A DNA stretch of 64,000 nt from contig NZ_JAAOIR010000001.1 of NCBI RefSeq assembly GCF_011440375.1, forward strand, positions 248,001 to 312,000, read 5' to 3'. The position numbers and the translations under genes are program-made. This document shows positions 1 through 64,000 of this stretch, piece after piece. The DNA comes from Halorubellus sp. JP-L1 (GTDB taxonomy: Archaea; Halobacteriota; Halobacteria; Halobacteriales; Natrialbaceae). Numbering within the stretch: the stretch's first letter is position 1; each line of letters begins with the position of its first letter. A model generated the notes under the pieces. That model did no database searches, was not told where the DNA came from, and saw nothing but the letters and a program-made list of their open reading frames with translations.

Positions 1-123
1 CCGCCCATCACCGGCACGATCCGGGAAGCGACGGGGAGCTACGCCGGCGCGTTCCTCGTCCTCGGGACGCTGAACGCGGTCGCCGCAGCGGCCACGTACT
101 ATACGATGGTTCGCCAGATATGA
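1..123 (+). CDS. MFS transporter, OFA-like, C-terminal end only
   Basis: Only the last 40 codons are in the window. The translation begins PPITGTIREATGSYAGAFLV and ends in a hydrophobic helix followed by MVRQI. The PPxxGxIREATGSYxGAF pattern is typical of the loop before the last helices of oxalate/formate-type (OFA) major facilitator transporters, so a membrane carrier for a small organic acid is likely. The stop codon overlaps the start of a tiny ORF (ATGA), and livH follows at 188. Substrate cannot be told from this fragment. Confidence 0.6.
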   Translation, partial: PPITGTIREATGSYAGAFLVLGTLNAVAAAATYYTMVRQI

Positions 124-194
124 CCAACTACACGACGCCAACCGACGACTCGCCCACGAATCTTCGGGACGACGAGGAGGATATCGCATGGTAA
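120..194 (+). CDS. possible 24-residue acidic microprotein
   Basis: An ATG overlapping the upstream transporter stop (ATGA) opens a 24-codon frame reading MTNYTTPTDDSP then NLRDDEEDIAW. The frame runs 7 bases into livH. The peptide is acidic with no membrane segment. The ATGA coupling and a GGACGAGGAGGA purine stretch just before livH could mean it is translated mainly to carry ribosomes to livH. Some OFA transporters are followed by a small companion peptide, but no firm family match can be made from sequence this short. Confidence 0.3.
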   Translation: MTNYTTPTDDSPTNLRDDEEDIAW

Positions 195-1393
195 GCACGG
201 GACTACTCGACGCGCTCGCACAGGGACTGGTCACCGGCAGCATCATCGCCGCCGGCGCGATCGGGCTGTCGCTCGTGTACTCGATCGCCGAGGTCCCGAA
301 CTTCGCGCACGGCGACATGATCACGATCGGGGCGTACCTCGCGCTCGTCGTCAACCGACCCGGAGAGATCGCGTTCCTCCCCGGACTCCCCGGCGGCGCC
401 GTCTCGCTGTTGCTCGCGGCCGGGTTCGCGCTCGTCGTCGGCTCGCTGTTCGGCGGCCTCTACGAGCTCGCGATATTCCGCCGGTTCAGGTCGAAGGACG
501 CCGACCTCATCACGATGGTCATCATCTCGCTCGGCCTCGCGCTCGTCCTCCAGAACGTCGTCCTGTTCGTCGCCGGGTCGCGCAACATCAGTTACGACAC
601 CGCGACCGTGCTCGACGTGAACTGGGACTTCTACCTCACCGGCGCCGGCCTCACGATCCAGCGCACGCAACGACAGGCCGGCGAGATCGCCGTCGTCGGC
701 GAATGGGGCTACCCGTGGTGGCTGGTCGTCGGCGCGCTCGCCGCCGCGGTCGCCGTCGGCTACGGCACGTACCGGTGGCGGTCCACGGACGCCAGCTACC
801 GGACCCAGCACCTCGTCTCGCCGCGCGTCCTCGGCGTCCTCGGCGCGCTCGCGACGATACTCGCGATCGGGTACGTCGCCCGATTCGACCCCGCCGGGAC
901 CGACGCCGTCCTCTCGACGCGCATCGGTACCAGCCGGAAGGACGTCACCGTCGTCGTCGTCGTCGCAATCGCCATGTTCCTCCTGAACCTCGTCCTGAAA
1001 CAGACGCGGCTCGGGAAGGGCATGCGCGCGACCGCCGACAACATGGACCTCGCGGAGGTCCGCGGCGTCGACGTCGACCGCGTCCAGCTCGTCGTCTGGG
1101 TGATCGCGGGCCTCCTCACCGCGCTCGCGGGCGTCCTCGCCGGCTGGAACGCGTCGAACCTCAACCCGAACATGGGGTTCACGCTCCTGCTTCCCGTCTT
1201 CGCGGCCGTCATCCTCGGCGGCATCCGGTCGCCGTACGGCGCCGCCGCGGGCGCGCTCGTCATCGGCGTCAGCATGGACGTCGGCGTCTACCTCCTCCCA
1301 TCCGGGATGGCGACGTACCGCACCGCGATCGCGTTCGTCATCCTCATCCTCGTCCTCATGGTGAAACCCGAGGGCCTGTGGGGTGACGTCTGA
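188..1393 (+). CDS. livH: ABC transporter permease, LivH type
   Basis: Inner-membrane permease of a branched-chain amino acid type (HAAT family) ABC importer. The N-terminal half has the LivH pattern (LVTGSIIAAGAIGLSLVYSI, NFAHGDMITIGAYLAL), and the C-terminal half carries the LRATADN-type EAA loop (GKGMRATADNMDLAEVRGVD) and ILGGIRSPYGAAAGA. At 401 residues it is about 100 longer than bacterial LivH; the excess lies around residues 140-250 and includes two extra hydrophobic segments near 175-195 and 207-228. It heads a tight cluster livH-livM-livG-livF whose stops and starts overlap. No periplasmic binding protein gene is present, so the substrate is unknown; amino acids, amides, urea or aromatic acids are all handled by this family. 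Confidence 0.9.
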   Translation: MVSTGLLDALAQGLVTGSIIAAGAIGLSLVYSIAEVPNFAHGDMITIGAYLALVVNRPGEIAFLPGLPGGAVSLLLAAGFALVVGSLFGGLYELAIFRRFRSKDADLITMVIISLGLALVLQNVVLFVAGSRNISYDTATVLDVNWDFYLTGAGLTIQRTQRQAGEIAVVGEWGYPWWLVVGALAAAVAVGYGTYRWRSTDASYRTQHLVSPRVLGVLGALATILAIGYVARFDPAGTDAVLSTRIGTSRKDVTVVVVVAIAMFLLNLVLKQTRLGKGMRATADNMDLAEVRGVDVDRVQLVVWVIAGLLTALAGVLAGWNASNLNPNMGFTLLLPVFAAVILGGIRSPYGAAAGALVIGVSMDVGVYLLPSGMATYRTAIAFVILILVLMVKPEGLWGDV

Positions 1394-2685
1394 TGGCGCT
1401 CTCGGACTTCCTCGTCTCGCTCGTCACGTTCATCGCGATCTACGGCCTCTTCGGGCTCGGCCTGAACCTCAAGTTCGGGTTCACGGGCCTCATCGACTTC
1501 GGGCACGTCGCGTACTTCATGGTCGGCGGGTACGTCACCGCCGTCGTCACGATGCCCGCCCAGGTGACCGGCTACGACGGCCTGGGCGGGTACGCGCTCC
1601 CCGCGCTCCTCGGCGGCGTCCCGGGCGGCGCGATCGCCGGCTGGCTCCTCGGCGTCGCCGTCGGCATGCTCGCCGCCGCGTTCGTCTCGCTGCTCGTCGG
1701 CGTCCCGACGCTCCGGCTCCGCGAGGACTACCTCGCGATCACCGCACTCGGGATCGCGACCATCCTGAACGAGGTCGTGCTGAGCGAGGTCTGGCTGTTC
1801 AACGGCCCGTTCGGCATCCGCTCGATCCACGAGCCCGCGGCCGGCCTGTTCCCGCTCGGACTCGGCTCGTTCACCACGAATCTCGTCGTGTTCGGCGGCC
1901 TCAGCGTCCTCGTGTTCGGGTACGCCGCGTACCGTCTCGCCGCGTACGTCCGCCGGTCGAGCGGTCGCCAGCGCGCGCTCGCGGTCGCGGTGGCCGTCGC
2001 GTTCTCGCTCTGGTACTTCGTCCAGCCGTTGCTCGGCGCGACGAACGCCGTGGTCGCACTCCAGACGAACGTGACGTTCCTGTTCGACCCGAACGCGGGC
2101 CCGAACGGCGGCCTCGACTACGACCGGTTCTTCATGCTGCTCTCGCTCTCGTTCCTCGCCGCCGGCTACTGGTGGTGCCAGCGCACCATCAACAGCCCGT
2201 ACGGGCGCGTCCTCCGCGCCGTCCGCGACGACGAGGACGTCCCGCGCGCGCTCGGCAAGGAGACGTTCCGGTACAAGATCCAGGCGCTCCTGTTCGGCTC
2301 CGCGCTCGCGGGCGCCGCCGGTGCGCTGTACACGATCCACATCGGGTTCATCAGTCCCGACCAGTTCGGTGCGATGATCACGTTCTTCGCGTTCGCGTCA
2401 GTCATCATCGGCGGCACCGCGAACAACGCCGGCGTCGTCCTCGGCACCGCCGTGTTCTGGGCGATCAACAGCGGCACGCAGTTCCTCAACGACTACTTCC
2501 CGTCGGAGTACGCCGTCCAGCTCGCGGCGGCTCGACTCATCCTCATCGGCGTCATCCTCATCGTCATCCTCTACTACCGCCCCGAGGGCGTCCTCGGCGA
2601 GCAAGACTACGACGTCTCGCTCCCGAAGAGCGACGCGCCGGCGCCGAACCCGGACGAGGCGCTCGGAGGTGAGAGCGATGACTGA
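1393..2685 (+). CDS. livM: ABC transporter permease, LivM type
   Basis: Second permease of the HAAT-type importer, 430 residues, partner of LivH. Start ATG shares one base with the livH stop (TGATG). Visible LivM hallmarks are GLNLKFGFTGLIDFGHVAYF near the N terminus, LRLREDYLAITALGIATI, and the loop SPYGRVLRAVRDDEDVPRALGK near residue 270, followed by the last helices and a polar acidic tail of about 30 residues. Like LivH it is longer than the bacterial relatives: residues roughly 175-240 hold an inserted hydrophobic segment and an Asn/Gly-rich loop. The gene overlaps the livG Shine-Dalgarno region, so translation is coupled. Confidence 0.9.
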   Translation: MALSDFLVSLVTFIAIYGLFGLGLNLKFGFTGLIDFGHVAYFMVGGYVTAVVTMPAQVTGYDGLGGYALPALLGGVPGGAIAGWLLGVAVGMLAAAFVSLLVGVPTLRLREDYLAITALGIATILNEVVLSEVWLFNGPFGIRSIHEPAAGLFPLGLGSFTTNLVVFGGLSVLVFGYAAYRLAAYVRRSSGRQRALAVAVAVAFSLWYFVQPLLGATNAVVALQTNVTFLFDPNAGPNGGLDYDRFFMLLSLSFLAAGYWWCQRTINSPYGRVLRAVRDDEDVPRALGKETFRYKIQALLFGSALAGAAGALYTIHIGFISPDQFGAMITFFAFASVIIGGTANNAGVVLGTAVFWAINSGTQFLNDYFPSEYAVQLAAARLILIGVILIVILYYRPEGVLGEQDYDVSLPKSDAPAPNPDEALGGESDD

Positions 2686-3442
2686 CCCACTCCTGGAGGT
2701 GACCGACCTCCGGAAGTCCTTCGGCGGTATCACCGCGCTCGACGGCATCGACGTCACCGTCGACCACGGCATCACGGGCCTCATCGGCCCGAACGGCGCC
2801 GGGAAGACGACGTTCTTCAACTGCGTCAGCGGCTACCTGGAACCCGACGCCGGCACCGTCGAATTCGAGGGATCGGACGTCACCGGGAACCGGACGCCAG
2901 CGATCGTCCGCGAGGGCCTCGTGCGGACGTTCCAGATCCCGCGCGAGCTCGCGGACATGACGGTCCGGGAGAACCTCCTGCTCGCGCCGCGCGGCCAGTC
3001 CGGGGAGTCACTGACACGCGCGTGGATCCGCGGCGGCGACTTCGCGACCGACGAGCGCCGGACGCGCCAGCAGGCCCGCGAGATGGCGGAGTTCTTCGAA
3101 CTCGACCACTTGCTCGACGAGCCCGCGGGCTCGCTCTCCGGCGGCCAACGCAAGCTCCTCGAGCTCGCGCGCGTCCTCCTCACGGACCCCGAGATGGTCC
3201 TGCTCGACGAACCGCTCGCGGGCGTCAACCCGACGCTCGAACGGAAGATCCTCGACCGCATCCACGAACTGGAATCGCAGGGGCTGACGTTCCTGTTCGT
3301 CGAACACGACATCGAGCTCATCATGGAACACTGCGATCACGTCGTCGTCATGCATCAGGGCGAGAAGCTCATGGAGGGACCGCCGTCCGAGGTCCGGAGC
3401 GACCAGCGGGTCGTCGACGCGTACCTGGGGGAGGAACTATGA
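2678..3442 (+). CDS. livG: ABC transporter ATP-binding protein, LivG type
   Basis: Cytosolic ATPase of the liv importer, 254 residues. Walker A is GLIGPNGAGKTTFFN, the signature is LSGGQRKLLELARVLL and Walker B is MVLLDEPLAGVNP; the switch His lies in FLFVEHDIELI. The Q-loop region RTFQIPRELADMTVRENLL is typical of LivG. I chose ATG 2678 rather than GTG 2669 because GGAGGTGA at 2665-2672 is a near-perfect Shine-Dalgarno at the right spacing for the ATG. The start lies inside the end of livM, and the stop overlaps livF as ATGA. Confidence 0.92.
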   Translation: MTDPLLEVTDLRKSFGGITALDGIDVTVDHGITGLIGPNGAGKTTFFNCVSGYLEPDAGTVEFEGSDVTGNRTPAIVREGLVRTFQIPRELADMTVRENLLLAPRGQSGESLTRAWIRGGDFATDERRTRQQAREMAEFFELDHLLDEPAGSLSGGQRKLLELARVLLTDPEMVLLDEPLAGVNPTLERKILDRIHELESQGLTFLFVEHDIELIMEHCDHVVVMHQGEKLMEGPPSEVRSDQRVVDAYLGEEL

Positions 3443-4143
3443 GCCTCCTCGAACTCGCCGGCGTCGACGCCGGCTACGGCGACCTCCAGATCCTCGCGGA
3501 CGTCGACATGTCCGTCGAAGACGGCGAGTACGTGACGATCGTCGGCCCGAACGGCGCGGGGAAGTCCACCGCGATGAAGACCGTGTTCGGCCTCACGACG
3601 CTCATGGGCGGCACCGTCGACTTCGCCGGCAGTCCGATCCACGAGCTCGGGACCCAGGAGATCATCCGCGAAGGCATCGCGTACGTCCCGCAGACGGAGA
3701 ACCTGTTCCCGCGGATGACGGTCCGGGAGAACCTCGAGATGGGCGCGTACATCTTCGAGGAGTTCCCCGAGGACCGACTCGACGACGTGTTCGAGCGGTT
3801 CCCGATCCTCCGCGAGCGCGAGCGCCAGCGCGCCGGGACGATGTCCGGCGGTCAACAGCAGATGCTCGCGATGGGTGCCGCACTCATGCTCGATCCCGAC
3901 CTCCTGATGCTCGACGAGCCGTCCGCGGGCCTCGCGCCCGACCTCGTCGACGAGATGTTCGACAAGATCGACGAGATCAACGACGGCGGCACCGCCGTCC
4001 TCATGGTCGAGCAGAACGCGAAGGAGGCCTTGCGGCGCTGCGACCGCGGGTACGTCCTCGTCAACGGCGAGAACAGCTTCGAGGGTCCCGGTACCGACCT
4101 CCTCCAGAACGAGGAGGTCCGCCAGCGGTTCCTCGGCGGCTGA
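3439..4143 (+). CDS. livF: ABC transporter ATP-binding protein, LivF type
   Basis: Second ATPase of the importer, 234 residues, the usual LivF length. It begins MSLLELAGVDAGYGDLQIL. Walker A is IVGPNGAGKSTAMK, the signature is MSGGQQQMLAMGAAL, Walker B is LLMLDEPSAGLAPDL and the switch region is LMVEQNAKEAL. Start ATG overlaps the livG stop (ATGA) and is preceded by GGGGGAGGAA. It is the last gene of the liv cluster; the next 200 bases contain a tandem repeat and then a new leaderless promoter. Confidence 0.92.
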   Translation: MSLLELAGVDAGYGDLQILADVDMSVEDGEYVTIVGPNGAGKSTAMKTVFGLTTLMGGTVDFAGSPIHELGTQEIIREGIAYVPQTENLFPRMTVRENLEMGAYIFEEFPEDRLDDVFERFPILRERERQRAGTMSGGQQQMLAMGAALMLDPDLLMLDEPSAGLAPDLVDEMFDKIDEINDGGTAVLMVEQNAKEALRRCDRGYVLVNGENSFEGPGTDLLQNEEVRQRFLGG

Positions 4144-4210
4144 CTCGACCCCGGCCAGGAGTCCGGGCGGCTCCGATCTGCGGTCTCGTCGACCTCGTAC
4201 TCACCTCGTC

Positions 4211-4300
4211 GACGACACGCTCGCTACCGACGACGCGCTCGCCACGGACGGCGCGCTCGCTACGGACGGCGCACTCGTCAGGGACGGCGCACTCGAACAC
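4211..4300. repeat. five tandem 18-bp units downstream of livF
   Basis: Five imperfect 18-bp units run head to tail, starting at 4211, 4229, 4247, 4265 and 4283, each beginning GACGRCRCRCTCG and differing at a few positions near the end. The array sits in the noncoding gap between livF and the DUF5518 gene. Both strands are open through it because the period is a multiple of three, but no start, promoter or recognisable protein accompanies it. Confidence 0.8.
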
Positions 4301-4341
4301 CCGGCTGAATGCGTCAACGCCCGCCTCGGGCGACACCATAG

Positions 4342-4349
4342 TTTAAATA
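4342..4349 (+). promoter_or_regulatory. TATA box for the DUF5518 gene
   Basis: TTTAAATA is centred 27 bases before the ATG at 4372, the distance expected when transcription begins at or next to the start codon (leaderless mRNA). Confidence 0.7.
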
Positions 4350-4371
4350 CTGGAGCGATGAATGGAACGGC

Positions 4372-4977
4372 ATGAGCCAGTCACACCGCTCCGACGACCC
4401 GTTACAGGCGATCAAGGACATCACGGGCGACAGCACGCTCCTGATCGCGCTCGCGGGCGCGGCCGTCTCGATCCTCACGAGTTTCGTCCCGTTCTCACCG
4501 GTCCTCGGCGGCGCGCTCGCCGGCTGGCTCGTCAGGGACGATCCGATGCAGGGCGCGAAGGTCGGCGGGCTCTCCGGGCTCGTCATCTCCCTCCCGCTCG
4601 GGCTCATCGTCATCCCGTTCTTCGGAATCGCGATATTCGACGGGGGCGCGAGCGGCATCGCGTTCCTCTTCATCGCGATGTTCGTCGTCTTCGTCGGCCT
4701 CCTCTACACCGTCGGGATCAGCGCGCTCGGCGGATACCTCGGCGTGCGCTTCTACCAGAGCCGAATCGTCGAGGGGAGCGGAACCCGTCACGCCGAGACG
4801 ACGAGCCACCGCGACGACTCGACCACTCGCGTCGACGAAACCGGTCACGGGGACGACTCGACCGCTCGCCTTGACGACACCAGTCACGGGGACGACGCCG
4901 GCGACGACGAGTGGGGGAGCGACGCCCGCGACGACACGCAAGGTGACGACACGCGAAGCGACGACACTCAGTTCTGA
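4372..4977 (+). CDS. DUF5518-like membrane protein with low-complexity tail
   Basis: 201 residues. Residues 1-130 look like the haloarchaeal DUF5518 family: a short polar start, then four hydrophobic helices (about 23-40, 45-55, 65-85, 95-125) with GAKVGGLSGLVISLPLG in the middle. Function is unknown. The last 70 residues are unusual: a hydrophilic tail of Asp, Thr, Ser, His and Arg encoded partly by a 39-bp tandem duplication (4813-4890). The start follows a TATA box at leaderless distance. It stands alone between livF and the MaoC gene. Confidence 0.7.
   Translation: MSQSHRSDDPLQAIKDITGDSTLLIALAGAAVSILTSFVPFSPVLGGALAGWLVRDDPMQGAKVGGLSGLVISLPLGLIVIPFFGIAIFDGGASGIAFLFIAMFVVFVGLLYTVGISALGGYLGVRFYQSRIVEGSGTRHAETTSHRDDSTTRVDETGHGDDSTARLDDTSHGDDAGDDEWGSDARDDTQGDDTRSDDTQF
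4813..4890 (+). repeat. 39-bp tandem duplication inside the DUF5518 tail
   Basis: Two 39-bp units, 4813-4851 and 4852-4890, each beginning GACGACTCGACC and ending GTCACGGG. They encode two 13-residue copies of the pattern DDSTxRxDxTxHG. The array is in frame and expands the polar tail of the membrane protein. Confidence 0.8.
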
Positions 4978-5056
4978 CCGAGTACTCGACCTCGGTTGAC
5001 GACAGCATTTGGGATTGACCACCATCGTTTTTCACGACCCCCCGCGAACGGCCGGT

Positions 5057-5545
5057 ATGGCTTACAGCTACGAACCGCACTACTTCGAGGACATGGAGGT
5101 CGGGAAGACCTTCGAGAGCGTCGGCCGAACAGTCACCGAATCGGACTTCGTCTTCCACTCGATGTTCGCGGACGACTGGACGGAACTCCACACGAACGCC
5201 GAGTACAGCGAGGACGGCCCGTACGGCGAACGCATCGGTCACGGCCCGATGACGTTCATCCTCACCACGGGGATGGTCCAGCGCTGCGGGTTCGTCGAAC
5301 GCACCGTCATCGCCTTCCTTGGCATGAACTACATGGACGTTCCGAACCCGCTCACGATCGGCGACACGATCTCCGCGGAGTTCGAGGTCACGGACCGGAA
5401 GGAGTTCGAGTCCCGCGAGGACGCCGGGCTCGTCGTCGTCGACGGCACCACGTGGAACCAGGACGACGAAGTCCTCCTGGAGGGCGACATGAAGTTCATG
5501 TTCAAGAAGCGCTCTGCGTACGGCGACGACCCCGAGATGCCCTGA
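5057..5545 (+). CDS. MaoC-family (R)-specific enoyl-CoA hydratase
   Basis: 162 residues, single hot-dog domain. The hydratase-2 motif is clear: Asp and His in DDWTELHTNAEYS, followed by IGHGPMTFILTTGM. Such proteins hydrate trans-2-enoyl-CoA or act as the ring-opening hydrolase domain of PaaZ. The first ATG with a family-like start is 5057 (MAYSYEPHYFEDMEVG); an in-frame ATG at 5009 would only add 16 unrelated residues. Given an enoyl-CoA isomerase, a thioesterase and paaABCD within 13 kb, a role in aromatic or fatty acyl-CoA breakdown is likely, but the substrate is not determined by the sequence. Confidence 0.8.
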   Translation: MAYSYEPHYFEDMEVGKTFESVGRTVTESDFVFHSMFADDWTELHTNAEYSEDGPYGERIGHGPMTFILTTGMVQRCGFVERTVIAFLGMNYMDVPNPLTIGDTISAEFEVTDRKEFESREDAGLVVVDGTTWNQDDEVLLEGDMKFMFKKRSAYGDDPEMP

Positions 5546-5717
5546 ATCGTCACTCGAGAGCCGAGCCGAGCCGAGCGCGTCGATTGCCTGACTTCTCGAC
5601 GCGGGCCGCGACCGAGCGAGCGACGACGAGCACGCTCCTCCGGCGAGTCGGAGTGCTCCCATGGAGTAGTCGCGACGAACGGGAAGCGTTTTGCGTACCG
5701 GCCCGCCACGATGCGGC

Positions 5718-6143
5718 ATGGACGTCCGGTCGTACCTCGCGTCGACGCGGTTCGCCGTCGTCGTCGCCGGCATCGCCATCGCCATCCCGACGGGCTACGT
5801 CGTCAGCGACGTCCTCGCGAACTGGAACCTCGGGTTCGTCGCGATGTTCGTGCTCGGGGTATCCGTACCGCGGGCGTACTCGCGGTCCTGGCCCGAGTAC
5901 GACGACCACCTTCGAGCGGTCGCGTGGACCGTCGGCGCCTGCGCGGCGGCCCTTGCCGTCCTCCTCGTCGCGTTCGTCGCGACGAGCGCGTTCTTCGGCG
6001 GCCTCGGCGCGGCCGTCGGCGCCTTCCTCGTCGTCGAACTCGTCGTCGCCGCCGCGTCGCTCTCCATCGAACGCGCCGAGCGCGCCGACGCCGAGGCGGA
6101 CCCGGCTGGCGATAGGGACGCTGGCGGCGAGCGCTCGGACTGA
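5718..6143 (+). CDS. small haloarchaeal membrane protein, unknown function
   Basis: 141 residues with hydrophobic segments at about 11-30, 38-50, 66-88 and 92-112 and a charged C-terminal tail rich in Asp, Glu and Arg. No motif was recognised. ATG 5718 is preferred to the one at 5691 because hydrophobic sequence follows it directly and a T-rich stretch (CGTTTTGCG, about 5687-5695) lies near the leaderless distance. It is flanked by the MaoC and amidohydrolase genes with no overlap. Confidence 0.6.
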   Translation: MDVRSYLASTRFAVVVAGIAIAIPTGYVVSDVLANWNLGFVAMFVLGVSVPRAYSRSWPEYDDHLRAVAWTVGACAAALAVLLVAFVATSAFFGGLGAAVGAFLVVELVVAAASLSIERAERADAEADPAGDRDAGGERSD

Positions 6144-6224
6144 CCGACCGACGAACCGAGTGCCGTCGGCGCACTGGCTCGCGCGATGGGTACGTTTTTG
6201 CGAGTGGCAGTCCCAGCTTACCGC

Positions 6225-7097
6225 ATGAGTCTCCCGGACGTGCTCGCGGACGAACCGCGAGCGATCGACACGCACGCGCACCAGCCGACCGAGGAGTTCC
6301 TGTTCGACGCCGGCGGCGAGATGATGCAGGACGCCGCCGAGCGCTTCGGGAAGGAGATGGTGCCCAACGACTACGAGCAGATGCGGGAGGAGTACGAGCG
6401 AGCGGGTATCGGGCGGGCGGTCCTCCTTGGGTGGGACGCCGAGACGAACACCGGGAACCCGCCGGTGCCGAACGACTACGTCGCCGAGGTCCGGGACGAG
6501 CACGACGACTTCTTCGTCGGGTTCGGCTCCGTCGACCCGCTCAAGGAGGACTGCGTCGAGGAGGCGATCCGGTGCGTCGAGGACCTGGACCTCTCCGGGT
6601 TCAAGTTCCAGCAGATCGCGCAGGGGTTCGACCCGAGCGACCCCGAGCACGACGAGCTCTGGAACACGATCGAGGACCTGGGCGTGCCGTGCGTCTTCCA
6701 CGGCGGGAACTCGACGCTCGGCGCGTGCGCGCCCGGTGGCCGCGGCCTGAAGATCAAGTACGGCAACCCGATGCTGCTGGACGACGTCGCCGCCGAGCAT
6801 CCCGACCTCCAGATGCTCATCGCGCACCCCGCGTTCCCGTGGGAGAAGGAACAGCTCGCCATCTGCCAGCAGAAGGGCAACGTCTACATGGACCTCTCGG
6901 GGTGGATGCCGAAGTACATCGACGACCAGGTCCTGCACTACGCGAAGACCGTCCTCAAGGACAAGGTCATGTTCGGCACGGACTATCCGATGCTCGACCC
7001 CGAGAAGTGGATGGAGCAGTTCGCGGGCCTCGAGTACGCCGAGGAGGTCCAGCGGAAGATCCTCTGGGAGAACGCCGAGGAGTTCCTCGGCCTCTGA
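6225..7097 (+). CDS. amidohydrolase family protein, ACMSD type
   Basis: 290 residues, TIM-barrel metal hydrolase of the amidohydrolase-related family (ACMSD, resorcylate decarboxylase and uncharacterised members). Metal ligands are visible as HxH in AIDTHAHQ near residue 15, His in CVFHGGN, His in LIAHPAFPW and Asp in MFGTDYPML. The motif order fits the decarboxylase/hydrolase clade rather than dihydroorotase. ATG 6225 is chosen over 6186 because TACGTTTTTG lies about 30 bases upstream and the family-like sequence begins at MSLPDVLADE. The substrate is unknown; neighbours suggest an aromatic or acyl compound. Confidence 0.78.
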   Translation: MSLPDVLADEPRAIDTHAHQPTEEFLFDAGGEMMQDAAERFGKEMVPNDYEQMREEYERAGIGRAVLLGWDAETNTGNPPVPNDYVAEVRDEHDDFFVGFGSVDPLKEDCVEEAIRCVEDLDLSGFKFQQIAQGFDPSDPEHDELWNTIEDLGVPCVFHGGNSTLGACAPGGRGLKIKYGNPMLLDDVAAEHPDLQMLIAHPAFPWEKEQLAICQQKGNVYMDLSGWMPKYIDDQVLHYAKTVLKDKVMFGTDYPMLDPEKWMEQFAGLEYAEEVQRKILWENAEEFLGL

Positions 7098-7148
7098 CTC
7101 GGCCGCGTCCCGACTCGCTTTTCTCGCTGCGCTCGCAACGCGTCGTCA

Positions 7149-7982
7149 GTGCATCGACTCGTCGATACCGGGAGCGTCCACGGCCACTCGTACGTCCGCG
7201 TCGCCGGCCGGGCCGACGCCGAGCGCGTGCTGGTCGTCGTCCCCGGCTTGAACGACCCGCTGAAGCGCGTCGGCGACGCCCGGTGGTTCGCGAGCCTGAT
7301 GGCGATCTACCTCCGCCGGTACCGCGACCGGCACGCGGTCTACATGCTCTCGCGGCCGCACGGCCTCGGCGGGGCTCGGTCGACGGCCGCGATGGCGCGC
7401 CGCTACGAGCCCGCGATCGACGCGCTCGCGACCGCGGAGGGCGTCGACGCCGTCGACCTCCTCGGTCTCTCGCTAGGTGGGTTCGTCGTCCAGCACCTCG
7501 CCGCCACCCGCCCGGATCGCGTCGACCGGGCGGTGCTCGGGCTCGCCGGCACCGAACTCTCCGCAGCCGGCCGCGAGCGCCTCCAGCGCTGGCGCGCACT
7601 CGCCAGACACGATCGCTGGCGGCCGATCTACACTGACGCCTACGGCCTCGTCGCCTCGGGTGCGACCGCGCGGGCGCTCCAGGTCGCCGCGGTCGGCTAC
7701 GACCTCGTCGCCGCGCCCGACCACCCCGAGGACTTCGAGGCGTCGATCGACGCGAGTCTCGACCACGACGGCCGGGACGCACTCCACGACGTCGCGGTGC
7801 CGACGCTCGTCGTCGGCGGCACTCGCGACCCGTTCTTCGACGAGCGCGCGTTCCGAGACGCCACGCGGCGACTCGCCGACGGCCGGCTCGCGCTCCTCGA
7901 CGGCGTCGGGCACGACGCCGTCCTCGAACATCCGCTGGCGTTCGACGGCGCAGTCACTCGATTCCTCTACGAGGAGCCGTGA
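7149..7982 (+). CDS. alpha/beta-fold hydrolase
   Basis: 277 residues. The nucleophile elbow is LLGLSLGGF with Ser at about residue 108; the acid is probably Asp in GGTRDPFFDE and the base His in GVGHDAVLEH close to the C terminus. Start is GTG 7149 (MHRLVDTGSVHG); no better ATG lies upstream. A T-rich element (GCTTTTCTCG near 7116) sits at roughly promoter distance. Members include esterases, thioesterases and C-C bond hydrolases of aromatic pathways, so the function is only assigned at family level. It converges with the enoyl-CoA hydratase gene, ending 7 bases before it. Confidence 0.75.
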   Translation: MHRLVDTGSVHGHSYVRVAGRADAERVLVVVPGLNDPLKRVGDARWFASLMAIYLRRYRDRHAVYMLSRPHGLGGARSTAAMARRYEPAIDALATAEGVDAVDLLGLSLGGFVVQHLAATRPDRVDRAVLGLAGTELSAAGRERLQRWRALARHDRWRPIYTDAYGLVASGATARALQVAAVGYDLVAAPDHPEDFEASIDASLDHDGRDALHDVAVPTLVVGGTRDPFFDERAFRDATRRLADGRLALLDGVGHDAVLEHPLAFDGAVTRFLYEEP

Positions 7983-7989
7983 GCGACGG

Positions 7990-8754
7990 TCAGTCCCACT
8001 CCGGGTCCCGTCCCTCGAGGAACGCGTCGACGCCCTCCTCGTGCTCGTCCATCATGTACGCCTGCACCTGCATGTGGTTCTCGTAGTCCAGGGCCTTCCG
8101 CCAGTCGTTGTCGAGGTTCTCGTGGATCGCTTGCTTCGTCATCCCGACCGTCCGCGTCGGACGACGGCCGAGTTTACCGACGATCTCGTCGACGGCGTCG
8201 TCGAGGTCGTCCTCGGGAACGGCCTCGTTCACGAGGTCGATGTCGGCGGCCTCCTCGCCGTCGAAGAACTCGCCGGTCATCGTCAGGCGCTTCGCGGTCC
8301 GGAGCCCGAGGAGCTTTGGGAGCGTGAACGTCGCACCAGTGTCCGGGATGAGTCCGATCCGAACGAACGCGCACGAGAACGTCGCGTCCGGGACCGTGTA
8401 CGCGAAGTCCGAGGCGGCGACGATCGCGAGCCCGGCGCCGACGCAGTCGCCGTTGACCTTCGCGACGACCGGCACCCGCGACTGCATGATCGTCGCAGCC
8501 GTCCGGTTGAACGACTCGGCGACGCGCTCGTAGGCCTCGTGAGGGCCCTCCTCGCGCTCCTTCATCGCCTGGATGTCGCCGCCAGCGGAGAACGCTGGGT
8601 CGTCGCCAGTGATCACGACCGCGTCGTGTTCATCGGGCGTGGTTTCGTCGACCGCGTCGGCGAGCGACTCGGCGACCTCGATGTCCATCGCGTTCATCGC
8701 TCCTGGTCGGTCGAACGTTATAGTGCGAACGCCGTCGTCGTCCTCGATGCGCAT
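7990..8754 (-). CDS. enoyl-CoA hydratase/isomerase, PaaG-like active site
   Basis: 254 residues, crotonase fold. Oxyanion-hole motifs are AFSAGGDIQAMK (about residues 55-65) and CVGAGLAIVAASD (about 104-116). Where typical hydratases carry a Glu and a Gly-rich turn, this protein reads IGLIPDTGATFTLPKLLG with Asp near residue 138. That matches the catalytic Asp of PaaG, the 1,2-epoxyphenylacetyl-CoA isomerase (GLVPDSGGT in bacteria), more than a classical hydratase. Start ATG 8754 is chosen because CAATTAAGC on the minus strand (8778-8786) lies at leaderless distance; an upstream start would add 16 residues. With paaABCD nearby, a PaaG role is plausible but unproven. Confidence 0.82.
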   Translation of the reverse strand: MRIEDDDGVRTITFDRPGAMNAMDIEVAESLADAVDETTPDEHDAVVITGDDPAFSAGGDIQAMKEREEGPHEAYERVAESFNRTAATIMQSRVPVVAKVNGDCVGAGLAIVAASDFAYTVPDATFSCAFVRIGLIPDTGATFTLPKLLGLRTAKRLTMTGEFFDGEEAADIDLVNEAVPEDDLDDAVDEIVGKLGRRPTRTVGMTKQAIHENLDNDWRKALDYENHMQVQAYMMDEHEEGVDAFLEGRDPEWD

Positions 8755-8777
8755 ATCGAATTGAACTCTCCATCGGT

Positions 8778-8786
8778 GCTTAATTG
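8778..8786 (-). promoter_or_regulatory. TATA box for the enoyl-CoA hydratase gene
   Basis: CAATTAAGC on the minus strand is centred about 28 bases upstream of ATG 8754, consistent with a leaderless transcript. Confidence 0.5.
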
Positions 8787-8987
8787 TTCGGGGGTCGTCC
8801 ACGAATCGGCCGTCGAGTACACTGGCACGGAGGCCCGTCCGAGAGCACCGGCCGAGGCACGCCGAGCGGTTCGCAACGGCGCGAGCCCACTCGAGAATAC
8901 CCGTGGGATCGCTCGGTGCTCTAAGGGTGTGATTGAGGGAAGCGGATGGAAATGCTCAAAAGCATCCCGTACCGACCACAGTTCGAC

Positions 8988-9725
8988 ATGAACACGGCAC
9001 CAGTCCGCGAAGGCCACGGCGCGGGCGTCGGTCAGGTCGCGCTCATCGGCCTGTTCGTCACCGCACTCGCGACCGCACAGCTGACGGCGAGCAAACTCCT
9101 GATGTTCGGGCTACCCGTCGAACTCCCGGTCGCCGGTGGCGCGCTCGTCCTTCCCGGCGCGGCGCTCGCGTACGCGCTCACGTTCTTCGCCAGCGACTGC
9201 TACTCCGAACTGTACGGTCGACGGGCCGCGACCGTCGTGGTGAACGTCGGGTTCGCGTTGAACTTCGTCGTCCTCCTCCTCGTCTGGTCGACCATCGCCG
9301 CGCCCGCGCTCCCCGACCAGCCCGTCGACCCTGGCACGTACGCGACCGTCCTCGGCGCGAGCACGAACGTCGTCCTCGGGTCGCTGCTCGCGTACGTCGT
9401 CAGCCAGAACTGGGACGTCTACGTCTTCCACAGGCTCCGCGACTACACCGACGGCGACGACCTCTGGCTGCGCAACATCGGGTCGACCGCCACCAGTCAG
9501 GCCATCGACACCGTCATCTTCGTCACGGTCGCGTTCGCCATCGCGCCCGCCGTCCTCGGGATCGGCGCCGGCCGATCGCCGTCGGTCATCCTCGCGCTCG
9601 TCGTCGGCCAGTACCTCTTCAAGCTCCTCGTCGCGGTCGTCGACACGCCGTTCGTCTACCTCGTCGTGGGCCTCGTCGAGGAGTACGGCGACGGCAGCGA
9701 GCCCGTCGACCCCGCGACGCGCTGA
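8988..9725 (+). CDS. queuosine precursor transporter (VUT/YhhQ family)
   Basis: 245 residues, integral membrane protein with about six helices. The family hallmark FFASDCYSELYGR follows the second helix, and the later loop holds SQNWDVYVFHRLRD. YhhQ family members import 7-deazaguanine precursors; in archaea these feed archaeosine made by TGT in tRNA. I start at ATG 8988 (MNTAPVREGHG) because the A-rich stretch CTCAAAAGC (8955-8963) would be its TATA at leaderless distance, leaving the longer start at 8946 untranscribed. It is divergent from the enoyl-CoA hydratase gene. No riboswitch-like structure is evident in the 233-base intergenic gap. Confidence 0.85.
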   Translation: MNTAPVREGHGAGVGQVALIGLFVTALATAQLTASKLLMFGLPVELPVAGGALVLPGAALAYALTFFASDCYSELYGRRAATVVVNVGFALNFVVLLLVWSTIAAPALPDQPVDPGTYATVLGASTNVVLGSLLAYVVSQNWDVYVFHRLRDYTDGDDLWLRNIGSTATSQAIDTVIFVTVAFAIAPAVLGIGAGRSPSVILALVVGQYLFKLLVAVVDTPFVYLVVGLVEEYGDGSEPVDPATR

Positions 9726-9789
9726 CCGCATCGAGCGACCGGCCGTCGCTCCCGCTGGGCCGGCCCGATAGATGCAGCGAACCCACCAC

Positions 9790-9799
9790 GTTTTAACTC
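9790..9799 (+). promoter_or_regulatory. TATA box for the thioesterase gene
   Basis: GTTTTAACTC is centred 27 bases before ATG 9821, indicating a leaderless mRNA. Confidence 0.6.
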
Positions 9800-9820
9800 G
9801 ACGCCGCTCCGAGACCAGGT

Positions 9821-10207
9821 ATGGACATCGAGTCGTTCTTCGAGGAGATGCCGTTCGCTGACTTGCTCGGCATCGAAGTGACCGAGGCCGCGGACGGGCA
9901 CGCGGAAGGATACCTGGAGATGCGCGAGGAGCTCTCCTGGAACGCGGACCGGCTTATGGCGCACGGCGGCGTGACGTTCACGCTCGCGGACACCGTCGGC
10001 GGCGCCGCGCTCGTCTCCGAGGTCGACCAGCCCGTGCCGACGATCGACATGCGGATCGACTACCTCGACGCCGGCACCGGCGACCTGCGCGCGGTCGCGG
10101 ACACCGTCCGCGTCGGCGGCGACGTCGGGACCGTCGACGTCGAGGTGTACGCCGTCGAGGACGACGCGCTCGTCGCCGACGCCCGCGGCGTCTACAAGAC
10201 GGGATAA
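9821..10207 (+). CDS. PaaI-like hot-dog acyl-CoA thioesterase
   Basis: 128 residues, one hot-dog domain of the PaaI/YbgC type. The helix start LMAHGGVTFTLADTVGGAAL holds the HGG motif and the catalytic Asp expected for PaaI thioesterases, and the final strand reads DALVADARGVYKTG. PaaI hydrolyses ring-hydroxylated phenylacetyl-CoA that stalls the Paa pathway; other members take varied acyl-CoAs. Presence of paaABCD 6 kb away supports but does not prove a PaaI role. Transcribed from its own leaderless promoter, convergent with the UspA gene. Confidence 0.82.
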   Translation: MDIESFFEEMPFADLLGIEVTEAADGHAEGYLEMREELSWNADRLMAHGGVTFTLADTVGGAALVSEVDQPVPTIDMRIDYLDAGTGDLRAVADTVRVGGDVGTVDVEVYAVEDDALVADARGVYKTG

Positions 10208-10231
10208 CGCTCGCGACGCCGAGGACGCCTC

Positions 10232-10963
10232 TCATTCACGGGTGTCTTTCGGCGACTCGCGCTGGACGACGAGGACGGGGCCGAGGAATCGGTCGGCGAC
10301 CTGGTCGGACGGCATCCCGAACACGAACGTCGACAGCGATGGGTCGGTCTCGCCCATGACGACGACGTCGAACTCGTCGGCCGCGTCGACGATGGCGTCG
10401 AGGGCGTCAGTTTCGCGTTCGACGCGCGTCTCGACCCGCGACGCGTCCATCCCGAGGTCCGCCAGTCGATTCTGCATACCGTCGAAGAGCGTCTCGGCGT
10501 CCTCGTCGGTCTCGTCGTCGTCCGCGACGTGGTAGAGCGTCACCGAGGCCTCGGTCTCGCTGAACACACCGGCGACGACGCGCGCGAGCCGGTCGATGCC
10601 GACGGCGCCGCGGACGGCGACGAGGACGTCATCGACGGCCGCCGTGGCGTTCGGAACCAGCACCGCGAGACAGTCGTGCTCCTCGATCGTCCGGTCGATA
10701 GTCTTCTGGCCCTCGTGGGTGAACACGAGCCGTCGTTCGACGGTCGCGCCCGCGTCCTCGAACAGCGTCTCGTAGTCGTCGAGGCGCTCGCGCGCGCGGT
10801 CCTCGAACTGCATCCGGGCTTGCCCTGGCGCGGTCTGCTCGGGGACGACGTGGTATCCGAGCAGGACGACGTGGGCGTTCGCGAGCAGGTCGGGGACGCC
10901 CTCGGGGACTGATTCCCCTTCGAGCACGCGGAGCGGGACGAGGACTGATGGTCGGTCCGACAT
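10232..10963 (-). CDS. universal stress protein (UspA) domain protein
   Basis: 243 residues. The C-terminal 120 residues form the clearer UspA domain with the nucleotide-loop pattern VVMGETDPSLSTFVFGMPSDQVADRFLGPVLVV; the N-terminal half (VLVPLRVLEGE, VVLLGYHVVPEQ) looks like a second, divergent Usp-type domain. Its ATG lies 2 bases after the stop of the APC permease gene, so both are surely co-transcribed. In haloarchaea APC transporters are often followed by or fused to Usp domains that probably regulate them in response to nucleotides. Confidence 0.85.
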   Translation of the reverse strand: MSDRPSVLVPLRVLEGESVPEGVPDLLANAHVVLLGYHVVPEQTAPGQARMQFEDRARERLDDYETLFEDAGATVERRLVFTHEGQKTIDRTIEEHDCLAVLVPNATAAVDDVLVAVRGAVGIDRLARVVAGVFSETEASVTLYHVADDDETDEDAETLFDGMQNRLADLGMDASRVETRVERETDALDAIVDAADEFDVVVMGETDPSLSTFVFGMPSDQVADRFLGPVLVVQRESPKDTRE

Positions 10964-10965
10964 TG

Positions 10966-12396
10966 TTAGACGTCTCCTTTGAGTATCACGTCCGCAGCGT
11001 AATAACGATACCAGAGGTACGCCGCGAGCATGACGACGCTGCCGATGACGACCGACCAGAAGCCCATGAACACGATGAGCGCGAAGCTCGCGAGCGCGCC
11101 GACCGCCGGGACGACCGGATAGCCTGGCACGCGGAAGCTCGGGTCGTACCAGTCCGGATTGCGGCGTCGCAGGACGATGAGGGCGACGCACATCAGTCCG
11201 TACATGACGAGGTGGAGGAACGAAGCGACCTCCGCGAGCACTTCGGTCTCGCCGGTCGCGACGAGGACGAGGATCGGGCCACCGGCGGCGAGCAGCGCGA
11301 CGTGTGGCGTGCCGTACCGGAGGTTCACTTCGCTCGCTTTCCGGGGAAGCAAGGCGTCGCGGCTCAGCGCGTACACCGCTCGGGAGGCGCTCAGGATGGA
11401 CGCGTTCGCGCTGGAGAACGTCGCCAGCAGTCCGGCCCCGAGGATCGCGACCGCGCCCGGGAGCCCGAGCAGGTCGCGGGCGACCTCGACCATCGCGGTC
11501 TCCCCGAACTCGCCGAGTCGATCCGCGCCGAACGCGCTCGTCGCGACGAAGATCGTCACGACGTAGAAGACGGTGACGACGAGTACGGACCCGACCATCG
11601 CGAGCGGGAGGTTCCGGCCCGGTTTCTTGATCTCGCCAGCGACGGTCGCGACCTGCGCGAACCCCAGGTACGACGTGAACACGAGCGCCGCGGTCTCCAG
11701 TACCGGGAAGAACCCCCTGGAGAAGAACTCCTCGGGGGCGCTCGATCGACCGAAGACGCCGACCGCGTCCAGGACGCCGTACGTGAGGAAGCCAGTGAGG
11801 ACCACGAGGAGGATGCCGACGACGGCGTTCTGGAGCTTCGCGGTGTTCTCCGTGCCGCCGATGCTAAGGGCGGTCAGAGCTGCACCGAACAGCAGTCCGA
11901 TCGCGATCACGGGGTCGAACGGGAGGCCGACCCCGAGTTCGGCGAGCACGGCGCTCGCGTAGTGGCCGAGTCCGACGAGGTAGAACGCGGACGCGAACAT
12001 CAGCCCCAGCCAGAGGCCGAGGCCCACGATCGCGCCGTACGCCGTCCCCATCCCGCGCGAGATGAAGTAGTAACCGCCGCCGCTCCGGGGCATCGCCGTC
12101 GCGAGTTCGGACGTGGGCAACGCCACCAGCAGCGCGATGAGGCCGCCAATGGCGAACGAGAGCGTCGCGGCCAGCCCCGCTTCGTCCGCCGCCAACCCCG
12201 GGAAGACGAAGATGCCGGCGCCGATCATCGTCCCCACCCCTATCGCGAGGCCGCCGCCGAGTCCGATCGTCCGCTCGAGCTGGACGTCGTCGTCGTGGAC
12301 GGTCGCGTCGTCCGTGACTGCGTCCGGCTCCGTCGCCGGGACCTCCCCATCCACGTTGCGACCCGTGGTCTCGACGTCGACGGAGTGCTCGTCCAT
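10966..12396 (-). CDS. APC-family amino acid permease
   Basis: 476 residues with about 12 membrane helices. The first helix carries [16 protein letters not shown], the GxG-type substrate-binding motif of the amino acid-polyamine-organocation family, followed by [20 protein letters not shown] 40-residue acidic N-terminal extension precedes the first helix. The gene is first in an operon with the UspA-domain gene 2 bases downstream. A minus-strand TATA box (GATTTTATCT, 12421-12430) lies 29 bases upstream, so the mRNA is leaderless. Substrate, probably a cationic or branched amino acid, cannot be deduced. Confidence 0.88.
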
Positions 12397-12420
12397 GCGC
12401 GCCGTATTGTTTCAGCGATC

Positions 12421-12430
12421 AGATAAAATC
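12421..12430 (-). promoter_or_regulatory. TATA box of the APC permease-UspA operon
   Basis: GATTTTATCT on the minus strand is centred about 29 bases before ATG 12396. Confidence 0.6.
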
Positions 12431-12599
12431 GGGGGTGCAAACGTAGCGGGCTTCCGGTCTCGCTCGCCGCACGACTCGCCATCCGGTACGACCGTCGGCT
12501 TTCGGGAGTCTGCTGGACCCAGTCCACCTTGAGAATCGCCAACGTGGCGCCCAATACACTCATGCCAGCGCGGGTCCGTTAGCTTGTAGACCGGTCCAC

Positions 12600-14768
12600 A
12601 TGGCATGGCAGTACACGCCGTACGTCATCCCGACCGCCATCGCGGCGTCGCTCTCGTTCGCGCTGTTCGCGTACATCGTCGCGATCCGCCGTCGGGACCT
12701 GGACGACCTCCTCGTCCGTGCCTTCGTCGCGTTGACGCTCTCGATCGCCGTCTGGGGGGTCGGGGACGTCCTCCAACTCAGTGCGACGACGCTCGGCCTC
12801 AAGCGCGTGATGCTGGTCGTGCAGTTCGTCGCCGCCGTCGGCGCGACGGTCGCCCTCCTCGCCTTCGCGCTCGCGTACACCGATAACGACCGGTGGGTGA
12901 GCAGGTGGACGTTCGGACCGCTCGTTCTCGAATCCCTCGCCGCGTTCGCGCTCCTCCTCACGAGTCCACGCTACCACGACCTCTACGTCACCGCCGTTGG
13001 CACGGAGACCGTCGACGGCGTCGTCCAGATCGAACGGACGCTCGGTCCGGCCGCCACCGCGCACGTCCTGGTGTCCTACCTCGTCATCCTCGCGGCGATC
13101 GCGCTCCTCGTCCACGCCTCCGTCCGCTCCGAGAGCGTGTTCCGCTCGCAGTCGATCGCCGTCATCGTCGGCGTCGCCCTCCCGTTCCTCATCAACGTCG
13201 TCTGGTTCCTCGGCCAGGGCCCCGGGAACAACGTCGACCTGACCGTCGTCGGGTTCGGTCTCGCGGTGTTCCCGCTCTGGTACGCCGTGTCCAGGCACGG
13301 CCTCCTGACGATCTCCCCGATCGCTCGCGACACCGTCATCGAGAACATGCAGGACGCGGTCGTCGTCGTCGACGCCGACGGCCGCATCGTCGACGCGAAC
13401 CCCGCGGTCGCCGCGCTCGGGCGATCCGACGACGACGGCCTCGTCGGCGCCACCGCCACCGACGCCTTCCCGTTCCTCCGGCCCGCGCTCGTCGCCGGCA
13501 CGCGACCGCCCGAAGAGGTCGCGGTCGAGACCGACGACGGCACCCAGTACTTCGACGTGAACGTCCAAGCGCTCCGCGGGGACGACGACGGCAGCCGTCT
13601 CGTGCTCCTCCGGGACGTCACCGAACGCCGCCGCGTCGAGGAGCGCTACCAGCGCCTCATCGAGAACTCCTCGGACGTGATCACGGTCCTGGGCGCCAAC
13701 GGCCGCATCAAGTACGACAGTCCCGCCATCGAATCGCTCCTCGGGTACGACCAGGACGAGTGGGTCGGGCGTCGGGGCCGCGACCGCCTCCACCCCGAGG
13801 ACCGCGACCGGATCGTCGCCGAGTTCCAAGAGGGCGTCCAGGAACCCGGCTACGAGACGCGCCTCGAGTACCGCATTCGGCACGCCGACGGCTCCTATCG
13901 CGTGTTCGAGACGTTCGCGTCGAACCTCCTCAACGACGCCGTCGTCGACGGCATCGTCCTGAACTCGCGGGACGTCACTGAACGCAACCGCCGGGAGCGC
14001 GAGCTCGAACGGACGAACGAGCGCCTCGACGAGTTCGCGAGCGTCGTCAGTCACGACCTCCGGAATCCCCTGACGGTCGGGAACGGCTACCTCGAACTCG
14101 CCCGCCGCGGCGAACCGGGCGCGCTCGACGAGGTGGCGGCGGCCCACGAGCGCATGGAGCACATCATCGCCGACGCGCTCGCGCTCGCTCGCGAAGCGGA
14201 GACCGTCGAGGGCGTCACCACGCTCGACCTCGACTCGGTCGCGGCGGACGCCTGGCACTCCGTCGCCACCGGAAACGCCACGTTCGACGCCAACACCGGT
14301 GCGACGATCCGCGCCGACCGGTCGCGACTCCAGCGACTCCTCGAGAACCTGTTCCGCAACGCCGTGGAACACGGTTCCACGAGCAACCGGACGCAGTCCG
14401 GTGACGCCGTGGAACACGGTGGGAGCGCCGTCGCGGTTCGCGTCGACGTCGAGTACGCCGACGATACCGACGCCGACGATGCCGCCGCGGACGGCGAACC
14501 GCCGATCGCTGCGTTCGCTGTCGCCGACGACGGCGTCGGCATTCCCGAAGCCGAACGCGAGTCCATCTTCGAGTCCGGTGTCTCCTCGACCGAGGACGGC
14601 ACCGGGTTCGGGCTGGCGATCGTCGAAACCATCGCGAACGCGCACGATTGGACCGTCGCCGTCGAGGAGAGCGACGCCGGGGGCGCACGGTTCGTCGTCG
14701 ACCTCGGCAGCGAGAGCGAGACTGGCGGGGAGGTGTCGGACGCGGACGGCCAGCACGTCGACGACTGA
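12600..14768 (+). CDS. membrane histidine kinase: 7TM sensor, two PAS, HisKA, HATPase
   Basis: 722 residues. Residues 1-235 contain seven hydrophobic segments of the N-terminal 7TM sensor type. Two PAS domains follow (starting near VIENMQDAVVVVDADG, residue 243, and YQRLIENSSDVITVLGANG, residue 350). The H-box is FASVVSHDLRNPLTVGNGYL with phospho-accepting His 485, then an ATPase domain with N-box NLFRNAVEHG, G1 VADDGVGIP and G2 DGTGFGLAIVE. The N-box is oddly followed by a near repeat, GDAVEHGG, from a 45-bp spaced in-frame microduplication. No receiver or response regulator gene is adjacent; the divergent HTH_10 gene downstream is a neighbour but not an obvious partner. Signal unknown. Confidence 0.88.
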   Translation: MAWQYTPYVIPTAIAASLSFALFAYIVAIRRRDLDDLLVRAFVALTLSIAVWGVGDVLQLSATTLGLKRVMLVVQFVAAVGATVALLAFALAYTDNDRWVSRWTFGPLVLESLAAFALLLTSPRYHDLYVTAVGTETVDGVVQIERTLGPAATAHVLVSYLVILAAIALLVHASVRSESVFRSQSIAVIVGVALPFLINVVWFLGQGPGNNVDLTVVGFGLAVFPLWYAVSRHGLLTISPIARDTVIENMQDAVVVVDADGRIVDANPAVAALGRSDDDGLVGATATDAFPFLRPALVAGTRPPEEVAVETDDGTQYFDVNVQALRGDDDGSRLVLLRDVTERRRVEERYQRLIENSSDVITVLGANGRIKYDSPAIESLLGYDQDEWVGRRGRDRLHPEDRDRIVAEFQEGVQEPGYETRLEYRIRHADGSYRVFETFASNLLNDAVVDGIVLNSRDVTERNRRERELERTNERLDEFASVVSHDLRNPLTVGNGYLELARRGEPGALDEVAAAHERMEHIIADALALAREAETVEGVTTLDLDSVAADAWHSVATGNATFDANTGATIRADRSRLQRLLENLFRNAVEHGSTSNRTQSGDAVEHGGSAVAVRVDVEYADDTDADDAAADGEPPIAAFAVADDGVGIPEAERESIFESGVSSTEDGTGFGLAIVETIANAHDWTVAVEESDAGGARFVVDLGSESETGGEVSDADGQHVDD

Positions 14769-14827
14769 CTCGCCGCTTCCTGCGAGGCCGTTCTGCCGAG
14801 CCCATCGACCGACTCCCAGGTCTCGGG

Positions 14828-15472
14828 CTATCCGAACAACTGGTCGAAGATGGCGGCGTGGCCGCGGCGGAGCCGTTCGAGGAACGCGGACTTGCTGACG
14901 CCGAGTGCCGCGGCGACCTCGCTCGCGTCGACCTTTCGGGGAACGTCGAAGTACCCCATCTCGTAGGCGGTCCGCATCGCTTCCTCCTGGGCCGTCGTGA
15001 ACGGCCAGCGTTCCGCGACCGGCTGGTCGTCCTCCGAACCCAGGGGGTAGATGCGCTGGAGGGTCACGCCGACGGTCTCGCCCGCGGCCGCCATGACGCC
15101 GTCGAGGACGTCGCGCCCCACGACCGCGCCCGTGTACCGCTCCTCGCCGTCGTCGTACTGCATCGACTCCACCATGAATCCGGCGTCGGTGAGTCGCTGC
15201 ACGACGCAGGGGTGCTTGGAGAGGCACCGGAAGTTCACGCGGTCCCCCGCCCCCGCGGCGTGGAGGTACCGGAGGCGGTCGTCGTCGTCGAGCGTCGACG
15301 CGAGCGCGTCCGCGGCGTCGGCGCCCGTCGAACACTGGAGGAGGGCGTTCCCGTCACGACGCAACTGTGGGGGGTTCGCGTCCACGACCGTCCCGGTCTC
15401 GCGGGTCGCGGCGGCCAGCGGACAGTCGTCGCCGGTGACGCGGAACTCGACGACGAGGCACTCGGAGATCAC
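14828..15472 (-). CDS. HTH_10 (bacterio-opsin activator type) transcription regulator
   Basis: 214 residues. The C-terminal 55 residues are the HTH_10 domain (YFDVPRKVDASEVAAALGVS then KSAFLERLRRGHAAIFDQLF); the N-terminal part is the usual haloarchaeal sensor half (MISECLVVEFRVTGDDCPLA) with several Cys residues. Start GTG 15472 is chosen because family members start this way and a CTTAAG TATA core at 15506-15511 would start transcription near 15483. A GTG at 15496 is an alternative. The gene is divergent from paaA with under 100 bases between them, so it is a good candidate regulator of the paa genes; this is inference from position. Confidence 0.8.
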   Translation of the reverse strand: MISECLVVEFRVTGDDCPLAAATRETGTVVDANPPQLRRDGNALLQCSTGADAADALASTLDDDDRLRYLHAAGAGDRVNFRCLSKHPCVVQRLTDAGFMVESMQYDDGEERYTGAVVGRDVLDGVMAAAGETVGVTLQRIYPLGSEDDQPVAERWPFTTAQEEAMRTAYEMGYFDVPRKVDASEVAAALGVSKSAFLERLRRGHAAIFDQLFG

Positions 15473-15572
15473 GACTTGGTCGTGAGACAGTTGCACCCAC
15501 GGCCACTTAAGGCCCGCACATGTAGTGGTGTACGGGTATGGTGCTGGCGTGCCTACGATGTGATGAATCATT

Positions 15573-16517
15573 ATGGACATCGAGGAAGTCAAGCGACGGG
15601 CTGGCCCGCGGGAGTTCAGCCCCAAGGACGACATGCCAGAGGAGTACCGGAAAGCGGCGACGCGCATGATCCAGTTCCACGCGAACTCCGAGATCATGGG
15701 CGCGTACCTCGAACGACCGTTCATCCGCGAGGCCCCGAGCCTCGACCGGAAGCTCGCGTGCTCCGCGAAGGTCCAGGACGAGATCGGGCACGGCCAGTTG
15801 CTCTACCGGGCCGCCGAGTCCCTCGGCATGAAGTCCCGCGACCAGATGCTCGACGAGCTCGCAGAGGGGAAGGGGAAGTTCCTGAATTGCTTCCACTACC
15901 CGATGAGCGACTGGGTGGAGACGCCGATGATCGCGTTCTTCGTCGACGGCGCCGCGATGCGCCGGCAGGCGACGCTCAAGCGCACGAGCTGGGAGCCGTA
16001 CGCGCACGCGATGGACAAGGTCTGTTTCGAGGAGGGCTTCCACGTCAAGCACGGCGAAGCCATCCTCCACGAGCTCATGACGGGCTCGAAGGCCGAACAG
16101 GAAGCCACCCAGGAGGCGTTCGAGGAGTGGTGGCCGCGCATCATCCAGTTCTTCGGTCCGACGAACGACAAGTCCACGCACCACGGGTTCGCGAGCGAAG
16201 TCGGCCTCAAGCAGATGGGGAACGACGAACTCCGGAACGCGTTCCTGAACGCGTACATCCCGAAGGCCGAGAAGTACGGCCTCGAGATCCCCGACGAGCC
16301 CCGCATCCGGAAGAACGACGACGGCACGTACGAGGTCGTCGAGGAGGATCTCGACTGGGACGAGTTCTTCACGATCGCGAAGAACGACTACGAGGGCAGC
16401 ATCCAGCAGATAGACGGCCGGAAGGCCGCGCAGGACGCCGTCGAGTGGGTGCGCGAGGTCATGGACGAGCACGAACAGCGCGCGATGGGCGCGAGCAAAC
16501 AGCAGGCCGCGGACTGA
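15573..16517 (+). CDS. paaA: phenylacetyl-CoA 1,2-epoxidase subunit PaaA
   Basis: 314 residues, the usual length. PaaA is the catalytic diiron subunit that epoxidises the ring of phenylacetyl-CoA. Ferritin-like iron ligands are visible: Glu in FHANSEIM (about 40), ExxH in KVQDEIGHGQ (about 70-73), and EEGFHVKHGE in the second helix pair. The N-terminal motif GPREFSPKDDMPEEYR is also typical. Starts ATG 15573, first in paaA-paaB-paaC-paaD-zinc ribbon with short gaps. The reductase gene paaE is not in the window, so electrons must come from a component encoded elsewhere. Confidence 0.95.
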   Translation: MDIEEVKRRAGPREFSPKDDMPEEYRKAATRMIQFHANSEIMGAYLERPFIREAPSLDRKLACSAKVQDEIGHGQLLYRAAESLGMKSRDQMLDELAEGKGKFLNCFHYPMSDWVETPMIAFFVDGAAMRRQATLKRTSWEPYAHAMDKVCFEEGFHVKHGEAILHELMTGSKAEQEATQEAFEEWWPRIIQFFGPTNDKSTHHGFASEVGLKQMGNDELRNAFLNAYIPKAEKYGLEIPDEPRIRKNDDGTYEVVEEDLDWDEFFTIAKNDYEGSIQQIDGRKAAQDAVEWVREVMDEHEQRAMGASKQQAAD

Positions 16518-16521
16518 GACC

Positions 16522-16866
16522 ATGATTTGGGAAGTATTCCGCCAGGAGAACGCTGGCGACTACCACGAGCACTGCGGGAACGTCCACGCGCCGGACCGCG
16601 AGATGGCGCTCATGTTCGCGGAGGTACAGCACGCGCGCCGGAAGCCGACGAACAGCCTCTGGGTTGCCCCCCAGCCCGAGATCGGGGAGGTCGACACGGA
16701 GGACGCGAAGTTCGGCGGCACGACGGACAAGTCCTATCGGTGGGCGTCGACGTACGACTTCGAAGCTGCGGCGTCGGAAGTCGCGGACTCGACCAACGAG
16801 CAGGTCGAGGCCGAGCGCCGTCGGAAGGCCCAGCAGGACAAGCAAGAAGCACAGGGTGGTGACTGA
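16522..16866 (+). CDS. paaB: phenylacetyl-CoA epoxidase subunit PaaB
   Basis: 114 residues. PaaB is the small bridging subunit of the epoxidase. It begins MIWEVFRQENAGDYHEHCGN and contains the family signature HAPDREMALMFAEVQHARRK followed by LWVAPQPEI. The last 30 residues are a charged Lys/Glu/Gln-rich tail. It starts 4 bases after paaA and its stop overlaps the paaC start (TGATG), so translation is coupled. Confidence 0.93.
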   Translation: MIWEVFRQENAGDYHEHCGNVHAPDREMALMFAEVQHARRKPTNSLWVAPQPEIGEVDTEDAKFGGTTDKSYRWASTYDFEAAASEVADSTNEQVEAERRRKAQQDKQEAQGGD

Positions 16867-17738
16867 TGGCGGCGAAGGAGAGCCTTCCGGCACCCGGCGA
16901 GTTGAGCGACGACCAGCGAGAGGCCGTCGAGCACCTCCTGTACCGGCTCGCGGACGACGAGTTCGTCGCCGCGGAACGGTACACCGAGTGGCAGGTGCGG
17001 TCGCCGACCCTCGAGTCCGACCTCGCGCTCGCGAACATCGCGCAGGACGAACTCGGGCACGCTCGCCTCTGGTACGACCTACTGGAGGACTTCGAGTACA
17101 CCGAGAGCGAGCTCGTGTGGGAGCGCGACGCCGACGAGTGGCGTCACAGCACGCTCGTCGAGCAGCCGTTCGAGACCGGTGACTGGGCGGACGTCATCCT
17201 CCGCACGTACCTCTACGATCAGGCGGAGTACATCCGCCTGGAGGCGCTCGAGGACTCGACGTACCCGCGGATCCGCGACCGCATCACGAAGATCATCCAG
17301 GAGGAGGACTACCACCGCGAGCACGCGGAGAACTGGATGGCGCGTCTCGCCGAGGAGAAAGACGGCCTGGAGCGCTTGCAGGGCGCGCTCGACGACCTGT
17401 TCCCGTACGCGCTCACGCTGTTCGCGCCGACGGACGAGACCGTCGAGGACCGCATCGACGACCTCGGGCTGCGCTCGAAGTCCCTCGACGTCATGCGCGA
17501 GGAGTGGCTGGACGTCGTCGTCCCGTACCTCGAAGACCTCGGGCTGGACGTCGGGGACGCGGAACTCCCCGAGCAGTACGACGTCCACCACAGCGAGTTC
17601 GAACTCCCCGCGGACGTCGGTCGCGACCGCTCGCACACCGACGCGTGGTTCGACCTCCAGGAGGAGTTCACGAACACGTACCGCGAGCTCGACCGCCACG
17701 AGGCGAACCGCATCATGAAGGACCCGGACGAGGCCTGA
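16866..17738 (+). CDS. paaC: phenylacetyl-CoA epoxidase structural subunit PaaC
   Basis: 290 residues, ferritin-like fold related to PaaA but serving as the structural partner in the PaaAC core. The motif ANIAQDELGHARLWYDLL (about residues 57-73) and EEDYHREHAENWMARL further on are characteristic. The start ATG overlaps the paaB stop by one base. A 33-base gap separates it from paaD. Confidence 0.93.
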   Translation: MAAKESLPAPGELSDDQREAVEHLLYRLADDEFVAAERYTEWQVRSPTLESDLALANIAQDELGHARLWYDLLEDFEYTESELVWERDADEWRHSTLVEQPFETGDWADVILRTYLYDQAEYIRLEALEDSTYPRIRDRITKIIQEEDYHREHAENWMARLAEEKDGLERLQGALDDLFPYALTLFAPTDETVEDRIDDLGLRSKSLDVMREEWLDVVVPYLEDLGLDVGDAELPEQYDVHHSEFELPADVGRDRSHTDAWFDLQEEFTNTYRELDRHEANRIMKDPDEA

Positions 17739-17771
17739 GCTTCGTCCACGACGATAGAGAGACCCCACAAG

Positions 17772-18245
17772 ATGGCTAGCGACGTACCCTACGAACCGGA
17801 GGACGTCCCGACGGACGTCGAGGCATCACCAGACGACTGCGAGGAGCCGGCGGCGACGGCGTGCGCGTACACCGAGTACGAGTACGTGGACGCGCCGAAC
17901 ACCGAGGAGTTGCCGGCAACGGGCGCCGACGCGGAGGGCGTCGAGCGCGCGGTCTGGGACGAACTGTACGACATCGAGGACCCCGAGATGCCCGTGAGCA
18001 TCGTCGACCTCGGGCTCCTCTATGGCGTGAGCGTCGAGGACGGCCACGCGGAGGTCGACATGACGCTGACGTACTCGGGGTGCCCAGCGAGGGAGATGCT
18101 GATGAGCGACGTCGAGGAGCGCGTCGCGAGCGTCGACGGCGTCGACGACGTCTCGCTCCGGCTCGTGTGGAACCCGCCGTGGGGCCTCGAGATGGTGACC
18201 GAACAGGGCAAGTCCGACCTGAACGACTTCGGACTGAGCGTCTGA
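17772..18245 (+). CDS. paaD: PaaD, MIP18/DUF59 domain, lacking its zinc ribbon
   Basis: 157 residues. PaaD assists iron-sulfur or diiron maturation of the epoxidase. Residues 60-150 are the DUF59/MIP18 domain with DPEMPVSIVDLGLLYGVSVE and the metal-site Cys in TYSGCPARE, and the domain ends VWNPPWGLEMVTEQGKSDL as in PaaD. Bacterial PaaD then continues into a zinc-binding C-terminal segment; here the protein stops and that segment is a separate downstream gene at 18247. The N-terminal 45 residues are acidic and contain two Cys not seen in bacterial relatives. Confidence 0.9.
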   Translation: MASDVPYEPEDVPTDVEASPDDCEEPAATACAYTEYEYVDAPNTEELPATGADAEGVERAVWDELYDIEDPEMPVSIVDLGLLYGVSVEDGHAEVDMTLTYSGCPAREMLMSDVEERVASVDGVDDVSLRLVWNPPWGLEMVTEQGKSDLNDFGLSV

Positions 18246-18246
18246 C

Positions 18247-18417
18247 ATGAGTCGTCGACTCGACCCGTCCGTCCAGACCAGCGGCGAGGTGGAGGGCGCG
18301 GAATGCCCGTACTGTGGGTCGACTGAGACCGAGCGCGAACACCCGAAGGGGCCGTCGCTGTGCCGGTCCATGCACTACTGTAACAGTTGCGAGCAGCCGT
18401 TCGAGAAGTTCGAGTGA
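18247..18417 (+). CDS. PaaD zinc-ribbon domain as a separate 56-residue protein
   Basis: ATG one base after the paaD stop opens a 56-codon frame, MSRRLDPSVQTSG onward. It holds CPYCGS near residue 20 and CRSMHYCNSCEQPFEKFE at the end. The second part matches the C terminus of bacterial PaaD/PaaJ, where a CPxCGS motif is followed by a C-x5-C-x2-C-x2-PF segment. So the gene encodes the zinc ribbon that is fused to the DUF59 domain in bacteria. It is the last gene of the paa cluster, and its stop codon abuts the first hairpin repeat unit. Confidence 0.85.
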   Translation: MSRRLDPSVQTSGEVEGAECPYCGSTETEREHPKGPSLCRSMHYCNSCEQPFEKFE

Positions 18418-18562
18418 ACTGACTCGCTAGGATACGGCGGTCTCTTGGCCGCCGTTTCCTGCGGGAACTGACTCGCTAGGATACGGCGGTCTCTTGGCCG
18501 CCGTTTCCTGCGGGAACTGACTCGCTAGGATACGGCGGTCTCTTGGCCGCCGTTTCCTGCGG
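18416..18562. repeat. three identical tandem 49-bp hairpin units after paa cluster
   Basis: Units at 18416-18464, 18465-18513 and 18514-18562. Each begins GAACTGACTCGCTAGG and contains the core ATACGGCGG-N8-CCGCCGTTTCC, an inverted repeat with 7-bp arms (ACGGCGG/CCGCCGT), loop TCTCTTGG, followed by TTT. The first unit starts inside the stop codon of the zinc-ribbon gene. A T5 run follows at 18584. The same core, with a different loop, occurs three times at 35381-35517. Confidence 0.9.
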
Positions 18563-18857
18563 TGCGGTAGCGGTTCCGGTGTCTTTTTGGAACTAATCGC
18601 ACGTGTATGCTGACGCCTCGCGCTCGTCGGTTCCTGTGATGTGAGGAGGCATGGGTCGCTAGGCTGTTTCATTCTCTTGATTCTCTGCGAACTATCCGTT
18701 CACCAGACTTGCGAATTGATCACTACGTATCCCACAAATCTCAGGTTCATTTTAGGAACGTTATCTCTATCAGTCCGAATCAATGCGACTAAATCTACGG
18801 ATAAGTTTGACTGTGAGATGCCATAACAATGATGGTGTGTAAGCACTAAGATTGGAT
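18563..18857. other. AT-richer intergenic segment at left edge of the island
   Basis: After the repeats, base composition shifts clearly: stretches such as ATCACTACGTATCCCAC and ATAAGTTTGACTG contrast with the GC-rich flanks. No ORF with convincing features, tRNA or inverted repeat was seen in it. The shift continues through three genes to about 21790. Confidence 0.6.
18584..18588 (+). terminator. T5 tract ending the paa cluster region
   Basis: TTTTT follows the hairpin array. Archaeal termination uses T-rich tracts, and together with the three hairpins this is a plausible end for the paa transcript. Confidence 0.4.
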
Positions 18858-19247
18858 ATGACATCCGACTCGCCTGACGAATGGGATTGGGCCGAGGGAT
18901 GGGACCAAGTATTTACTGTACTTGCTGTCGAACCGCGGCGAGAGATTATTCGTTCGTTGCTGGATGAACCCCATGAGCGTCGGCTTGCGTTACCTGAGGC
19001 GGCAGAGTCACCGAATCAATCGATGGGGACTGAGAGATTCACTCTTCAGTTGCGCCACCACCACCTCCCAAAGCTCGCGGACGCCGGATACATTCGTTGG
19101 GAGAGCGACCCGTTCTGTGTGCAGCGAGGCCCCCATTTCGAAGAACCAGCGTTCTTTATCGAGTCAGTACTCGAAGCCAAAGACGAGATCCCCTCCTCGC
19201 TGATCACCAACTGTAAGATTCTGCAGCAGATGACTGGCGCGGACTGA
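18858..19247 (+). CDS. winged-helix DNA-binding protein, DUF7344-like
   Basis: 129 residues. The centre resembles haloarchaeal winged-helix proteins: VLAVEPRREIIRSLLDEP as first helices and LRHHHLPKLADAGYIRWE as the recognition helix and wing. There is no sensor domain apart from an acidic Trp-rich start (EWDWAEGWDQ). ATG 18858 is preferred over a TTG two codons earlier. Codon use is less GC-biased than the flanking genes, as for the two kinases that follow. Likely a repressor or activator of a neighbouring gene, target unknown. Confidence 0.65.
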   Translation: MTSDSPDEWDWAEGWDQVFTVLAVEPRREIIRSLLDEPHERRLALPEAAESPNQSMGTERFTLQLRHHHLPKLADAGYIRWESDPFCVQRGPHFEEPAFFIESVLEAKDEIPSSLITNCKILQQMTGAD

Positions 19248-19429
19248 CTTGGTCGCCGCTCATTGCACGCCCTGTACTTGCGGACTATATGATCTCATAT
19301 CAAGTACCGATATAGTGACCGAAACATGCGCTCTGTCTGCGTCTTAGGCGGTTTAGTGGATTTCCTCTCGGAGTAGAGGAGTTCGATATCATTGACTTAT
19401 TTCAAGAAGATTCCGCGATTGAACCGTAA

Positions 19430-20479
19430 CTATTGCGCGGATTGTCTGTTAGCTTTCGGCAATACCATCGAGACGATATTTCCTCGAGGAGTGTTCTCTT
19501 CGAACCGAAGTTCACCGCCCAGAGCACTGATGCACCACTGCATTATCCAGAGACCGACCCCGGAACCGTGATACGTACTGTTCGTCTCCACTTCTTTCTG
19601 TAGTACCTCGATTTCTTCAGCCGGAATACGAGGTCCGTTATCAGCGATTCGAACCTCGCAATACTCTTCTACAGAATCCTCACGTAATGTTATAGAGACG
19701 CTCGGAATGTCCTGATCGTTGTGCTCGATGGCGTTCCGAACAGCATGCTCAACTGCATAGGTGAAGCCCCGATCAGCGATGACGAAGATCTCAGCTGGAC
19801 CCTCAATGCTCACCCCGAAATCGGCGTATTCCTCTTGACTCTCTTCGACGACCGTTTCGACGACCCGTCGAAGATTCGTCGGTTCACGCTCCATCGCGTC
19901 GGGTTCAGCAATCTCTTCAAGTTGCTTCACTGAGTCACTGAGCGTTCCAACTTCAGTCGTGATCTCGATAATTGTCTCTATCTCCTCTTCGAGTGATTCG
20001 TCTTCAACAGCAGTTTTGATCCTGTCCGCATAGCCCAGTAGCACGTTCGTCCTATTTCGGAGGTTGTGGCGGACGATTCGACTTAACAGTCCGAGCCGGC
20101 GCTCACGTGCTCGATACTCGGTCATATCTTCCACCTTCGCAGCGACATACTCAGCGTCATTGATGGTAACCGAGCGGAGATGGAACCGAGTCCATCGGAA
20201 CTCGCCGTTTGCCCGTTTGATTTGCCACTCGAAGATCTGTGATTCACCGCCAGCGGCCCTTTCTATCCGAGCGAGAACGTCCTCCTTTGAGAGCATCGTT
20301 GATGGTGCCGTGAAATCCTCGACGTTCATCGTTCGAAGTTCATCGAGAGAATATCCGTAGAGGTCTTCGACCGGCCGGTTCCCCTCCAGAACTGCCCCTC
20401 GTTCCGGATCAAATAGAAGGACCCCTATATCGAAACCCTCCAAGATGGGCGGCAGGTGCACTTCGTCTCTATTAGTCAT
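19430..20479 (-). CDS. soluble PAS histidine kinase
   Basis: 349 residues. A PAS domain occupies about residues 10-125 (FDIGVLLFDPERGAVLEGNR, YGYSLDELRTM, FEWQIKRANGEFRW). The H-box RIVRHNLRNRTNVLLGYADR carries the His near residue 138 in the HNLRN form common in haloarchaeal kinases. The ATPase domain shows N-box HAVRNAIEHND, G1 RIADNGPRIP and G2 GSGVGLWIMQW. No membrane segment or receiver domain. It is divergent from the next kinase. A minus-strand TATA candidate CTAATTAG lies at 20502-20509. AT-richer codons mark it as part of the island. Confidence 0.85.
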   Translation of the reverse strand: MTNRDEVHLPPILEGFDIGVLLFDPERGAVLEGNRPVEDLYGYSLDELRTMNVEDFTAPSTMLSKEDVLARIERAAGGESQIFEWQIKRANGEFRWTRFHLRSVTINDAEYVAAKVEDMTEYRARERRLGLLSRIVRHNLRNRTNVLLGYADRIKTAVEDESLEEEIETIIEITTEVGTLSDSVKQLEEIAEPDAMEREPTNLRRVVETVVEESQEEYADFGVSIEGPAEIFVIADRGFTYAVEHAVRNAIEHNDQDIPSVSITLREDSVEEYCEVRIADNGPRIPAEEIEVLQKEVETNSTYHGSGVGLWIMQWCISALGGELRFEENTPRGNIVSMVLPKANRQSAQ

Positions 20480-20631
20480 ATAAAAACCAGAAGTAGACGC
20501 GCTAATTAGTGATTGCTATCGAGGCAAACTCGCTGAGGAGAGACGGAAAGGCCGTAACTTGGTAAGTTTCCGGGTTCTCAGTCTCCCGGTTCTGCCATCG
20601 CACTTTTCCCGTTCGTGAGCGAAGTGATTCC

Positions 20632-21654
20632 ATGAACGATTGTTCTCCGTCGGACCTTTCGGTTCACCCTATTTATCCCCAGACTCTCGTCTCGAATTTC
20701 CCGAATGGAGTACTGGTGCTGTTCGATACTGATCTGCGGTATCGAATGGTCGGGCCTGACGTTCTCCCCTTCTCGAAGCGGGAAGCCACAGATATGGAAG
20801 GGAAAACGATCAATGAGCTATTTGGTGAGTCAGCCGGCGCTGAACTCGAACCAGAACTTCGGGCGACACTCGGAGGCGACTCACGTTCGTTCGATATGAC
20901 CTACGACGACCAGATCCATCACATTGAGACTCGACCAGTTACGATTGATGGGGCACCATTTGGCGTACTGGTGACGCAGGAAGTGACCGGCGAGCGGGAA
21001 ACGACGATCGAACTTGAAGAGAAGACTGAGCGCCTTGAGATGGTCGCGAGTATCCTCTCGCATGATCTCCGCAACCCCCTCAACGTTGCACTCGGGCACC
21101 TCGACGAACTTCAGGCCGAGGGTACAGCGTCCCAGGAATCGCTTTCGGAGATTCGCCGGGCGCTCACTCGCATGGATACCATAATGGAGGACGCACATGT
21201 GTTAGCTCGAACGACGACACTGAATGACGTCGAACGCACGACTCTTCGGTCACTTGTGGAATCGGCCTGGCTGACCGTTCCGACGGAGGCGGCGACACTC
21301 GACGTGAAGGACGAACTGACTCTCGAGGCTGATTCCGGATTGATGAGGAACCTTTTTGAGAACTTGATACGGAATGCAATCTCCCATGGCGGCCCTACCG
21401 TCGGCGTACATGTTGGTGCTCTAGATACCCAGAGGGGGTTCTATTTTGAAGACGACGGGTCTGGTATTGATGTAGAGCGAAGAGACGTGGTATTCGATAG
21501 CGGACGCACGAGTGGCGACGACAAATCACATAGCGGTCTCGGGCTTAACATCGTTCAAGAGATTGTCACCGCTCATGGGTGGCATATAGAGGTGACCGAT
21601 GCTACGTCCGGGGGGGCCCGATTCGAGATCACTGGGGTAACACCCCATGAGTGA
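20632..21654 (+). CDS. soluble PAS-like histidine kinase
   Basis: 340 residues. The N-terminal 120 residues look like a PAS fold (FPNGVLVLFDTDLRYRMVGP, GKTINELFGES, HHIETRPVTIDGAPFGVLV). The H-box ASILSHDLRNPLNVALGHL has His near residue 144; N-box NLFENLIRNAISHGG, G1 FEDDGSGID and G2 HSGLGLNIVQEIV follow. The catalytic half resembles the C terminus of the large kinase at 12600-14768. No partner receiver gene is nearby. It reads away from the other island kinase across a 152-base shared promoter region. Confidence 0.85.
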   Translation: MNDCSPSDLSVHPIYPQTLVSNFPNGVLVLFDTDLRYRMVGPDVLPFSKREATDMEGKTINELFGESAGAELEPELRATLGGDSRSFDMTYDDQIHHIETRPVTIDGAPFGVLVTQEVTGERETTIELEEKTERLEMVASILSHDLRNPLNVALGHLDELQAEGTASQESLSEIRRALTRMDTIMEDAHVLARTTTLNDVERTTLRSLVESAWLTVPTEAATLDVKDELTLEADSGLMRNLFENLIRNAISHGGPTVGVHVGALDTQRGFYFEDDGSGIDVERRDVVFDSGRTSGDDKSHSGLGLNIVQEIVTAHGWHIEVTDATSGGARFEITGVTPHE

Positions 21655-21831
21655 ATTCAGCCGACGACTGCTTGTTGGTAATCTTCTATCGGTAAGACAT
21701 TTTCCTGTATCTATCGATCGCTGAGGTCTTTCAAGAGATGGTGTGGAGGTTGTTCTCTGCAATCCTGGGGCGGGAGAGCGTCTATCTGTGAGGCGCATTA
21801 CTTTTGTCAGTTGGGTGCAGTGCGTGTTGGT

Positions 21832-22647
21832 ATGACGCGTGAGCCGTTGGCGACGTTGTCGGGGAGTCGGGCGGGGTTCCGGGAGATGGTGAACCTCGCG
21901 GCGTTGGGGACCGGGGATGGGGTGTACTACGACGAGATGCTGGTTCGGGTGACGGCGGATCGAGTGGAGACGCCGGCTGGGAAGCGCGAGACGTCGATGG
22001 CGGCGTACTGTACGGTCGAGCACGGGGCGTTCGACGGGGTGTCGTTGCATATCGACGAGCCGGCGGTCGCGATCTTCGACATCGAGGCGGCGCTGGGGTG
22101 GTTGGAGTGGTTGGAGGCCGACGACGTGGACGTGGTACTGTTGGGCGATCCGGGGGATGCGTTCGCTGGGACGCTGGAGTTCCGGACGGACGCGGAGACG
22201 GTGCAGGTGGCGTGCCGGCACGGCCCGGAGATACTGGGGGAGGTGACGACGGAGCTGCCGTCGCGGTTCGACGACGCGGACCGGTTCCGGCTGGAGGACG
22301 GCTCGCGGGCGCCGACGCTCGTGGAGACGACGGCGGGCGAACTGGAGCGGCTCGCGGACGCAGTCGAACTGGCGGAGACCGTGGACGGCTATCCGGTCGT
22401 CGTCGCGGACGGGCGGTTCGAGCTGGACGTCGGGAGCGAGCTCTCGCTCGCGCACGCGAGAACGACGCTGGACGGGAAGGTGACGGGGCCGGACGTCGCG
22501 AACCGCTACAGCGCGGACCTGGCGGCGCTCGCGCGCGCACTCGACGGCGACGTCGTCCTCCAGACGGGGCCGGACGAGCCGCTGGTCGTCGTGCAGACGC
22601 ACTCGCTGTTCACGCTCCGCTACGTCCTGTTGCCGGCGTCGTGGTGA
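21832..22647 (+). CDS. divergent PCNA-like sliding-clamp-fold protein
   Basis: 271 residues, two similar halves. Half one: GFREMVNLAALG helix, strand MLVRVTADRVETPAG, then VAIFDIEAALGWLEWL and TLEFRTDAETVQVACR. Half two: LVETTAGELERLADAVELAE, YSADLAALARALDGDVVLQT, PDEPLVVV and the ending TLRYVLLPAS. The order of helix, DG-like turn, linking helix and strand pair, and the last strand, parallel archaeal PCNA (second half ...SLDYLKDM..., LELGEEFPVKL, VTYMLAP). I infer a clamp paralogue, not the replicative PCNA, since residue identity is low. Start ATG 21832. It lies just right of the AT-rich island. A haloarchaea-specific protein of unknown role is the fallback call. Confidence 0.6.
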   Translation: MTREPLATLSGSRAGFREMVNLAALGTGDGVYYDEMLVRVTADRVETPAGKRETSMAAYCTVEHGAFDGVSLHIDEPAVAIFDIEAALGWLEWLEADDVDVVLLGDPGDAFAGTLEFRTDAETVQVACRHGPEILGEVTTELPSRFDDADRFRLEDGSRAPTLVETTAGELERLADAVELAETVDGYPVVVADGRFELDVGSELSLAHARTTLDGKVTGPDVANRYSADLAALARALDGDVVLQTGPDEPLVVVQTHSLFTLRYVLLPASW

Positions 22648-22678
22648 GAAAGGAATCGGTCGCCGTGGTCGGTGGCGT

Positions 22679-22843
22679 TTACGACGGTCGCCCGAGTTCG
22701 AGCGTGTAGTCGGAGCGGATCCACGCGTTCTCGTTCTCCTCGTCGTAGATCTCTACGCTGCCGTTCTCGGCGTCGCGTGCGTTGAACCGGTTTGCTATCT
22801 CGGGCGGGTCTGCGGTCGTGTCACCGTCGTTCGTGCTGTCCAT
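22679..22843 (-). CDS. 54-residue DUF7331-like small protein
   Basis: A 54-codon ORF read from ATG 22843, MDSTNDGDTTADPPE onward, with the central pattern VEIYDEENENAWIRSD. The YDxExxxAWIxSD pattern resembles a family of very small haloarchaeal proteins (DUF7331). Acidic, no membrane segment, no Cys. It converges with the clamp-like gene, ending 31 bases from that stop, and is divergent from nop5. Function unknown. Confidence 0.6.
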   Translation of the reverse strand: MDSTNDGDTTADPPEIANRFNARDAENGSVEIYDEENENAWIRSDYTLELGRPS

Positions 22844-23005
22844 TGGGGTTTCGTGCGGGCTGTGGCCCGCGCGGTGATACCTATTGCCGGGGGTCTCATG
22901 CGCATAAACTTTCCGGGGGCATATGCTGGACGTCCCTGGAGTGCGCTAGGACGATATGAGAGTTACGGCAATGAGGGGGTCGTGGCGTCGCGTGGAGTCG
23001 GGGGC

Positions 23006-23012
23006 GTTAACC
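23006..23012 (+). promoter_or_regulatory. TATA box of the nop5-flpA operon
   Basis: GTTAACC is centred 27 bases before ATG 23036, indicating a leaderless nop5 transcript. Confidence 0.5.
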
Positions 23013-23035
23013 TGCTGGCGGCGAGAGGTGCCCGT

Positions 23036-23911
23036 ATGACCGACGACGGGTGGTTCGTCGACTGCGAGCCGGGGGACGTCGACGCGGCGTCAGCGGCGGT
23101 CCGGGATGGAACGGCCGACGAGCCCGCGGACTGGCCGATGCGAGCGATCGAAGCGGGATTCGCGTCGGACGAGGACTCGTACTACGACGCGCTCCACGAG
23201 GCGACCGTGACGGCGGCGCGCGCCGAGGCGGTCGAACGCGAGCGCGCAGACGACCAGCAGCTCGTGCATGCGGTCCGAGCGATGGACGATTGCGCGCGGA
23301 CGGCGAACGAACTCGCGGAGCGTGCGGCGGAGTGGGCCGGCGGCCTGTTCGACGCGACCGGCGGGGGCGTTCCGCTGGCGCGCGAGGTCGCGGACCGGGA
23401 ACCGGAGACGCCCGCGGAGGAGCGTGCCGTCTCGCTCGCGGAGCGCGTCGTCGACCTGGACGCCGAGGCGGAGTCGCTGCGGGCGTTCGTCGAGCAGCAG
23501 GCGCCGACGGTCGCGCCGAACCTCGCATCGATGGCGGGGCCGGTACTCGCCGCGCGGCTCGTGTCGCTCGCGGGGAGCCTGGAGTCGCTCGCGAAGCAGC
23601 CCAGCGGGACGGTGCAGGTGCTCGGGGCGGAGGACGCGCTGTTCGCGCACCTCCGCGGCCGCGCCTCGTCCCCGAAGCACGGCATCATCTACACGCACGA
23701 GTACGTCCGCGGCACGCACCCCGAAAATCGGGGGTCCGCGTCGCGAGCGCTCGCGGGGAAGCTCGCCATCGCGGCCCGCATCGACCACTACAGCGGCGAG
23801 CGCAAGCCCGAGATCGAGGCGGAGCTCGACGAGCGCATCGCGACCATCCGCGCCCGCACCGGCGACGAGATGCCAGCTGATACTACCGACGACGGAGGTG
23901 ACGAGGCGTGA
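23036..23911 (+). CDS. nop5: Nop5/Nop56-type C/D box RNP core protein
   Basis: 291 residues. The C-terminal Nop domain is clear: VAPNLASMAGPVLAARLVSL, AGSLESLAKQPSGTVQVLGA, EDALFAHLR, KHGIIYTHEYVRG and LAGKLAIAARIDHYSGE. Nop5 binds L7Ae and the guide RNA and recruits fibrillarin to 2'-O-methylate rRNA and tRNA. The N-terminal fibrillarin-binding part is short and divergent, as usual in haloarchaea. Start ATG 23036 follows a TATA box. GGAGGTG near the gene end (23894-23900) is the ribosome site of flpA, whose GTG start overlaps this stop. Confidence 0.88.
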   Translation: MTDDGWFVDCEPGDVDAASAAVRDGTADEPADWPMRAIEAGFASDEDSYYDALHEATVTAARAEAVERERADDQQLVHAVRAMDDCARTANELAERAAEWAGGLFDATGGGVPLAREVADREPETPAEERAVSLAERVVDLDAEAESLRAFVEQQAPTVAPNLASMAGPVLAARLVSLAGSLESLAKQPSGTVQVLGAEDALFAHLRGRASSPKHGIIYTHEYVRGTHPENRGSASRALAGKLAIAARIDHYSGERKPEIEAELDERIATIRARTGDEMPADTTDDGGDEA

Positions 23912-24549
23912 CCGACGGCGTCGACCTCCCGGCGGGCGTCGAGCGACGGGAGTTCGGGGACGGCGAGACGCTCGCGACGCGCGGGCCCGCAGTCGGTCCG
24001 GAGGCGACCGACGGCGAGTGGCGGGCGTGGGACGCGACCCGGTCGAAGCTCGCCGCGACGTACGCGGTCGGCCTCGATCCCGGCCTCGCCGCCGACGCGA
24101 CCGTCCTCTACCTCGGTGCGGCCGCTGGGACGACGGCGAGTCACGTCGCAGACGTCGCCGGTCCGACGTACGCCGTCGAGTTCGCGCCCCGACCGGTCCG
24201 GGACCTCTGCCGCGTCGCGGCGGACCGCGACCGCCTGTTCCCGCTGCTCGCGGACGCCCGCAAACCGCGCGAGTACGCGCACGTCGTCGAAGCGGACTGC
24301 GACCTCCTCGTGCAGGACGTCGCCACGCGCGGGCAGGCCGACGTCGCGCTTCGGAATCGCCAGTTCCTCGCCGACGACGGCCGGCTCGCGCTCGCGATCA
24401 AGGCCCGCAGCGAGGACGTCACCGGCGACCCCGACGACGTGTTCGACGCCGTCCTCGACGACCTCCGGGAGGGATACGACGTCCTCGAGACCGCGAGTCT
24501 CGAACCGTACCACGACGACCACCTCGCCGTCGTCGCGTCGCCGAAGTGA
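23908..24549 (+). CDS. flpA: fibrillarin-like rRNA/tRNA 2'-O-methyltransferase
   Basis: 213 residues. Rossmann-type SAM methyltransferase with the fibrillarin motif [20 protein letters not shown] near residue 67 and the characteristic [20 protein letters not shown]. Further motifs are [14 protein letters not shown] and [13 protein letters not shown]. It acts with Nop5, L7Ae and C/D guide RNAs. GTG 23908 overlaps the nop5 stop (GTGA) and sits 7 bases after GGAGGTG, so the pair is translationally coupled. Confidence 0.92.
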
Positions 24550-24615
24550 CGCGACGACCCCCGCGGCCCGCGATCGTCGTGCGCTCGCGTGCGACCACCT
24601 GCCGACTCCGCACTC

Positions 24616-24623
24616 CTTAAACC
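24616..24623 (+). promoter_or_regulatory. TATA box for gshA
   Basis: CTTAAACC is centred about 27 bases before ATG 24647 (leaderless). Confidence 0.55.
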
Positions 24624-24646
24624 GCGGGCGGGCCAACGTGGCGTCG

Positions 24647-25756
24647 ATGGACGAGCGCGGGTCGCGCGAGGCGTTCGAGGATTCGGGCACGCTCGGTGTC
24701 GAGGAGGAGTTCTTCGTCGTCGACGACGCCGGGCGGCCGGTGTCCGGGAGCGACGCGCTCGTGTACGACGCCGACCCGCCCGCGCTCCTCGAGGGCCGCC
24801 TCGACCACGAACTGTTCAAGACCGTGGTGGAGACGCAGACGCCGAAGTCCGCGGACCTCGCCGAGGCCCGCGAGCACCTGAATGCGGTGCGGGACGCGCT
24901 CGTCGAGTTCGCGGCGAGCGAGGGCTACAGGATCGCGGGCGCGGGCCTGCATCCGGCGGCGACGTGGCGCGAACTCGAGCACGCCGAGAAGCCCCGGTAT
25001 CGGAGTCAGCTCGACCGCATCCAGTACCCCCAGCACAGGAACACGACCGCCGGCCTGCACGTGCACGTCGGCGTGGACGACGCGGACGCGGCGACGTGGA
25101 TCGCGAACGAACTCCGTTGGTTCCTCCCGCCGATGCTCGCGCTGTCCGCGAACTCGCCGTTCTGGGACGGCTACGACACCGGCCTGGCGTCTGCGCGCGC
25201 GAAGATCTTCGAGGCGCTCCCGAACACGGGCATGCCGACCGCGTTCGACGGGTACGACGACTTCGAGGCGTTCGAGGCGCGGATGGTCGACTCGGGGAGC
25301 ATCCGCGACCGCGGCGAGCTCTGGTACGACGTCCGCCCGCACTCCGGGCACGGCACCGTCGAGGTCCGGGCGCCTGACGGCCAGGCCGACCCCGGGGTCG
25401 TCCTCGCGTTCGTCGAGTACACCGCAGCGCTCGTCGAAGACCTCCGCGAGCGCTACGCGGACCTCGCCGACCCCTGGGACGCTCGCGGCGACGGCTATCC
25501 GCACCAGCATCGGCGCGAGATCCTGGACGAGAACAAGTGGCGCGCGCTCCGGCACGGCCACGACGCCGAGTTCGTCGCGCTCGACGGCGAGGGAACCGTG
25601 TCGTTCCCGTCGGTCGTCGACCGCGAATGCGACCGCCTCGGCGTCACCGGCATCCGCGACGTGCTGGACGCCGAGAGCGGCGCCGAACGGCAGCGTCACG
25701 TGCTCGAGTCGGTTGGGTTCGACGCGCTCTGCGAGTCGCTCCGACTGGACGCCTGA
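24647..25756 (+). CDS. gshA: glutamate-cysteine ligase, haloarchaeal GshA
   Basis: 369 residues. It matches the YbdK/GCS2-like ligases: [13 protein letters not shown] at the N terminus with the metal-binding Glu residues, [16 protein letters not shown], and the His-rich [15 protein letters not shown] near residue 138. Haloarchaea make gamma-glutamylcysteine as their main small thiol and lack glutathione synthetase; this enzyme makes it from Glu, Cys and ATP. ATG 24647 follows a TATA box at leaderless distance. Two genes away from coaD, with no operon link. Confidence 0.88.
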
Positions 25757-25821
25757 GCGCTCGCAGACCGCCAGGCAATGGGTTTTTAACCGCGTGCCAC
25801 TTGTGTCCTCATCGAAAGGTC

Positions 25822-26421
25822 ATGTCCAGGGACGACGTCACAGAACCGGGTGCGGACGACGACGACGAGTCGACGCGACGACAGAAGGCCATCGAGGGGT
25901 TCGACTCCGGCATCGTCGACCTCCTGTCGTGGGTGCTCGACACGGAGACCCGCGCAAAGATATACATCTACCTGCAGGCCGAACCCGCGTCGACGAGCGA
26001 GGAGATCGCGCAGGGTACGGGGCTCTACCCGAGTACGGTCCGGGAGGCGCTCGCGGAACTCCACGACGAAGGGAAGGTCAATCGCGAGAAGCGCTCCGCG
26101 TCGGGGGCGGGAAACAACCCGTACGAGTACACGGCCATCCCCCCGAGCGACCTCGTCTCTGGCGTCGTCGGCCAGGTCCAGGACGAACTGAACACGGTGT
26201 TCAACCTCGACGACCTGCTCGAACGCGACGAGGACGTCGTCGACTCAGGTGAGACGACGGACGAACCCGTGACGATCACTGTCGAGTCGGACGACGGACC
26301 GTCGACGCTGGCTGACGACGCCGACGACGCGTCCGACAGCGAGGGCGATGAGGGCGCGAACGACGCGTTCGACGGCGTCGACGACTCGGGCGGCCGCGAC
26401 GACGACACTCCCGAGGAGTGA
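25822..26421 (+). CDS. winged-helix transcription regulator with acidic tail
   Basis: 199 residues. A winged helix occupies about residues 35-100: LLSWVLDTETRAKIYIYLQA, STSEEIAQGTGLYPSTVREA and LAELHDEGKVNREKRS with a Gly-rich wing (ASGAGNNPYEY). The last 75 residues are very acidic low-complexity sequence. TrmB/ArsR-like in character but without an effector domain, so it probably acts by DNA binding alone. A strong TATA element GGTTTTTAAC (25781-25790) lies about 36 bases upstream, leaving a short leader. Alone between gshA and coaD. Confidence 0.75.
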   Translation: MSRDDVTEPGADDDDESTRRQKAIEGFDSGIVDLLSWVLDTETRAKIYIYLQAEPASTSEEIAQGTGLYPSTVREALAELHDEGKVNREKRSASGAGNNPYEYTAIPPSDLVSGVVGQVQDELNTVFNLDDLLERDEDVVDSGETTDEPVTITVESDDGPSTLADDADDASDSEGDEGANDAFDGVDDSGGRDDDTPEE

Positions 26422-26480
26422 CGGCCTCCGGGGTCCAGGGATTCAATCCATTTATGACGCGCCCGGTCGACTGAACGGAC

Positions 26481-26969
26481 ATGGATGTTGCGCTGGGTGG
26501 GACGTTCGACCCAGTTCACGACGGACATCGTGCGCTCTTCGAGCGTGCGTTCGAACTCGGGGACGTGACCGTGGGACTGACGAGCGACGAACTCGCGCCA
26601 AAGACGCGGCACGTCGACCGCTACGTGCGGTCGTTCGCGGAACGCAAACGCGACCTCGAGTCCGAACTCGCGCCGCTGGCCGACGCGGCGGACCGCGACT
26701 TCGAGATCCTCGAACTCACCGAGCCGACGGGGATCGCGACGGAACCCCGGTTCGACGCACTCGTCGTCTCCCCGGAGACCGAGGCGACCGGCGAGCGCAT
26801 CAACGAGATCCGCGAGGAATCGGGTGTCGACCCGCTCCAGATCGTCGTCGTGGACCACGTCATCGCCGACGACGGCGACGTCATCTCGTCGACGCGCATC
26901 GTGAACGGCGAGATCGACGAGCACGGGACCATGACGCCGGACCGCGACGGCCGGCCGGCGTCCCGCTAG
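26481..26969 (+). CDS. coaD: phosphopantetheine adenylyltransferase, archaeal type
   Basis: 162 residues. Nucleotidyltransferase fold with GGTFDPVHDGHRALFERA (HxGH-like HDGH at about 13-16) and the C-terminal ISSTRIVNGEID. Catalyses the penultimate step of coenzyme A synthesis, ATP plus 4'-phosphopantetheine to dephospho-CoA. The archaeal enzyme lacks the bacterial C-terminal helix, and the length agrees. ATG 26481 with CATTTATGAC some 30 bases upstream as a likely TATA. Confidence 0.9.
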   Translation: MDVALGGTFDPVHDGHRALFERAFELGDVTVGLTSDELAPKTRHVDRYVRSFAERKRDLESELAPLADAADRDFEILELTEPTGIATEPRFDALVVSPETEATGERINEIREESGVDPLQIVVVDHVIADDGDVISSTRIVNGEIDEHGTMTPDRDGRPASR

Positions 26970-27005
26970 ACGCGCGCCGCGCTCGCAGTCGTCGCGAAGC
27001 CGTTC

Positions 27006-27059
27006 GTGGCTGTGGCGGTCGCCGAGTTCGTCGTGGCTGTGGCGGTCGCCGAGTTCGTA
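27006..27059. repeat. 27-bp tandem duplication downstream of the TFB-like gene
   Basis: Units 27006-27032 and 27033-27059 start GTGGCTGTGGCGGTCGCC and are identical but for the last base; a degenerate third start, GTGGCCGTCACC, runs into the stop of the TFB-like gene at 27067. It lies between converging coaD and TFB-like genes. Confidence 0.8.
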
Positions 27060-27066
27060 GTGGCCG

Positions 27067-27375
27067 TCACCACGTCGGCGGTTCGAATCCGGCCTCTTCG
27101 AGGACGTCCTTCCAGCGCTGCTGGACGCTCAACCGCGACACGCCAGCGGCGTCCGCGACCGCGGTCTGGGATCGCTCGTCGCTCTCCAGGAGCGCGGCGG
27201 CGTACACGCTCGCCGCGATCGCCGCAGGCTTCGATCGGTCCGAGTCCGGCGCTGTCGACAGGAACAGGTCCGTCGCCGTCGACCGCGTCGCCGACGCCAA
27301 CTCGAGGCGCTCGCAGACCTCCTGGAGCTCTCGAATCCACGCCTCGTTGTCCACTCGATCGCTCGCGCGGTACAC
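27067..27375 (-). CDS. TFB-like protein with one cyclin-type repeat
   Basis: 102 residues if started at GTG 27375 (VYRASDRVDNEAWIREL). The sequence follows the second cyclin repeat of archaeal TFB: ATDLFLSTAPDSDRSKPAAI, AASVYAAALLESDERSQTAV and the recognition helix AGVSRLSVQQRWKDVL, ending GFEPPTW. It lacks the zinc ribbon, B-finger and first repeat of a true TFB, so it cannot start transcription alone; these short relatives are common in haloarchaea and of unknown role. An in-frame ATG at 27561 would add 62 residues with CDEC but no TFB zinc-ribbon pattern, so I prefer the shorter form. Confidence 0.62.
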   Translation of the reverse strand: MYRASDRVDNEAWIRELQEVCERLELASATRSTATDLFLSTAPDSDRSKPAAIAASVYAAALLESDERSQTAVADAAGVSRLSVQQRWKDVLEEAGFEPPTW

Positions 27376-27608
27376 GCAGACAGCTTGTGTCCCCTGACTC
27401 TTGAACTTCGCGTCCGAGCCGGCGCGTTCGTGGAGCCTGCGCGTCCTGCACTCGTCGCACGTGCGATTCGTAGCGAGTCGGCCAGGAGGAAGGGATAGAC
27501 TCGACCGCGGACGGACGCACTTCCGAATCCGGCCGTCGCTGCCGACGCGCTCGTTCGTCAAAGCGGTCGCTCTGGACGGGGTTCGGCCAGTTGTCCAAAT
27601 CGTGTCTT

Positions 27609-27620
27609 CTTTTAGGATAT
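27609..27620 (+). promoter_or_regulatory. TATA box for the sulfatase-family gene
   Basis: CTTTTAGGATAT lies about 25-30 bases before ATG 27639, consistent with leaderless transcription. Confidence 0.5.
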
Positions 27621-27638
27621 CGCGCCAATCGACAGTCC

Positions 27639-29015
27639 ATGCAGACGTTACTCGTCACCGTCGATTCCCTTCGGGCGGACCACCTCGGTCAGTACGGGTA
27701 CGAACGGGATACGATGCCGGCTCTCGACCGCCTGACGGATTCGGGGACGGTGTTCGAGAACGCGTTCGCGAACGGAGCGTACACGCGGATATCGATTCCA
27801 TCCTTTCAGACGTCGCGTCACCTGGCGTACGAGCACCTGGACGAACTGCCGACGATAGCGTCCACGCTCTCGAGCGAGGGAATCGATACGGCGGTCGTCG
27901 GAACGCAGACCGGCATCGGTCTCGTCGACGGCGGGTTCGGGTTCGACGAGACGATCGATCTCGGCCGGGACGAGTTTCACGAGGAAGCCAACCAGGAGCG
28001 AGCGATCTCCGAGCGGATCACGTACCAGATCAATCGCCCGGCGACGAAACTGAGCCGAGCCCTGCAAGCGTCCGGGATGGAACGACTCTACGAACTCCTC
28101 AAGCGCCCGTACAACGAGTTCTTCGGGGGGAGCGGATTCCAGTATCTCGGGTACACCAGCGCCGAAGAGGTGACTGACCGAGCGCTGTCGTGGCTCGAAT
28201 CCCACGCCGATTCCGAGTTCTTCCTGTGGGTTCACTACATGGAGGCGCACCGTCCCTACGGCGTTCACGACGACGACCCGGCGTACCTCGATTCGCCGAC
28301 GGACGTCGACGAGATGAAGGCCCTCATGAAGAAGGCGGGGACGCGACCCGACGAGGTCACCGACCGAGAACGCGACCTGATGCGGGATAGCTACGACTCA
28401 GACCTCCGATACTGCTCGCGGCACCTCGAACGCCTCTTCGACGGCCTCGAGCGGTTCGGGATCTGGGAGGACGGGAATCTACTGTTCTCGAGCGACCACG
28501 GCGAAGAGTTCCACGAACACGGGAACTTCTACCACCGGAACTACCCGTACGACGTCTTGACGCACGTGCCGTTGGTGGTGAAGGCTCCGAGCATCGACGC
28601 GGATGACCGAATCGCGGACGGTCGGGAACTGCTGGATCTCGCGCCAACGATCTGTGAGTTCCATCTCGACGACGCCGACACGTCGTCGTTCGACGGCACT
28701 CACCTGTTCGAGGGGCCGTCGCGGACCGTCTTCTCGCTCGGCCAGCCGAACGACGCCAAGCCGGCGGTCGCGGTCCGTACCGACGAGTGGAAGTACATCA
28801 CGAACGACGACCACGAGCGGCTCTACGACCTCCGGGACGACCCGGCCGAACAGGTCGACTGCGTGGACGAGCACCCAGAGATGTCGGAGACGCTTCGAGC
28901 AAAGATTCCGGATCGGATTCGGGAACGACGAACGAAACAGCCCCGGTCGCCGGACGACGAGGTCGACCGCGAGCAGCTCGAAGCGCTCGGCTACATGGAA
29001 CTCAAAGAAGAATAA
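27639..29015 (+). CDS. sulfatase-superfamily hydrolase, non-canonical active site
   Basis: 458 residues, alkaline phosphatase/sulfatase fold. Metal ligands are Asp 9 (TVDSLRADHLGQYG) and Asp-His in LFSSDHGEEFHEHG; HYMEAHRPYG is the substrate-side motif. The nucleophile region reads TRISIPSFQTSRH, with Ser at about 52 in place of the modifiable Cys and Phe where sulfatases have the Arg of CxPxR. It may therefore be a phosphodiesterase or phosphoglycerol transferase-like enzyme rather than a true sulfatase. No signal peptide. In haloarchaea such genes often belong to surface glycan loci, but no glycosyltransferase is nearby. Confidence 0.78.
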   Translation: MQTLLVTVDSLRADHLGQYGYERDTMPALDRLTDSGTVFENAFANGAYTRISIPSFQTSRHLAYEHLDELPTIASTLSSEGIDTAVVGTQTGIGLVDGGFGFDETIDLGRDEFHEEANQERAISERITYQINRPATKLSRALQASGMERLYELLKRPYNEFFGGSGFQYLGYTSAEEVTDRALSWLESHADSEFFLWVHYMEAHRPYGVHDDDPAYLDSPTDVDEMKALMKKAGTRPDEVTDRERDLMRDSYDSDLRYCSRHLERLFDGLERFGIWEDGNLLFSSDHGEEFHEHGNFYHRNYPYDVLTHVPLVVKAPSIDADDRIADGRELLDLAPTICEFHLDDADTSSFDGTHLFEGPSRTVFSLGQPNDAKPAVAVRTDEWKYITNDDHERLYDLRDDPAEQVDCVDEHPEMSETLRAKIPDRIRERRTKQPRSPDDEVDREQLEALGYMELKEE

Positions 29016-29016
29016 G

Positions 29017-29026
29017 CTTATAAAGG
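29017..29026 (+). promoter_or_regulatory. TATA box for tRNA-Leu
   Basis: CTTATAAAGG follows the sulfatase gene stop directly and is 51-60 bases before the tRNA, giving a 5' leader of about 30 bases. Confidence 0.6.
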
Positions 29027-29076
29027 CCCGTCGGCGTATTTCGGCTGTCGGGGACGAACCCTCGACGAGTGACCGA

Positions 29077-29160
29077 GCGCGGGTAGCCAAGCCAGGAAAC
29101 GGCGCAGCGCTTAGGACGCTGTCTCGTAGGAGTCCGCCGGTTCAAATCCGGTCCCGCGCA
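29077..29160 (+). tRNA. tRNA-Leu (anticodon UAG)
   Basis: 84-base class II tRNA. Acceptor arms GCGCGGG and CCCGCGC with discriminator A; D-arm GCC/GGC; anticodon stem CAGCG/CGCTG with loop CTTAGGA, giving anticodon TAG for CUA codons; long variable arm with CTC/GAG stem; T-loop TTCAAAT. CCA is not encoded and no intron is present. Two partial copies of the T-arm and acceptor end lie downstream at 29223-29257 and 29311-29345. Confidence 0.95.
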
Positions 29161-29222
29161 CTTCTCCGCTCGAACGCAGGTGAGAGCGGAGACTGCGCAG
29201 CGTCCGGATTTGAAGCAGGGAG

Positions 29223-29345
29223 CAGCTCGCTGCGACCGTGGTTCGAATCCGGTCCCGCGCACTGAGTGAGTGAAGTGAGGAAGAAGCTGGTGTGGACTTG
29301 TACCAGAGACCAGCTCGCTGCGACCGTGGTTCGAATCCGGTCCCG
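29223..29345 (+). repeat. two 35-bp copies of a tRNA 3'-end sequence
   Basis: Identical 35-bp direct repeats at 29223-29257 and 29311-29345 begin CAGCTCGCTGCGACCGTG and end with GGTTCGAATCCGGTCCCG, a T-loop plus acceptor 3' strand nearly matching the tRNA-Leu upstream. The first continues CGCA, completing the acceptor. They lack a D-arm and 5' acceptor, so are not tRNA genes. They fill the otherwise gene-free stretch 29161-29459. Such fragments are what successive integrations at a tRNA gene leave behind, but no integrase is present. Confidence 0.8.
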
Positions 29346-29459
29346 TGATTGGGACGCGGTCGGGTCGCGATCGACGCATGGGCGGTCTCGTGATTCTCGT
29401 CTGACGGGTGTCGGACGCTGCAAAAGCCTTTTTGAGGCGTGGGCGGTTTTGTCTGTCCG

Positions 29460-30272
29460 ATGGAGGATATCGGCGAGCTGTTCGACGGGTTGTTCGCGGA
29501 CGTCGATGCCGTGTTCTTGTTCTCGCCGAGCGGCTCGTACTTCGAGCGGTTCGAGGACGTGGAGGACACGGACGTCGTCGTGGTGTCGACGGAGAACTCG
29601 GTCGGTGCCGAGACGTTCGTCGACCTCCCCCTGGAGTTCGACGACGTTACGCAGCGCGTGAAGTTCGGGCTCGAGGGCGCGCTCGAACAGGGGTACATCG
29701 ACGGGGGCGACGTCGTGGTGTGTGCGACGAGCGTGTTCGACGGGTCTCCGGATACGGTGTCGCGGATTCGCGCGGACGAGGACGTCCGGACGGGCGTCTA
29801 CGACCTCTTCGCGGGATCGCGGGCGGAGGCGTCGGTCATCAAGAACGTCCTCGAGCTCGTCGTGGAGCTCGGGAAGAAGGGCCAGAAGGGCGAGCCGGTG
29901 GGCGCGCTGTTCGTCGTCGGCGACGCGGGGAAGGTGATGAACAAGTCCCGGCCGCTCTCGTACAATCCGTTCGAGAAGAGTCACGTGCACGTCGGGGACC
30001 CGATCGTGAACGTGATGCTGAAGGAGTTCTCGCGGCTCGACGGCGCGTTCGTCATCTCGGACTCCGGGAAGATCGTGAGCGCGTACCGCTACCTGGAGCC
30101 GTCCGCGGAGGGCGTCGACATCCCGAAGGGGCTCGGGACGCGGCACATGGCCGCTGGCGCGGTGACGCGGGACACGAACGCGACCGCGATCGTGTTGAGC
30201 GAGAGCGACGGCCTCGTCCGTGCGTTCAAGGGTGGTGAACTGGTGCTGGAGATCGACCCGGAGGACTACTGA
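29460..30272 (+). CDS. dacZ: diadenylate cyclase DacZ (c-di-AMP synthase)
   Basis: 270 residues. The C-terminal DAC domain carries DGAFVISDSG (DGA at 194-196) and GLGTRHMAAGAVTRDT (GTRH at 226-229), the two catalytic motifs for making cyclic di-AMP from two ATP. The N-terminal half is the archaeal DacZ regulatory region, a PK-like alpha/beta fold by comparison with the family. In Haloferax DacZ is essential and tied to osmotic balance. The stop overlaps the start of an MscS-type channel gene (TGATG), a telling operon partner. T-rich element CCTTTTTGAG (29427-29436) is a leaderless promoter candidate. Confidence 0.9.
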   Translation: MEDIGELFDGLFADVDAVFLFSPSGSYFERFEDVEDTDVVVVSTENSVGAETFVDLPLEFDDVTQRVKFGLEGALEQGYIDGGDVVVCATSVFDGSPDTVSRIRADEDVRTGVYDLFAGSRAEASVIKNVLELVVELGKKGQKGEPVGALFVVGDAGKVMNKSRPLSYNPFEKSHVHVGDPIVNVMLKEFSRLDGAFVISDSGKIVSAYRYLEPSAEGVDIPKGLGTRHMAAGAVTRDTNATAIVLSESDGLVRAFKGGELVLEIDPEDY

Positions 30273-31060
30273 TGGTCGTCATGCAGTTCGAGAACGCCCC
30301 GGACTTCCTGCAGAACCTTCCCTGGGAGACGTACGGGCAGGTCCTGTTCGTCGTCCTCATCGGCGCGCTCCTCGGGTTCTTCGTCGGCCGGTTGACGTAT
30401 CGCGTGCTGGTCGCGGCGGGCGTCGACACGGCCGTGGAGGGGATGTCGTTCGAACGGAGCGCGCAGAGCCTCGGGACGTCGACGGTCGACTTGCTCGCGC
30501 GACTGTTCGGGTGGACGGTGTTCGGCGTCGCCATCCTGGGCGCGGTGACGGTACTGAACCTGGACACGGCGCTGTTCTGGCGGATCGTCGTCCAGATGGT
30601 CCCGCAGGTGTTCGTCGCGATCCTCGTCCTCATCGTCGGGTTCGTCGTCGCGGACAGGGCCGAGCTCGTCGTCAGCGAGCACTTGCGTGGCGTGAAACTC
30701 CCCGAGGTAGCGTTCCTCCCGCGCATCGTCCGGTACAGCGTCCTCTACGTCGCGGCGCTCATCTCGCTCGGTCAGATCGGAGTCGCGACGGTCGCGCTCC
30801 TGGTGCTCCTGTTCCTGTACTTCTTCGGCATCATCGTGTTCGGCGTCGTCGCGCTCTGGGACTTCCTGCGTTCGGGCGCGGCCGGCGTCTACCTCCTCCT
30901 CGAACAGCCCTACAGCATCGGGGATCGCATCCGCATCGGCGAGAGCGCGGGCGTGGTCCAGGAGGTCGACCTGTTCGTGACGCGCGTCGAGGACGACGAC
31001 ACCGAGTACGTCGTCCCGAATCGGAAGGTGCTCCGCGAAGGCGTGGCGCGCGAGCGGTAA
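30272..31060 (+). CDS. MscS-family mechanosensitive channel, short form
   Basis: 262 residues. About four to five hydrophobic helices (30-50, 78-98, 107-130, 150-200) precede the beta-domain PYSIGDRIRIGESAGVVQEV, VTRVEDDDTEYVVPNRKVL. The protein stops just after this domain, so the C-terminal cage of E. coli MscS is missing. ATG 30272 overlaps the dacZ stop by one base, so the two are coupled. Family role is release of small solutes on membrane tension. Co-translation with a c-di-AMP synthase suggests joint control of turgor. It converges on the acyltransferase gene 3 bases away. Confidence 0.83.
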   Translation: MVVMQFENAPDFLQNLPWETYGQVLFVVLIGALLGFFVGRLTYRVLVAAGVDTAVEGMSFERSAQSLGTSTVDLLARLFGWTVFGVAILGAVTVLNLDTALFWRIVVQMVPQVFVAILVLIVGFVVADRAELVVSEHLRGVKLPEVAFLPRIVRYSVLYVAALISLGQIGVATVALLVLLFLYFFGIIVFGVVALWDFLRSGAAGVYLLLEQPYSIGDRIRIGESAGVVQEVDLFVTRVEDDDTEYVVPNRKVLREGVARER

Positions 31061-31063
31061 TCG

Positions 31064-31645
31064 CTACTCTTCCTTTGCCGTCTCGGTACCTTCGACAGTC
31101 GACTCGTCGTCGGTCATCGGGCGTGCGGGAACGCCAGCGACCGTCGCGCCCGGTTCGACGTCGCGCGTGACGAGCGAGTTCGCGGCGACCTGTGCGCCGT
31201 CCCCGATCTCGACGCCGGGGAGGACGATGGCGCCGGCGCCGATCATCGCGCGCTCGCCGACGACGACGTCGCCGACGCGGTATTCTTCCTGGAGGAACTC
31301 GTGACACAGCAGCGTCGCGTCGTACCCGATTATCGCGTGGTCGCGGATCGTGATGTGCTCGGGCCAGAACACGTCCGGCGTCGCCTCCAGCCCCCACGAC
31401 ACTCCGTCGCCGACGGTGACGCCGATGCGCGCGAGCAGCCAGTTCTTCAGTTTCAGGCTCGGCGAGACCCGCACGAGCCAGACGACGACGTAGTTCAGCG
31501 CGACGCGCAACGGCGACTTCGCGCTCGTCCAGTGCTGGAGCGAGTTCAGCGGCCCCGGCGTCGGATGCCCGCGGACGCGGTCGTGCCTCGGGGTCGCCTC
31601 GTCGGTCGCACGCTCGTCGTCGCCGGCAGGGTCGTCGTCGCTCAC
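31064..31645 (-). CDS. hexapeptide-repeat acyltransferase
   Basis: 193 residues. Left-handed beta-helix repeats cover about 90-180 (ITIRDHAIIGYDATLLCHEF, VVVGERAMIGAGAIVLPGVE, IGDGAQVAANSLVTRDVEPG) and end in the acetyltransferase signature ATVAGVPARPM. The His in CHEF is a likely base. Start GTG 31645 is supported by TTTCAAGA on the minus strand (31671-31678) at leaderless distance. Acetyl-CoA or acyl-CoA is the usual donor; acceptor, perhaps a sugar, unknown. N-terminal 35 residues are acidic and disordered. Confidence 0.8.
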   Translation of the reverse strand: MSDDDPAGDDERATDEATPRHDRVRGHPTPGPLNSLQHWTSAKSPLRVALNYVVVWLVRVSPSLKLKNWLLARIGVTVGDGVSWGLEATPDVFWPEHITIRDHAIIGYDATLLCHEFLQEEYRVGDVVVGERAMIGAGAIVLPGVEIGDGAQVAANSLVTRDVEPGATVAGVPARPMTDDESTVEGTETAKEE

Positions 31646-31713
31646 GTCACTCCGTAGCCCACGGTGGGTCTTGAAACCATCCCGAATCGGGTCGTTCGTC
31701 CCGCGCCGGGGCC

Positions 31714-33036
31714 TCAGTTCCCGCGGAGTTCCTGGACGTGGTCGATGCGGGCCTGGACGAGTGCGTCGGTGCCGACGTCGTGGCGGACGTGCAGGCCCTC
31801 GTCGCCGGCCTCGTCGAGGACGGCTTCGGCGACGGCTTCGGCGTCGCTGATGGTGTCGGCGACGCCGACGACGGCGAACGCGCGCGAGGTCGTGGTGTAG
31901 ATGCCGTCGTCGCGTTCGTCGACGCTCGCGTAGAACAGGAGCGCGTCGCCGTCGTAGTCGCTCGCGACTTCGCGTGCGCGCTCCTCGTCGACCGCGACTT
32001 TCGTCCCGGCTTTGGGGTCGACTGGGTAGCCCTCTGGCGCGGCGTACTTGCAGACCGTCGCCTGCTCCGCGAACTCGAGTTCGGGGAGCGGGCGGCCGTC
32101 GCGCGCCGCCTGCATCAGTTCGACGTAGTCCGTCTCGAGGACGGGGAGCGTGTTCATCGCCTCCGGGTCGCCGAAGCGCGCGTTGAACTCGACGACCTTC
32201 ACGCCCTCGGCGGTGAGCATGAACTGGCCGTAGAGGACGCCGCGGTAGTCCTCGAGCGCGTCGACGGTCGCCTCCAGGATGCGCAGCGCCTCGACGCTGT
32301 CTGCCTCCGTCATGAACGGCAACTGGAAGGAGGCGTCCGAGTACGACCCCATCCCGCCCGTGTTCGGGCCCTCGTCGCCCTCGTACGCTCGCTTGTGGTC
32401 CTGGACCGCGGGCGAGACGAGGACGTCGTCGCCGGCGACGAACGCCTGCACGGTGAACTCCTCGCCGACGAGGCGCTCTTCGACCACCCAGTCGTCCCAG
32501 TCGCTGTCGCGCATGTACGCGACGGCCTCGTCCGTCGTGACCTGGTCGCCGGTGACGCGCACGCCCTTCCCGCCGGTGAGACCGACGGGCTTCACGGCCA
32601 CGTCGCCGTCGTACGACTCGACGTAGTTGCATGCATCGTCGACGTCGTCGAACGTCTCGTAGTCGATGCGGCCCGGGATCTCGTTGGCTTCCATGAACTC
32701 GCGCTGGAACGCCTTGTCCGTCTCGATGCGGGCGTCCTCCTCGCGCGGCGCGAACGCGTACACGTCCACGTCTTCGAGCGCGTCGACGACGCCCGCCTGG
32801 AGCGGCGACTCTGGACCGATCGCCGCGATGGTTGCGCCGACCTCGAGCGCGTAGTCGACGACGGCGTCGGGGTCGTTCTCGTCGAGCGTCTCGAACTCCT
32901 CGGCGAGGCGCGCGATGCCGGGGTTGCGGTTGCTCGCGCACGCGTACAGGGTCGCGGGCTCCTCGGCCTCGTCGACGGCACGGGCGATGGCGTGCTCGCG
33001 GCCGCCGCCACCGACGAGCAGGACGGTCTCACTCAT
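31714..33036 (-). CDS. purD: phosphoribosylamine-glycine ligase
   Basis: 440 residues, ATP-grasp ligase of purine synthesis joining glycine to phosphoribosylamine. N-terminal motif VLLVGGGGREHAIARAV, ATP-binding VAVKPVGLTGGKGVRVTGD, then the signature QDHKRAYEGDEGPNTGGMGS and FNARFGDPEAMNTLPVL. Start ATG 33036, preceded by a minus-strand TATA (ACTTTACA, about 33062-33069). Alone, divergent from the DUF255 gene. Confidence 0.95.
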   Translation of the reverse strand: MSETVLLVGGGGREHAIARAVDEAEEPATLYACASNRNPGIARLAEEFETLDENDPDAVVDYALEVGATIAAIGPESPLQAGVVDALEDVDVYAFAPREEDARIETDKAFQREFMEANEIPGRIDYETFDDVDDACNYVESYDGDVAVKPVGLTGGKGVRVTGDQVTTDEAVAYMRDSDWDDWVVEERLVGEEFTVQAFVAGDDVLVSPAVQDHKRAYEGDEGPNTGGMGSYSDASFQLPFMTEADSVEALRILEATVDALEDYRGVLYGQFMLTAEGVKVVEFNARFGDPEAMNTLPVLETDYVELMQAARDGRPLPELEFAEQATVCKYAAPEGYPVDPKAGTKVAVDEERAREVASDYDGDALLFYASVDERDDGIYTTTSRAFAVVGVADTISDAEAVAEAVLDEAGDEGLHVRHDVGTDALVQARIDHVQELRGN

Positions 33037-33202
33037 ACGCGAACCCGGTACGCAAGACGCTGTAAAGTTTGTCCTTCCATCGAGCGAAGGTATGCACGAA
33101 CGTGGTTGCTTGTTGGGCGGATTCGCTCGTGCGACGCGACGGACCGCCGCTGTCGCGTCCGACCCCGACGCCGTTTTCCGGCCGCCGAACGAACTTCCGG
33201 GC

Positions 33203-35380
33203 ATGACTGCGCCAACGGACCGGAATCGCCTCGACGAGGAGGCGTCGCCGTACCTGCGACAGCACGCCGACAACCCCGTGAACTGGCAGCCCTGGGACGA
33301 CGCCGCGCTCGAGGCCGCGCGCGAGCAGGACAAGCCCATCTTCCTCTCGGTCGGGTACTCGGCGTGTCACTGGTGTCACGTCATGGAGGACGAGTCGTTC
33401 CAGGACGACGACGTCGCCGCGCTCCTGAACGAACAGTTCGTCCCGATCAAGGTCGACCGCGAGGAGCGCCCGGACGTCGACTCGATCTACATGACGGTCT
33501 GCCAGACGGTGACGGGACGCGGCGGCTGGCCGCTCTCGGCGTGGCTGACGCCGGAGGGGAAGCCGTTCTACGTCGGGACGTACTTCCCGAAGGAACCGCG
33601 TCGGAACATGCCCGGGTTCGAGGGTCTCCTGGAGCGCATCGCGGAGTCCTGGCAGGACGACGAGGACCGCCGGGAGATGGAGTCTCGCGCGGACCAGTGG
33701 ACTGCTGCCGCACGGGACCGCCTCCAGGACGTGCCCTCCGCGGGCGCGGACGCGCCGGGCGACGACCTGCTCGTGGACGCGGCCGGTGCCATCCAGCGCA
33801 GCGCCGACCGCGAGCACGGCGGGTTCGGGAACCAGGGACCGAAGTTCCCCCAGGAAGCGCGATTGCACGTCCTCCTGCGCGCGCACCACGACACCGGCGG
33901 GGAGTCGTACGCGGACGTCGCCCGGGAGACGCTGGACGCGATGGCCGACGGCGGCCTCTACGACCACGTCGGCGGCGGCTTCCACCGGTACTGCACGGAC
34001 CGCGACTGGACGGTCCCGCACTTCGAGAAGATGCTGTACGACAACGCCGAACTCGCACGACTCTACCTCGCGGGCCACCAGGTCTTCGACGACGATGACC
34101 GATACGCGACGGTCGTGGAGGAGACGTTCGCGTTCCTCGAGCGCGAGCTACGGCACCCCGACGGCGGCTTGTACGCGACGCTCGACGCGCAGAGCGAGAC
34201 GCCCGACGGCGACCACGAGGAGGGCGCGTTCTACGTGTGGACGCCCGAGCGCGTCGCGGACGCGGTCGCGGCGAGCGACGACTGCGACCCCGTGGACGCG
34301 GACCTGTTCTGCGAGCGCTACGGCGTCACCGAGTCCGGGAACTTCGAGAACGACTGGACGGTCCTCACGATCTCGAAGCCCGTCGCGGAACTCGCCGAGC
34401 CCCACGACCTCGACGCCGACGCGGTCCGTGCCCGCCTCGAGCGCGCTCGCGACGCCGTCTTCGACGCACGGAGCGAGCGACCGCGGCCGCGTCGCGACGC
34501 GAAGATCCTCGCCGGCTGGAACGGCCTCGCAATCAGCGCACTCGCTGAAGGCGCGATCGTGCTCGAGGACGACGCGTACGCCGACCTCGCGGGCGACGCG
34601 CTCGCCTTCGTGCGCGAACACCTCTGGGACGAGGACGCCCAGCGGCTCTCGCGGCGCGCCGTCCCCGTCGACGGTGACGGTTCACTGGACGAGCATCGCG
34701 ACGGATCGCTCGACGTCCAGGGCGAGGGCTACCTGGAGGACTACGCGTTCCTCGCTCGCGGCGCGTTCGACCACTACCAGGCGACCGGCGACGTCGAGTC
34801 GCTCTCGTTCGCGCGCGACCTCGCGGACGTCGTCCACGAGGAGTTCTACGACGCCGACGCCGGGAGCGTGTTCTTCACGCCCGACTCGGGCGAGGACCTC
34901 GTCGTCCGTCCGCAGGAGGTCCGCGACCAGTCCACGCCCTCCAGCCTCGGCGTGGCGTGCGACGTCCTCCTCTCGCTCTCGCACTTCGCGACCGACGACC
35001 GCTACGAGGCCGTCGTCGAGACCGTCCTCGAACGTCACGGGTCGCGGATCGAGGCCAGTCCCGTCGAGCATCCGTCGCTCGCGCTCGTCGGCGACCGGTA
35101 CCGGAGCGGCGACGCCGAACTGACGCTCGCGTGCGACGACCGGCCCGCGGAGTTCCGCGAGACGCTCGCCGCGACGTACCTCCCGCGACGCGTCGTCGCC
35201 CAGCGCCCGGCGACCGCCGACGGCCTCGCGGCGTGGCTCGACGCCCTCGAACTCGACGCGGCCCCGCCCATCTGGGCGGATCGCGACGCCCGCGACGGCC
35301 CGACCGCGTACGCCTGCCGGTCGTTCGCGTGCTCGCCGCCCGCAGCCTCGCTCGAAGACGCGATTGCGTTCTTCGATTGA
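33203..35380 (+). CDS. DUF255 thioredoxin-domain protein (YyaL/SSP411 family)
   Basis: 725 residues. Residues 1-165 form the DUF255 thioredoxin-like domain: RNRLDEEASPYLRQHADNPV, NWQPW, and the CxxC-type motif GYSACHWCHVMEDESF near residue 55, then GRGGWPLSAWLTPEGKPFY. The rest is an (alpha/alpha)6 barrel like N-acyl-glucosamine epimerases with motifs GGLYDHVGGGFHRYCTDRDW, HFEKMLYDNAEL and GYLEDYAFLARG. Exact reaction is unknown; the family spans bacteria to mammals. Start ATG 33203. Its TGA stop leads straight into the second hairpin repeat array. Confidence 0.9.
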   Translation: MTAPTDRNRLDEEASPYLRQHADNPVNWQPWDDAALEAAREQDKPIFLSVGYSACHWCHVMEDESFQDDDVAALLNEQFVPIKVDREERPDVDSIYMTVCQTVTGRGGWPLSAWLTPEGKPFYVGTYFPKEPRRNMPGFEGLLERIAESWQDDEDRREMESRADQWTAAARDRLQDVPSAGADAPGDDLLVDAAGAIQRSADREHGGFGNQGPKFPQEARLHVLLRAHHDTGGESYADVARETLDAMADGGLYDHVGGGFHRYCTDRDWTVPHFEKMLYDNAELARLYLAGHQVFDDDDRYATVVEETFAFLERELRHPDGGLYATLDAQSETPDGDHEEGAFYVWTPERVADAVAASDDCDPVDADLFCERYGVTESGNFENDWTVLTISKPVAELAEPHDLDADAVRARLERARDAVFDARSERPRPRRDAKILAGWNGLAISALAEGAIVLEDDAYADLAGDALAFVREHLWDEDAQRLSRRAVPVDGDGSLDEHRDGSLDVQGEGYLEDYAFLARGAFDHYQATGDVESLSFARDLADVVHEEFYDADAGSVFFTPDSGEDLVVRPQEVRDQSTPSSLGVACDVLLSLSHFATDDRYEAVVETVLERHGSRIEASPVEHPSLALVGDRYRSGDAELTLACDDRPAEFRETLAATYLPRRVVAQRPATADGLAAWLDALELDAAPPIWADRDARDGPTAYACRSFACSPPAASLEDAIAFFD

Positions 35381-35535
35381 ACTGACTCCCCAAGCATACG
35401 GCGGCCGCTCGGCCGCCGTTTCCGGTACTGACTCCCCAAGCATACGGCGGCCGCTCGGCCGCCGTTTCCGGTCCTGTCACCCAAGCATACGGCGGCCGCT
35501 CGGCCGCCGTTTCCGGTCCTGTCCCCGAGCATACT
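35381..35535. repeat. three tandem 46-bp hairpin units plus remnant after DUF255 gene
   Basis: Units 35381-35426, 35427-35472 and 35473-35517 and a degenerate fourth from 35518 (CCTGTCCCCGAGCATACT). Core ATACGGCGG-N8-CCGCCGTTTCC with N8 = CCGCTCGG, giving a perfect 9-bp stem (ACGGCGGCC/GGCCGCCGT) and 4-base loop followed by TTT. The array starts directly after the stop TGA, reading TGAACTGACTC as at the paa repeat. No gene lies between 35381 and 35647. Confidence 0.9.
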
Positions 35536-35647
35536 GTGGCATCGCGGTCGCCACGTCGGCCGCGACGCGCCGGAATCCCGTGCGGGGGAGCCGTCTCGCC
35601 CGTGGACAGCCACAACGGTTTTGCGTCGCTGCGTCCCTGTTCGTGTC

Positions 35648-36070
35648 GTGAAGCGAACGTTCCTCGGAGCGCTGCTGGTCGGGGGCCTCCTCGGGTACGC
35701 GTTGCTGTCGGGCGCCGCGATCGACCTGAACCCGACGCCGACCGGCGACCCGCCGCGCACGCACGACGTCCAGGTGCGTGCGATCGGCGAGGGAACGACG
35801 CCGGTGTCGGTCACGCTCCTGCGGAACGGGAACACGGTCCTCGAGCGCGACCTGGCGGCGAACGAGTCGTTCGCGCGCGTCCTCAGGCTACAGGGGTCGG
35901 GCGAGTTCACGCTCGTCGTCTCTACGTCCGGGGATTCGACGACGGTGACGGTCGACCGACCCGAGCGCTATCGGCACTGCACGGGCGACATCGACGTCCG
36001 GTTCTCGGTGGAGACGGAGGACGTCTACGTGTCGACGCAGGAGAAGCCGGGTCGCTGCATCGAGCCCTGA
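35648..36070 (+). CDS. secreted or membrane-anchored protein, unknown
   Basis: 140 residues from GTG 35648. An N-terminal hydrophobic segment after MKRTFLGALLVGG is a signal anchor; there is no lipobox or twin Arg. The exported part is beta-rich (VQVRAIGEGTTPVSVTLLRN, GEFTLVVSTSGDSTTVTVDR) and has two Cys near the end (RHCTGD, GRCIEP) that could pair. T-rich CGGTTTTGCG (35616-35625) fits a leaderless promoter for this GTG. Family not recognised. Confidence 0.55.
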   Translation: MKRTFLGALLVGGLLGYALLSGAAIDLNPTPTGDPPRTHDVQVRAIGEGTTPVSVTLLRNGNTVLERDLAANESFARVLRLQGSGEFTLVVSTSGDSTTVTVDRPERYRHCTGDIDVRFSVETEDVYVSTQEKPGRCIEP

Positions 36071-36110
36071 GAGCGGAACGTACCGACTGGGGCCCGAGAC
36101 GTGCCGTGAT

Positions 36111-36500
36111 TCAGGCGCGTGCTTCGAGCGCTTCGGCGAGTTCGACCGCGACCGGCTTGCGTGCGTCCTCGACGAACCGCGCGAGTTCCGATCCGGTCTC
36201 GCGGTCCTCGACGACGACCGTCGGGATGAACTCGATGCCGTACTCGTCGACACCGGGGCCGACCTTCTCGCCGTCCTCGCGCTCGACGGGGTAGTGCTCG
36301 ACGTCGTCGACGCCCGCGGCGTCGAGCAGCGCGCCGAAGTCCGGGAGTTGCTGTCGGCAGTCGACGCACCAGTCGCCGCCCCAGACCTTCACGACGACGT
36401 CGTCCGCGACGGCCTCCCAGGTCGCGACGGTGTCCTCGTACGCTGCCGGCGCGAAAGCCGGGTTCGGCCGCATCGTCTCCAGTTGCTCTGCTTCGCTCAT
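36111..36500 (-). CDS. thioredoxin-like protein (WCVDC)
   Basis: 129 residues, thioredoxin fold. The active-site motif is VVKVWGGDWCVDCRQQLPDF with CxxC near residue 45, and the cis-Pro loop is EFIPTVVVEDRE. The WCVDC motif places it with the haloarchaeal thioredoxin-family reductants rather than classic WCGPC. Start ATG 36500 gives a standard length. It is divergent from the cysteine synthase gene; both deal with sulfur or thiol metabolism, which may or may not be meaningful. Confidence 0.85.
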   Translation of the reverse strand: MSEAEQLETMRPNPAFAPAAYEDTVATWEAVADDVVVKVWGGDWCVDCRQQLPDFGALLDAAGVDDVEHYPVEREDGEKVGPGVDEYGIEFIPTVVVEDRETGSELARFVEDARKPVAVELAEALEARA

Positions 36501-36634
36501 ACGACCACTACCGACGCTGGGGCTTTGACGGTTCCGACGCGAGCGAAGACTGCCACAACCTGCGAACGCCTCCGGTAGCGTCACGCCCTGCCGGTGACCG
36601 ACACCGTAAAACCGGCGAGGGCGAACGGGGAGAT

Positions 36635-37651
36635 ATGAAGCGGAGCATCCTCGGAACCATCGGGTCGCCGCTGGTGGCGGTCGACGGCCCGCGGGGCGCG
36701 ACGGTGGCGGCGAAGGTGGAGTCGGCGAACCCGGCGGGGTCCGCGAAGGACCGGCCGGCCCTGGAGATGATTCGAGCAGCCGAGCGCGCGGGCGAACTCG
36801 AGCCGGGCGATCGCGTGGTCGAGCCGACGAGCGGGAACACGGGGATCGGCGTGGCGATGGTGTGCGCGGCGCGCGGGTACGACTGTACGATCGTGATGCC
36901 GGCGTCGAAGTCGCCGGAGCGCCGTCAGGTGATGAGCGCGTACGGTGCGGACCTCGAACTCGTCGAGGGCGAGATCGAGGCGGCGCGCGAGCGCGCGGAC
37001 GAGATCGAACACGAGCGGGGCGCTGTCCAGTTGCACCAGTTCGAGAACGAGGCGAATCCGCGAGCGCACTACCGGACGACCGCCGAGGAGATCATCGAGC
37101 AGGTCGAGGGCCGGGAGATCGACGCGTTCGTCGCGGGCGTCGGCACGGGCGGGACGCTCTCGGGGAACGCGCGCCGGCTCCGCGAGGAGTTCCCGGAGAT
37201 GACGGTGGTGGCGGTCGAACCCGAGGAGAACGCGGTGCTGTCGACGGGCGAGAGCGGCGAGGACGAGTTCCAGGGGATGGGGCCGGGGTTCGTCAGTCCG
37301 AACCTCGACCGGAGTCTGGTCGACGAGGTGGAGACGGTCGACATCGAGACGGCGGAGGCGGAGTGCCGGCGGCTGGCGCGCGAGGAGGGCATCCTCGTCG
37401 GGCAGTCCTCTGGGGCGACGAACGTCGCGGCGAAGCGCGTCGCGGAACGCATCGCCGAACCCGACGTGGACTGCCCGCCGGCGGGCGACGGCGAGCCCCG
37501 CGAACCGCTCGCGGAACGGGACGCGACGGACGGCGGGCGAGTCGTGGGCGCCGACCGGGACGCGGGCGCGGATTGCCCGCTCGTCGTCACCGTGTTCTGG
37601 GACTCCGGGGAGCGCTACCTGTCGACGGGGCTGTTCGACGACGCCGCGTAG
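36635..37651 (+). CDS. cysK: cysteine synthase family PLP enzyme
   Basis: 338 residues, fold-type II PLP enzyme. PLP lysine in ESANPAGSAKDRPALEMI (Lys near 38), phosphate and carboxylate loop EPTSGNTGIGVAM, and GVGTGGTLSGNARRL. O-acetylserine (or phosphoserine) plus sulfide to cysteine is the usual reaction. The last part, residues about 285-315, is an insert rich in Asp, Glu and Arg ahead of the final strand VVTVFWDSGERYLSTGLF. CACCGTAAAACC about 30 bases upstream is a likely promoter. Cystathionine beta-synthase activity cannot be excluded. Confidence 0.87.
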   Translation: MKRSILGTIGSPLVAVDGPRGATVAAKVESANPAGSAKDRPALEMIRAAERAGELEPGDRVVEPTSGNTGIGVAMVCAARGYDCTIVMPASKSPERRQVMSAYGADLELVEGEIEAARERADEIEHERGAVQLHQFENEANPRAHYRTTAEEIIEQVEGREIDAFVAGVGTGGTLSGNARRLREEFPEMTVVAVEPEENAVLSTGESGEDEFQGMGPGFVSPNLDRSLVDEVETVDIETAEAECRRLAREEGILVGQSSGATNVAAKRVAERIAEPDVDCPPAGDGEPREPLAERDATDGGRVVGADRDAGADCPLVVTVFWDSGERYLSTGLFDDAA

Positions 37652-37714
37652 GTCGGCCGATGCTCGTCCGCTCGTGAACTCGGAGCTTGCGCCGCCGCCG
37701 CCGTCGTCGCCGAG

Positions 37715-38026
37715 TCAGCGTTCGTTCGCGAGTCGGTTCGCGTCCGTGACGACCTTGAACGCCGCACCGATCAGGCCGCCGAACAGCATCGCTGCGCCGA
37801 CGACGGCGAGGACGAGGCCGACGATGCTGACGACGAGTTCGACCAGGAACCCGAGGAATCCGGGATCGACGAACAGCGAGAGGCCGACCGTCGTGAGGAC
37901 GCTTCCGAGTAGGTAGACGATGATCAGGCGACGCATCGTCGGCTGGAGCGCGTACGCGACGGCTGTCTCGAAGTCCACCGGCGAGTCGAGGAGCACCGAT
38001 TCGGCGTCGGGTTCGGGTTCGGACAT
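37715..38026 (-). CDS. small membrane protein, unknown function
   Basis: 103 residues: a 30-residue acidic start (MSEPEPDAESVLLDSPVDFE) then three hydrophobic segments at about 32-52, 55-78 and 80-97, ending in a basic tail. Start ATG 38026, with ACGTTTACA on the minus strand (about 38047-38055) at leaderless distance. No family recognised. Convergent with the cysteine synthase gene, 63 bases apart, and divergent from the next membrane protein. Confidence 0.6.
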   Translation of the reverse strand: MSEPEPDAESVLLDSPVDFETAVAYALQPTMRRLIIVYLLGSVLTTVGLSLFVDPGFLGFLVELVVSIVGLVLAVVGAAMLFGGLIGAAFKVVTDANRLANER

Positions 38027-38132
38027 ACCCCCACGTCTCGAGGGACGTGTAAACGTCTTGGGGTGATTCGGGTGGTCGAATCCGTCGTGGGGAACCAGAA
38101 CGCTTCTTTGCGGGGCCGGCGAACGCCGTCGC

Positions 38133-38582
38133 GTGCACGAGGACACCGCGCACGAACTCGGGTGGTCGCTCGCGATCGGGGCCTGGTACGCCGTCGTCGG
38201 GTTCGCGTCCGTGCTCGCGGTCGGTGCCCTCTCGACCGCGTTCGTCGCACCGCTCGACTTCGTGCTCTCCGCGACCGCGGGCGTCCTCCTCGCCGCGACC
38301 GTCCTCTGGTGGCGGGGCGCGGAACGCCCCGGCGTGCGGACGCGCCGCCGGAGCGCCGCCGTCGGCGCCGTCGTCGGTCTCGTCTCGCCGACGCTCGCGT
38401 TCGCGCTCAACCCCGTCGTCTACGGTTCCTCGGCGGGCTTCCTCGTCCGGCTCGCGAGCGGCGTCGTCGCAGCGGGCGTCCTCGGTCTGAACGCGCTGCT
38501 CGCGACCTTCGGACTCACCGTCGTACTCGGCGCACTCACGGGCTGGTCGACCGCCGGCTGGATATCGCTCCTGCGGGAGTGA
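38133..38582 (+). CDS. small membrane protein, unknown function
   Basis: 149 residues from GTG 38133 (MHEDTAHELGWSLAIGAWY). About five hydrophobic segments (12-33, 41-60, 75-97, 102-120, 124-147), with a basic loop GVRTRRRSAAVG between the second and third. A T-rich element (CTTCTTTGCGG, near 38104) is at promoter distance. No motif recognised. Confidence 0.55.
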   Translation: MHEDTAHELGWSLAIGAWYAVVGFASVLAVGALSTAFVAPLDFVLSATAGVLLAATVLWWRGAERPGVRTRRRSAAVGAVVGLVSPTLAFALNPVVYGSSAGFLVRLASGVVAAGVLGLNALLATFGLTVVLGALTGWSTAGWISLLRE

Positions 38583-38608
38583 GCGCAGACCCCGAGGCCG
38601 CTCGCGAA

Positions 38609-39538
38609 TCAGTCCGCGAAGAAGTCCGAGAGCGCGTCGACGACGACCTCGGGATGCTCGTGAGTCGGCCAGTGCCCGCACGCCGGGATCTCCACGAGCG
38701 TCGCGTTCGGCGCGCGCTCCGCGGCACGGCGCGCCCACTCGACGGGGAATAGCGGGTCGTCGCGGCCGTGCACGAACAGCGTCTCGACCGCGAGGTCGGG
38801 CAGTCGCGGTGCGAGATTCGTAGCGACCCGCCCCGAAGGACCGATCTCGTTGCGCTGGAACGCGGCGAACGCCGCGCCGGCACCGCGTCGACTCGCGCGC
38901 TCGCGGAACGCCTCCACGAAGGACGGGTCGAGCGCGCTCACGTCGTGAACGACCTGCGACAGCCCGTTCCGGGCGGCGAACGTCGACGTCCCCATCGCGG
39001 CGTAGCCCGCCTGGTTCGCGCCCGGGAGGTTCGCGAGCGCGTACCAGAGCGACCCCGCCGGGATGGACTCCCCGATACCGTAGCTCGACAGCGCGGCGAG
39101 CCGGCTGACGCGCTCGGGGGACTCGAGCGCGAACGAGAGCGCGACCCCGGCCCCCAGCGAGATGCCGGCGAGCCGGACCGACTCCAGGCCGAGGTCGTCG
39201 AGGACGCCGGCGAGCACGCGCCGGTACGCGTCGATCGAGTGCTCGGGCGCGTCGTCGCTGTCGCCGTGGCCCGGCCAGTCGATCGCGTACACGCGGTGTT
39301 CGCGGCCGAGCGCCGGCAGGACGTGCTCCCAGGAGAGGCCGGCGTCGTCCACGCCCGCGCCGTGCAAGAGTACGAGCGGCGGTCCCGTCGAACCGGCGCG
39401 ACGATACGCGATCTGGCGGCCGTCGACGACCGCGACGCCCGACCCGACGTTCGCCGGCCCGTCGTCACCGTCGACTGACTCGTCCGTCCCCTCCCCGTCC
39501 GCTCCCACGGCGTTCGCGCGCTCGTCGTCGGGGATCAT
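38609..39538 (-). CDS. alpha/beta-fold hydrolase
   Basis: 309 residues. HGAGVDDAGLSW is the oxyanion loop, the nucleophile elbow is LAGISLGAGVAL (Ser near 127), the acid Asp is in VHGRDDPLFPVEW and the base His in IPACGHWPTHEHPE. The cap region contains NLPGANQAGYAAMG. The first 37 residues are an acidic extension without structure, and a later start is possible. The ATG overlaps the stop of the DUF5804-like gene (ATGA), so the two are translationally coupled. Substrate unknown. Confidence 0.8.
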   Translation of the reverse strand: MIPDDERANAVGADGEGTDESVDGDDGPANVGSGVAVVDGRQIAYRRAGSTGPPLVLLHGAGVDDAGLSWEHVLPALGREHRVYAIDWPGHGDSDDAPEHSIDAYRRVLAGVLDDLGLESVRLAGISLGAGVALSFALESPERVSRLAALSSYGIGESIPAGSLWYALANLPGANQAGYAAMGTSTFAARNGLSQVVHDVSALDPSFVEAFRERASRRGAGAAFAAFQRNEIGPSGRVATNLAPRLPDLAVETLFVHGRDDPLFPVEWARRAAERAPNATLVEIPACGHWPTHEHPEVVVDALSDFFAD

Positions 39539-40026
39539 ACGGTGAACTCCTCCTCGGAGAGCCGGACGACGACCGTGTCGTCGACGTCACGCAGGTCGTA
39601 CTCGGGTATCTCGCCGTCCTGGCGGGCGACGTACAGCGGCTCGACGAGCGACGGCGGCCCACCGGGGTTCGGGTCCTCCGGCGTCGGCTCTGGCTGCTTC
39701 AGGCCGTACACCTTCAGGAACTCGCCCGTCTCCGGGCCGTCGACCGCGCCGTCGCGGACCTTCGTCGCCAGGTCGCGGGACAGCCACTCGAGGTCGTCCA
39801 CGCTCGGCTCGCGCACGAGCACGTCGTCGACGAACCGGACGACGTACCAGTTCAGGTCGTTGCACAGGGACACCGCAGCGCCGAGGCTCACGGTCGACAG
39901 CGCGATGGCGTTGTCGAACGGCTGGCGCAGGTCGTACGTCGACAGCGCTTCGCGCGCCGTCTCCCGCGACAGCAACTCGTACTGGAGGTCGCAGTCAGCG
40001 TCCCCGACGAAACAGACCTCTGTCAC
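39535..40026 (-). CDS. DUF5804-like haloarchaeal protein
   Basis: 163 residues, soluble. It begins MTEVCFVGDADCDLQYELLS and has the conserved run LSTYDLRQPFDNAIALSTVS and NDLNWYVVRFVDDVLVREPS; this pattern fits the haloarchaeal DUF5804 family. Function unknown. It is the first gene of a two-gene unit with the alpha/beta hydrolase (4-base overlap). Confidence 0.7.
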   Translation of the reverse strand: MTEVCFVGDADCDLQYELLSRETAREALSTYDLRQPFDNAIALSTVSLGAAVSLCNDLNWYVVRFVDDVLVREPSVDDLEWLSRDLATKVRDGAVDGPETGEFLKVYGLKQPEPTPEDPNPGGPPSLVEPLYVARQDGEIPEYDLRDVDDTVVVRLSEEEFTV

Positions 40027-40107
40027 GGGCGTTCCTCGGGGACGACGACGGTAAGCCGTTTCGGCTTGCCACCCTCGTTCGTCGCACTCGACTCTCGTCC
40101 CCGTCGG

Positions 40108-41583
40108 TCAGCCACAGGCCGTCTCTCCGAACGGCATCCGGTCGACGCGATCGGGGCCGTCGAGCCGGACGGTGCTCGCGACGAACGTGACGTTCACGCG
40201 AGCGAGCGACCCGCCGTTCTGGCGGCTCCAGCGCTCGCAGAGGTACGCGCCGAAGCGCTCGCGGAGATCGGGTGCCGGAGAATCCCGAAGGTGCGTGAGG
40301 TAGACGTACCAGCGATGGCTCGGGTAGGTCGCGTCGACGTCCAACGGCCGCTCGAGCGAGTCGGTGCCGGCGAACGCGTCGACGCGCTCGCCGCCGTCGG
40401 TCGTGCCGACGGTGACGTACCAGCCGCCGGTGGCGCGAGGCTCGGGCGCGAACATGTCCCAGCGACGCTCCTCTGGGTCGACGGTGTCGGTCGCGGCGGG
40501 CGGGAGCGCGAGCAAACCGATGCCGGCGGCGTTCCAGACGAGCACGAACGCGAGCAGGCAAGCGGCGACCGCACGACCGAAACCGGGGCCGCGATCGCGG
40601 ACCGCCGACGGCAGGAGACCGCGCCCGGTCGCGGGCAGGCGGTCGACGGTTCGCTCGAAGAACCGGGAACCGATCACTCGCGAGTCGACCGTGCGCTCGA
40701 GGCGATCCCAGACCGACGACGGGAGGAAGGGGAGGAGGGCGGCGATGGAGACGAGCGGGAAGACGCCGAGGCGAAGCGTGAGCGCCATCGCGAGGTGGCC
40801 GGCGGCGAACGCGGCCACGACCCCGGTCCGGCGACGGCCGGTCGCGAGCACGAGCAGGGGCGCGCTCGCGAGCACGACCAGCCAGGCGTACGTGCCGGCG
40901 GTCAGGAGCAGCGTTTGGCCGGCGAGCCAGTCGCCGAGGAGTACCGTTACGGCGTCCATCCCGAACGCGTACCGGCCCGCGGTGCCGGCGTGCCAGGCGT
41001 CCCCCCTGGCCTTGAGAACTGCGTTGGCGACGTACACCGCGAGCACCTGGACGAGCAGGCCCGCGGCGGCGAGCGACGCGACCCGTCTCGCCGGACCATC
41101 GGCGTCGACGCCAGTGGGCTGCCCGCGAGAGCGTGCGTCGACGCTCCAGCGCGCACCGAGCGGGAGGAGCAGACTCCACAGGAGGAGCCGCCTGAGCAGC
41201 GAGTCGCCGGCGTTCAGTAGCACGGGGTTCCGCAGTTGGAGCGAGACGAGGCCCAAGAGCGTCGCGGCGGTCGCGAGCCGCGTCCTGTACCCGACCGCCA
41301 TCGCGAGCGCGGCGACGACGGTTGCCGCGAACAGAACGAGCTGCCACCAGAGCCCGCCGAACAGCGCGTGCGCGGAGAGCCGGCCGAGGGTCGGGTAGAG
41401 TTCGAGGAGGAGCGAACGCGGGAGGACGCCCGCGTCCGTGTAGAACGCCGTCGCGTCCGGGAGCCGAAGTGCGAGGTCGAGGAGGACTATCGATGCGAGC
41501 GCGACCCGGAACGCGGCGAGCGCTCGCCGGTCCACCGAGAACCGGTCGGCGAGCGCCCATCGGATTCGCGACGCGGCGGTCAT
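40108..41583 (-). CDS. HTTM-domain membrane protein (VKG-carboxylase-like)
   Basis: 491 residues. It has the horizontally transferred transmembrane (HTTM) layout: DRRALAAFRVALASIVLLDL near the start, FYTDAGVLPRSLL, WSLLLPLGARWSVDAR, and RWDMFAPEPRATGGWYVTVG in the external domain. About ten hydrophobic segments. Bacterial relatives are distantly related to vitamin K-dependent gamma-carboxylase, but the archaeal ones have unknown function. Start ATG 41583 is chosen because upstream residues are unlike the family. The C-terminal domain ends with a CG pair (FGETACG). Confidence 0.8.
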   Translation of the reverse strand: MTAASRIRWALADRFSVDRRALAAFRVALASIVLLDLALRLPDATAFYTDAGVLPRSLLLELYPTLGRLSAHALFGGLWWQLVLFAATVVAALAMAVGYRTRLATAATLLGLVSLQLRNPVLLNAGDSLLRRLLLWSLLLPLGARWSVDARSRGQPTGVDADGPARRVASLAAAGLLVQVLAVYVANAVLKARGDAWHAGTAGRYAFGMDAVTVLLGDWLAGQTLLLTAGTYAWLVVLASAPLLVLATGRRRTGVVAAFAAGHLAMALTLRLGVFPLVSIAALLPFLPSSVWDRLERTVDSRVIGSRFFERTVDRLPATGRGLLPSAVRDRGPGFGRAVAACLLAFVLVWNAAGIGLLALPPAATDTVDPEERRWDMFAPEPRATGGWYVTVGTTDGGERVDAFAGTDSLERPLDVDATYPSHRWYVYLTHLRDSPAPDLRERFGAYLCERWSRQNGGSLARVNVTFVASTVRLDGPDRVDRMPFGETACG

Positions 41584-41692
41584 TCGGGTTCTGCCGTATC
41601 GACCACCAGCACGGAGAAATGTCTTGTGTACCCGTCCACCGACGGCGATCGCGTCGGCGAACCGCGTCACTCGGAGCGACCGCGTGGCCCAC

Positions 41693-42901
41693 TCAGTCCT
41701 CGCCGTCGTCGCCGATGGGGACGCGCTCGGCGTCCGCGACGGCCTCCGCGGCCCACTCGAAGAGGCCGTCCGGTTCGAGCGCCCGGATCTGGTCGCGGCT
41801 GCCGGCGACGACGGGTTCGTCGGGGACGATCCGGTTGCAGCCGGCGTCGATCGTCGAGTCCGCGAACGTCCCGATCTCGCGGGCTCGCTCGGTGACGTCG
41901 TGCTTGTCCCAGGCGAGCAGCGGTCGGTGAACTGGGAGCGTCGTCGCGGCGTCGGTGACGGCGAGGTTCCGCGTGGTCTGACTGGACTTCTGGCCGATGG
42001 CCTCGCCGGTGACGACGCCCGCCGCCCCGGATCGCTTGGCGACGGCCTCGCCGACCGCGAGCAGGAACCGCCGGTGGCTCAGCATCCGGCCGCGGTCCAT
42101 CCCGTCGACGAGTCGCGAGACGGCGTCCCCACCCGGCACGACCCAGGTCGTCAGGTCGACGTTCGGCGCGTACCGCGAGAGGTCCCGCACCGTCTGCACG
42201 GCGCGAGCGCGATGGTCCGGGCCGCCGTAGTCCCCGAGGTCGACGTACACGGGGACGACCGGACTGCCGCGCTTCATGACCTCGAACGCGGCGACCGGCG
42301 AGTCGATGCCACCGGAGACGAGCGCGACGAGCGGCGCCTGCGTCCCCAGCGGGAGCCCGCCGACGCCCTCGACCGTCTCGGTGTAGACGAACGTCGCCTC
42401 TTCGCGGACCTCCACGCCGAACCTGACGTCCGGGTCGTCGAGGTCGACTTCGGGTTCGAACCCGTCCGACTCGGCGTCTGCGACCGCGTCCCAGATCGCC
42501 TGTCCACCCTCCCGCTGCACGTCCTCGCTGTCGAACGCGAGCGAGCGGTCGCTCCGGCGCGCGTCGACCGCGAACGCGCCCGCGTCGTACACCTCGCGAG
42601 CGGTTTCGGTGAGCGCGTCGGAGATCGCGTCCAGGTCCGACTCGACCGTCAGCGCGGGGCTCGCGGAAACGACGCCGAACGTGTCAGCGGCGGCCCGCGC
42701 GACCGCCGCCGCGTCGCCTTCGGTCGTGTGCACCCGCGGTCGCGACCACGTCAACTCCACGTCGCCCGCGAGGTCGCGGTCGTCGAGGATCGTGCGGAGG
42801 TTCTCCCCCAGCCGGTGCTCCATGTCCCGCTTGACGCCGCGCGACTTCGAGCCGAGGTCGCCGTGGCGCACCAGGACGACGTCCGCACCAGGGAGTTGCA
42901 T
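41693..42901 (-). CDS. thiI: tRNA 4-thiouridine synthase ThiI
   Basis: 402 residues. N-terminal ferredoxin-like and THUMP regions (VVLVRHGDLGSKSRGVKRDM, FVYTETVEGVGGLPLGTQ) lead into the PP-loop LVALVSGGIDSPVAAFEVMK near residue 185. It adenylates U8 of tRNA and inserts sulfur. There is no rhodanese domain, as usual in archaea, so sulfur comes from another source; Cys in DAGCNRIVPD is a candidate catalytic residue. Start ATG 42901 with CGTTTTGG on the minus strand (about 42923-42930) at leaderless distance. Confidence 0.92.
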   Translation of the reverse strand: MQLPGADVVLVRHGDLGSKSRGVKRDMEHRLGENLRTILDDRDLAGDVELTWSRPRVHTTEGDAAAVARAAADTFGVVSASPALTVESDLDAISDALTETAREVYDAGAFAVDARRSDRSLAFDSEDVQREGGQAIWDAVADAESDGFEPEVDLDDPDVRFGVEVREEATFVYTETVEGVGGLPLGTQAPLVALVSGGIDSPVAAFEVMKRGSPVVPVYVDLGDYGGPDHRARAVQTVRDLSRYAPNVDLTTWVVPGGDAVSRLVDGMDRGRMLSHRRFLLAVGEAVAKRSGAAGVVTGEAIGQKSSQTTRNLAVTDAATTLPVHRPLLAWDKHDVTERAREIGTFADSTIDAGCNRIVPDEPVVAGSRDQIRALEPDGLFEWAAEAVADAERVPIGDDGED

Positions 42902-43013
42902 TGGGAGGCCGTACTCTTCGCCCGCCAAAACGCGTGTCGGTCCGCGTCAGGCGGTCGCGCCCACCGCCCGCGCCTCACGGAAAGCACTTACCAGCCCACG
43001 GGGATGTTCCGGT

Positions 43014-43586
43014 GTGAAACGCCGCCCCCTCCTCGCCACCGGCGCGAGCACGCTCGTCGCAGTCGTCGGTCTCGCCGGCTGCCTCGACGACACGGGATCT
43101 GACCCAGGGACCGACGACGGCACAGACGGACCCACCGGGACGCTACCGGACGACACCGAGCAGCCGCCGGGAACCGGCACGGCGTCCGGGACGACCGACG
43201 GCGAGCCGACCGACGGCGGAACGACCGACGGCGAGACGACGGGCGACGCGACGACCGACGGCTGGGGGATGAACGAACCCGAACCCGACCACGAGGTCAT
43301 CGTGGCGAACAACTACGACGAAGCCGTAACGCTCAGCGTGACTGTCCGGCGACGAGAGTCCGGCGAGGTCGTCCACGAGTCCGAGCACGAACTCGACTCC
43401 GACGGCTCCGAGATGGCCTACAACCTGGCGGACGCGAACCCGGACGGCGTCGAGCCGTTCGAGGTGAGCGCCGAGTCCGACGGGAAGACCGCTGCCGAGA
43501 CCATCGAGACGAGCGCTTGCTACGGCGACGCCGCCGTGACTCGCGAGTACGACGGCGGCCTCTCCGTCGGCTACTCGATTTGCTGA
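43014..43586 (+). CDS. Tat-type lipoprotein with acidic linker
   Basis: 190 residues from GTG 43014. Signal MKRRPLLATGASTLVAVVGL ends in the lipobox LAGC, so it is anchored outside the membrane by lipid at Cys. A 65-residue linker rich in Asp, Gly, Thr and Pro follows, then a 95-residue beta-type domain starting HEVIVANNYDEAVTLSVTVR and ending with ACYGDAAVTREYDGGLSVGY and a terminal Cys. The domain is shared with the next gene 2 bases downstream. Function unknown. Confidence 0.78.
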   Translation: MKRRPLLATGASTLVAVVGLAGCLDDTGSDPGTDDGTDGPTGTLPDDTEQPPGTGTASGTTDGEPTDGGTTDGETTGDATTDGWGMNEPEPDHEVIVANNYDEAVTLSVTVRRRESGEVVHESEHELDSDGSEMAYNLADANPDGVEPFEVSAESDGKTAAETIETSACYGDAAVTREYDGGLSVGYSIC

Positions 43587-43588
43587 CC

Positions 43589-44068
43589 ATGCACCGACGA
43601 ACGCTCCTCGGGACGGTCGGGAGTACGGTCGCGAGCGTCGGCCTCGCGGGCTGTGCCGGGGGCCTCCCCTGGGACTCCGAGTCGACGACGACCGAGTCCG
43701 GGGTCCGCGAGCCGACGACCGTCGACGGGTCGAACCGGAGCCGCCACGACGTCGAACGCGCGAGCGCGGACCACCTCCTCGTGCTCGCGAACCGGGACGA
43801 CGACCCTCATCGGGTGACGTACTCGACGACGGAACGTAGCACGGGATTGGACGTGTACACGGAACGGCGGACGATCGAACCTGGATTCGACGAGGCGGTG
43901 TACACGCTCGAGGACGCCGAGCCCCGCGGCATCCAGAGTTACGAGTGCACCCTCGAACTCGAGGACGGGTCGGCGTCGACGGTGCTCTGGACGAACCAGT
44001 GCTACGGCGACGCGACGCTCGCCGTGACCGCGGACGGCGACCTCACCGCGAGCGTCGACACCTGCTGA
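43589..44068 (+). CDS. Tat-type lipoprotein, paralogue of upstream gene
   Basis: 159 residues, ATG 43589, 2 bases after the previous stop. Twin-Arg signal MHRRTLLGTVGSTVASVGLA followed by lipobox LAGC. The mature domain, LLVLANRDDDPHRVTYSTTE to the end, aligns with the upstream lipoprotein and keeps NQCYGDATLAV and a C-terminal Cys (SVDTC), so a CYGDA-to-terminus disulfide is likely in both. Shorter linker than the paralogue. A tandem duplication in one operon; role unknown. Confidence 0.75.
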   Translation: MHRRTLLGTVGSTVASVGLAGCAGGLPWDSESTTTESGVREPTTVDGSNRSRHDVERASADHLLVLANRDDDPHRVTYSTTERSTGLDVYTERRTIEPGFDEAVYTLEDAEPRGIQSYECTLELEDGSASTVLWTNQCYGDATLAVTADGDLTASVDTC

Positions 44069-44131
44069 GGACGAGATCTGGGTCGGAGTCGCGTCGCAGT
44101 CGATCCGCCGAGCGGTCGACTCGGATCCGCC

Positions 44132-45352
44132 TCAGAACGTCGAGAGTTCGCCGTCGATGACGGCGCGCGTGACGTCCGTAACGTCAGCGAGTTCGCGGTC
44201 GACGATCGCCTCGACGTCGGCGCTGACGTCGCTGATGGCGACGCCGTCCTCCGTGATGACGTGCGCGTCGGCGACGTGGGGCTGGTCGATCGGGCGACCG
44301 ATCTGGCTGAGGAGGCGGATGCGGAGGTCGCGGATGCCGTCGACCTCGGCGACGACCGCTTCCGCGATGCGCGTCGACAGGAGGTTGTAGATCTTCCCGA
44401 TGTGGTTCACGGGGTTCTTCCCCGAGGTGGCCTCCATCGACATCGAGCGGTTCGGCGTGATGAGGCCGTTCGCGCGGTTCCCGCGGCCGACGCTGCCGTC
44501 GTCGCCCTGTTCCGCGCTCGTGCCCGTGTGCGTGAGGTAGATCGAGCCCTCGTCGAGGTCGTCCGCGGTGTTGACGTGCACGTTCACGTCGCGGTCGGTG
44601 TGCTCGTGTGCGACCTCGGTTACGAAGTCGCGGACGCCCTCGACCGCGGTCGCGTACTCCTCGAGGTCAGCGACGTACGAGTCCACCATCGCCGCCGCGA
44701 CCGTGATGTCGATGACGTCGCCCTCGCGCTTCCCCATGATCTTCACGTCCTGGCCGAGTTCGGGGTTCGTGTCGTGGTACTCGCCGTTCAGGCGCTGCTC
44801 GGCCTCCTCGACGATGGTCTCGGTCTCGGTGAGGGGCGCGTGTCCGACCCCGAAGCTCGTGTCGTTCGCCATCGGGACGGTCGCGCCGTCCTCGCCGAAG
44901 ACCTCCTGGAGGTCGCCGCTGCCCTCGCCGAGTTTCACGTCGACGACGACGTCCGTGCCGAACTCGAGTTCCGGGAAGTGCTCGTCGATGTAGCTGCGAG
45001 CCGCGTCGAGCGCCACCGGCTCGGTCGGGATGTGGAGGACCTCACCGTTCTCGATCTCGTACTCCTTCGTCGCGCGACCGACGATGAGAACGTAGATGGG
45101 TTCGATGACCTCGCCGCCGCCGAACGCGGGCGCGGCGTTCCCGGCGACGAGCTGGGTCTCGTCCGTGTTGTAGTGCAGTACCTTCCCCACTCGGTCGAGA
45201 TACGTCTGTGCGAGCGCCTGCGAGACGCTCTCGGCGATGCCGTCGCAGATGGAGTCCGGGTGCCCGAGGCCCTTTCGCTCGACGATCTCGACCTCCTGGT
45301 CCTCGACCGCCTGTCGGTCGATGGGTTCCACGCGAATATTGCGGTCTGTCAT
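44132..45352 (-). CDS. metK: S-adenosylmethionine synthetase, archaeal type
   Basis: 406 residues, the archaeal MAT family, distinct in sequence from bacterial MetK. Motifs are [20 protein letters not shown] near the N terminus, [20 protein letters not shown] near residue 290 and [15 protein letters not shown]. Makes SAM from methionine and ATP. Start ATG 45352 with the TATA AGTTATAGAA (45378-45387, minus strand) at leaderless distance. Confidence 0.95.
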
Positions 45353-45377
45353 TACCGCAATCGTAGCCTATCACAGG

Positions 45378-45387
45378 TTCTATAACT
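45378..45387 (-). promoter_or_regulatory. TATA box for metK
   Basis: AGTTATAGAA on the minus strand is centred about 30 bases before ATG 45352. Confidence 0.6.
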
Positions 45388-45435
45388 TGCGGAAACGTCC
45401 AGTGGTCAGATCATGCCTGGGAGTAATTTTTTGGC

Positions 45436-45486
45436 GAATGTTGCCGTCTGGTGAATGTTGTCGTCTGGTGGATGTTGCGATCGGTC
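45436..45486. repeat. 17-bp tandem repeat between metK and GNAT gene
   Basis: Three 17-bp units start at 45436, 45453 and 45470. The first two, GAATGTTGYCGTCTGGT, differ at one position; the third is degenerate. It lies upstream of metK and just past the stop of the GNAT gene, next to a T6 run at 45427-45432. Confidence 0.7.
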
Positions 45487-45491
45487 GCGGG

Positions 45492-46163
45492 CTAGGTGCT
45501 GTACTCGCGGTCGGCGTGGAGCGACCCGCGACGACGCTCCCAGACGAACGCCCGCTGGTACGACACCTCGTCGACCGCCTCGAACCCCACCGTCTCGAAC
45601 GCTCGCCGAGACGGCGCGTTCTCCGCTGCCACCAGTGCGTACGCCGCCTCGACCCGGTCCGACCCCGCGAACGCGACCGCGCGCGAGAGGAGCACCGTTG
45701 CGACCCCACGCTCGCGCTCGCTCGGCGCCACGAACAGCCCCCAGAGGTACGCGCCGTCGAACCGGACCGTCGTCGAAAGCTCCGTCACCGACACCGGCCG
45801 CTCCAGGGTCACGAACACCCACCCGTGCACGGACTCCGGCGCCGAGGCGTCGCGAGCGAGGACCACGAAGTCCGACGGCGCGAGGTCCTCGAACTCCGGG
45901 CTCGGTCGAATCGAGAGTTCGCTCGCACGGACCACATCGAGCGTCACGTCGGGTGGCGTCTCGCCGGAACGCGTCGCGTCGAGTGGCATCTCGTCGACGG
46001 CTGACGGCACGTCGTCGAACTGAGCCGCTTCCTCGTCGGTCGACCCGAGTGGTCTCGCGTACACGACCATCGACGTCCTGGCGAGGCCCAGTCGCGACAG
46101 TCCGGCCGCGAGTGCACGTCCCGGCCGCGACCGCCGCAGCCGATGCAGGCCGAGGTCCACCAT
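45492..46163 (-). CDS. GNAT-family N-acetyltransferase
   Basis: 223 residues. The acetyl-CoA-binding region is LWGLFVAPSERERGVATVLL (around 150-170), a form of the RxxGxG/A loop, followed by AYALVAAENAPSRRAFETVGF. The N-terminal 60 residues, basic then acidic, do not belong to the fold. ATG 46163 is preferred; the TTG two codons upstream is unlikely. Substrate unknown, family acetylates amines including ribosomal and small-molecule targets. Confidence 0.75.
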   Translation of the reverse strand: MVDLGLHRLRRSRPGRALAAGLSRLGLARTSMVVYARPLGSTDEEAAQFDDVPSAVDEMPLDATRSGETPPDVTLDVVRASELSIRPSPEFEDLAPSDFVVLARDASAPESVHGWVFVTLERPVSVTELSTTVRFDGAYLWGLFVAPSERERGVATVLLSRAVAFAGSDRVEAAYALVAAENAPSRRAFETVGFEAVDEVSYQRAFVWERRRGSLHADREYST

Positions 46164-46266
46164 CGCTATCAAGGTCCTCGGGACGCAACCGCAATCAGTA
46201 TTCCCCCGACCGCCGGTTCTCGACCGCGCCGTCGGTCGTCGCGTCGATGGCGGGCGCGGTCGGTTC

Positions 46267-46863
46267 TCAGTCGTCCGCTGCGTCCAGCAGCAGACCGAGA
46301 TAGGACGTCCGGATCTGTTCCTCGGGATCCAGCCCGAGGTCTCGTAGAGTCCGCGCGACGCGTTCGCGTGCCCGGTCGACCTCGTCCTCGTCGCTCTCGA
46401 CCTCCGCCTCGACGAACGTCCCCAGGCCGTCGACGTCGTCGACGGTGACCGTCACGGCAGACAGCGTCCAGAACTCGCGGCGCTTCGCGACCGTCGCCGC
46501 CGGCGAGAACCCGAGCGCGTCGAACACGCGAGCCATCGTGTCGCCGTCGTCGACGCGCGTTTCGAACTCCTCGCGCGTCTTCGACGCCGCCTCGACGAGC
46601 GGACCCTTGTACGTCACCCTGGACTCGAACTCGCCGTCCGAAAGTGCGCTCGCGACCGCGTCCACGCTTGCAGGCGCGTCAGCCCCCAGGTCGGCCTCTC
46701 GGCGCACGCGCAACGCCTCGTCCGTCTCCGCGAACTCGCGATGCGGCGCGTCGTAGTACGTGTCCTCCTGGAACGCGATCCCCGACAGCGACGCGTCGCG
46801 CTCCTCCAGTCGTTCGCGGACGACGTCGTGGTCCGCCCGGACCTTCATCTCGACCTCGTACAT
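46267..46863 (-). CDS. CYTH-domain protein (class IV adenylate cyclase type)
   Basis: 198 residues. The ExExK signature is at the start (MYEVEMKVRAD), then TYYDAPHREFAETDEALRVR and TYKGPLVEAASKTREEFETR, ending with DPEEQIRTSYLGLLL. CYTH proteins bind triphosphate substrates with metal in a tunnel; archaeal members are called class IV adenylate cyclase or thiamine/tri-polyphosphatase and activity varies. Start ATG 46863 with GCTTTAGTC on the minus strand (about 46888-46896) as the leaderless promoter. Confidence 0.85.
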   Translation of the reverse strand: MYEVEMKVRADHDVVRERLEERDASLSGIAFQEDTYYDAPHREFAETDEALRVRREADLGADAPASVDAVASALSDGEFESRVTYKGPLVEAASKTREEFETRVDDGDTMARVFDALGFSPAATVAKRREFWTLSAVTVTVDDVDGLGTFVEAEVESDEDEVDRARERVARTLRDLGLDPEEQIRTSYLGLLLDAADD

Positions 46864-47000
46864 GCCGAACACGGGGTCTCGCCGGGACTAAAGCGTGGTC
46901 GTTCCACGGCGACGCGTCGCTCAGCGCTCCCGTCTCGCGGCACTCCCGCTCGCGGGTCGAAAACGTGGTTGTTAAATGCGGGTCGAGAGACGTATGTGGT

Positions 47001-47969
47001 ATGACCGAAGAAGAAGCCGAGACAGAGGACGCACCGGCCGAGGCCGACGAGGCCGACGCAGACGAGACCGAGGGCGTGCAGGACGGGGACTTCGTCAAGC
47101 TCGCCTACACCGCACGCACCGTCGAGAACGACCAGCTCGTCGACACGACCGACGCCGAGGTCGCCGAGGAGGAGGGCATCGACCAGGAGGGCGAGGAGTT
47201 CGCGCCGCGCACGATCGTCCTGGGCGAAGGCCACATCTTCGACAGCGTCGAGGACGACGTCCGCGGGAAGGAAGTCGGCGACACCGGGACCGTCGTCGTC
47301 CCCGCCGCCGAGGCGTTCGGCGAGTACGACGAGGACGACGTCCGCACGATCTCCGCAGAGAAGATCCCCGAGGACAACCGTCATCCGGGCGCGCAGGTCC
47401 AGATCGACGGCGAGGACGGCTTCGTGAACACCATCATCGGTGGGCGCGCTCGCGTCGACTTCAATCACCCGCTCGCGGGCGACGACGTCGAGTACGACTA
47501 CGAGATCGTCGACGTCGTCACGGACGAGGTCGAGAAGGCCTCGGGCCTGTTCGAGATGTTCTTCGACATCGCGCCCGAGATGTGGATCGACACGGACGAG
47601 GTCGAGGAGGAGACGATGGTCGAGCCCGACGAGGACGCGGACGAGGACGCCGAGCCCGAGTTCGAGACGGAGACCGTCGAGAAGCGCTCGCTGTACGTCG
47701 AGAGCGTCCCGCAGCTCCAGATGAACCAGCAGTGGATGTTCGGCAAGCAGCAGGTCGCTCAGCAGATCATGAGTCACGTCGACGTCGACCGCGTGGTCGT
47801 CCAGGAGATCATCGACGGCGGCGGTATGGGCGGCATGATGGGTGGCATGGGCGGCATGATGGGTGGCATGGGCGGCGGCGAGGGCGCTGACGCCGAGGCC
47901 GTCGAGGAAGCGCTCGAGGAAGCCGACGTGGACGCCGACGAGATCGCCGCGGAACTCGACGACGAGTAA
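47001..47969 (+). CDS. FKBP-type peptidyl-prolyl isomerase with GGM tail
   Basis: 322 residues. SlyD-like FKBP: GDFVKLAYTARTVENDQLVD, the IF insert with RTIVLGEGHIFDSVEDDVRG, then VVPAAEAFGEYDEDDVRTIS, and VDFNHPLAGDDVEYDYEIVD. A 40-residue acidic start and a C-terminal extension of 130 residues (VPQLQMNQQWMFGKQQVAQQ) follow. Near residue 275 is a tract of GGM repeats (47823-47882) like the C-terminal tail of archaeal thermosomes, then a UBA-like end, AVEEALEEADVDADEIAAEL. ATG 47001 with GTTGTTAAATGC upstream. Confidence 0.9.
   Translation: MTEEEAETEDAPAEADEADADETEGVQDGDFVKLAYTARTVENDQLVDTTDAEVAEEEGIDQEGEEFAPRTIVLGEGHIFDSVEDDVRGKEVGDTGTVVVPAAEAFGEYDEDDVRTISAEKIPEDNRHPGAQVQIDGEDGFVNTIIGGRARVDFNHPLAGDDVEYDYEIVDVVTDEVEKASGLFEMFFDIAPEMWIDTDEVEEETMVEPDEDADEDAEPEFETETVEKRSLYVESVPQLQMNQQWMFGKQQVAQQIMSHVDVDRVVVQEIIDGGGMGGMMGGMGGMMGGMGGGEGADAEAVEEALEEADVDADEIAAELDDE
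47826..47879 (+). repeat. 21-bp repeat coding GGM tract in FKBP gene
   Basis: Two copies of a 21-bp unit beginning ATGGGCGGCATGATGG and part of a third. They encode the pattern MGGMMGG repeated, in frame. Confidence 0.75.
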
Positions 47970-47980
47970 CGCCGTCCTCC

Positions 47981-47994
47981 GTTTTTCGTTTTCC
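47981..47994 (+). terminator. T-rich terminator after FKBP gene
   Basis: GTTTTTCGTTTTCC begins 12 bases after the FKBP stop codon; paired T-tracts of this kind are typical archaeal termination signals. Confidence 0.5.
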
Positions 47995-48087
47995 GTCCGC
48001 CAGTAGCGACGCACGACGTCCACGAGTGCGGACGCTCCGTCGTTCGATTCCAGAACGCTTTCGGGCGACGGTGGCGACGCGATCTGC

Positions 48088-48393
48088 ATGGACGCACAGG
48101 ACCGCGTACGCGAGTTCCACGACGAACACGACATGGACGGCGAACCCGAGTACCAACTCCTGGACCTGGCGGCCGAGGTCGGTGAACTCGCGGCCGACGC
48201 GTGTGACGCGACCGAGTACGGCGTCGGCGACGGCGACGTGGACGTCGCCCGGGACGAGGTCGGGGACGCGTTGTTCAGCCTGCTGTCGTTCGCGAACTCG
48301 CTCGACGTGGACGCGGACGCCGCGCTCGACGAAGCGCTCGCGAAGTACGAACGACGCATCGAGGAGACGGGCGACCCGAGCTCCGGCGACTGA
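48088..48393 (+). CDS. MazG-like nucleotide pyrophosphohydrolase
   Basis: 101 residues, all-alpha NTP pyrophosphohydrolase superfamily. Metal motif EVGELAADACDA (ExxE-like) and DVARDEVGDALFSLLSF (ExxD) are both present. Such enzymes clear non-canonical or excess dNTPs. ATG 48088; the length matches single-domain MazG-like proteins. Convergent with the reductase gene, 27 bases apart. Confidence 0.8.
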   Translation: MDAQDRVREFHDEHDMDGEPEYQLLDLAAEVGELAADACDATEYGVGDGDVDVARDEVGDALFSLLSFANSLDVDADAALDEALAKYERRIEETGDPSSGD

Positions 48394-48420
48394 CGTCCCG
48401 TCGACGGCCCGAGTCCCGCC

Positions 48421-49653
48421 TCAGCTCCGGTACCAGTCGCGGGCGGTCGACGCGAGGATCGAGATGTCTTCGAGCTTCAGCATCCGCAGCATGTCGATCG
48501 GGTTGCCGGCGTTCACCGAGTCCAGTCGTTCCTTGGAGTACCGGTGCAGGTCGCCGATGAGCGCGTCGTAGCGGTCATCCGATGCCCGGTAGAGCATCTC
48601 CGTCATGAACAGTCGCGTCTTCACCTTCGGCGCGACGCGCCCGTGCCAGAGCTCGTCGTACACCCGCATCTGGTCCGCGGTCGTGTCGCGGTCGCTATCC
48701 GTGAGCGCCCGGTCCGCGGTCGCGGCGGCGACCCGGCCCGACCGCATGCACTTGTCGATGCCCTCGCCCCAGAGCGGGTCCACCGTCGGGACGGTGTCGC
48801 CGATCGCCATGAAGTTGTCCGTGCTCATGCGATCGGGGAGTTGGACGTGCGCCGAGCCCCGGTGCTGTTTGCCCTCGAGCTTGACGGCGTCCTCGAAGCG
48901 CGGGTCGGTGTCCACCCAGTACTGGAGGTAGTCGTCGATCGTGAATCCGGACTTCGAGTTCTTCCGGTGACTCGAGTTCTGGATGTAACAAACGCCGACC
49001 TTCGCCGTGTCCGCGCCCGTGTGAAAGATCCACGAGTACCCGCCGGGAGCGATGTCGTGGTCGAGCCGGAGCATCATCGCGTCCGTCAGGTCCGCGTAGC
49101 CCTCGGCGTCCACGTTCACGTTCTCGTACTCGAACTCGATACCGATCGCTTGCTTCTCGCGCTTCAGGCTGCAGACGTCGAGCGCCTTCGCGAGCGGTGC
49201 CGCGGGCCCGGTGGCGTCGATGACGATGTCGGCGTACACCTCCTCGTCGCCGTTGTACGTGACGCCGACGCACTCGCCGCCTTCGGTGATGGGCTTGGAT
49301 ACTCGCGCGTCGAACCGATACTCGGCGCCGTCGGCGACGGCCTCGTCCACCAGCCAGTTCTTGAAGTCCGCGAACTCCAGGACGGCGCCGGGCTGGTGGC
49401 GGCGATAGTGCTCGTTCGGCGACTCAAGGATCACGTCGTCCGTGAAGTTCATCACGACCTCGTCGGGGACGTTGAACGATGCCATCGTCGACGGGAACGT
49501 CCCGGCGGTCGACTTGTTGCTCCGGCTCGGGAACTCGTCCTCGTTCTCGGTCTCGAGGACGACCACGTCGTATCCGCGTGACGCGAGGTCTCGAGCCGCC
49601 TGCCCACCGGCGGGGCCTGCACCAGCGATAACCACGTCGTGTGTGTCTGTCAT
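48421..49653 (-). CDS. geranylgeranyl reductase family flavoprotein
   Basis: 410 residues. FAD-binding GAGPAGGQAARDLASRGYDV at the N terminus, with a conserved ATG motif (VIDATGPAAPL) and the second FAD motif DNFMAIGDTVPTVDPLWGEG (near residue 290). The pattern fits the archaeal digeranylgeranylglycerophospholipid reductase superfamily, in which haloarchaea have several paralogues that saturate isoprenoid chains of lipids, quinones or carotenoids. Start ATG 49653 is followed at once by the FAD strand. No lipid genes are adjacent, so the exact substrate is open. Confidence 0.82.
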   Translation of the reverse strand: MTDTHDVVIAGAGPAGGQAARDLASRGYDVVVLETENEDEFPSRSNKSTAGTFPSTMASFNVPDEVVMNFTDDVILESPNEHYRRHQPGAVLEFADFKNWLVDEAVADGAEYRFDARVSKPITEGGECVGVTYNGDEEVYADIVIDATGPAAPLAKALDVCSLKREKQAIGIEFEYENVNVDAEGYADLTDAMMLRLDHDIAPGGYSWIFHTGADTAKVGVCYIQNSSHRKNSKSGFTIDDYLQYWVDTDPRFEDAVKLEGKQHRGSAHVQLPDRMSTDNFMAIGDTVPTVDPLWGEGIDKCMRSGRVAAATADRALTDSDRDTTADQMRVYDELWHGRVAPKVKTRLFMTEMLYRASDDRYDALIGDLHRYSKERLDSVNAGNPIDMLRMLKLEDISILASTARDWYRS

Positions 49654-49813
49654 GATAGGGTTGGTGTCATCGAATTGGTCGATGTTCGTCGTCGTTGTCA
49701 ACCCGTTCAATTCCAGACGTGTAATTTGTGCTGGTTTCGAACGCGGACACGTCTCGCTGGCTTCCACGCACAGATCTCGGTATTCGAGGCGTTCTCCGTG
49801 CCGAAATCGGGAG

Positions 49814-50440
49814 CTACGCGATGTCGCGACTGGTGTCGATCGCGACCTCGTCCGAGAGCTCCAGTTTGATGGACTCCTTGAGGGCGGTTCCGCCGCGGAA
49901 CTTCGGGACGGTGAGGCGGTTCTCGAGCTCGCTGCCGCGGACGGCCGTCTCGAGGTCGAAGACGACGTCCGACATGTGCTTCGTCGAGGACCGATTCGGC
50001 GGCGGCGTCTGCTCTTTCATGCAGTGCATGATGGCGATCGAGCCCGTGTTCACCATGTGCGTCTGCAGTTCCGTCATGAAGTTCCGGAAGCGATTCCGGT
50101 CGCCGCGCTCGAGGACGTTCGCGGTGTCGATGATGAGGTTCGCGCCCTCGGGGAGTGCGCGGATGAGACGGTTCGCCTGATCCAGCGGTTCGCTCCCGGA
50201 GATGTCCCGGACCGTCGGCGAGCCGACGGGCGCGTTCGTCTTCTCGATCGCGTCCCGGACGGCCTGATCGGAGCGCTCCGTCGTCAGGTAGAGGCTGCCT
50301 CTGGCGGCGGTGAGTTCGTAGAGGATGAGTTCGGACTGGCTGGCCGGTTCCGCGGTGAGGGCGACGATCGTACCCGGCGGTAACCCACCGTCGAGTTTGC
50401 GGTCGAGAACCTCGATGCCCGTCTCTAGCCGACCCGCCAT
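49814..50440 (-). CDS. RAD55/KaiC-like protein with degenerate P-loop
   Basis: 208 residues, RecA-like fold. The start GIEVLDRKLDGGLPPGTIVA is typical of RAD55/KaiC-like proteins, but the P-loop reads TAEPASQSELILYEL in place of a GxxGxGK[ST]T sequence. The Walker B-like strand is GANLIIDTANVL. So nucleotide binding is doubtful. Haloarchaea have many such single-domain paralogues, probably in signalling. Start ATG 50440 lies 25 bases after the MinD-like stop, with a TATA box overlapping that stop. Confidence 0.75.
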   Translation of the reverse strand: MAGRLETGIEVLDRKLDGGLPPGTIVALTAEPASQSELILYELTAARGSLYLTTERSDQAVRDAIEKTNAPVGSPTVRDISGSEPLDQANRLIRALPEGANLIIDTANVLERGDRNRFRNFMTELQTHMVNTGSIAIMHCMKEQTPPPNRSSTKHMSDVVFDLETAVRGSELENRLTVPKFRGGTALKESIKLELSDEVAIDTSRDIA

Positions 50441-50465
50441 GTACCCCTCCGTTGGCCGTCGCTCC

Positions 50466-50474
50466 CTAAAAAGG
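50466..50474 (-). promoter_or_regulatory. TATA box overlapping the MinD-like stop codon
   Basis: CCTTTTTAG on the minus strand is centred about 29 bases before ATG 50440 and its last three bases are the TAG stop of the upstream gene. Confidence 0.5.
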
Positions 50475-51317
50475 TGTCTGCCGGCCGCCAATCGTCCGTG
50501 CGAGGCGTGCCACGCTCTCGCGGTGCGCGTGCGACGCGAACGGATCGCCGTCGACGCACGGGATGGGGACGACGGTCGGGACGTCGAGTGCGTCCGCGAG
50601 CGACCGCCGGGGCGTAGCGTCGACTTCGGCGCCCGGGCTCTCCTCCGCCGTGGACGAGTCCTCTGTCGCGATCGAGTCCTCCGCCGGGACTGAGTCCTCC
50701 GCCGCGATCGAGTCCTCCGCTTCGACCGAGTCCTCCGGGGTCGCGCCGACGACTGCCGCGGCGAGCAAGGGGGTGTCGAGTGCGCGCGCCATCGCCGCCG
50801 TCTTCGCGGTGTCCCGCACTGCGGCGGCCGTGGGTCGCGTCACGAGCACGACGCCGTCGGCGAGCGCGAGCGGTCGAGCCGCATCCGGGCCCGCACCGCA
50901 CGGTGCGTCCACGAGGACGCCCCCCGTAGGCTGGGGCGCGCTCGCAGCGTCCGCGGTCGCACCCGACGGATCCGCGTCGTCCGCCGCGAGCGCACGGAGG
51001 ACGTCCACGAACGAGTCTGTCGCGTCGGCCGGTGGGGCGGGCGCGACCCGGACTCCCGGGAGGTCTGGGGTCGGGACGCCACGTGGACGCTCGAGGACCG
51101 TCGGCGTCCGTTCCACGCCCGTCATCGCGTGCACGTCCGGCATGTCGACGTCAGCGTCCACGACGACGACGGGAGCCCGATCGCGCTGTCGCCGCCGGCC
51201 GCGGTCCGGGCCAGCGACGGCGGTCGCCGGGGCGGCCGTACGTGCGATTTCACGGGCGAGCGCGAGCGCCGTCGTCGTCTTCCCGGTCCCGCCCTTCCCG
51301 CCGGCTATCGCGAGCAT
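50466..51317 (-). CDS. MinD/ParA-like P-loop ATPase with repeat insert
   Basis: 283 residues. Deviant Walker [21 protein letters not shown] at the very start, switch [21 protein letters not shown] and switch [22 protein letters not shown] are visible. After VVGATPED a 35-residue insert of AEDS-type repeats interrupts the fold (50640-50735), followed by [20 protein letters not shown] and [11 protein letters not shown]. MinD relatives position complexes or regulate proteins; no MinE or ParB is near. The pair with the RAD55-like gene may be a small signalling unit. Confidence 0.78.
50640..50735. repeat. degenerate 18-bp repeats inside MinD-like gene
   Basis: About five 18-bp units built around GAGTCCTCCGCC lie in the MinD-like gene. 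They encode [22 protein letters not shown] repeats and so insert Ala, Glu, Asp and Ser-rich disordered sequence. Confidence 0.75.
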
Positions 51318-51461
51318 ACCGCCTCGTCGCCGCCCCATCGCACTTCAACCCACGCCAGCCGACCGGGGAACCAGCCGAGCGGCTGGCGGATCCGAGACCG
51401 TCCGGACGACCGCCATCTCGAACGGATTGATTCAAGGGCCGGGGGGCGGTGGATTCATGTA

Positions 51462-52376
51462 ATGCGTCACGACCACCTGCTCACGGCGAGACAACTCTCG
51501 CGCGAGGACGTCGAGGAGGTCCTCGACCGGGCCGCGGAGTTGGACGCCGACCCGTCGGCCGCTCGGGAACGCAACGCGGGGACACTGCTCGGGTTGTGCT
51601 TCTTCGAGCCCAGTACCCGCACGAAGATGAGCTTCGAGGCCGCCATCAAGCGCCTCGGCGGCGACGTCGTCGACATGGGGAGCGTCGACTCCTCCTCGGT
51701 GAAGAAGGGCGAGAGCCTCGCGGACACCGTCCGCGTCGTCGAAGGATATGCGGACGCGCTCGTCCTCCGGCACCCACTCGAGGGGTCGGCAAAGATGGCG
51801 AGCGAGTACGTCGACGTGCCGCTCGTGAACGCGGGCGACGGCGCCGGTCACCACCCGACGCAGACGCTACTCGACCTGTACACGATCCGGGAGACCGCGG
51901 GCCTGGACGACCTCACGATCGGGATCATGGGCGACCTGAAGTACGGGCGGACCGTCCACTCGCTGGCGACCGCGCTCACGAACTTCGACGCCCACCAGCA
52001 CTTCGTGAGTCCGGAGTCGCTGAAGCTCCCGCGGTCGGTTCGCTACGACCTCCACGAGGCCGGTGCGTCCGTCCGCGAGCACACGGAACTGGAGGAGGTC
52101 CTGCCGTCGCTCGACGTCCTGTACGTGACGCGCATCCAGCGCGAGCGGTTCCCGGACGAGAACGAGTACCAGAAGGTCGCGGGCCAGTACCGGATCGACG
52201 AGGCGACCCTGGAGGCGGCGAGCGACGACCTGACCGTGATGCACCCGCTGCCGCGCGTCGACGAGATCGCACCCGAGGTCGACGAGTCGTACGCGGCGCA
52301 GTACTTCGAGCAGGCGCACAACGGCGTCCCGGTTCGGATGGCGTTGCTCGACTTGCTCATGGAGGGAGAGCGATGA
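51462..52376 (+). CDS. pyrB: aspartate carbamoyltransferase, catalytic chain
   Basis: 304 residues. Carbamoyl phosphate site [20 protein letters not shown], then the [17 protein letters not shown] loop with the catalytic Ser-Lys pair, [18 protein letters not shown], and the HPLPRVDEI Asp-binding motif near residue 265. First committed step of pyrimidine synthesis. Start ATG 51462 with GATTCAAGG about 27 bases upstream as a leaderless TATA. Stop overlaps the pyrI start (ATGA). Confidence 0.95.
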
Positions 52377-52831
52377 CGGAGAAGGAACTCCGCGTCTCGA
52401 AGATCTCGAGCGGGACCGTGATCGATCACGTTCGCGCCGGCCAGGCGTTGAACGTGCTCGCGATCCTCGGGATCGACGGCTCGGGCGGCGAGGAGATCTC
52501 GATCGGGATGAACGTTCCGTCGGACGCGCTCGCGCGCAAGGACGTCGTGAAGGTCGAGGGCCGCGAACTCAGTCAGGACGAACTCGACGTGCTCTCGATC
52601 ATCGCGCCGGACGCGACCGTGAACATCGTCCGCGACTACGACGTGGCCGAGAAGCACCGCGTGGAGCGCCCCGGGCGCGTGACGGGCGTGCTCGAGTGTC
52701 CGAACCGGAACTGCATCACGACTGCGGACGAACCCGTCGAGACGGCGTTCGAAGTCCTGAGCGACGGCGTACGCTGCGAGTACTGCGATACGATCGTCCG
52801 CGAGGACCTCGCCGACCTCATCGCGGACTGA
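52373..52831 (+). CDS. pyrI: aspartate carbamoyltransferase, regulatory chain
   Basis: 152 residues. N-terminal allosteric nucleotide-binding domain ([20 protein letters not shown]) and C-terminal zinc domain with CPNRNC and CEYC, the four Cys that hold the catalytic contact. The start overlaps the pyrB stop and is preceded by GGAGGGAG, so the two are coupled and can be made in equal amounts for the dodecamer. Confidence 0.95.
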
Positions 52832-52937
52832 CCACTCTCGGCCAGTCCTGGCGGCCGGCGCGTCTCACTGTAATTCGCCATCGATTGCCGGTTCTTTCGC
52901 GCGTCCCCACCGATGAACGAAGGCGGGTCAGAAAACC

Positions 52938-52945
52938 ATAAATAG
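52938..52945 (+). promoter_or_regulatory. TATA box for the 35-residue microprotein
   Basis: ATAAATAG is centred about 26 bases before ATG 52967. It is one of the best TATA matches in the window. Confidence 0.65.
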
Positions 52946-52966
52946 TCAGGGACCGAACGTGTTGAT

Positions 52967-53074
52967 ATGTCCAAGAAGCTCAAGCTCCTGGTCGCTGTGG
53001 TCGCAATCGCCCTCCTCTACAAGACCCTCTCCGGCGGGTCCGAGACCGTCGAAGTCGAGTACGACGCCGAGTAA
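52967..53074 (+). CDS. 35-residue single-helix membrane microprotein
   Basis: MSKKLKLLVAVVAIALLYK at the start is a basic start plus one hydrophobic helix; the rest, TLSGGSETVEVEYDAE, is a short acidic outer tail. A strong TATA at leaderless distance supports expression. The charges predict an N-in, C-out single-pass protein. No family name known to me; it might be a modulator of a membrane complex. Between pyrI and the TIM-barrel-like gene. Confidence 0.6.
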   Translation: MSKKLKLLVAVVAIALLYKTLSGGSETVEVEYDAE

Positions 53075-53188
53075 CGCCGACCCCACGCCGTCGGTCGACC
53101 ACCACCGGGCGGTCGGCCGACCGCGGCCGGTCGCGTCGACCGGTCCGCTTCCGAACCGTTTTCCTGCGTCCGTCCCCCAGTGAGTGGC

Positions 53189-54025
53189 ATGTACGGCGTC
53201 GTCACGCGGAACGAACCCGAGCTCGACTGGCCGTCGTTCGACCGCGCGTTCTACGAGGTGAAGGACGTGACCGGGCGAGCGGTGGAGCCGGAGGCCGGGG
53301 GCGTGAACATGATCTCGTGCTTCGGGGACACCGCGGCCGGCGAGGCGAAGCCGGACCTGGTGCCGGTGAGCGAGGACGGGGAGCGGGCGACGCGCGAGCA
53401 GCCGTACTTCGACTGGGGGTACGTCTGTCCGTCGCGGGAGACGTACCGCGAGGGGTTGCTGGAGATGATCGCGGACGCGGCCGCGGCGAACCCGGACGTC
53501 CGACTGGACGACGTGGGGTTCCCGCGCGCGGAGTACTGCTACTGTGAGCACTGCGAGAACGCGTTCGCCGAGAGCGAGCACGACGACTGGTGGACGTGGC
53601 GCAATGCGACGATCACGGAGTTCGTCGCCGAAGCCACGGACCGCGTCCCGGGGCGCGTGTACTTCACGCTCTACCCGGACCCGTACCCGGGGCACCTCGA
53701 GGAGCGCGCGGGCCTGGACGTGGACGCCATCGCCGAATACGTCGACGAGTTCGTCGTGCCGGTGTACGACACGCACTACGGGACGACGTACTGGCTGGAG
53801 ACGATCGCGAAGGGGTTCCGGTCCCGGATTCCGGACGGCGTCGACCTCGGCATCGAACTGTACGCGGTCGACGTCGACGTCGACGACCTCATTCACGCGA
53901 CGGAGGTCGCGGACGCGTACGCGGACGGCGTCTACTTCGGGTACGACGCCAGCCAGGCCCAGGCCGCGCTCCGCCGGATGAAGGCCGACGCGCGCGACGG
54001 CGAGACGCACGGCGCGCCAGAGTAG
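53189..54025 (+). CDS. putative TIM-barrel glycoside-hydrolase-like protein
   Basis: 278 residues. It shows YVCPSRETYREGLLEMIADA, RLDDVGFPRAEYCYCEHCEN and VPGRVYFTLYPDPYPGHLEE, then VDEFVVPVYDTHYGTTYWLE and GIELYAVDVDVDDLIHATEV near the end. This order of strand motifs is that of bacterial and archaeal uncharacterised GH-like TIM barrels. Two Cys pairs (YCYCEHCE) may bind zinc or form disulfides. Start ATG 53189 with CGTTTTCCTGC about 30 bases upstream. Catalytic residues are unclear, so no substrate is given. Confidence 0.55.
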   Translation: MYGVVTRNEPELDWPSFDRAFYEVKDVTGRAVEPEAGGVNMISCFGDTAAGEAKPDLVPVSEDGERATREQPYFDWGYVCPSRETYREGLLEMIADAAAANPDVRLDDVGFPRAEYCYCEHCENAFAESEHDDWWTWRNATITEFVAEATDRVPGRVYFTLYPDPYPGHLEERAGLDVDAIAEYVDEFVVPVYDTHYGTTYWLETIAKGFRSRIPDGVDLGIELYAVDVDVDDLIHATEVADAYADGVYFGYDASQAQAALRRMKADARDGETHGAPE

Positions 54026-54120
54026 GGCGACTACCGCGACGGAACCGGTGGTGCGTCCTCGAGCCCTCTCCGATTCTTCACTTGCAACGGTGGTGGGTGT
54101 CGCGGTCGTCGAGCACCCGC

Positions 54121-54681
54121 TCAGGCGGGGAGCGCGCGGTCGCGCCACTGCCGGAGGTCCTCGCGGTCGCGCGTGTCCTCGGGGAGGACGTCGAACCAGC
54201 GCGCGGCCGAGATCTCGCCGTCCGGGTCCGAGACCGACGGCTCGTGCGTTCGCGCTCGCGCGGCGAACACCGGGAGCGCGCCCGAGACGGCATACGAGCC
54301 GTGCCGGACCTCGACGCGGCCGAGGAGCGCGAGGCCCTCGTAGTCCGCGACGACGCCGGCCTCCTCCGCGAGTTCGCGTTCCGCGGCCTCCCTGAGCGAC
54401 TCCTCGGGCTCGACGCCGCCGCCGGGCACCACCCACTTGTCGACGCCCTCGTGGTAGACGAGCAGGAGGTCCCCGCAGTCGCGGTAGACGACAGTGTGCG
54501 CTCCGTAGGGTGTGCCGGAGTCCGCGACGCGCTGGGCGACGCGCTCGAACTGCTCGCGGCAGACGTCGCGGCACTGATCGCAGGCGAGGTACTCCTCGTG
54601 GCGGTCGTCCAGGCGGTGGTACGCGCGCTCGCCGACCTGGCTCGCTCGGTCAGCGAGGAACCAGAGGTCGTCTACCGGCAT
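54121..54681 (-). CDS. Nudix hydrolase with N-terminal Cys motif
   Basis: 186 residues. The Nudix box is GGGVEPEESLREAAERELAE followed by EAGV, complete with the catalytic Glu residues. A 65-residue N-terminal region precedes it with CDQCRDVC, a possible metal site, found in many haloarchaeal Nudix proteins. Family enzymes cleave nucleoside diphosphates linked to a moiety X. Start ATG 54681. Confidence 0.88.
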   Translation of the reverse strand: MPVDDLWFLADRASQVGERAYHRLDDRHEEYLACDQCRDVCREQFERVAQRVADSGTPYGAHTVVYRDCGDLLLVYHEGVDKWVVPGGGVEPEESLREAAERELAEEAGVVADYEGLALLGRVEVRHGSYAVSGALPVFAARARTHEPSVSDPDGEISAARWFDVLPEDTRDREDLRQWRDRALPA

Positions 54682-54910
54682 CGTCCCGCTGCAGGCCGAC
54701 CGGACGCCGTCGTCGTCGTCTTCGCCGAGTCGCCGGACGCGTGGAGGGGGAGGCGAACGTGGGACTGAATCATACACGAACGTATGCGAACGGCCCCCAA
54801 AGGCGCTTCGCTCTCGATGCAGTTCGGGCCCAGTCCGGTGTCGCGGACGGTCGCGGCACGCTCGACCGCAGGCCGACTTCATTTCCCGCTGGGACCCGTC
54901 CTTCCAGGTA

Positions 54911-55591
54911 ATGCCACGAGCACTGTTCTTCGTCAGCGAGGACGGTTACTGGGCCGAGGAGTGCGTCGAACCACTCACCACGCTCAAGGACGCCGGAGTC
55001 GACGTCGACGTGACGACGCCCACCGGGAACCCGCCGGTCGTCGACGAACGCTCGATAGACCCCGAGGAGGTCGGCGAGGATACCGCCGAGCACGTCGTCG
55101 ACGTCCACGAGAACGACCCCGACCTGAACGACCCCGAGCCATTCGCTGCGGTCGACGCGAGCGAGTACGACGCCGTCGTCTTCCCCGGCGGTCACGGCAC
55201 CGTCTGGGACGTCAATCAGGACCGGAGCGCGCGCAAGGCACTCCGCGAGGCGGTCGCGGGCGAGGACGGCCTCGCGCTCGTCGTCTGCCACGCCGTCGGC
55301 ATCCTCGCATTTACGCGAACGGACGACGGTTCGTTCCTCGTCGACGGCCGCGACGTCACGGGCTTCCCGAACGCGTGGGAGGACGACATCGTCGACGACG
55401 ACGACCGGATGCCCGACGGCCGTAAACTCCCCTACTGGGTCGAGGACGAGGTCGTCGCCGCCGGCGGGAACTGGGACGCCGAACTCGATGCTGACGCGAG
55501 CGTCACCGTCGACGGCGACCTCGTCACGGCGCGCGGCCCCGGCTCCTCGTCCGAGGCCGCCGACGTGCTGCGTTCCGAACTTGAGGACTGA
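54911..55591 (+). CDS. DJ-1/PfpI-superfamily protein
   Basis: 226 residues. Nucleophile elbow ALVVCHAVGIL with Cys about 126 and His 127; FPGGHGTVWD supplies the acidic Glu/Gly loop region. The pattern of EDGYWAEECVEPLTTL at the start is seen in the Hsp31-like glyoxalase/chaperone branch. Likely glyoxalase III-type or protein repair activity. ATG 54911 preceded by CCTTCCAGGTA. Confidence 0.85.
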   Translation: MPRALFFVSEDGYWAEECVEPLTTLKDAGVDVDVTTPTGNPPVVDERSIDPEEVGEDTAEHVVDVHENDPDLNDPEPFAAVDASEYDAVVFPGGHGTVWDVNQDRSARKALREAVAGEDGLALVVCHAVGILAFTRTDDGSFLVDGRDVTGFPNAWEDDIVDDDDRMPDGRKLPYWVEDEVVAAGGNWDAELDADASVTVDGDLVTARGPGSSSEAADVLRSELED

Positions 55592-55685
55592 GAGCCCACT
55601 AGCGCCGACCGCGCCGCGGTCCGGTTCGCTTCGACGGGCGCGGGCTGGCGAGTGGCGGCGAGCCGCCGCCCGGCCGTATCGAGTC

Positions 55686-55694
55686 CTTTTTACT
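55686..55694 (+). promoter_or_regulatory. TATA box for the 69-residue protein gene
   Basis: CTTTTTACT is centred 27 bases before ATG 55717. Confidence 0.6.
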
Positions 55695-55716
55695 GGCGCC
55701 GGGGGAAGTTCGCGCC

Positions 55717-55926
55717 ATGAGCTTCGAGGAAGACGACGCGGTCATCCTGCACGACGAGCACAGCGAGTACGACGGCGAGGAGGGCACCATCACGCAGGTC
55801 ATGGAGTCCATGTTCGGCGACGCGAACTACACCATCAGCTTCGAGGACGGCCAGGAGTCGGGCGTCCCCGAGGACTCCCTCGAGCTCGTCGAGGGCGACT
55901 CGGACGACGAAACGGACGAGGAGTAG
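55717..55926 (+). CDS. 69-residue SH3/KOW-like small protein
   Basis: MSFEEDDAVILHDEHSEYDG, then GTITQVMESMFGDANYTISF and GVPEDSLELVEG. The alternation of short strands around a GxG turn resembles KOW/SH3-type small barrels that bind RNA or protein. Acidic tail. It has its own leaderless promoter and is 18 bases before the RNA-binding protein gene, so probably starts that operon. Precise function unknown. Confidence 0.65.
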   Translation: MSFEEDDAVILHDEHSEYDGEEGTITQVMESMFGDANYTISFEDGQESGVPEDSLELVEGDSDDETDEE

Positions 55927-55944
55927 CGACCGCGAGGAGCGCCT

Positions 55945-56451
55945 ATGCCGACCGTTCCGTTCCACTACGTCGACGTGCGAACGTTCGCGTACGCCACCGA
56001 AGACGCGAAGCGCGTCGAGCAGGCGCTCCGTCACTTCCTGCCGGCGGACGTCGAGGTCGAACGTACCGAGAGCGAGGGCCATCACGGCGACCGCATCGAC
56101 ATCCTGTCGGCGCGCATCGAGAACGCGGACGACGTCCGGTACGCGCTGTCGCGGCTCGCGAACCTTCCGGACCTCGGCGGGCTCGTCGACGAACTCGACG
56201 ACCGCGTGACCGAGCACACCGAGTTCTTCCTGCACCTCGACAAGCAGGCGGCGTTCAACGGCGAGACCGCTCGCGGCGAGGGCATCACGTTCCGCGCGAA
56301 GGTCGAGGCGTACCCGGCCAAGCGCGAGAAGGCCGTCGAGAACGCTCGCGAGACCCTGGAGGCCCTGGAGGCCCACGAGGTCCGCGTTCCCGACCCCGAC
56401 CAGGAAGATGACGAGACCGATGCCGAGGAAGACGACGCCGACGGGGCGTGA
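55945..56451 (+). CDS. RNA-binding protein, COG1325 (DUF54) family
   Basis: 168 residues. MPTVPFHYVDVRTFAYATED at the start, ILSARIENADDVRYALSRLA in the middle and FNGETARGEGITFRAKVEAY near residue 110 are the family pattern. The family belongs to the archaeal exosome/RNase P gene neighbourhood and is thought to bind RNA. Long acidic C-terminal tail typical of haloarchaea. Rpp30 follows 4 bases after its stop. Confidence 0.85.
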   Translation: MPTVPFHYVDVRTFAYATEDAKRVEQALRHFLPADVEVERTESEGHHGDRIDILSARIENADDVRYALSRLANLPDLGGLVDELDDRVTEHTEFFLHLDKQAAFNGETARGEGITFRAKVEAYPAKREKAVENARETLEALEAHEVRVPDPDQEDDETDAEEDDADGA

Positions 56452-56455
56452 GTCG

Positions 56456-57247
56456 ATGACGGGCGGCGGTGATTCGACCGGCGGCGATGGGACCGGTCGA
56501 GACGTCGGATTCTACGAAGGCGTACACGCTCGGCCGGACGGCGAGTCCTCGGTCCGGCGGTGTGCGGCGCACGCGGCGAACCTCGGGTACGACGGGCTCG
56601 TCGTACGGAACCACGGCGATGCGCGGAGCGACGTCGACCTCGAGGCGGTGAGCGAGACCGCGGACCTCGACGTCGTCGACGGCCTGGAGGTCCGCGCGGA
56701 CTCGCCGGAGCAAGCCAGCGGGTACGTCGGGAACTACCGCCCGAAGTACACGGTCCTGCTCGTCCACGGCGGCTCGAACCGGATGAATCGGTTCGCGGTC
56801 GAGCAGGACCGCGTGGACGTGCTCGCGCACCCGATGCGTGGCGACGGCGACGTCAATCACGTGCTCGCGAAGGCGGCGGCCGAGCACGGCGTCCGCCTCG
56901 AGTTCGACTTCGCGAACGTCCTGCGGGCGACCGGCGGCCGGCGCGTGCAGGCGCTCTCGGACCTGCGGAAGCTCCGCGAGCTCGTGGAGCAGTACGACGC
57001 CCCATACGTCGTGAGTGCAGTCGGGACCAGTCACCGGCACCTTCGCGGGCCGCGGGCGCTCGCCGCGGTCGGCGAGACCATCGGGTTCTCGCGCGAACAG
57101 ATCCATGACGGTCTCCGCGAGTGGGGCCACATCGTCGCGCGAACCCGCGAGGTCCGGCATCCGGACTTCGTCGAACCGGGCGTTCGGCGCGGGCGGTACG
57201 CAGACCGGAACGACGGGTCCGACTCGATCGGCGGCGTGGACCGCTAG
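56456..57247 (+). CDS. rnp3: ribonuclease P protein component 3 (Rpp30)
   Basis: 263 residues, PHP/TIM-barrel-like fold. FYEGVHARPDGESSVRRCAA, GYDGLVVRNHGDARSDV, VDVLAHPMRGDGDVNHVLAK and GVRLEFDFANVLRATGG followed by SDLRKLRELVEQYDAPYVVS are Rpp30 signatures. Works with Pop5 on the RNase P RNA to trim tRNA 5' ends. ATG 56456 just after the upstream stop. Between it and Pop5 a methyltransferase gene is inserted. Confidence 0.9.
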   Translation: MTGGGDSTGGDGTGRDVGFYEGVHARPDGESSVRRCAAHAANLGYDGLVVRNHGDARSDVDLEAVSETADLDVVDGLEVRADSPEQASGYVGNYRPKYTVLLVHGGSNRMNRFAVEQDRVDVLAHPMRGDGDVNHVLAKAAAEHGVRLEFDFANVLRATGGRRVQALSDLRKLRELVEQYDAPYVVSAVGTSHRHLRGPRALAAVGETIGFSREQIHDGLREWGHIVARTREVRHPDFVEPGVRRGRYADRNDGSDSIGGVDR

Positions 57248-57291
57248 GGGAGTCCGGGGCGTTCTTGTCGTCGGCCGTCGAACGTCGTGTC

Positions 57292-57957
57292 ATGAAGCGA
57301 CCGATCGAGGAGCACGCGGCGCGATTCGACGAGATGGCCGCATCCTACGACGACCAGCAGAACGACACCGACGAGTACCGGGCGTGCGTCTCGCTCGTCG
57401 TCGAGGCGGCGCGCGCGGTCGTCGACGAGGACGCGACGGTGCTCGACCTGGGGTGTGGGACCGGCGCGATCGCGCTGTCGCTCGCCGAGGACGCGGGGCG
57501 AGTGATCGGCCGCGACATCAGCGCGGGGATGCTCGAGGAGGCCCGCGAGAAGGCTGCCGATGCTGGATTGGAGAACGTCTCGTTCGACGAGGGTCGGTTC
57601 CGGGAGCCGAACGTCGACGAGGACGTCGACGTGGTGGTGTCGAACTTCGCGATGCATCACCTCGCGGACGACGAGAAGCGCGACGCCCTGCGGGCGGTCG
57701 CGGCGCTCGACCCGGACCGGTTCGTGCTCGGCGACGTGATGTTCTTCGGCCTCCCGGACCCCGACGAGCCGTTCTACTCCCCCGAGGTCGACGACCCCGC
57801 GACCGTCGGCGTGCTCGCGGAAGCGTACACGGACGCCGGGTTCGCGCTCACGGACGCGACCGCCGTCCACGACCAGGTCGGCGTGCTCGTCGGCGACGAC
57901 CTCCCAGCCCTCGTCGACCTCGCCGGCGTCGAAGACGGAGCGAGCGAGGACGCATGA
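57292..57957 (+). CDS. SAM-dependent methyltransferase, class I
   Basis: 221 residues. Motif I TVLDLGCGTGAIALSLAEDA near residue 50, then VIGRDISAGMLEEAREKA and the post-motif DVVVSNFAMHHLADDEKRDA. Start ATG 57292. Its stop overlaps the start of the Pop5 gene (ATGA), so it is co-transcribed with RNase P and proteasome genes. The target is unknown; location suggests RNA or translation, but small-molecule methylation is equally possible. Confidence 0.85.
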   Translation: MKRPIEEHAARFDEMAASYDDQQNDTDEYRACVSLVVEAARAVVDEDATVLDLGCGTGAIALSLAEDAGRVIGRDISAGMLEEAREKAADAGLENVSFDEGRFREPNVDEDVDVVVSNFAMHHLADDEKRDALRAVAALDPDRFVLGDVMFFGLPDPDEPFYSPEVDDPATVGVLAEAYTDAGFALTDATAVHDQVGVLVGDDLPALVDLAGVEDGASEDA

Positions 57958-58433
57958 AGCACCTCCCGAAGCACCTGCGGCCGAAGTGGCGCTACGTCGC
58001 CGTCGGCATCGAGACCGACCCGGACGTCTCGCTCGACCGCGGCGCGTTCCAGCGCGAGCTCTGGTACGCCGCCCAGAACCTCCTCGGTGACGCGGGAAGC
58101 GCGGACGCCGACGGCACCGTCGTCCGGTTCCAGTTCGCGGACGGCGACGGCCGCGCGGTCGTTCGTGCGCGCCGCGACCACGTCGAGCCGCTCCGTGCGG
58201 CCCTGGCGTGCATCGAGTCGGTCGGGGACGCGACGTCCGCAATCTCGATTCTGGGCGTCTCCGGCACCATCCGGGCGTGCGAGGACAAGTACGTGGACGG
58301 CCCGTCGGACGAGGTCGAGCGCCGCGAGGTCGTCTTCGAGGGAGCGACGCGATCGGCGGTCGTCGGCGGTGACCGCCTCGCGGTCGACGCCGACGGCCGG
58401 CGAGCGTACGCGACCGTCGACGACGTGGAGTGA
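57954..58433 (+). CDS. rnp2: ribonuclease P protein component 2 (Pop5)
   Basis: 159 residues. Begins MKHLPKHLRPKWRYVAVGIE, with FQRELWYAAQNLLGDAGSAD and AISILGVSGTIRACEDKYV near residue 95, as in archaeal Pop5. The C-terminal 40 residues exceed the usual core. ATG 57954 overlaps the methyltransferase stop; PsmA follows after 3 bases. Confidence 0.9.
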   Translation: MKHLPKHLRPKWRYVAVGIETDPDVSLDRGAFQRELWYAAQNLLGDAGSADADGTVVRFQFADGDGRAVVRARRDHVEPLRAALACIESVGDATSAISILGVSGTIRACEDKYVDGPSDEVERREVVFEGATRSAVVGGDRLAVDADGRRAYATVDDVE

Positions 58434-58436
58434 CCC

Positions 58437-59291
58437 ATGCAGGACACCAACCAGATGGCGTACGACCGCGGCATCACGCTCTTCTCGCCGGACGGCCGGC
58501 TCTACCAGGTCGAGTACGCGCGGGAGGCCGTCAAGCGCGGGACGTCGACGGTCGGCGTCAGGACGGACGCTGGCGTCGTGCTCGCTGCCGACAAGCGCTC
58601 CCGGTCGCCGCTCATGGAGGGCGAGAGCGTCGAGAAGATACACGAACTCGACGCGCACCTCGCGGTCGCGACCGCCGGCCACGTCGCGGACGGCCGTCGG
58701 CTCGTCGACTACGCGCGACGGGACGCGCAAGTGAACCGACTCCGGTACGGGGAACGCATCGGCGTCTCGACCGCGACCCGACACCTCTCGGACTTCGTGC
58801 AGGGGTACACGCAGATCGGTGGCGCACGACCGTTCGGGGTGGCGATGCTCGTCGCCGGCGTCGACCGCGACGGGCGCCCGCGACTGTTCGAGACCGACCC
58901 GTCGGGGACCGCCTACGAGTGGCAGGCGGTCGCGGTCGGCGCGAACCGCGCCGAAGTCCAGTCGTTCCTCGAGGAGCACTACGACGCGGACGGCGACCTC
59001 GACGACGCCATCTCGCTCGCGATCCGCGCGATCGGAGCGCCCAGCGAGGACGCGCTCGACGCCGAGGGCGTCGCGGTCGTCACCGTCGACGCGGAGAGCG
59101 AGCGCGTCGTCAGACTCGCCGAGAGCGAGGTCGCGGAGTACCTGGCGGACCTCGACGACGAACCGTCCGACGAGACGGACGAAGGGTCCAACGGGACGGA
59201 CGAGGGGGCTGACGGAACGGACGAGGCGTCCAACGAGGCGGAAACCGAGTCCGTGGGCGACGACGATAGCCCGGATTCGGGCACGGAGTGA
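58437..59291 (+). CDS. psmA: proteasome alpha subunit
   Basis: 284 residues. YDRGITLFSPDGRLYQVEYA REAVKRG and GVVLAADKRSRSPLMEGESV are alpha-subunit hallmarks; as an alpha-type it lacks the N-terminal Thr. QVNRLRYGERIGVSTATRHL and YTQIGGARPFGVAMLVAGVD follow. It forms the outer rings of the 20S core. A 40-residue acidic tail with repeats of GTDEG and GSNGT units extends the C terminus. Haloarchaea often have two alpha paralogues; which one this is cannot be told. Confidence 0.93.
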   Translation: MQDTNQMAYDRGITLFSPDGRLYQVEYAREAVKRGTSTVGVRTDAGVVLAADKRSRSPLMEGESVEKIHELDAHLAVATAGHVADGRRLVDYARRDAQVNRLRYGERIGVSTATRHLSDFVQGYTQIGGARPFGVAMLVAGVDRDGRPRLFETDPSGTAYEWQAVAVGANRAEVQSFLEEHYDADGDLDDAISLAIRAIGAPSEDALDAEGVAVVTVDAESERVVRLAESEVAEYLADLDDEPSDETDEGSNGTDEGADGTDEASNEAETESVGDDDSPDSGTE

Positions 59292-59306
59292 GGAACGGGG
59301 ACACAC

Positions 59307-59315
59307 CTTTTTAAG
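59307..59315 (+). promoter_or_regulatory. TATA box for the SBDS gene
   Basis: CTTTTTAAG is centred 27 bases before ATG 59338; SBDS therefore has its own leaderless promoter in addition to any read-through from psmA. Confidence 0.65.
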
Positions 59316-59337
59316 CACGGTCGCGTAAGTTCCGGGT

Positions 59338-60063
59338 ATGATTTCACTGGACGAAGCGGTGACGGCGCGACTGGAGTCCCACGGCACGCGGTTCGAGGTC
59401 CTCGTGGACCCGGACGCGGCCCTGGAGATCAAGCGCGGCGAGTTCGACGGCGACCTCGAGGACGTCATCGCGGCGGAGGACGTCTACGAGAACGCGAGCC
59501 GCGGCGACCGGCCCGCAGAGGCGGACCTGGAGGAGGTGTTCGGGACGACGGACCCGATGGAGATCATCCCGGAAGTCATCGAGCGCGGCGAGATCCAGAT
59601 CACGGCCGAGCAGCGCCGCGAGATGCAGGAACAGAAGCACAAGCAGCTCGTGAACCAGATCGCGCGGAACGCGGTGAACCCCCAGATGGACGACGCGCCG
59701 CATCCGCCGGACCGCATCGAGAGCGCGCTCGAGGAGGCGGGGTTCCAGGTCGACCCGATGGAGCCCGTGGAGAGTCAGGTCGACGACGCGCTCGAGCAGC
59801 TCCGCCCGATCATCCCGATCCGGTTCGACGAAGTGACGGTCGCGGTGAAGGTGCCCGCCGACTACGCGGGGAGCGCGCAGGCGAAGATCCGCCAGTACGG
59901 CGACCTCTCCGAGGAGGAGTGGACGAACGACGGCGGGTGGGTGGGCGTCCTGACGTTCCCGGCGGGGATGCAGAACGACTTCTACGACATGGTGAACGAC
60001 GTCACGAGCGGGCAGGCCGAGACCCAGATCGTGAAGGACGAGGACGACATCAAGACGCGCTAG
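59338..60063 (+). CDS. ribosome maturation protein SBDS
   Basis: 241 residues. Three-domain SBDS: VLVDPDAALEIKRGEFDGDL at the start, RREMQEQKHKQLVNQIARNA (about 105) and RPIIPIRFDEVTVAVKVPAD, then GWVGVLTFPAGMQNDFYDMV. It clears aIF6 from the 50S subunit. Position after psmA is conserved in archaea. A small membrane protein gene begins one base after its stop. Confidence 0.93.
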   Translation: MISLDEAVTARLESHGTRFEVLVDPDAALEIKRGEFDGDLEDVIAAEDVYENASRGDRPAEADLEEVFGTTDPMEIIPEVIERGEIQITAEQRREMQEQKHKQLVNQIARNAVNPQMDDAPHPPDRIESALEEAGFQVDPMEPVESQVDDALEQLRPIIPIRFDEVTVAVKVPADYAGSAQAKIRQYGDLSEEEWTNDGGWVGVLTFPAGMQNDFYDMVNDVTSGQAETQIVKDEDDIKTR

Positions 60064-60064
60064 C

Positions 60065-60613
60065 ATGGGCGAGCGCGTCGACGTCCTCGCGTACGACGAA
60101 CCCGCGTCGCTCTCGCCGGAAGACCGGAAGCGACGACGGATGGTGTCGCTGGCGACGGCCGTGGTCGCGACTGTCCTGCTCGCCGTCGGGCTCGTGCGGG
60201 GACGACTGTTGCTCGCGGCCATCGGCGCGGCGGTGGCCGTCGCGGTGAGCGCCCTCCTGTTCGGCTTCGACGCCGAACTGGAGACGACGTACCGGACCGT
60301 GGAGGCCGGTCGCGGGAGCGAGATCGTGCGAGCGCACGAGGTCGAGGCCCGCAAGCGCTCGCAGCTGCGGACGGCGCTCGTCGTCGTGCTCGCCGGGGGC
60401 GTCACCGCCTACGGGATCTTCCGGGGATCGCTCTTGCTCTCGATCGTCGCCGGTGGCAGCGTCGCCGGGCTCGGTGTCTTCCTCGGTGGCGACCCCCATC
60501 TGCCGCGGGTCGTCGAGGCGGACGTCGACCGTGACCGAGCGAGGAGCATGTTCGACCTCGAACAGGACGCGGATCGGGACGGGCCCCGCGACGATAGGCT
60601 CGGCGAACGCTAG
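60065..60613 (+). CDS. small membrane protein next to SBDS
   Basis: 182 residues. Four hydrophobic segments at about 28-45, 48-68, 102-120 and 122-142, with a charged loop ETTYRTVEAGRGSEIVRAHE between pairs. ATG 60065 begins 1 base after the SBDS stop, so it is co-transcribed. Two internal halves look alike (each a helix pair). Function unknown. Confidence 0.6.
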   Translation: MGERVDVLAYDEPASLSPEDRKRRRMVSLATAVVATVLLAVGLVRGRLLLAAIGAAVAVAVSALLFGFDAELETTYRTVEAGRGSEIVRAHEVEARKRSQLRTALVVVLAGGVTAYGIFRGSLLLSIVAGGSVAGLGVFLGGDPHLPRVVEADVDRDRARSMFDLEQDADRDGPRDDRLGER

Positions 60614-60716
60614 CGGCGTTCGACGTCGTCGCCGGTGATTGCTCGAAGAGGAAAGATCGCGAATGGAGGAAGAGGAGGGTTCTGTCGGTCGATTTGTCGG
60701 TCGGTCGCGTGCTCGA

Positions 60717-61052
60717 TTATCCCTTCCGGAAGCCGAGCAGGAACCCACCGGTGAAGCCCGCGCCGATGGAGAGCGTGGAGAGGATGGTCTGGACCCACGA
60801 CGGCGGGGCGCCCGAGGCAGCGTCCTGACTCGCTTGCAGGAAGCCGTTCGACAGCTTCTCCCAGTCCACGGTGAGGATGCCGCGGGATTCGAGGAACTTG
60901 AACAGCGCCAGTTCGAGGCCGACGATGACGGCGATGATCTTCGCGATCTTCTTCGCGGCGAACCCGATGATGCCACCGATGACGCCACCGGTCCCGAATT
61001 CGATGCCCAGTTGCTTGGGGTCTATTTGCAGTTGCAGGGCGATTGGGTCCAT
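60717..61052 (-). CDS. FUN14-family membrane protein
   Basis: 111 residues. IEFGTGGVIGGIIGFAAKKI at about 18-37, AKIIAVIVGLELALFKFLES, and near the end SIGAGFTGGFLLGFRKG are FUN14 hallmarks. The family is widespread in archaea and mitochondria; in archaea function unknown. Start ATG 61052 with CCTTATGG (about 61074-61081, minus strand) at leaderless distance. Confidence 0.85.
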   Translation of the reverse strand: MDPIALQLQIDPKQLGIEFGTGGVIGGIIGFAAKKIAKIIAVIVGLELALFKFLESRGILTVDWEKLSNGFLQASQDAASGAPPSWVQTILSTLSIGAGFTGGFLLGFRKG

Positions 61053-61285
61053 ACCCCCTTGTCCTCGCCGCCGCCATAAGGCGTTTGTGGCGTGAGTCGA
61101 CGGCCGCCTGACGCGACCGGACTGGTGGTGGGGGTCGCGGGGACGGATTGAAGGGTGGGCGTCCCCTACGTTGAGGCATGATTCGCGCAATCGAGGTGGC
61201 GGCCGGCCCTGCTTGAGATGCGAGGCGAACACGTCGACGCGACGGCGCGAGTAGCGTGGCGTCTACGACGGGCGGAGGTGGGTCG

Positions 61286-62587
61286 ATGACGCGGGCTGTG
61301 GTCGCGAAGCGCGTCGACTCGGGAACGGCGTCGCTCGAGGAGATCCGTGACCTCGCCGAGGCGGCGGGGTACGACGTCGTCGGCGAGGTCACGCAGACGC
61401 GAAAAGAGGACCCCGCCATGCACTTCGGGGAGGGGAAGGCCGACGAGCTCGCGGCGACGGTCCGTGCGAGCGACGCGAGCGTCGTCATCTTCGACAACAG
61501 CCTCGGGCCGTACCAGACGTACAACCTCGGCGGGAAGCTCCCCGAGGGCGTCGAGTTGCTCGACCGGTTCACGCTCATCCTCGAGATCTTCGGGCAGCGG
61601 GCACAGACCCGGAAGGCCCAGTTACAGGTCGAGCTCGCCGAGCTCCGGTACGAGCTCCCGCGCGCGGAGGCGAAGACGAGTCTCGCGAAGCGCGACGAGC
61701 ACCCGGGGTTCATGGGGCTCGGGGAGTACGACGAGAGTCGCGAGCAGGACATCAAGAACCAGATCTCGCGCATCAGGGACGAGCTCGAGCGAATCGAGCA
61801 GACCGAGCAGTCCCGCCGCGAGCGACGCCGACAGTCCGGGTTCGACCTGGTCGCATTGGCGGGGTACACGAACGCGGGGAAGTCGACGCTCCTGCGTCGG
61901 CTGGCGGTCGACCACGACGTCGACGAGAACGACGACCTCCACCCTGACCTGGACACGACCGCGGAGAGCCAGAACCAGTTGTTCACGACGCTCGGAACGA
62001 CGACGCGTCGCGCGGACGTCGACGGCCGGGACGTGCTCCTGACGGACACGGTCGGGTTCATCTCGGACCTGCCCCACTGGCTCGTGGAGTCGTTCAAGTC
62101 GACGCTCGACTCCGTCTACCGCGCGGACCTCGTGCTCCTCGTCGTGGACGTGAGCGAGGACGTGGAGGCGATCCGCGAGAAGCTCGTGACGTGTCACGAC
62201 ACGCTCTACGAGCGCAACGAGGCGCCGATCGTGACGGTCCTGAACAAGACCGACCTCGTCGACGACCGGGAACTGGAGCGAAAGCGCGAGGCCATCTCGG
62301 CGCTCGCACCGAACCCCGTGGCGGTATCGGGCAAGGAGGGCCTGAACCTGGAGGCGCTCGAGGCCCGCATCGTCGAGGAACTCCCGGACTGGCAGCGCGA
62401 GCGGCTCGTGCTCCCGATGACGGAGGACACGATGAGCGTCGTGTCGTGGCTGCACGACGAGGCGAACGTCGACGACGTGGAGTACGGCGACGACGACGTC
62501 GTCGTGGACTTCGAGGCACGGCCGGCGGTCGTCGAGCAGGCGCGCTCGCGGGCGGCGGAGCTGGGGGCGGTCGAGGGCGCCGTCTGA
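61286..62587 (+). CDS. hflX: GTPase HflX
   Basis: 433 residues. N-terminal HflX domain with FGEGKADELAATVRASDAS, FDNSLGPYQTYNLGGKLP, then LDRFTLILEIFGQRAQTRKA. GTPase motifs: G1 GYTNAGKSTLLRRL, G3 LTDTVGFISDLPHWL, G4 VLNKTDLVD. Binds ribosomes, with a splitting or rescue role after stress. Start ATG 61286 with GGAGGTG at 61274-61280, a good Shine-Dalgarno, which is unusual among the mainly leaderless genes here. A 23-codon ORF (61218-61289) overlaps the start. Confidence 0.93.
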   Translation: MTRAVVAKRVDSGTASLEEIRDLAEAAGYDVVGEVTQTRKEDPAMHFGEGKADELAATVRASDASVVIFDNSLGPYQTYNLGGKLPEGVELLDRFTLILEIFGQRAQTRKAQLQVELAELRYELPRAEAKTSLAKRDEHPGFMGLGEYDESREQDIKNQISRIRDELERIEQTEQSRRERRRQSGFDLVALAGYTNAGKSTLLRRLAVDHDVDENDDLHPDLDTTAESQNQLFTTLGTTTRRADVDGRDVLLTDTVGFISDLPHWLVESFKSTLDSVYRADLVLLVVDVSEDVEAIREKLVTCHDTLYERNEAPIVTVLNKTDLVDDRELERKREAISALAPNPVAVSGKEGLNLEALEARIVEELPDWQRERLVLPMTEDTMSVVSWLHDEANVDDVEYGDDDVVVDFEARPAVVEQARSRAAELGAVEGAV

Positions 62588-62664
62588 ATCGCCTTTCCGG
62601 CCGAGTCGCTTTGCGGTCCGAACGATTCTACTGCTTTTTGTACGAGGGCGCGCAAGCGACGGGC

Positions 62665-63903
62665 ATGAAGACGATCAAGGACAGCGTGCACGACCACATC
62701 GAGGTCGGTGGCGTCGCGCGCGACCTCCTGGACACGCCGGCGGTCCAGCGGCTCCGCCATATCGTCCAGCTCGGGACGTCGTCGCTCGTGTATCCGAGCG
62801 CGAACCACACGCGCTTCGAGCACAGCCTCGGCGTGTACCACCTGGCGTGCGAGGCGCTCGAGCACCTCGGCGTCGAGGGCCGGAACGCCAAGCGCGTGAA
62901 GGCGGCGGCGCTCCTGCACGACGTCGGGCACGGGCCGTTCAGTCACAACCTCGAACCGCTCACGCATCGACGGACGGGGAAGTACCACGACGACGTCCAC
63001 GAGCTGTTCGAGCGCGGCGAGGTCGGCGCGGTCCTGAAGTCCCACGACCTGTCGCCGGCTCGCGTCGCGGACCTCGTCGCGGGCGACGGGAAGTACGGCC
63101 AGATCGTCTCCGGCGAACTCGACGTCGACCGGATGGACTACCTCGTCCGGGACGCCCATCACACGGGCGTGCCGTACGGGACTATCGACCACGGGCGGCT
63201 CGTTCGCGAGTTGACGTTCGACGCGGACGACGACCTCGTGCTCGACGAGGGGAACGTCCAGACTGCGGAGAGCCTGCTCGTGGCGCGAGCGTTGATGATC
63301 CCGACGGTGTACAACCATCACGTGACGCGGATCTCGAAGACGATGCTGCGGCGGGCCGCCGAACGGTTGCTGGAGTCGACGGACGTGGACGCCGAAGCGC
63401 TCCGCCGGATGGACGACCCGGGGTTCCTCGTCGCGCTCCGGAACGAATCCGAGACTGCCGAGTTCGCGCGCCGGTTCGACGAGCGCGACCTCCACAAGCG
63501 CGCGCTCTGGGCGGAACTCGAGGAGACGCCCGCGAGCTTGCTCGAACTCGATCACGCGGACGTCCGCGGGTACGAACTCGAAATTGCGGAGCGTACGGGT
63601 GTGGACGAGACGGACGTCGTCCTCGACGTTCCCGGCGAGCCGTCGATGACGGAGTCGTCGACGCGCGTGCTCGTGAACGGCGAGGCGCGAGTGCTCCACG
63701 AGCAGTCGCCGCTCGTGGACGCGCTCCGGGCGGCGAACCGCGCGCAGTGGCGCCTCGGCGTGTACGCGCCCGCCGGTAAGACGGACGCGGTCGGGTCGGC
63801 GGCGGCGGACGTCCTCGGCCTCGACCTCGACGGCGCGCTCGTGACGGAGGTCCGCACCGGGTTGCAGGAGACGCTCGGGTCGTTCGGTGGTGGTGGGTCG
63901 TGA
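62665..63903 (+). CDS. HD-domain phosphohydrolase
   Basis: 412 residues, SAMHD1/dGTPase-like HD fold. KDSVHDHIEVGGVARDLLDT, HTRFEHSLGVYHLACEALEH, AALLHDVGHGPFSHNLEP with the HD pair and QIVSGELDVDRMDYLVRD. Bacterial and archaeal relatives hydrolyse nucleotides. ATG 62665. Stop overlaps the GTG of the next gene (GTGA), so the amidohydrolase is co-translated with it. Confidence 0.85.
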   Translation: MKTIKDSVHDHIEVGGVARDLLDTPAVQRLRHIVQLGTSSLVYPSANHTRFEHSLGVYHLACEALEHLGVEGRNAKRVKAAALLHDVGHGPFSHNLEPLTHRRTGKYHDDVHELFERGEVGAVLKSHDLSPARVADLVAGDGKYGQIVSGELDVDRMDYLVRDAHHTGVPYGTIDHGRLVRELTFDADDDLVLDEGNVQTAESLLVARALMIPTVYNHHVTRISKTMLRRAAERLLESTDVDAEALRRMDDPGFLVALRNESETAEFARRFDERDLHKRALWAELEETPASLLELDHADVRGYELEIAERTGVDETDVVLDVPGEPSMTESSTRVLVNGEARVLHEQSPLVDALRAANRAQWRLGVYAPAGKTDAVGSAAADVLGLDLDGALVTEVRTGLQETLGSFGGGGS

Positions 63904-64000
63904 CCGCGGAGACGATCGAGGGCACGATCCTCCGCGGCCCCGAGTTCGAGGCGATCCGGGGTCGGGTCGTCGTCGAGGACGGCACCATTCGAGCGGTCGA
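63900..64000 (+). CDS. amidohydrolase family protein, N-terminal fragment
   Basis: The frame opens at GTG 63900 and runs off the window after 33 codons: MTAETIEGTILRGPEF then GRVVVEDGTIRAV. The pattern of an early strand with VVVEDGTIRAVE is the start of the composite beta-sandwich of metal-dependent amidohydrolases (dihydroorotase, imidazolonepropionase, guanine deaminase type). It overlaps the HD gene stop and so is in that operon. Substrate undetermined. Confidence 0.65.
   Translation, partial: MTAETIEGTILRGPEFEAIRGRVVVEDGTIRAV

Follow-up and report, generated by a model that had tools for sequence, protein, structure and literature searches.

In the archaeal genus Halorubellus, the DNA on the 3′ side of arrays of a short hairpin repeat carries a strand-specific base bias that starts at the array and rises with the number of repeat units. 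The repeats form a Halorubellus-specific family with the habit of the bacterial REP elements. Palindromic repeats are widespread in prokaryotes, and their function and movement are largely unresolved; a dose-dependent, one-sided mutation footprint keeps a legible trace of something that happens to DNA at the repeat and, if true, means that a repeat can push the evolution of neighbouring genes in one set direction.

The window, the whole 64-kb stretch of Halorubellus sp. JP-L1 DNA that was analysed, contains two arrays in which the core ATACGGCGG-N8-CCGCCGTTTCC is exact in six of six units (none expected in shuffles). The description in the earlier note, six core-sharing units at two loci with both arrays starting at a stop codon, proved accurate to the nucleotide. 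The features are the following:

18247-18417, forward strand: PaaD zinc-ribbon gene (PF23451), upstream of array 1
18415-18417, forward strand: TGA stop that ends the PaaD zinc-ribbon gene and overlaps the leader of unit 1 of array 1
18416-18464, forward strand: array 1, unit 1 (49 nt), with leader GAACTGACTCGCTAGG, hairpin core at 18432-18457 and tail
18465-18513, forward strand: array 1, unit 2, same sequence as unit 1, with the core at 18481-18506
18514-18562, forward strand: array 1, unit 3, same sequence as unit 1, with the core at 18530-18555
18432-18459, 18481-18508 and 18530-18557, forward strand: pattern matches of array 1, each an exact core match
32915-35380, forward strand: Thioredox_DsbH (DUF255) gene, PF03190, upstream of array 2
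35378-35380, forward strand: TGA stop that ends the Thioredox_DsbH (DUF255) gene and overlaps the array 2 leader
35380-35425, forward strand: array 2, unit 1, core at 35396-35421
35426-35470, forward strand: array 2, unit 2, core at 35442-35467
35471-35517, forward strand: array 2, unit 3, core at 35487-35512
35396-35423, 35442-35469 and 35487-35514, forward strand: pattern matches of array 2, each an exact core match
about 35519-35545, forward strand: array 2, unit 4, decayed (CTGTCCCCGAGCATACTGTGG...), recognised by eye and below covariance-model detection
35648-36070, forward strand: gene 3′ of array 2

The zinc-ribbon gene before array 1 closes a phenylacetate-oxygenase (paa) operon. Array 1 consists of three identical units of 49 nt each, and the units of array 2 are spaced by 46 and 45 nt; neither array matches a curated Rfam model, and H. 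salinus carries no array at the site of array 2. The genome-wide search for the core that had been proposed earlier gave 59 matches (forward and reverse) in the window's genome and 0 for the reversed control, and a covariance model detected at least 92 copies in Halorubellus sp. JP-L1 and at least 93 in H. salinus GX3, the two genomes on which the genus comparison is based. The 123 further genomes searched from the same family had no match, and when 84,980 species were scanned for the exact pattern, a set that may omit records near the window's genome, only H. salinus matched. A plasmid or viral origin of the repeats was rejected because neither a similarity search of plasmids nor the exact pattern in viral contigs gave any match. 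In the part of the literature that was covered, no description of the repeat family or of the strand footprint was found.

The anatomy of the repeat was drawn from 168 units in 87 arrays, taken from the sampled regions of both species; these pooled figures count shared sites twice and correspond to about 62 independent sites. Each unit is composed of an unpaired leader of about 17 nt (AACYGAC-n-AGC), a 9-bp hairpin and a G+T-rich tail, and the consensus over the 168 units reads AACYGAC-n-AGC, RT[A/C]CGSCGNCC, loop, GGNCGSCG[T/G]TTC. The commonest loop is GCCA, the foot of the hairpin is NAGC in 92-97% of units, and units end in TTTC, except in one subtype (ATCC..GGTTC) that ends in GTTC, with two Ts only; the commonest unit spacing is about 50 nt. 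The fixed core and the array-specific loops described earlier hold for the six units of the window but not genome-wide, where the loop varies and the stem varies by paired changes. These compensatory switches (G-C/C-G, G-C to A-T or T-A, and A-T/C-G) produced 9 doubly changed stem cells in a 23-sequence alignment, against 1.9 in shuffles, and of the 1233 stem pairs in all units, 1149 are Watson-Crick. Near the base of the stem, 158 of the 168 units keep a T-T mismatch, so that the hairpin is not simply being perfected. Units fold well both as RNA and as DNA. A CRISPR array was rejected, as the short tails of one array resemble each other and are not unique spacers.

Units are 88% identical within arrays and 69% between them, and 75% of neighbours have the same stem arm, in agreement with the earlier idea of one family amplified by local tandem duplication. 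Preservation is better in the 5′ than in the 3′ units of arrays (24 versus 7, p=0.0014). At 45 comparable sites, about 25 arrays are common to both species and about 20 are found in one species, and these species-specific sites support the coming and going implied by the suggestion of a mobile palindrome; shared arrays are not independent, and an array present in one species may reflect gain there or loss in the other. Shared sites have the same place and orientation, often with a different copy number and stem, and orthologous first units are more similar than shuffled pairs (0.76 versus 0.71), so that arrays are partly inherited. Empty sites have a native stop codon, sometimes TAG, and the occupied counterpart has TGA or TAA; some occupied genes stop a few codons sooner (L067, L077 and L099), and citrate synthase of other genera stops at the same residue and has no hairpin.

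Two regions contain rearranged units. Behind a single unit at about 8490-8822 of region L067 (G000 C2, about 722490-722821) lies a tandem of units of about 49 nt each, in which the right half of the hairpin is kept and a new stem, GCCGGGCGA...TCGCCCGGC, is present; this tandem is a satellite derived from the repeat family. At about 10060-10216 of region L068, full units take turns with units cut exactly at the hairpin apex, in which ...ATACGGCGGCC runs directly into the next leader, TACTGCCC; the pattern suggests breaks or template switching at the loop.

Arrays run head-to-tail, and their 5′ edge is found either on a stop codon or immediately beyond a core promoter, genes being called by our own dicodon model and not taken from curated annotation. 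The 5′ gap has an interquartile range of -2 to 0 nt, in contrast to a median 3′ gap of 40 nt, the 3′ edge being unanchored. In 55 arrays the upstream gene reads toward the array, and the hairpin begins 3-19 nt past the stop codon in 50 of these, at exactly 14 or 15 nt in 28 of the 50; other stops, at 10 and 5-6 nt, are TGA triplets internal to the leader in other frames. The leader often supplies the stop codon of the upstream gene, and the stops at arrays are rarely TAG (1 of 50 versus 19%, p=3e-4) and frequently TAA (36% versus 14%). Most of the remaining arrays lie just outside the BRE/TATA of an outward gene (promoter elements were recognised by eye), usually with the hairpin about 30-75 nt from the predicted start codon; such promoter-anchored arrays, with the gene pointing away, account for 31 of 86. 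By context, 44 arrays are in co-directional, 26 in convergent (10-13 expected) and 14 in divergent intergenic regions (n=84, p=1.4e-4). Two orthologous array pairs about 1.1 kb apart (L126 9924-10122/L102 8627-8775 and L126 8640-8788/L102 9917-10063) were also observed; the second of them lies 80-99 nt past the stop codon, behind a T-rich tract, and is the sole orthologous pair with a long 3′ UTR.

A stable RNA structure at the 3′ end of transcripts is possible at arrays, and it could be proposed that the arrays are 3′-end RNA elements that terminate transcription or, as hairpins, shield mRNA or delay ribosomes at termination. The enrichment at gene 3′ ends, particularly between convergent genes, and the onset of the hairpin about 14-15 nt past the stop codon are in line with this proposal, and E. 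coli REPs located 15 nt or less from the stop codon are reported to act on translation (PMC12306157). In Haloferax volcanii, terminators use a stretch of Ts with a final C, and termination at one hairpin tested there was partial, affecting 59% of transcripts (PMC7237163); the units resemble haloarchaeal terminators in their TTTC end and in their position after stop codons, but they have only two or three Ts (GTTTC/GGTTC), too few for a T-run, and they occur in divergent regions too. Besides, T-tracts are still present downstream of array genes and have not been replaced, so the strong terminator arrays put forward in the earlier note are not upheld. As more than a third of the arrays lie at promoters pointing away, and an RNA element does not predict a footprint in DNA, this explanation is considered unlikely.

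That footprint was absent from the earlier note, whose interpretation was partly borne out and which also missed the restriction to the genus, the promoter anchoring and the compensatory stems; it is therefore an addition to what had been found. Intergenic DNA 3′ of arrays contains 63% G+T on the array strand, versus 48-51% in controls, in stop-type and promoter-type arrays alike. At fourfold-degenerate sites, the G+T excess in the first 150 nt is +0.17 for stop-type and +0.25 for promoter-type arrays and is gone by 800-1200 nt, independently of gene orientation; at array 2 of the window it is +0.16 over the 0-600 nt downstream. The 5′ side has a weak bias of opposite sign, part of which is also seen at ordinary gene ends. 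The excess increases with the number of units per array, from +0.13 (one) to +0.17 (two) and +0.34 (three or more), a dose relationship with a Spearman rho of 0.46 (p=1e-5). The same bias appeared when occupied and empty sites were paired between the species (n=16), with a G+T content of 0.697 versus 0.555 over the 0-500 nt downstream (p=2e-4). Read from empty to occupied at these 16 sites of the two-species comparison, downstream substitutions are unequal for C>T (63:10), C>G (253:113) and A>G (50:20), and upstream substitutions are balanced. Within the stems, G-T mispairs exceed A-C (44:7), and this excess may come from the same mutation bias and not from folding.

Several causes of the bias were discarded. 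Substitutions have no strong neighbour-base context, which led to the rejection of a sequence-specific deaminase. Replication direction was set aside too, since oppositely oriented arrays can lie near one another (for example L068, L133 and L106) and the skew was scored by array orientation. Strong skew is also found at some array-free places, so arrays are not its only cause.

When a single strand is exposed, damage to it is expected to produce C>T, C>G and A>G substitutions on that strand. There is about an even chance that the array strand is repeatedly exposed as single strand on the 3′ side, most likely by a nick followed by displacement. Resection of double-strand breaks was set aside by reasoning, since it would expose the other strand on that side. 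In the proposed mechanism, an enzyme would nick the array strand at the leader or the hairpin, and DNA synthesis or unwinding would displace the strand beyond the nick, as at a rolling-circle or transfer origin; the processing of single-stranded DNA would, in addition, favour the gain and loss of tandem units and matched (compensatory) stems. The observed tandem growth, 3′-ward decay and matched stems are compatible with such processing and do not prove it. Tentatively, at less than even odds, it is proposed that the arrays are dispersed mini-origins or nick sites that launch directional strand displacement, repeatedly leave up to about 1 kb of one strand exposed and act as directional local mutators of the genes nearby.

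R-loops would expose the same strand. Arrays would then lie where ribosome-free RNA begins, either after a stop codon or in antisense RNA leaving a promoter; the hairpin strand would fold, the RNA would stay on the template, and the displaced non-template strand would be damaged over about 1 kb. The GC skew associated with R-loops at eukaryotic promoters is unidirectional and G-rich and decays over about 1 kb, as the Halorubellus footprint does, although the latter is archaeal, starts at repeat arrays and is independent of the direction of the neighbouring gene. This explanation predicts the observed strand and direction of the bias, would account for the start of arrays at stop codons and promoters, and draws further support from the G-rich character acquired by the affected strand, which favours R-loops. 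On the other hand, intergenic DNA past ordinary stop codons has no footprint, and the footprint is stronger at promoter-type arrays, where no known gene is transcribed in the direction of the array, and this tips the balance toward the array itself as the starting point of the process. R-loops are accordingly regarded as possible but rather doubtful, less probable than the nick sites proposed above.

Nick sites of this kind would resemble transfer origins (oriT) and rolling-circle sites cut by HUH endonucleases, in which a hairpin lies beside a short conserved site and the nicked strand is expected to be displaced 3′-ward, as the footprint implies; they differ in that the Halorubellus units are present in about 90 copies on the chromosome, that neither plasmid nor mobilisation genes were found, and that the nick at the units is putative. 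As regards candidate enzymes, the Y1 transposase (PF01797) is absent from the window's genome (the E. coli control was positive), and neither the PF03432 (MOB) relaxase nor a reverse transcriptase was found in either Halorubellus genome. Searches for Y2 and Rep_1 identified no enzyme, and as their controls were silent as well, both were uninformative.

The units are close to REP elements in being short extragenic palindromes of high copy number (at least 92 per genome) and in preferring unidirectional and convergent intergenic regions (p=1.4e-4). REPs also share the compensatory stems, the unpaired 5′ tag, the location mostly at gene 3′ ends and the stop codon supplied by the tag (PMC3733652). 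However, the foot is AGC and not the GTAG or CGTC tag, and no REP-associated RAYT (a Y1 enzyme) exists in the window's genome; since both tag and RAYT are missing, the family is called REP-like in habit and not filed as REP, even though CGTC REPs likewise lack a RAYT (PMC3733652). In contrast to REPs, the units form head-to-tail arrays and also sit flush against promoters, and 35 E. coli REPs, sampled in 350 kb and treated in the same way, showed no such decay of strand bias. Reports of archaeal REPs are generic palindrome counts (PMC12306157), and a survey of TnpA-Y1 observed only the IS200 subclass in archaea, with no REP-class Y1 (PMC6006769).

The left ends of IS200/IS605 elements are single-strand specific and share with the units a short conserved motif, a linker, conserved foot bases and a hairpin with an unpaired T, but the Halorubellus units have no transposase, right end or open reading frame. 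It might be thought that the family is a classical REP or an IS200/IS605 derivative moved by a Y1 enzyme (RAYT or TnpA) that is now extinct or acts from elsewhere. The palindrome, unpaired 5′ tag, stem mismatch, 3′-end bias and tag-supplied stop codons are all as reported for GTAG REPs (PMC3733652). This origin is nevertheless very improbable, given the absence of a Y1 transposase from the window's genome, the distinct foot, the tandem rather than alternating units and the fact that IS605 end hairpins in H. salinus are unrelated to the units; no parent element with matching end hairpins, as expected for an IS200/IS605-derived MITE, was found. An IS200/IS605 element of H. salinus that encodes TnpA and TnpB (L093 7182-8990) adjoins a gene that flanks the citrate synthase array; as the hairpins at the ends of this element are unrelated, it was discarded as a source and considered a coincidental neighbour.

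Two further places with a one-sided skew were recorded. Positions 21655-21886 of the window, together with the gene to the right, have the highest one-sided G+T excess of 1208 gene boundaries (+0.42) and no detectable unit of the repeat family. At 4106-4329 of region L074, a different tandem repeat (CACTCGCTCGGTGTCGGTCGG...) located at a gene end has a one-sided G+T skew too.

Follow-up and report, generated by a model that had tools for sequence, protein, structure and literature searches.

Second sliding clamps in archaea and clamps of their viruses

Most euryarchaea are held to use one PCNA for all clamp-dependent work. Second euryarchaeal PCNAs, present in addition to the main one and for which a lateral or viral origin has been proposed, include the dispensable TK0582 of T. 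kodakarensis (PMC3984812) and those of four haloarchaea, one of which was traced to phage PhiCh1 (PMC3404096). The latter were found via Pfam PCNA domains, whereas the family described here is Pfam-negative and its locus is conserved across genera. Extra haloarchaeal PCNAs are known, but this divergent, Pfam-invisible cellular lineage appears to be undescribed in the freely accessible papers searched. The closest non-cellular relatives of this family are the clamps of Druskaviridae (HVTV-1/2, HCTV-1/5/16; PHROG 25687), which share full-length homology, the same length class and the same predicted fold (TM 0.92) with it; they differ in being only 28-30% identical to it, in lying in a replication cluster and in forming a clade with mobile-element copies, whereas the gene studied here stands alone between paaD and nop5.

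The gene was found at 21832-22647 of the window, a 64,000-nt stretch of the Halorubellus sp. JP-L1 genome. On balance, and with modest confidence, it is interpreted as encoding an accessory sliding clamp of the PCNA superfamily, the second in this genome, chromosomally fixed and forming a homotypic, RFC-loaded ring with a non-replisome or additional partner. The fold, the homology to viral clamps, the distinctness from the replicative PCNA, the conserved locus, the purifying selection and the dispensability, the last indicated by loss in relatives, are the strongly supported parts of this reading. If it is true, clamp function in haloarchaea is split or borrowed more often than annotation suggests, as the second clamp is invisible to Pfam and NCBIfam, under selection in the cell and kin to viral clamps. 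Moreover, haloarchaea are genetically tractable, so the partner of the clamp and the need for it are directly testable.

Gene and protein organization

The clamp ORF spans exactly 21832-22647 on the + strand and encodes 271 aa plus a stop codon; the mechanical ORF opens at a TTG at 21811, and the conserved start is the ATG at 21832. The features of the locus are as follows.

17772..18245, + strand: paaD, the conserved upstream neighbour (synteny)
18252..18398, + strand: Zn-ribbon ORF after paaD, the immediate upstream neighbour in orthologous loci (synteny)
21801..21807, + strand: CTTTTGT element, ~25 nt 5' of the clamp ATG
21832..22647, + strand: clamp gene, 271 aa, a PCNA-fold second sliding-clamp-like protein (fold, profile, synteny, dN/dS)
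21832..22212, + strand: N-terminal clamp domain, residues 1-127 (AlphaFold2 secondary structure; boundary inferred)
22213..22314, + strand: interdomain connecting loop, residues 128-161, ~34 aa (AlphaFold2, profile alignment, conservation)
22315..22644, + strand: C-terminal clamp domain, residues 162-271 (AlphaFold2, conservation)
23036..23911, + strand: nop5, conserved downstream neighbour (start placed at MTDDGWF by orthologue comparison)
23908..24549, + strand: flpA (fibrillarin-like), conserved downstream (synteny)

The interdomain loop bears the conserved motif LPxRFxxxxRFxxxDGxxAPT and is longer than that of H. volcanii PCNA, which comprises residues 109-129 (PMC2737543). In addition to LP.RF and DG..AP in this loop, the best-conserved stretches of the family are TxVET, VxGPxxxNxY and TLRYV in the second domain. 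Upstream of the gene, the other five orthologues carry CTTTTTGT, CTTTTGT or CTTTGGT at a position comparable to the CTTTTGT element, which is a candidate TATA-like core promoter for a short-leader transcript. Downstream, a 54-aa ORF on the minus strand (22679-22843), with a motif like YDEENENAWIRSDYTLEL close to its end, resembles a small ORF near the clamp in two other loci (L006 and L025) and encodes a small conserved haloarchaeal protein.

Predicted fold

Searches with the clamp protein against Pfam and NCBIfam returned zero families even at E 10, and a sequence search of the PDB matched nothing useful. An AlphaFold2 monomer prediction was made from a ten-row alignment of the window clamp, its Halorubellus salinus and Haloarchaeobius orthologues and seven viral clamps. 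The model had a mean pLDDT of 83.7 and a pTM of 0.78, with lower confidence at residues 27-32, in the interdomain loop (blocks at 67-70) and at the C-terminus, and both halves followed the strand-helix-strand order of PCNA, in agreement with the two-domain layout that the earlier note had read from the sequence. All 50 PDB matches listed by Foldseek were PCNAs or PCNA-type clamps, led by H. volcanii PCNA (3ifv, E 9.9e-14), and VIA-align 2 superposed the model on 3ifv over 229 of 271 residues (Z 21.8, 3.1 A, 17% identity). Both comparisons thus returned the DNA clamp fold that the earlier note had proposed. Among viral models (BFVD), the top match was HVTV-1 L7TKG1 (TM 0.92/0.87), and the next was far lower. 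This second-best viral match is an HCIV-1 protein (A0A1C7A3Q1), probably the VP1 virion protein of this icosahedral halovirus, in which PCNA domains have been reported (PMC4958249).

In profile-profile comparison, the whole-family profile aligned end to end and collinearly with that of 31 canonical archaeal PCNAs, a moderate match (pairwise P 4e-6, probability 72%), whereas small sub-alignments of the family against the canonical PCNA profile, as well as single-sequence hmmsearch of the clamp against canonical PCNA, stayed below significance. In this alignment, the C-terminal landmarks singled out at first sight, YSADLAALARAL, PDEPLVVV and TLRYVLLPAS, fell in register with SLDYLKDM, GEEFPVK and MLAP of PCNA. 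The typical archaeal PCNA start, previously thought to be missing, has instead diverged, with EPLATLSGSRAGF standing against MFKAIVSADTL after an N-terminal extension of ~3 residues. A full-length two-domain PCNA fold is strongly supported by the modelling for the predicted clamp product.

Comparison with the replicative PCNA and proposed function

The genome has one Pfam-detectable PCNA, a protein of 247 aa (MFKAIVSAD...) on another contig (C5), and the Pfam-based genome search gave that locus alone; the clamp itself had zero matches to curated PCNA models of Pfam (PF00705) or NCBIfam. With a canonical PCNA on contig C5 and the clamp family lost in relatives, the protein is not the sole replicative clamp of the genome, and the initial reading that it is not the replicative clamp is supported. 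Canonical haloarchaeal PCNA (3ifv and the genome's own) shares the two-domain fold with the clamp over nearly the full length, with a collinear profile alignment, whereas the clamp differs from it by an identity of only ~16%, the absence of a Pfam match, a longer interdomain loop and changed residues at the interface and on the PIP side. The residue mappings below come from this low-identity profile alignment, in which single positions may shift by one or two.

On the PIP side, M46 of the genome's PCNA corresponds to Y59 of the clamp, I122-P123 to L142-P143, P222 to P250 and A241-P242 to L267-P268. Most of the family has Tyr at the Y59 position. P268, the C-terminal Pro of the pocket, has been lost from two Haloarchaeobius clamps and from several copies of another family, so some members of the clamp family may no longer bind ordinary PIP boxes. 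The pore helices of the clamp hold 4 basic and 10 acidic residues (net -6), compared with 8 basic and 12 acidic (net -4) in the genome's own PCNA. The pore of haloarchaeal PCNA is itself weakly basic, so the fewer basic residues of the clamp are not decisive. R140, which is directed away from the pore in H. volcanii PCNA, corresponds to R173 of the clamp, and this position is Arg in 15 of 18 sequences and Lys in one more.

Taken as an accessory clamp, the protein would encircle duplex DNA as a ring of three copies, like other PCNA-fold proteins, and this ring would be homotypic, given that its interface residues are unlike the corresponding ones in host PCNA. The viral-type fused primase was not found in seven host genomes (in a search run without a positive control) and no loader gene lies near the clamp; on these grounds, host RFC would be the loader that opens the ring. 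Through its remodelled interdomain loop and the changed surface on the PIP side (Tyr59 for Met46, Leu142-Pro143 for Ile122-Pro123, Pro250 kept), the clamp would hold a partner from outside the replisome or one in addition to it, most likely a conditionally used repair or translesion enzyme. The clamp probably serves a partner other than the replisome, and the suggestion of a clamp paralogue with another, putative partner made in the earlier note is the best reading.

The rival explanations, from the most to the least probable, are a scaffold that forms no ring, a poison against viruses, a ring mixed with host PCNA, and decay. In the first, the protein has kept the PCNA fold but no longer encircles DNA, acting as a monomeric or small-oligomer scaffold with another purpose. 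The polar interface contacts of H. volcanii PCNA, R72, D172 and Y106 (PMC2737543), are not kept, as R72, Y106 and D172 correspond to A86, V124 and A207 in the clamp; the interface-side strands are among its less conserved parts, and the VP1 protein of HCIV-1 offers a precedent for PCNA-fold domains outside replication (PMC4958249). However, haloarchaeal PCNA subunits meet over a small surface, largely through main-chain contacts (PMC2737543), so that changed side chains are compatible with a ring, and the viral relatives lie in a replisome cluster with RFC and PolB. Loss of the ring is regarded as unlikely.

Viral and mobile-element relatives

A tblastn search against phages matched Druskaviridae only (HVTV-1/2 and HCTV-1/5/16), over the full length at 28-29% identity (E 2e-7), and the clamp matched the profile of PHROG 25687 at E 6e-21. 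In HCTV-16 and HVTV-2, the homologue is annotated as DNA polymerase sliding clamp PCNA and adjoins primase, with an RFC small subunit nearby and, in the HCTV-16 stretch, PolB as well; a search of both whole records gave zero Pfam-type PCNA. The window clamp does not lie in such a replisome neighbourhood. With queries drawn from the viral set, IMG/VR scans returned only Druskaviridae-type clamps, and with chromosomal or mobile queries they returned zero matches; plasmid records likewise gave zero clamp matches.

The mobile relatives have a different setting. A ParB_N gene adjoins the clamp directly upstream in G215 (L030:9391-11363) and G262 (L032:8960-11189), and in G307 (L029:8537-10135) a ParB N-terminal domain is fused to the clamp in one 532-aa frame. 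Integrase genes lie near the clamp in G291 and G262. It is unusual for a ParB-type domain to be coupled to a PCNA-type clamp, and the elements that carry this combination are likely integrative. Furthermore, McrBC-type restriction genes were found a few kb from the mobile clamps of G291 (L028:10745-15433) and G215 (L030:13313-17501), which represent two haloarchaeal families. The stretches read around chromosomal clamps had no ParB_N, integrase or McrBC genes. In G343 (L031:7668-9627), a clamp gene without its first half lies beside a transposase-like ORF and was probably broken by insertion.

In an unrooted tree of 18 rows and 277 columns with long branches, the twelve chromosomal copies separated from the virus and mobile-element copies (support 97/96), the Halorubellus and Haloarchaeobius clamps clustered (90/95), and the window clamp fell outside the viral clade. 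As judged from sequence, the clamp has a common origin with those found in viruses and integrative elements of haloarchaea, and the unrooted tree gives no direction of transfer. A bolder, tentative proposal, to which we attach low confidence, is that archaea have a clamp of a third kind, whose ancient lineage spans viruses, integrative elements (where some copies are joined to a ParB-type domain) and cells. Its cellular form would have become a ring devoted to non-replicative work with a partner of its own, perhaps in defence or the repair of foreign or modified DNA, in the spirit of the eukaryotic 9-1-1 clamp.

It is improbable that the protein is a captured viral-type clamp turned against viruses, poisoning incoming viral clamp rings or taking their loader or partners. 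Its kinship to Druskaviridae clamps, the McrBC genes near two mobile relatives, and a patchy presence with losses that would suit a dispensable defence trait are consistent with such a role, but mixed rings look unlikely at ~29% identity to the viral clamps and with the long separation in the tree, and defence genes were not seen beside the chromosomal copies.

Chromosomal locus, occurrence and selection

Returning to the clamp gene at 21832-22647, orthologues were identified in Halorubellus salinus GX3 (83% identity) and in four of six Haloarchaeobius (40-46%), with scattered copies in other families. Order-wide searches matched 14-16 of the 392 haloarchaeal genomes drawn, and in a phylum-wide draw three of 294 genomes matched, all haloarchaeal, with zero outside the order. 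The six Halorubellus and Haloarchaeobius genomes (two and four, respectively) share the order paaC-paaD-Zn ribbon-clamp-nop5-flpA-gshA, so the position 5' of nop5-flpA recorded at the outset is common to the orthologous loci. In two of these Haloarchaeobius, 1.3-3 kb of other DNA separates the clamp from nop5, with the clamp still by paaD; a nop5 operon including the clamp was rejected on this basis. A fifth Haloarchaeobius (G009, L105:2980-3060) retains 27 aa from the end of the clamp as a relic (67% identity) between the Zn-ribbon ORF and nop5, and another clamp-less member has not even a relic at the locus. The shared locus and the relic imply that the clamp predates the Halorubellus/Haloarchaeobius split, or entered the same site, and that it can be lost.

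Copies in another family have fixed neighbours of their own, namely uridine-phosphorylase-like (G338, G508), thiosulfate-sulfurtransferase-like (G178, G494, G497) and serS-like (G525) genes, names that were read from the sequence alone. As the neighbours of other chromosomal copies are quite different, clamp neighbours are uninformative on function, and a functional tie to the phenylacetate (paa) or rRNA methylation (nop5-flpA) genes was rejected.

Nei-Gojobori analysis gave a dN/dS of 0.28 for the window clamp against H. salinus and 0.26-0.35 across four chromosomal clamp pairs, compared with 0.17 for viral clamps and 0.12-0.24 for neighbouring genes, and purifying selection on the clamp is strongly supported. 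The clamp GC3 (0.92) is similar to that of paaC, paaD, nop5 and flpA (0.90-0.94). With orthologues in other species, this dN/dS and a neighbour-like GC3, the ORF is a real gene.

The loss pattern also bears on the suggestion, made in the earlier note, that the protein is a heterotrimer subunit, which would here assemble with host PCNA. Although crenarchaeal PCNA heterotrimers provide a precedent (PMC3984812), the clamp is lost in related species with the locus otherwise intact, the three host interface partners named above are replaced, and in H. volcanii, PCNA forms a stable trimer by itself (PMC2737543). This suggestion is without support, and a mixed ring is highly improbable.

An AT-rich island of ~3.2 kb (about 18557-21784; GC3 0.55-0.61), containing an HTH gene and two PAS/histidine-kinase genes, lies between the Zn-ribbon ORF and the clamp. 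The clamp does sit at the edge of this island, as previously remarked, but the association is incidental, as the island is lacking at the H. salinus locus, where the clamp is present, and is a later insertion; a provirus origin via the island was rejected on the same ground and by the GC3 difference. That the gene is a functionless leftover from a provirus or the adjoining island, as a virus-type homologue next to AT-rich DNA might suggest, has a next to negligible probability in view of its presence without the island in H. salinus, its GC3, its dN/dS, its same position in two genera, and the published failure to find Druskaviridae proviruses among archaeal genomes (PMC8651126). At ~18415-18560, a ~49-bp unit with the palindromic core ACGGCGGTCTCTTGGCCGCCGTT is repeated in tandem about three times; the repeat also occurs, diverged, 3' of the Zn-ribbon ORF in H. 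salinus, and the units are perhaps repeated terminators.
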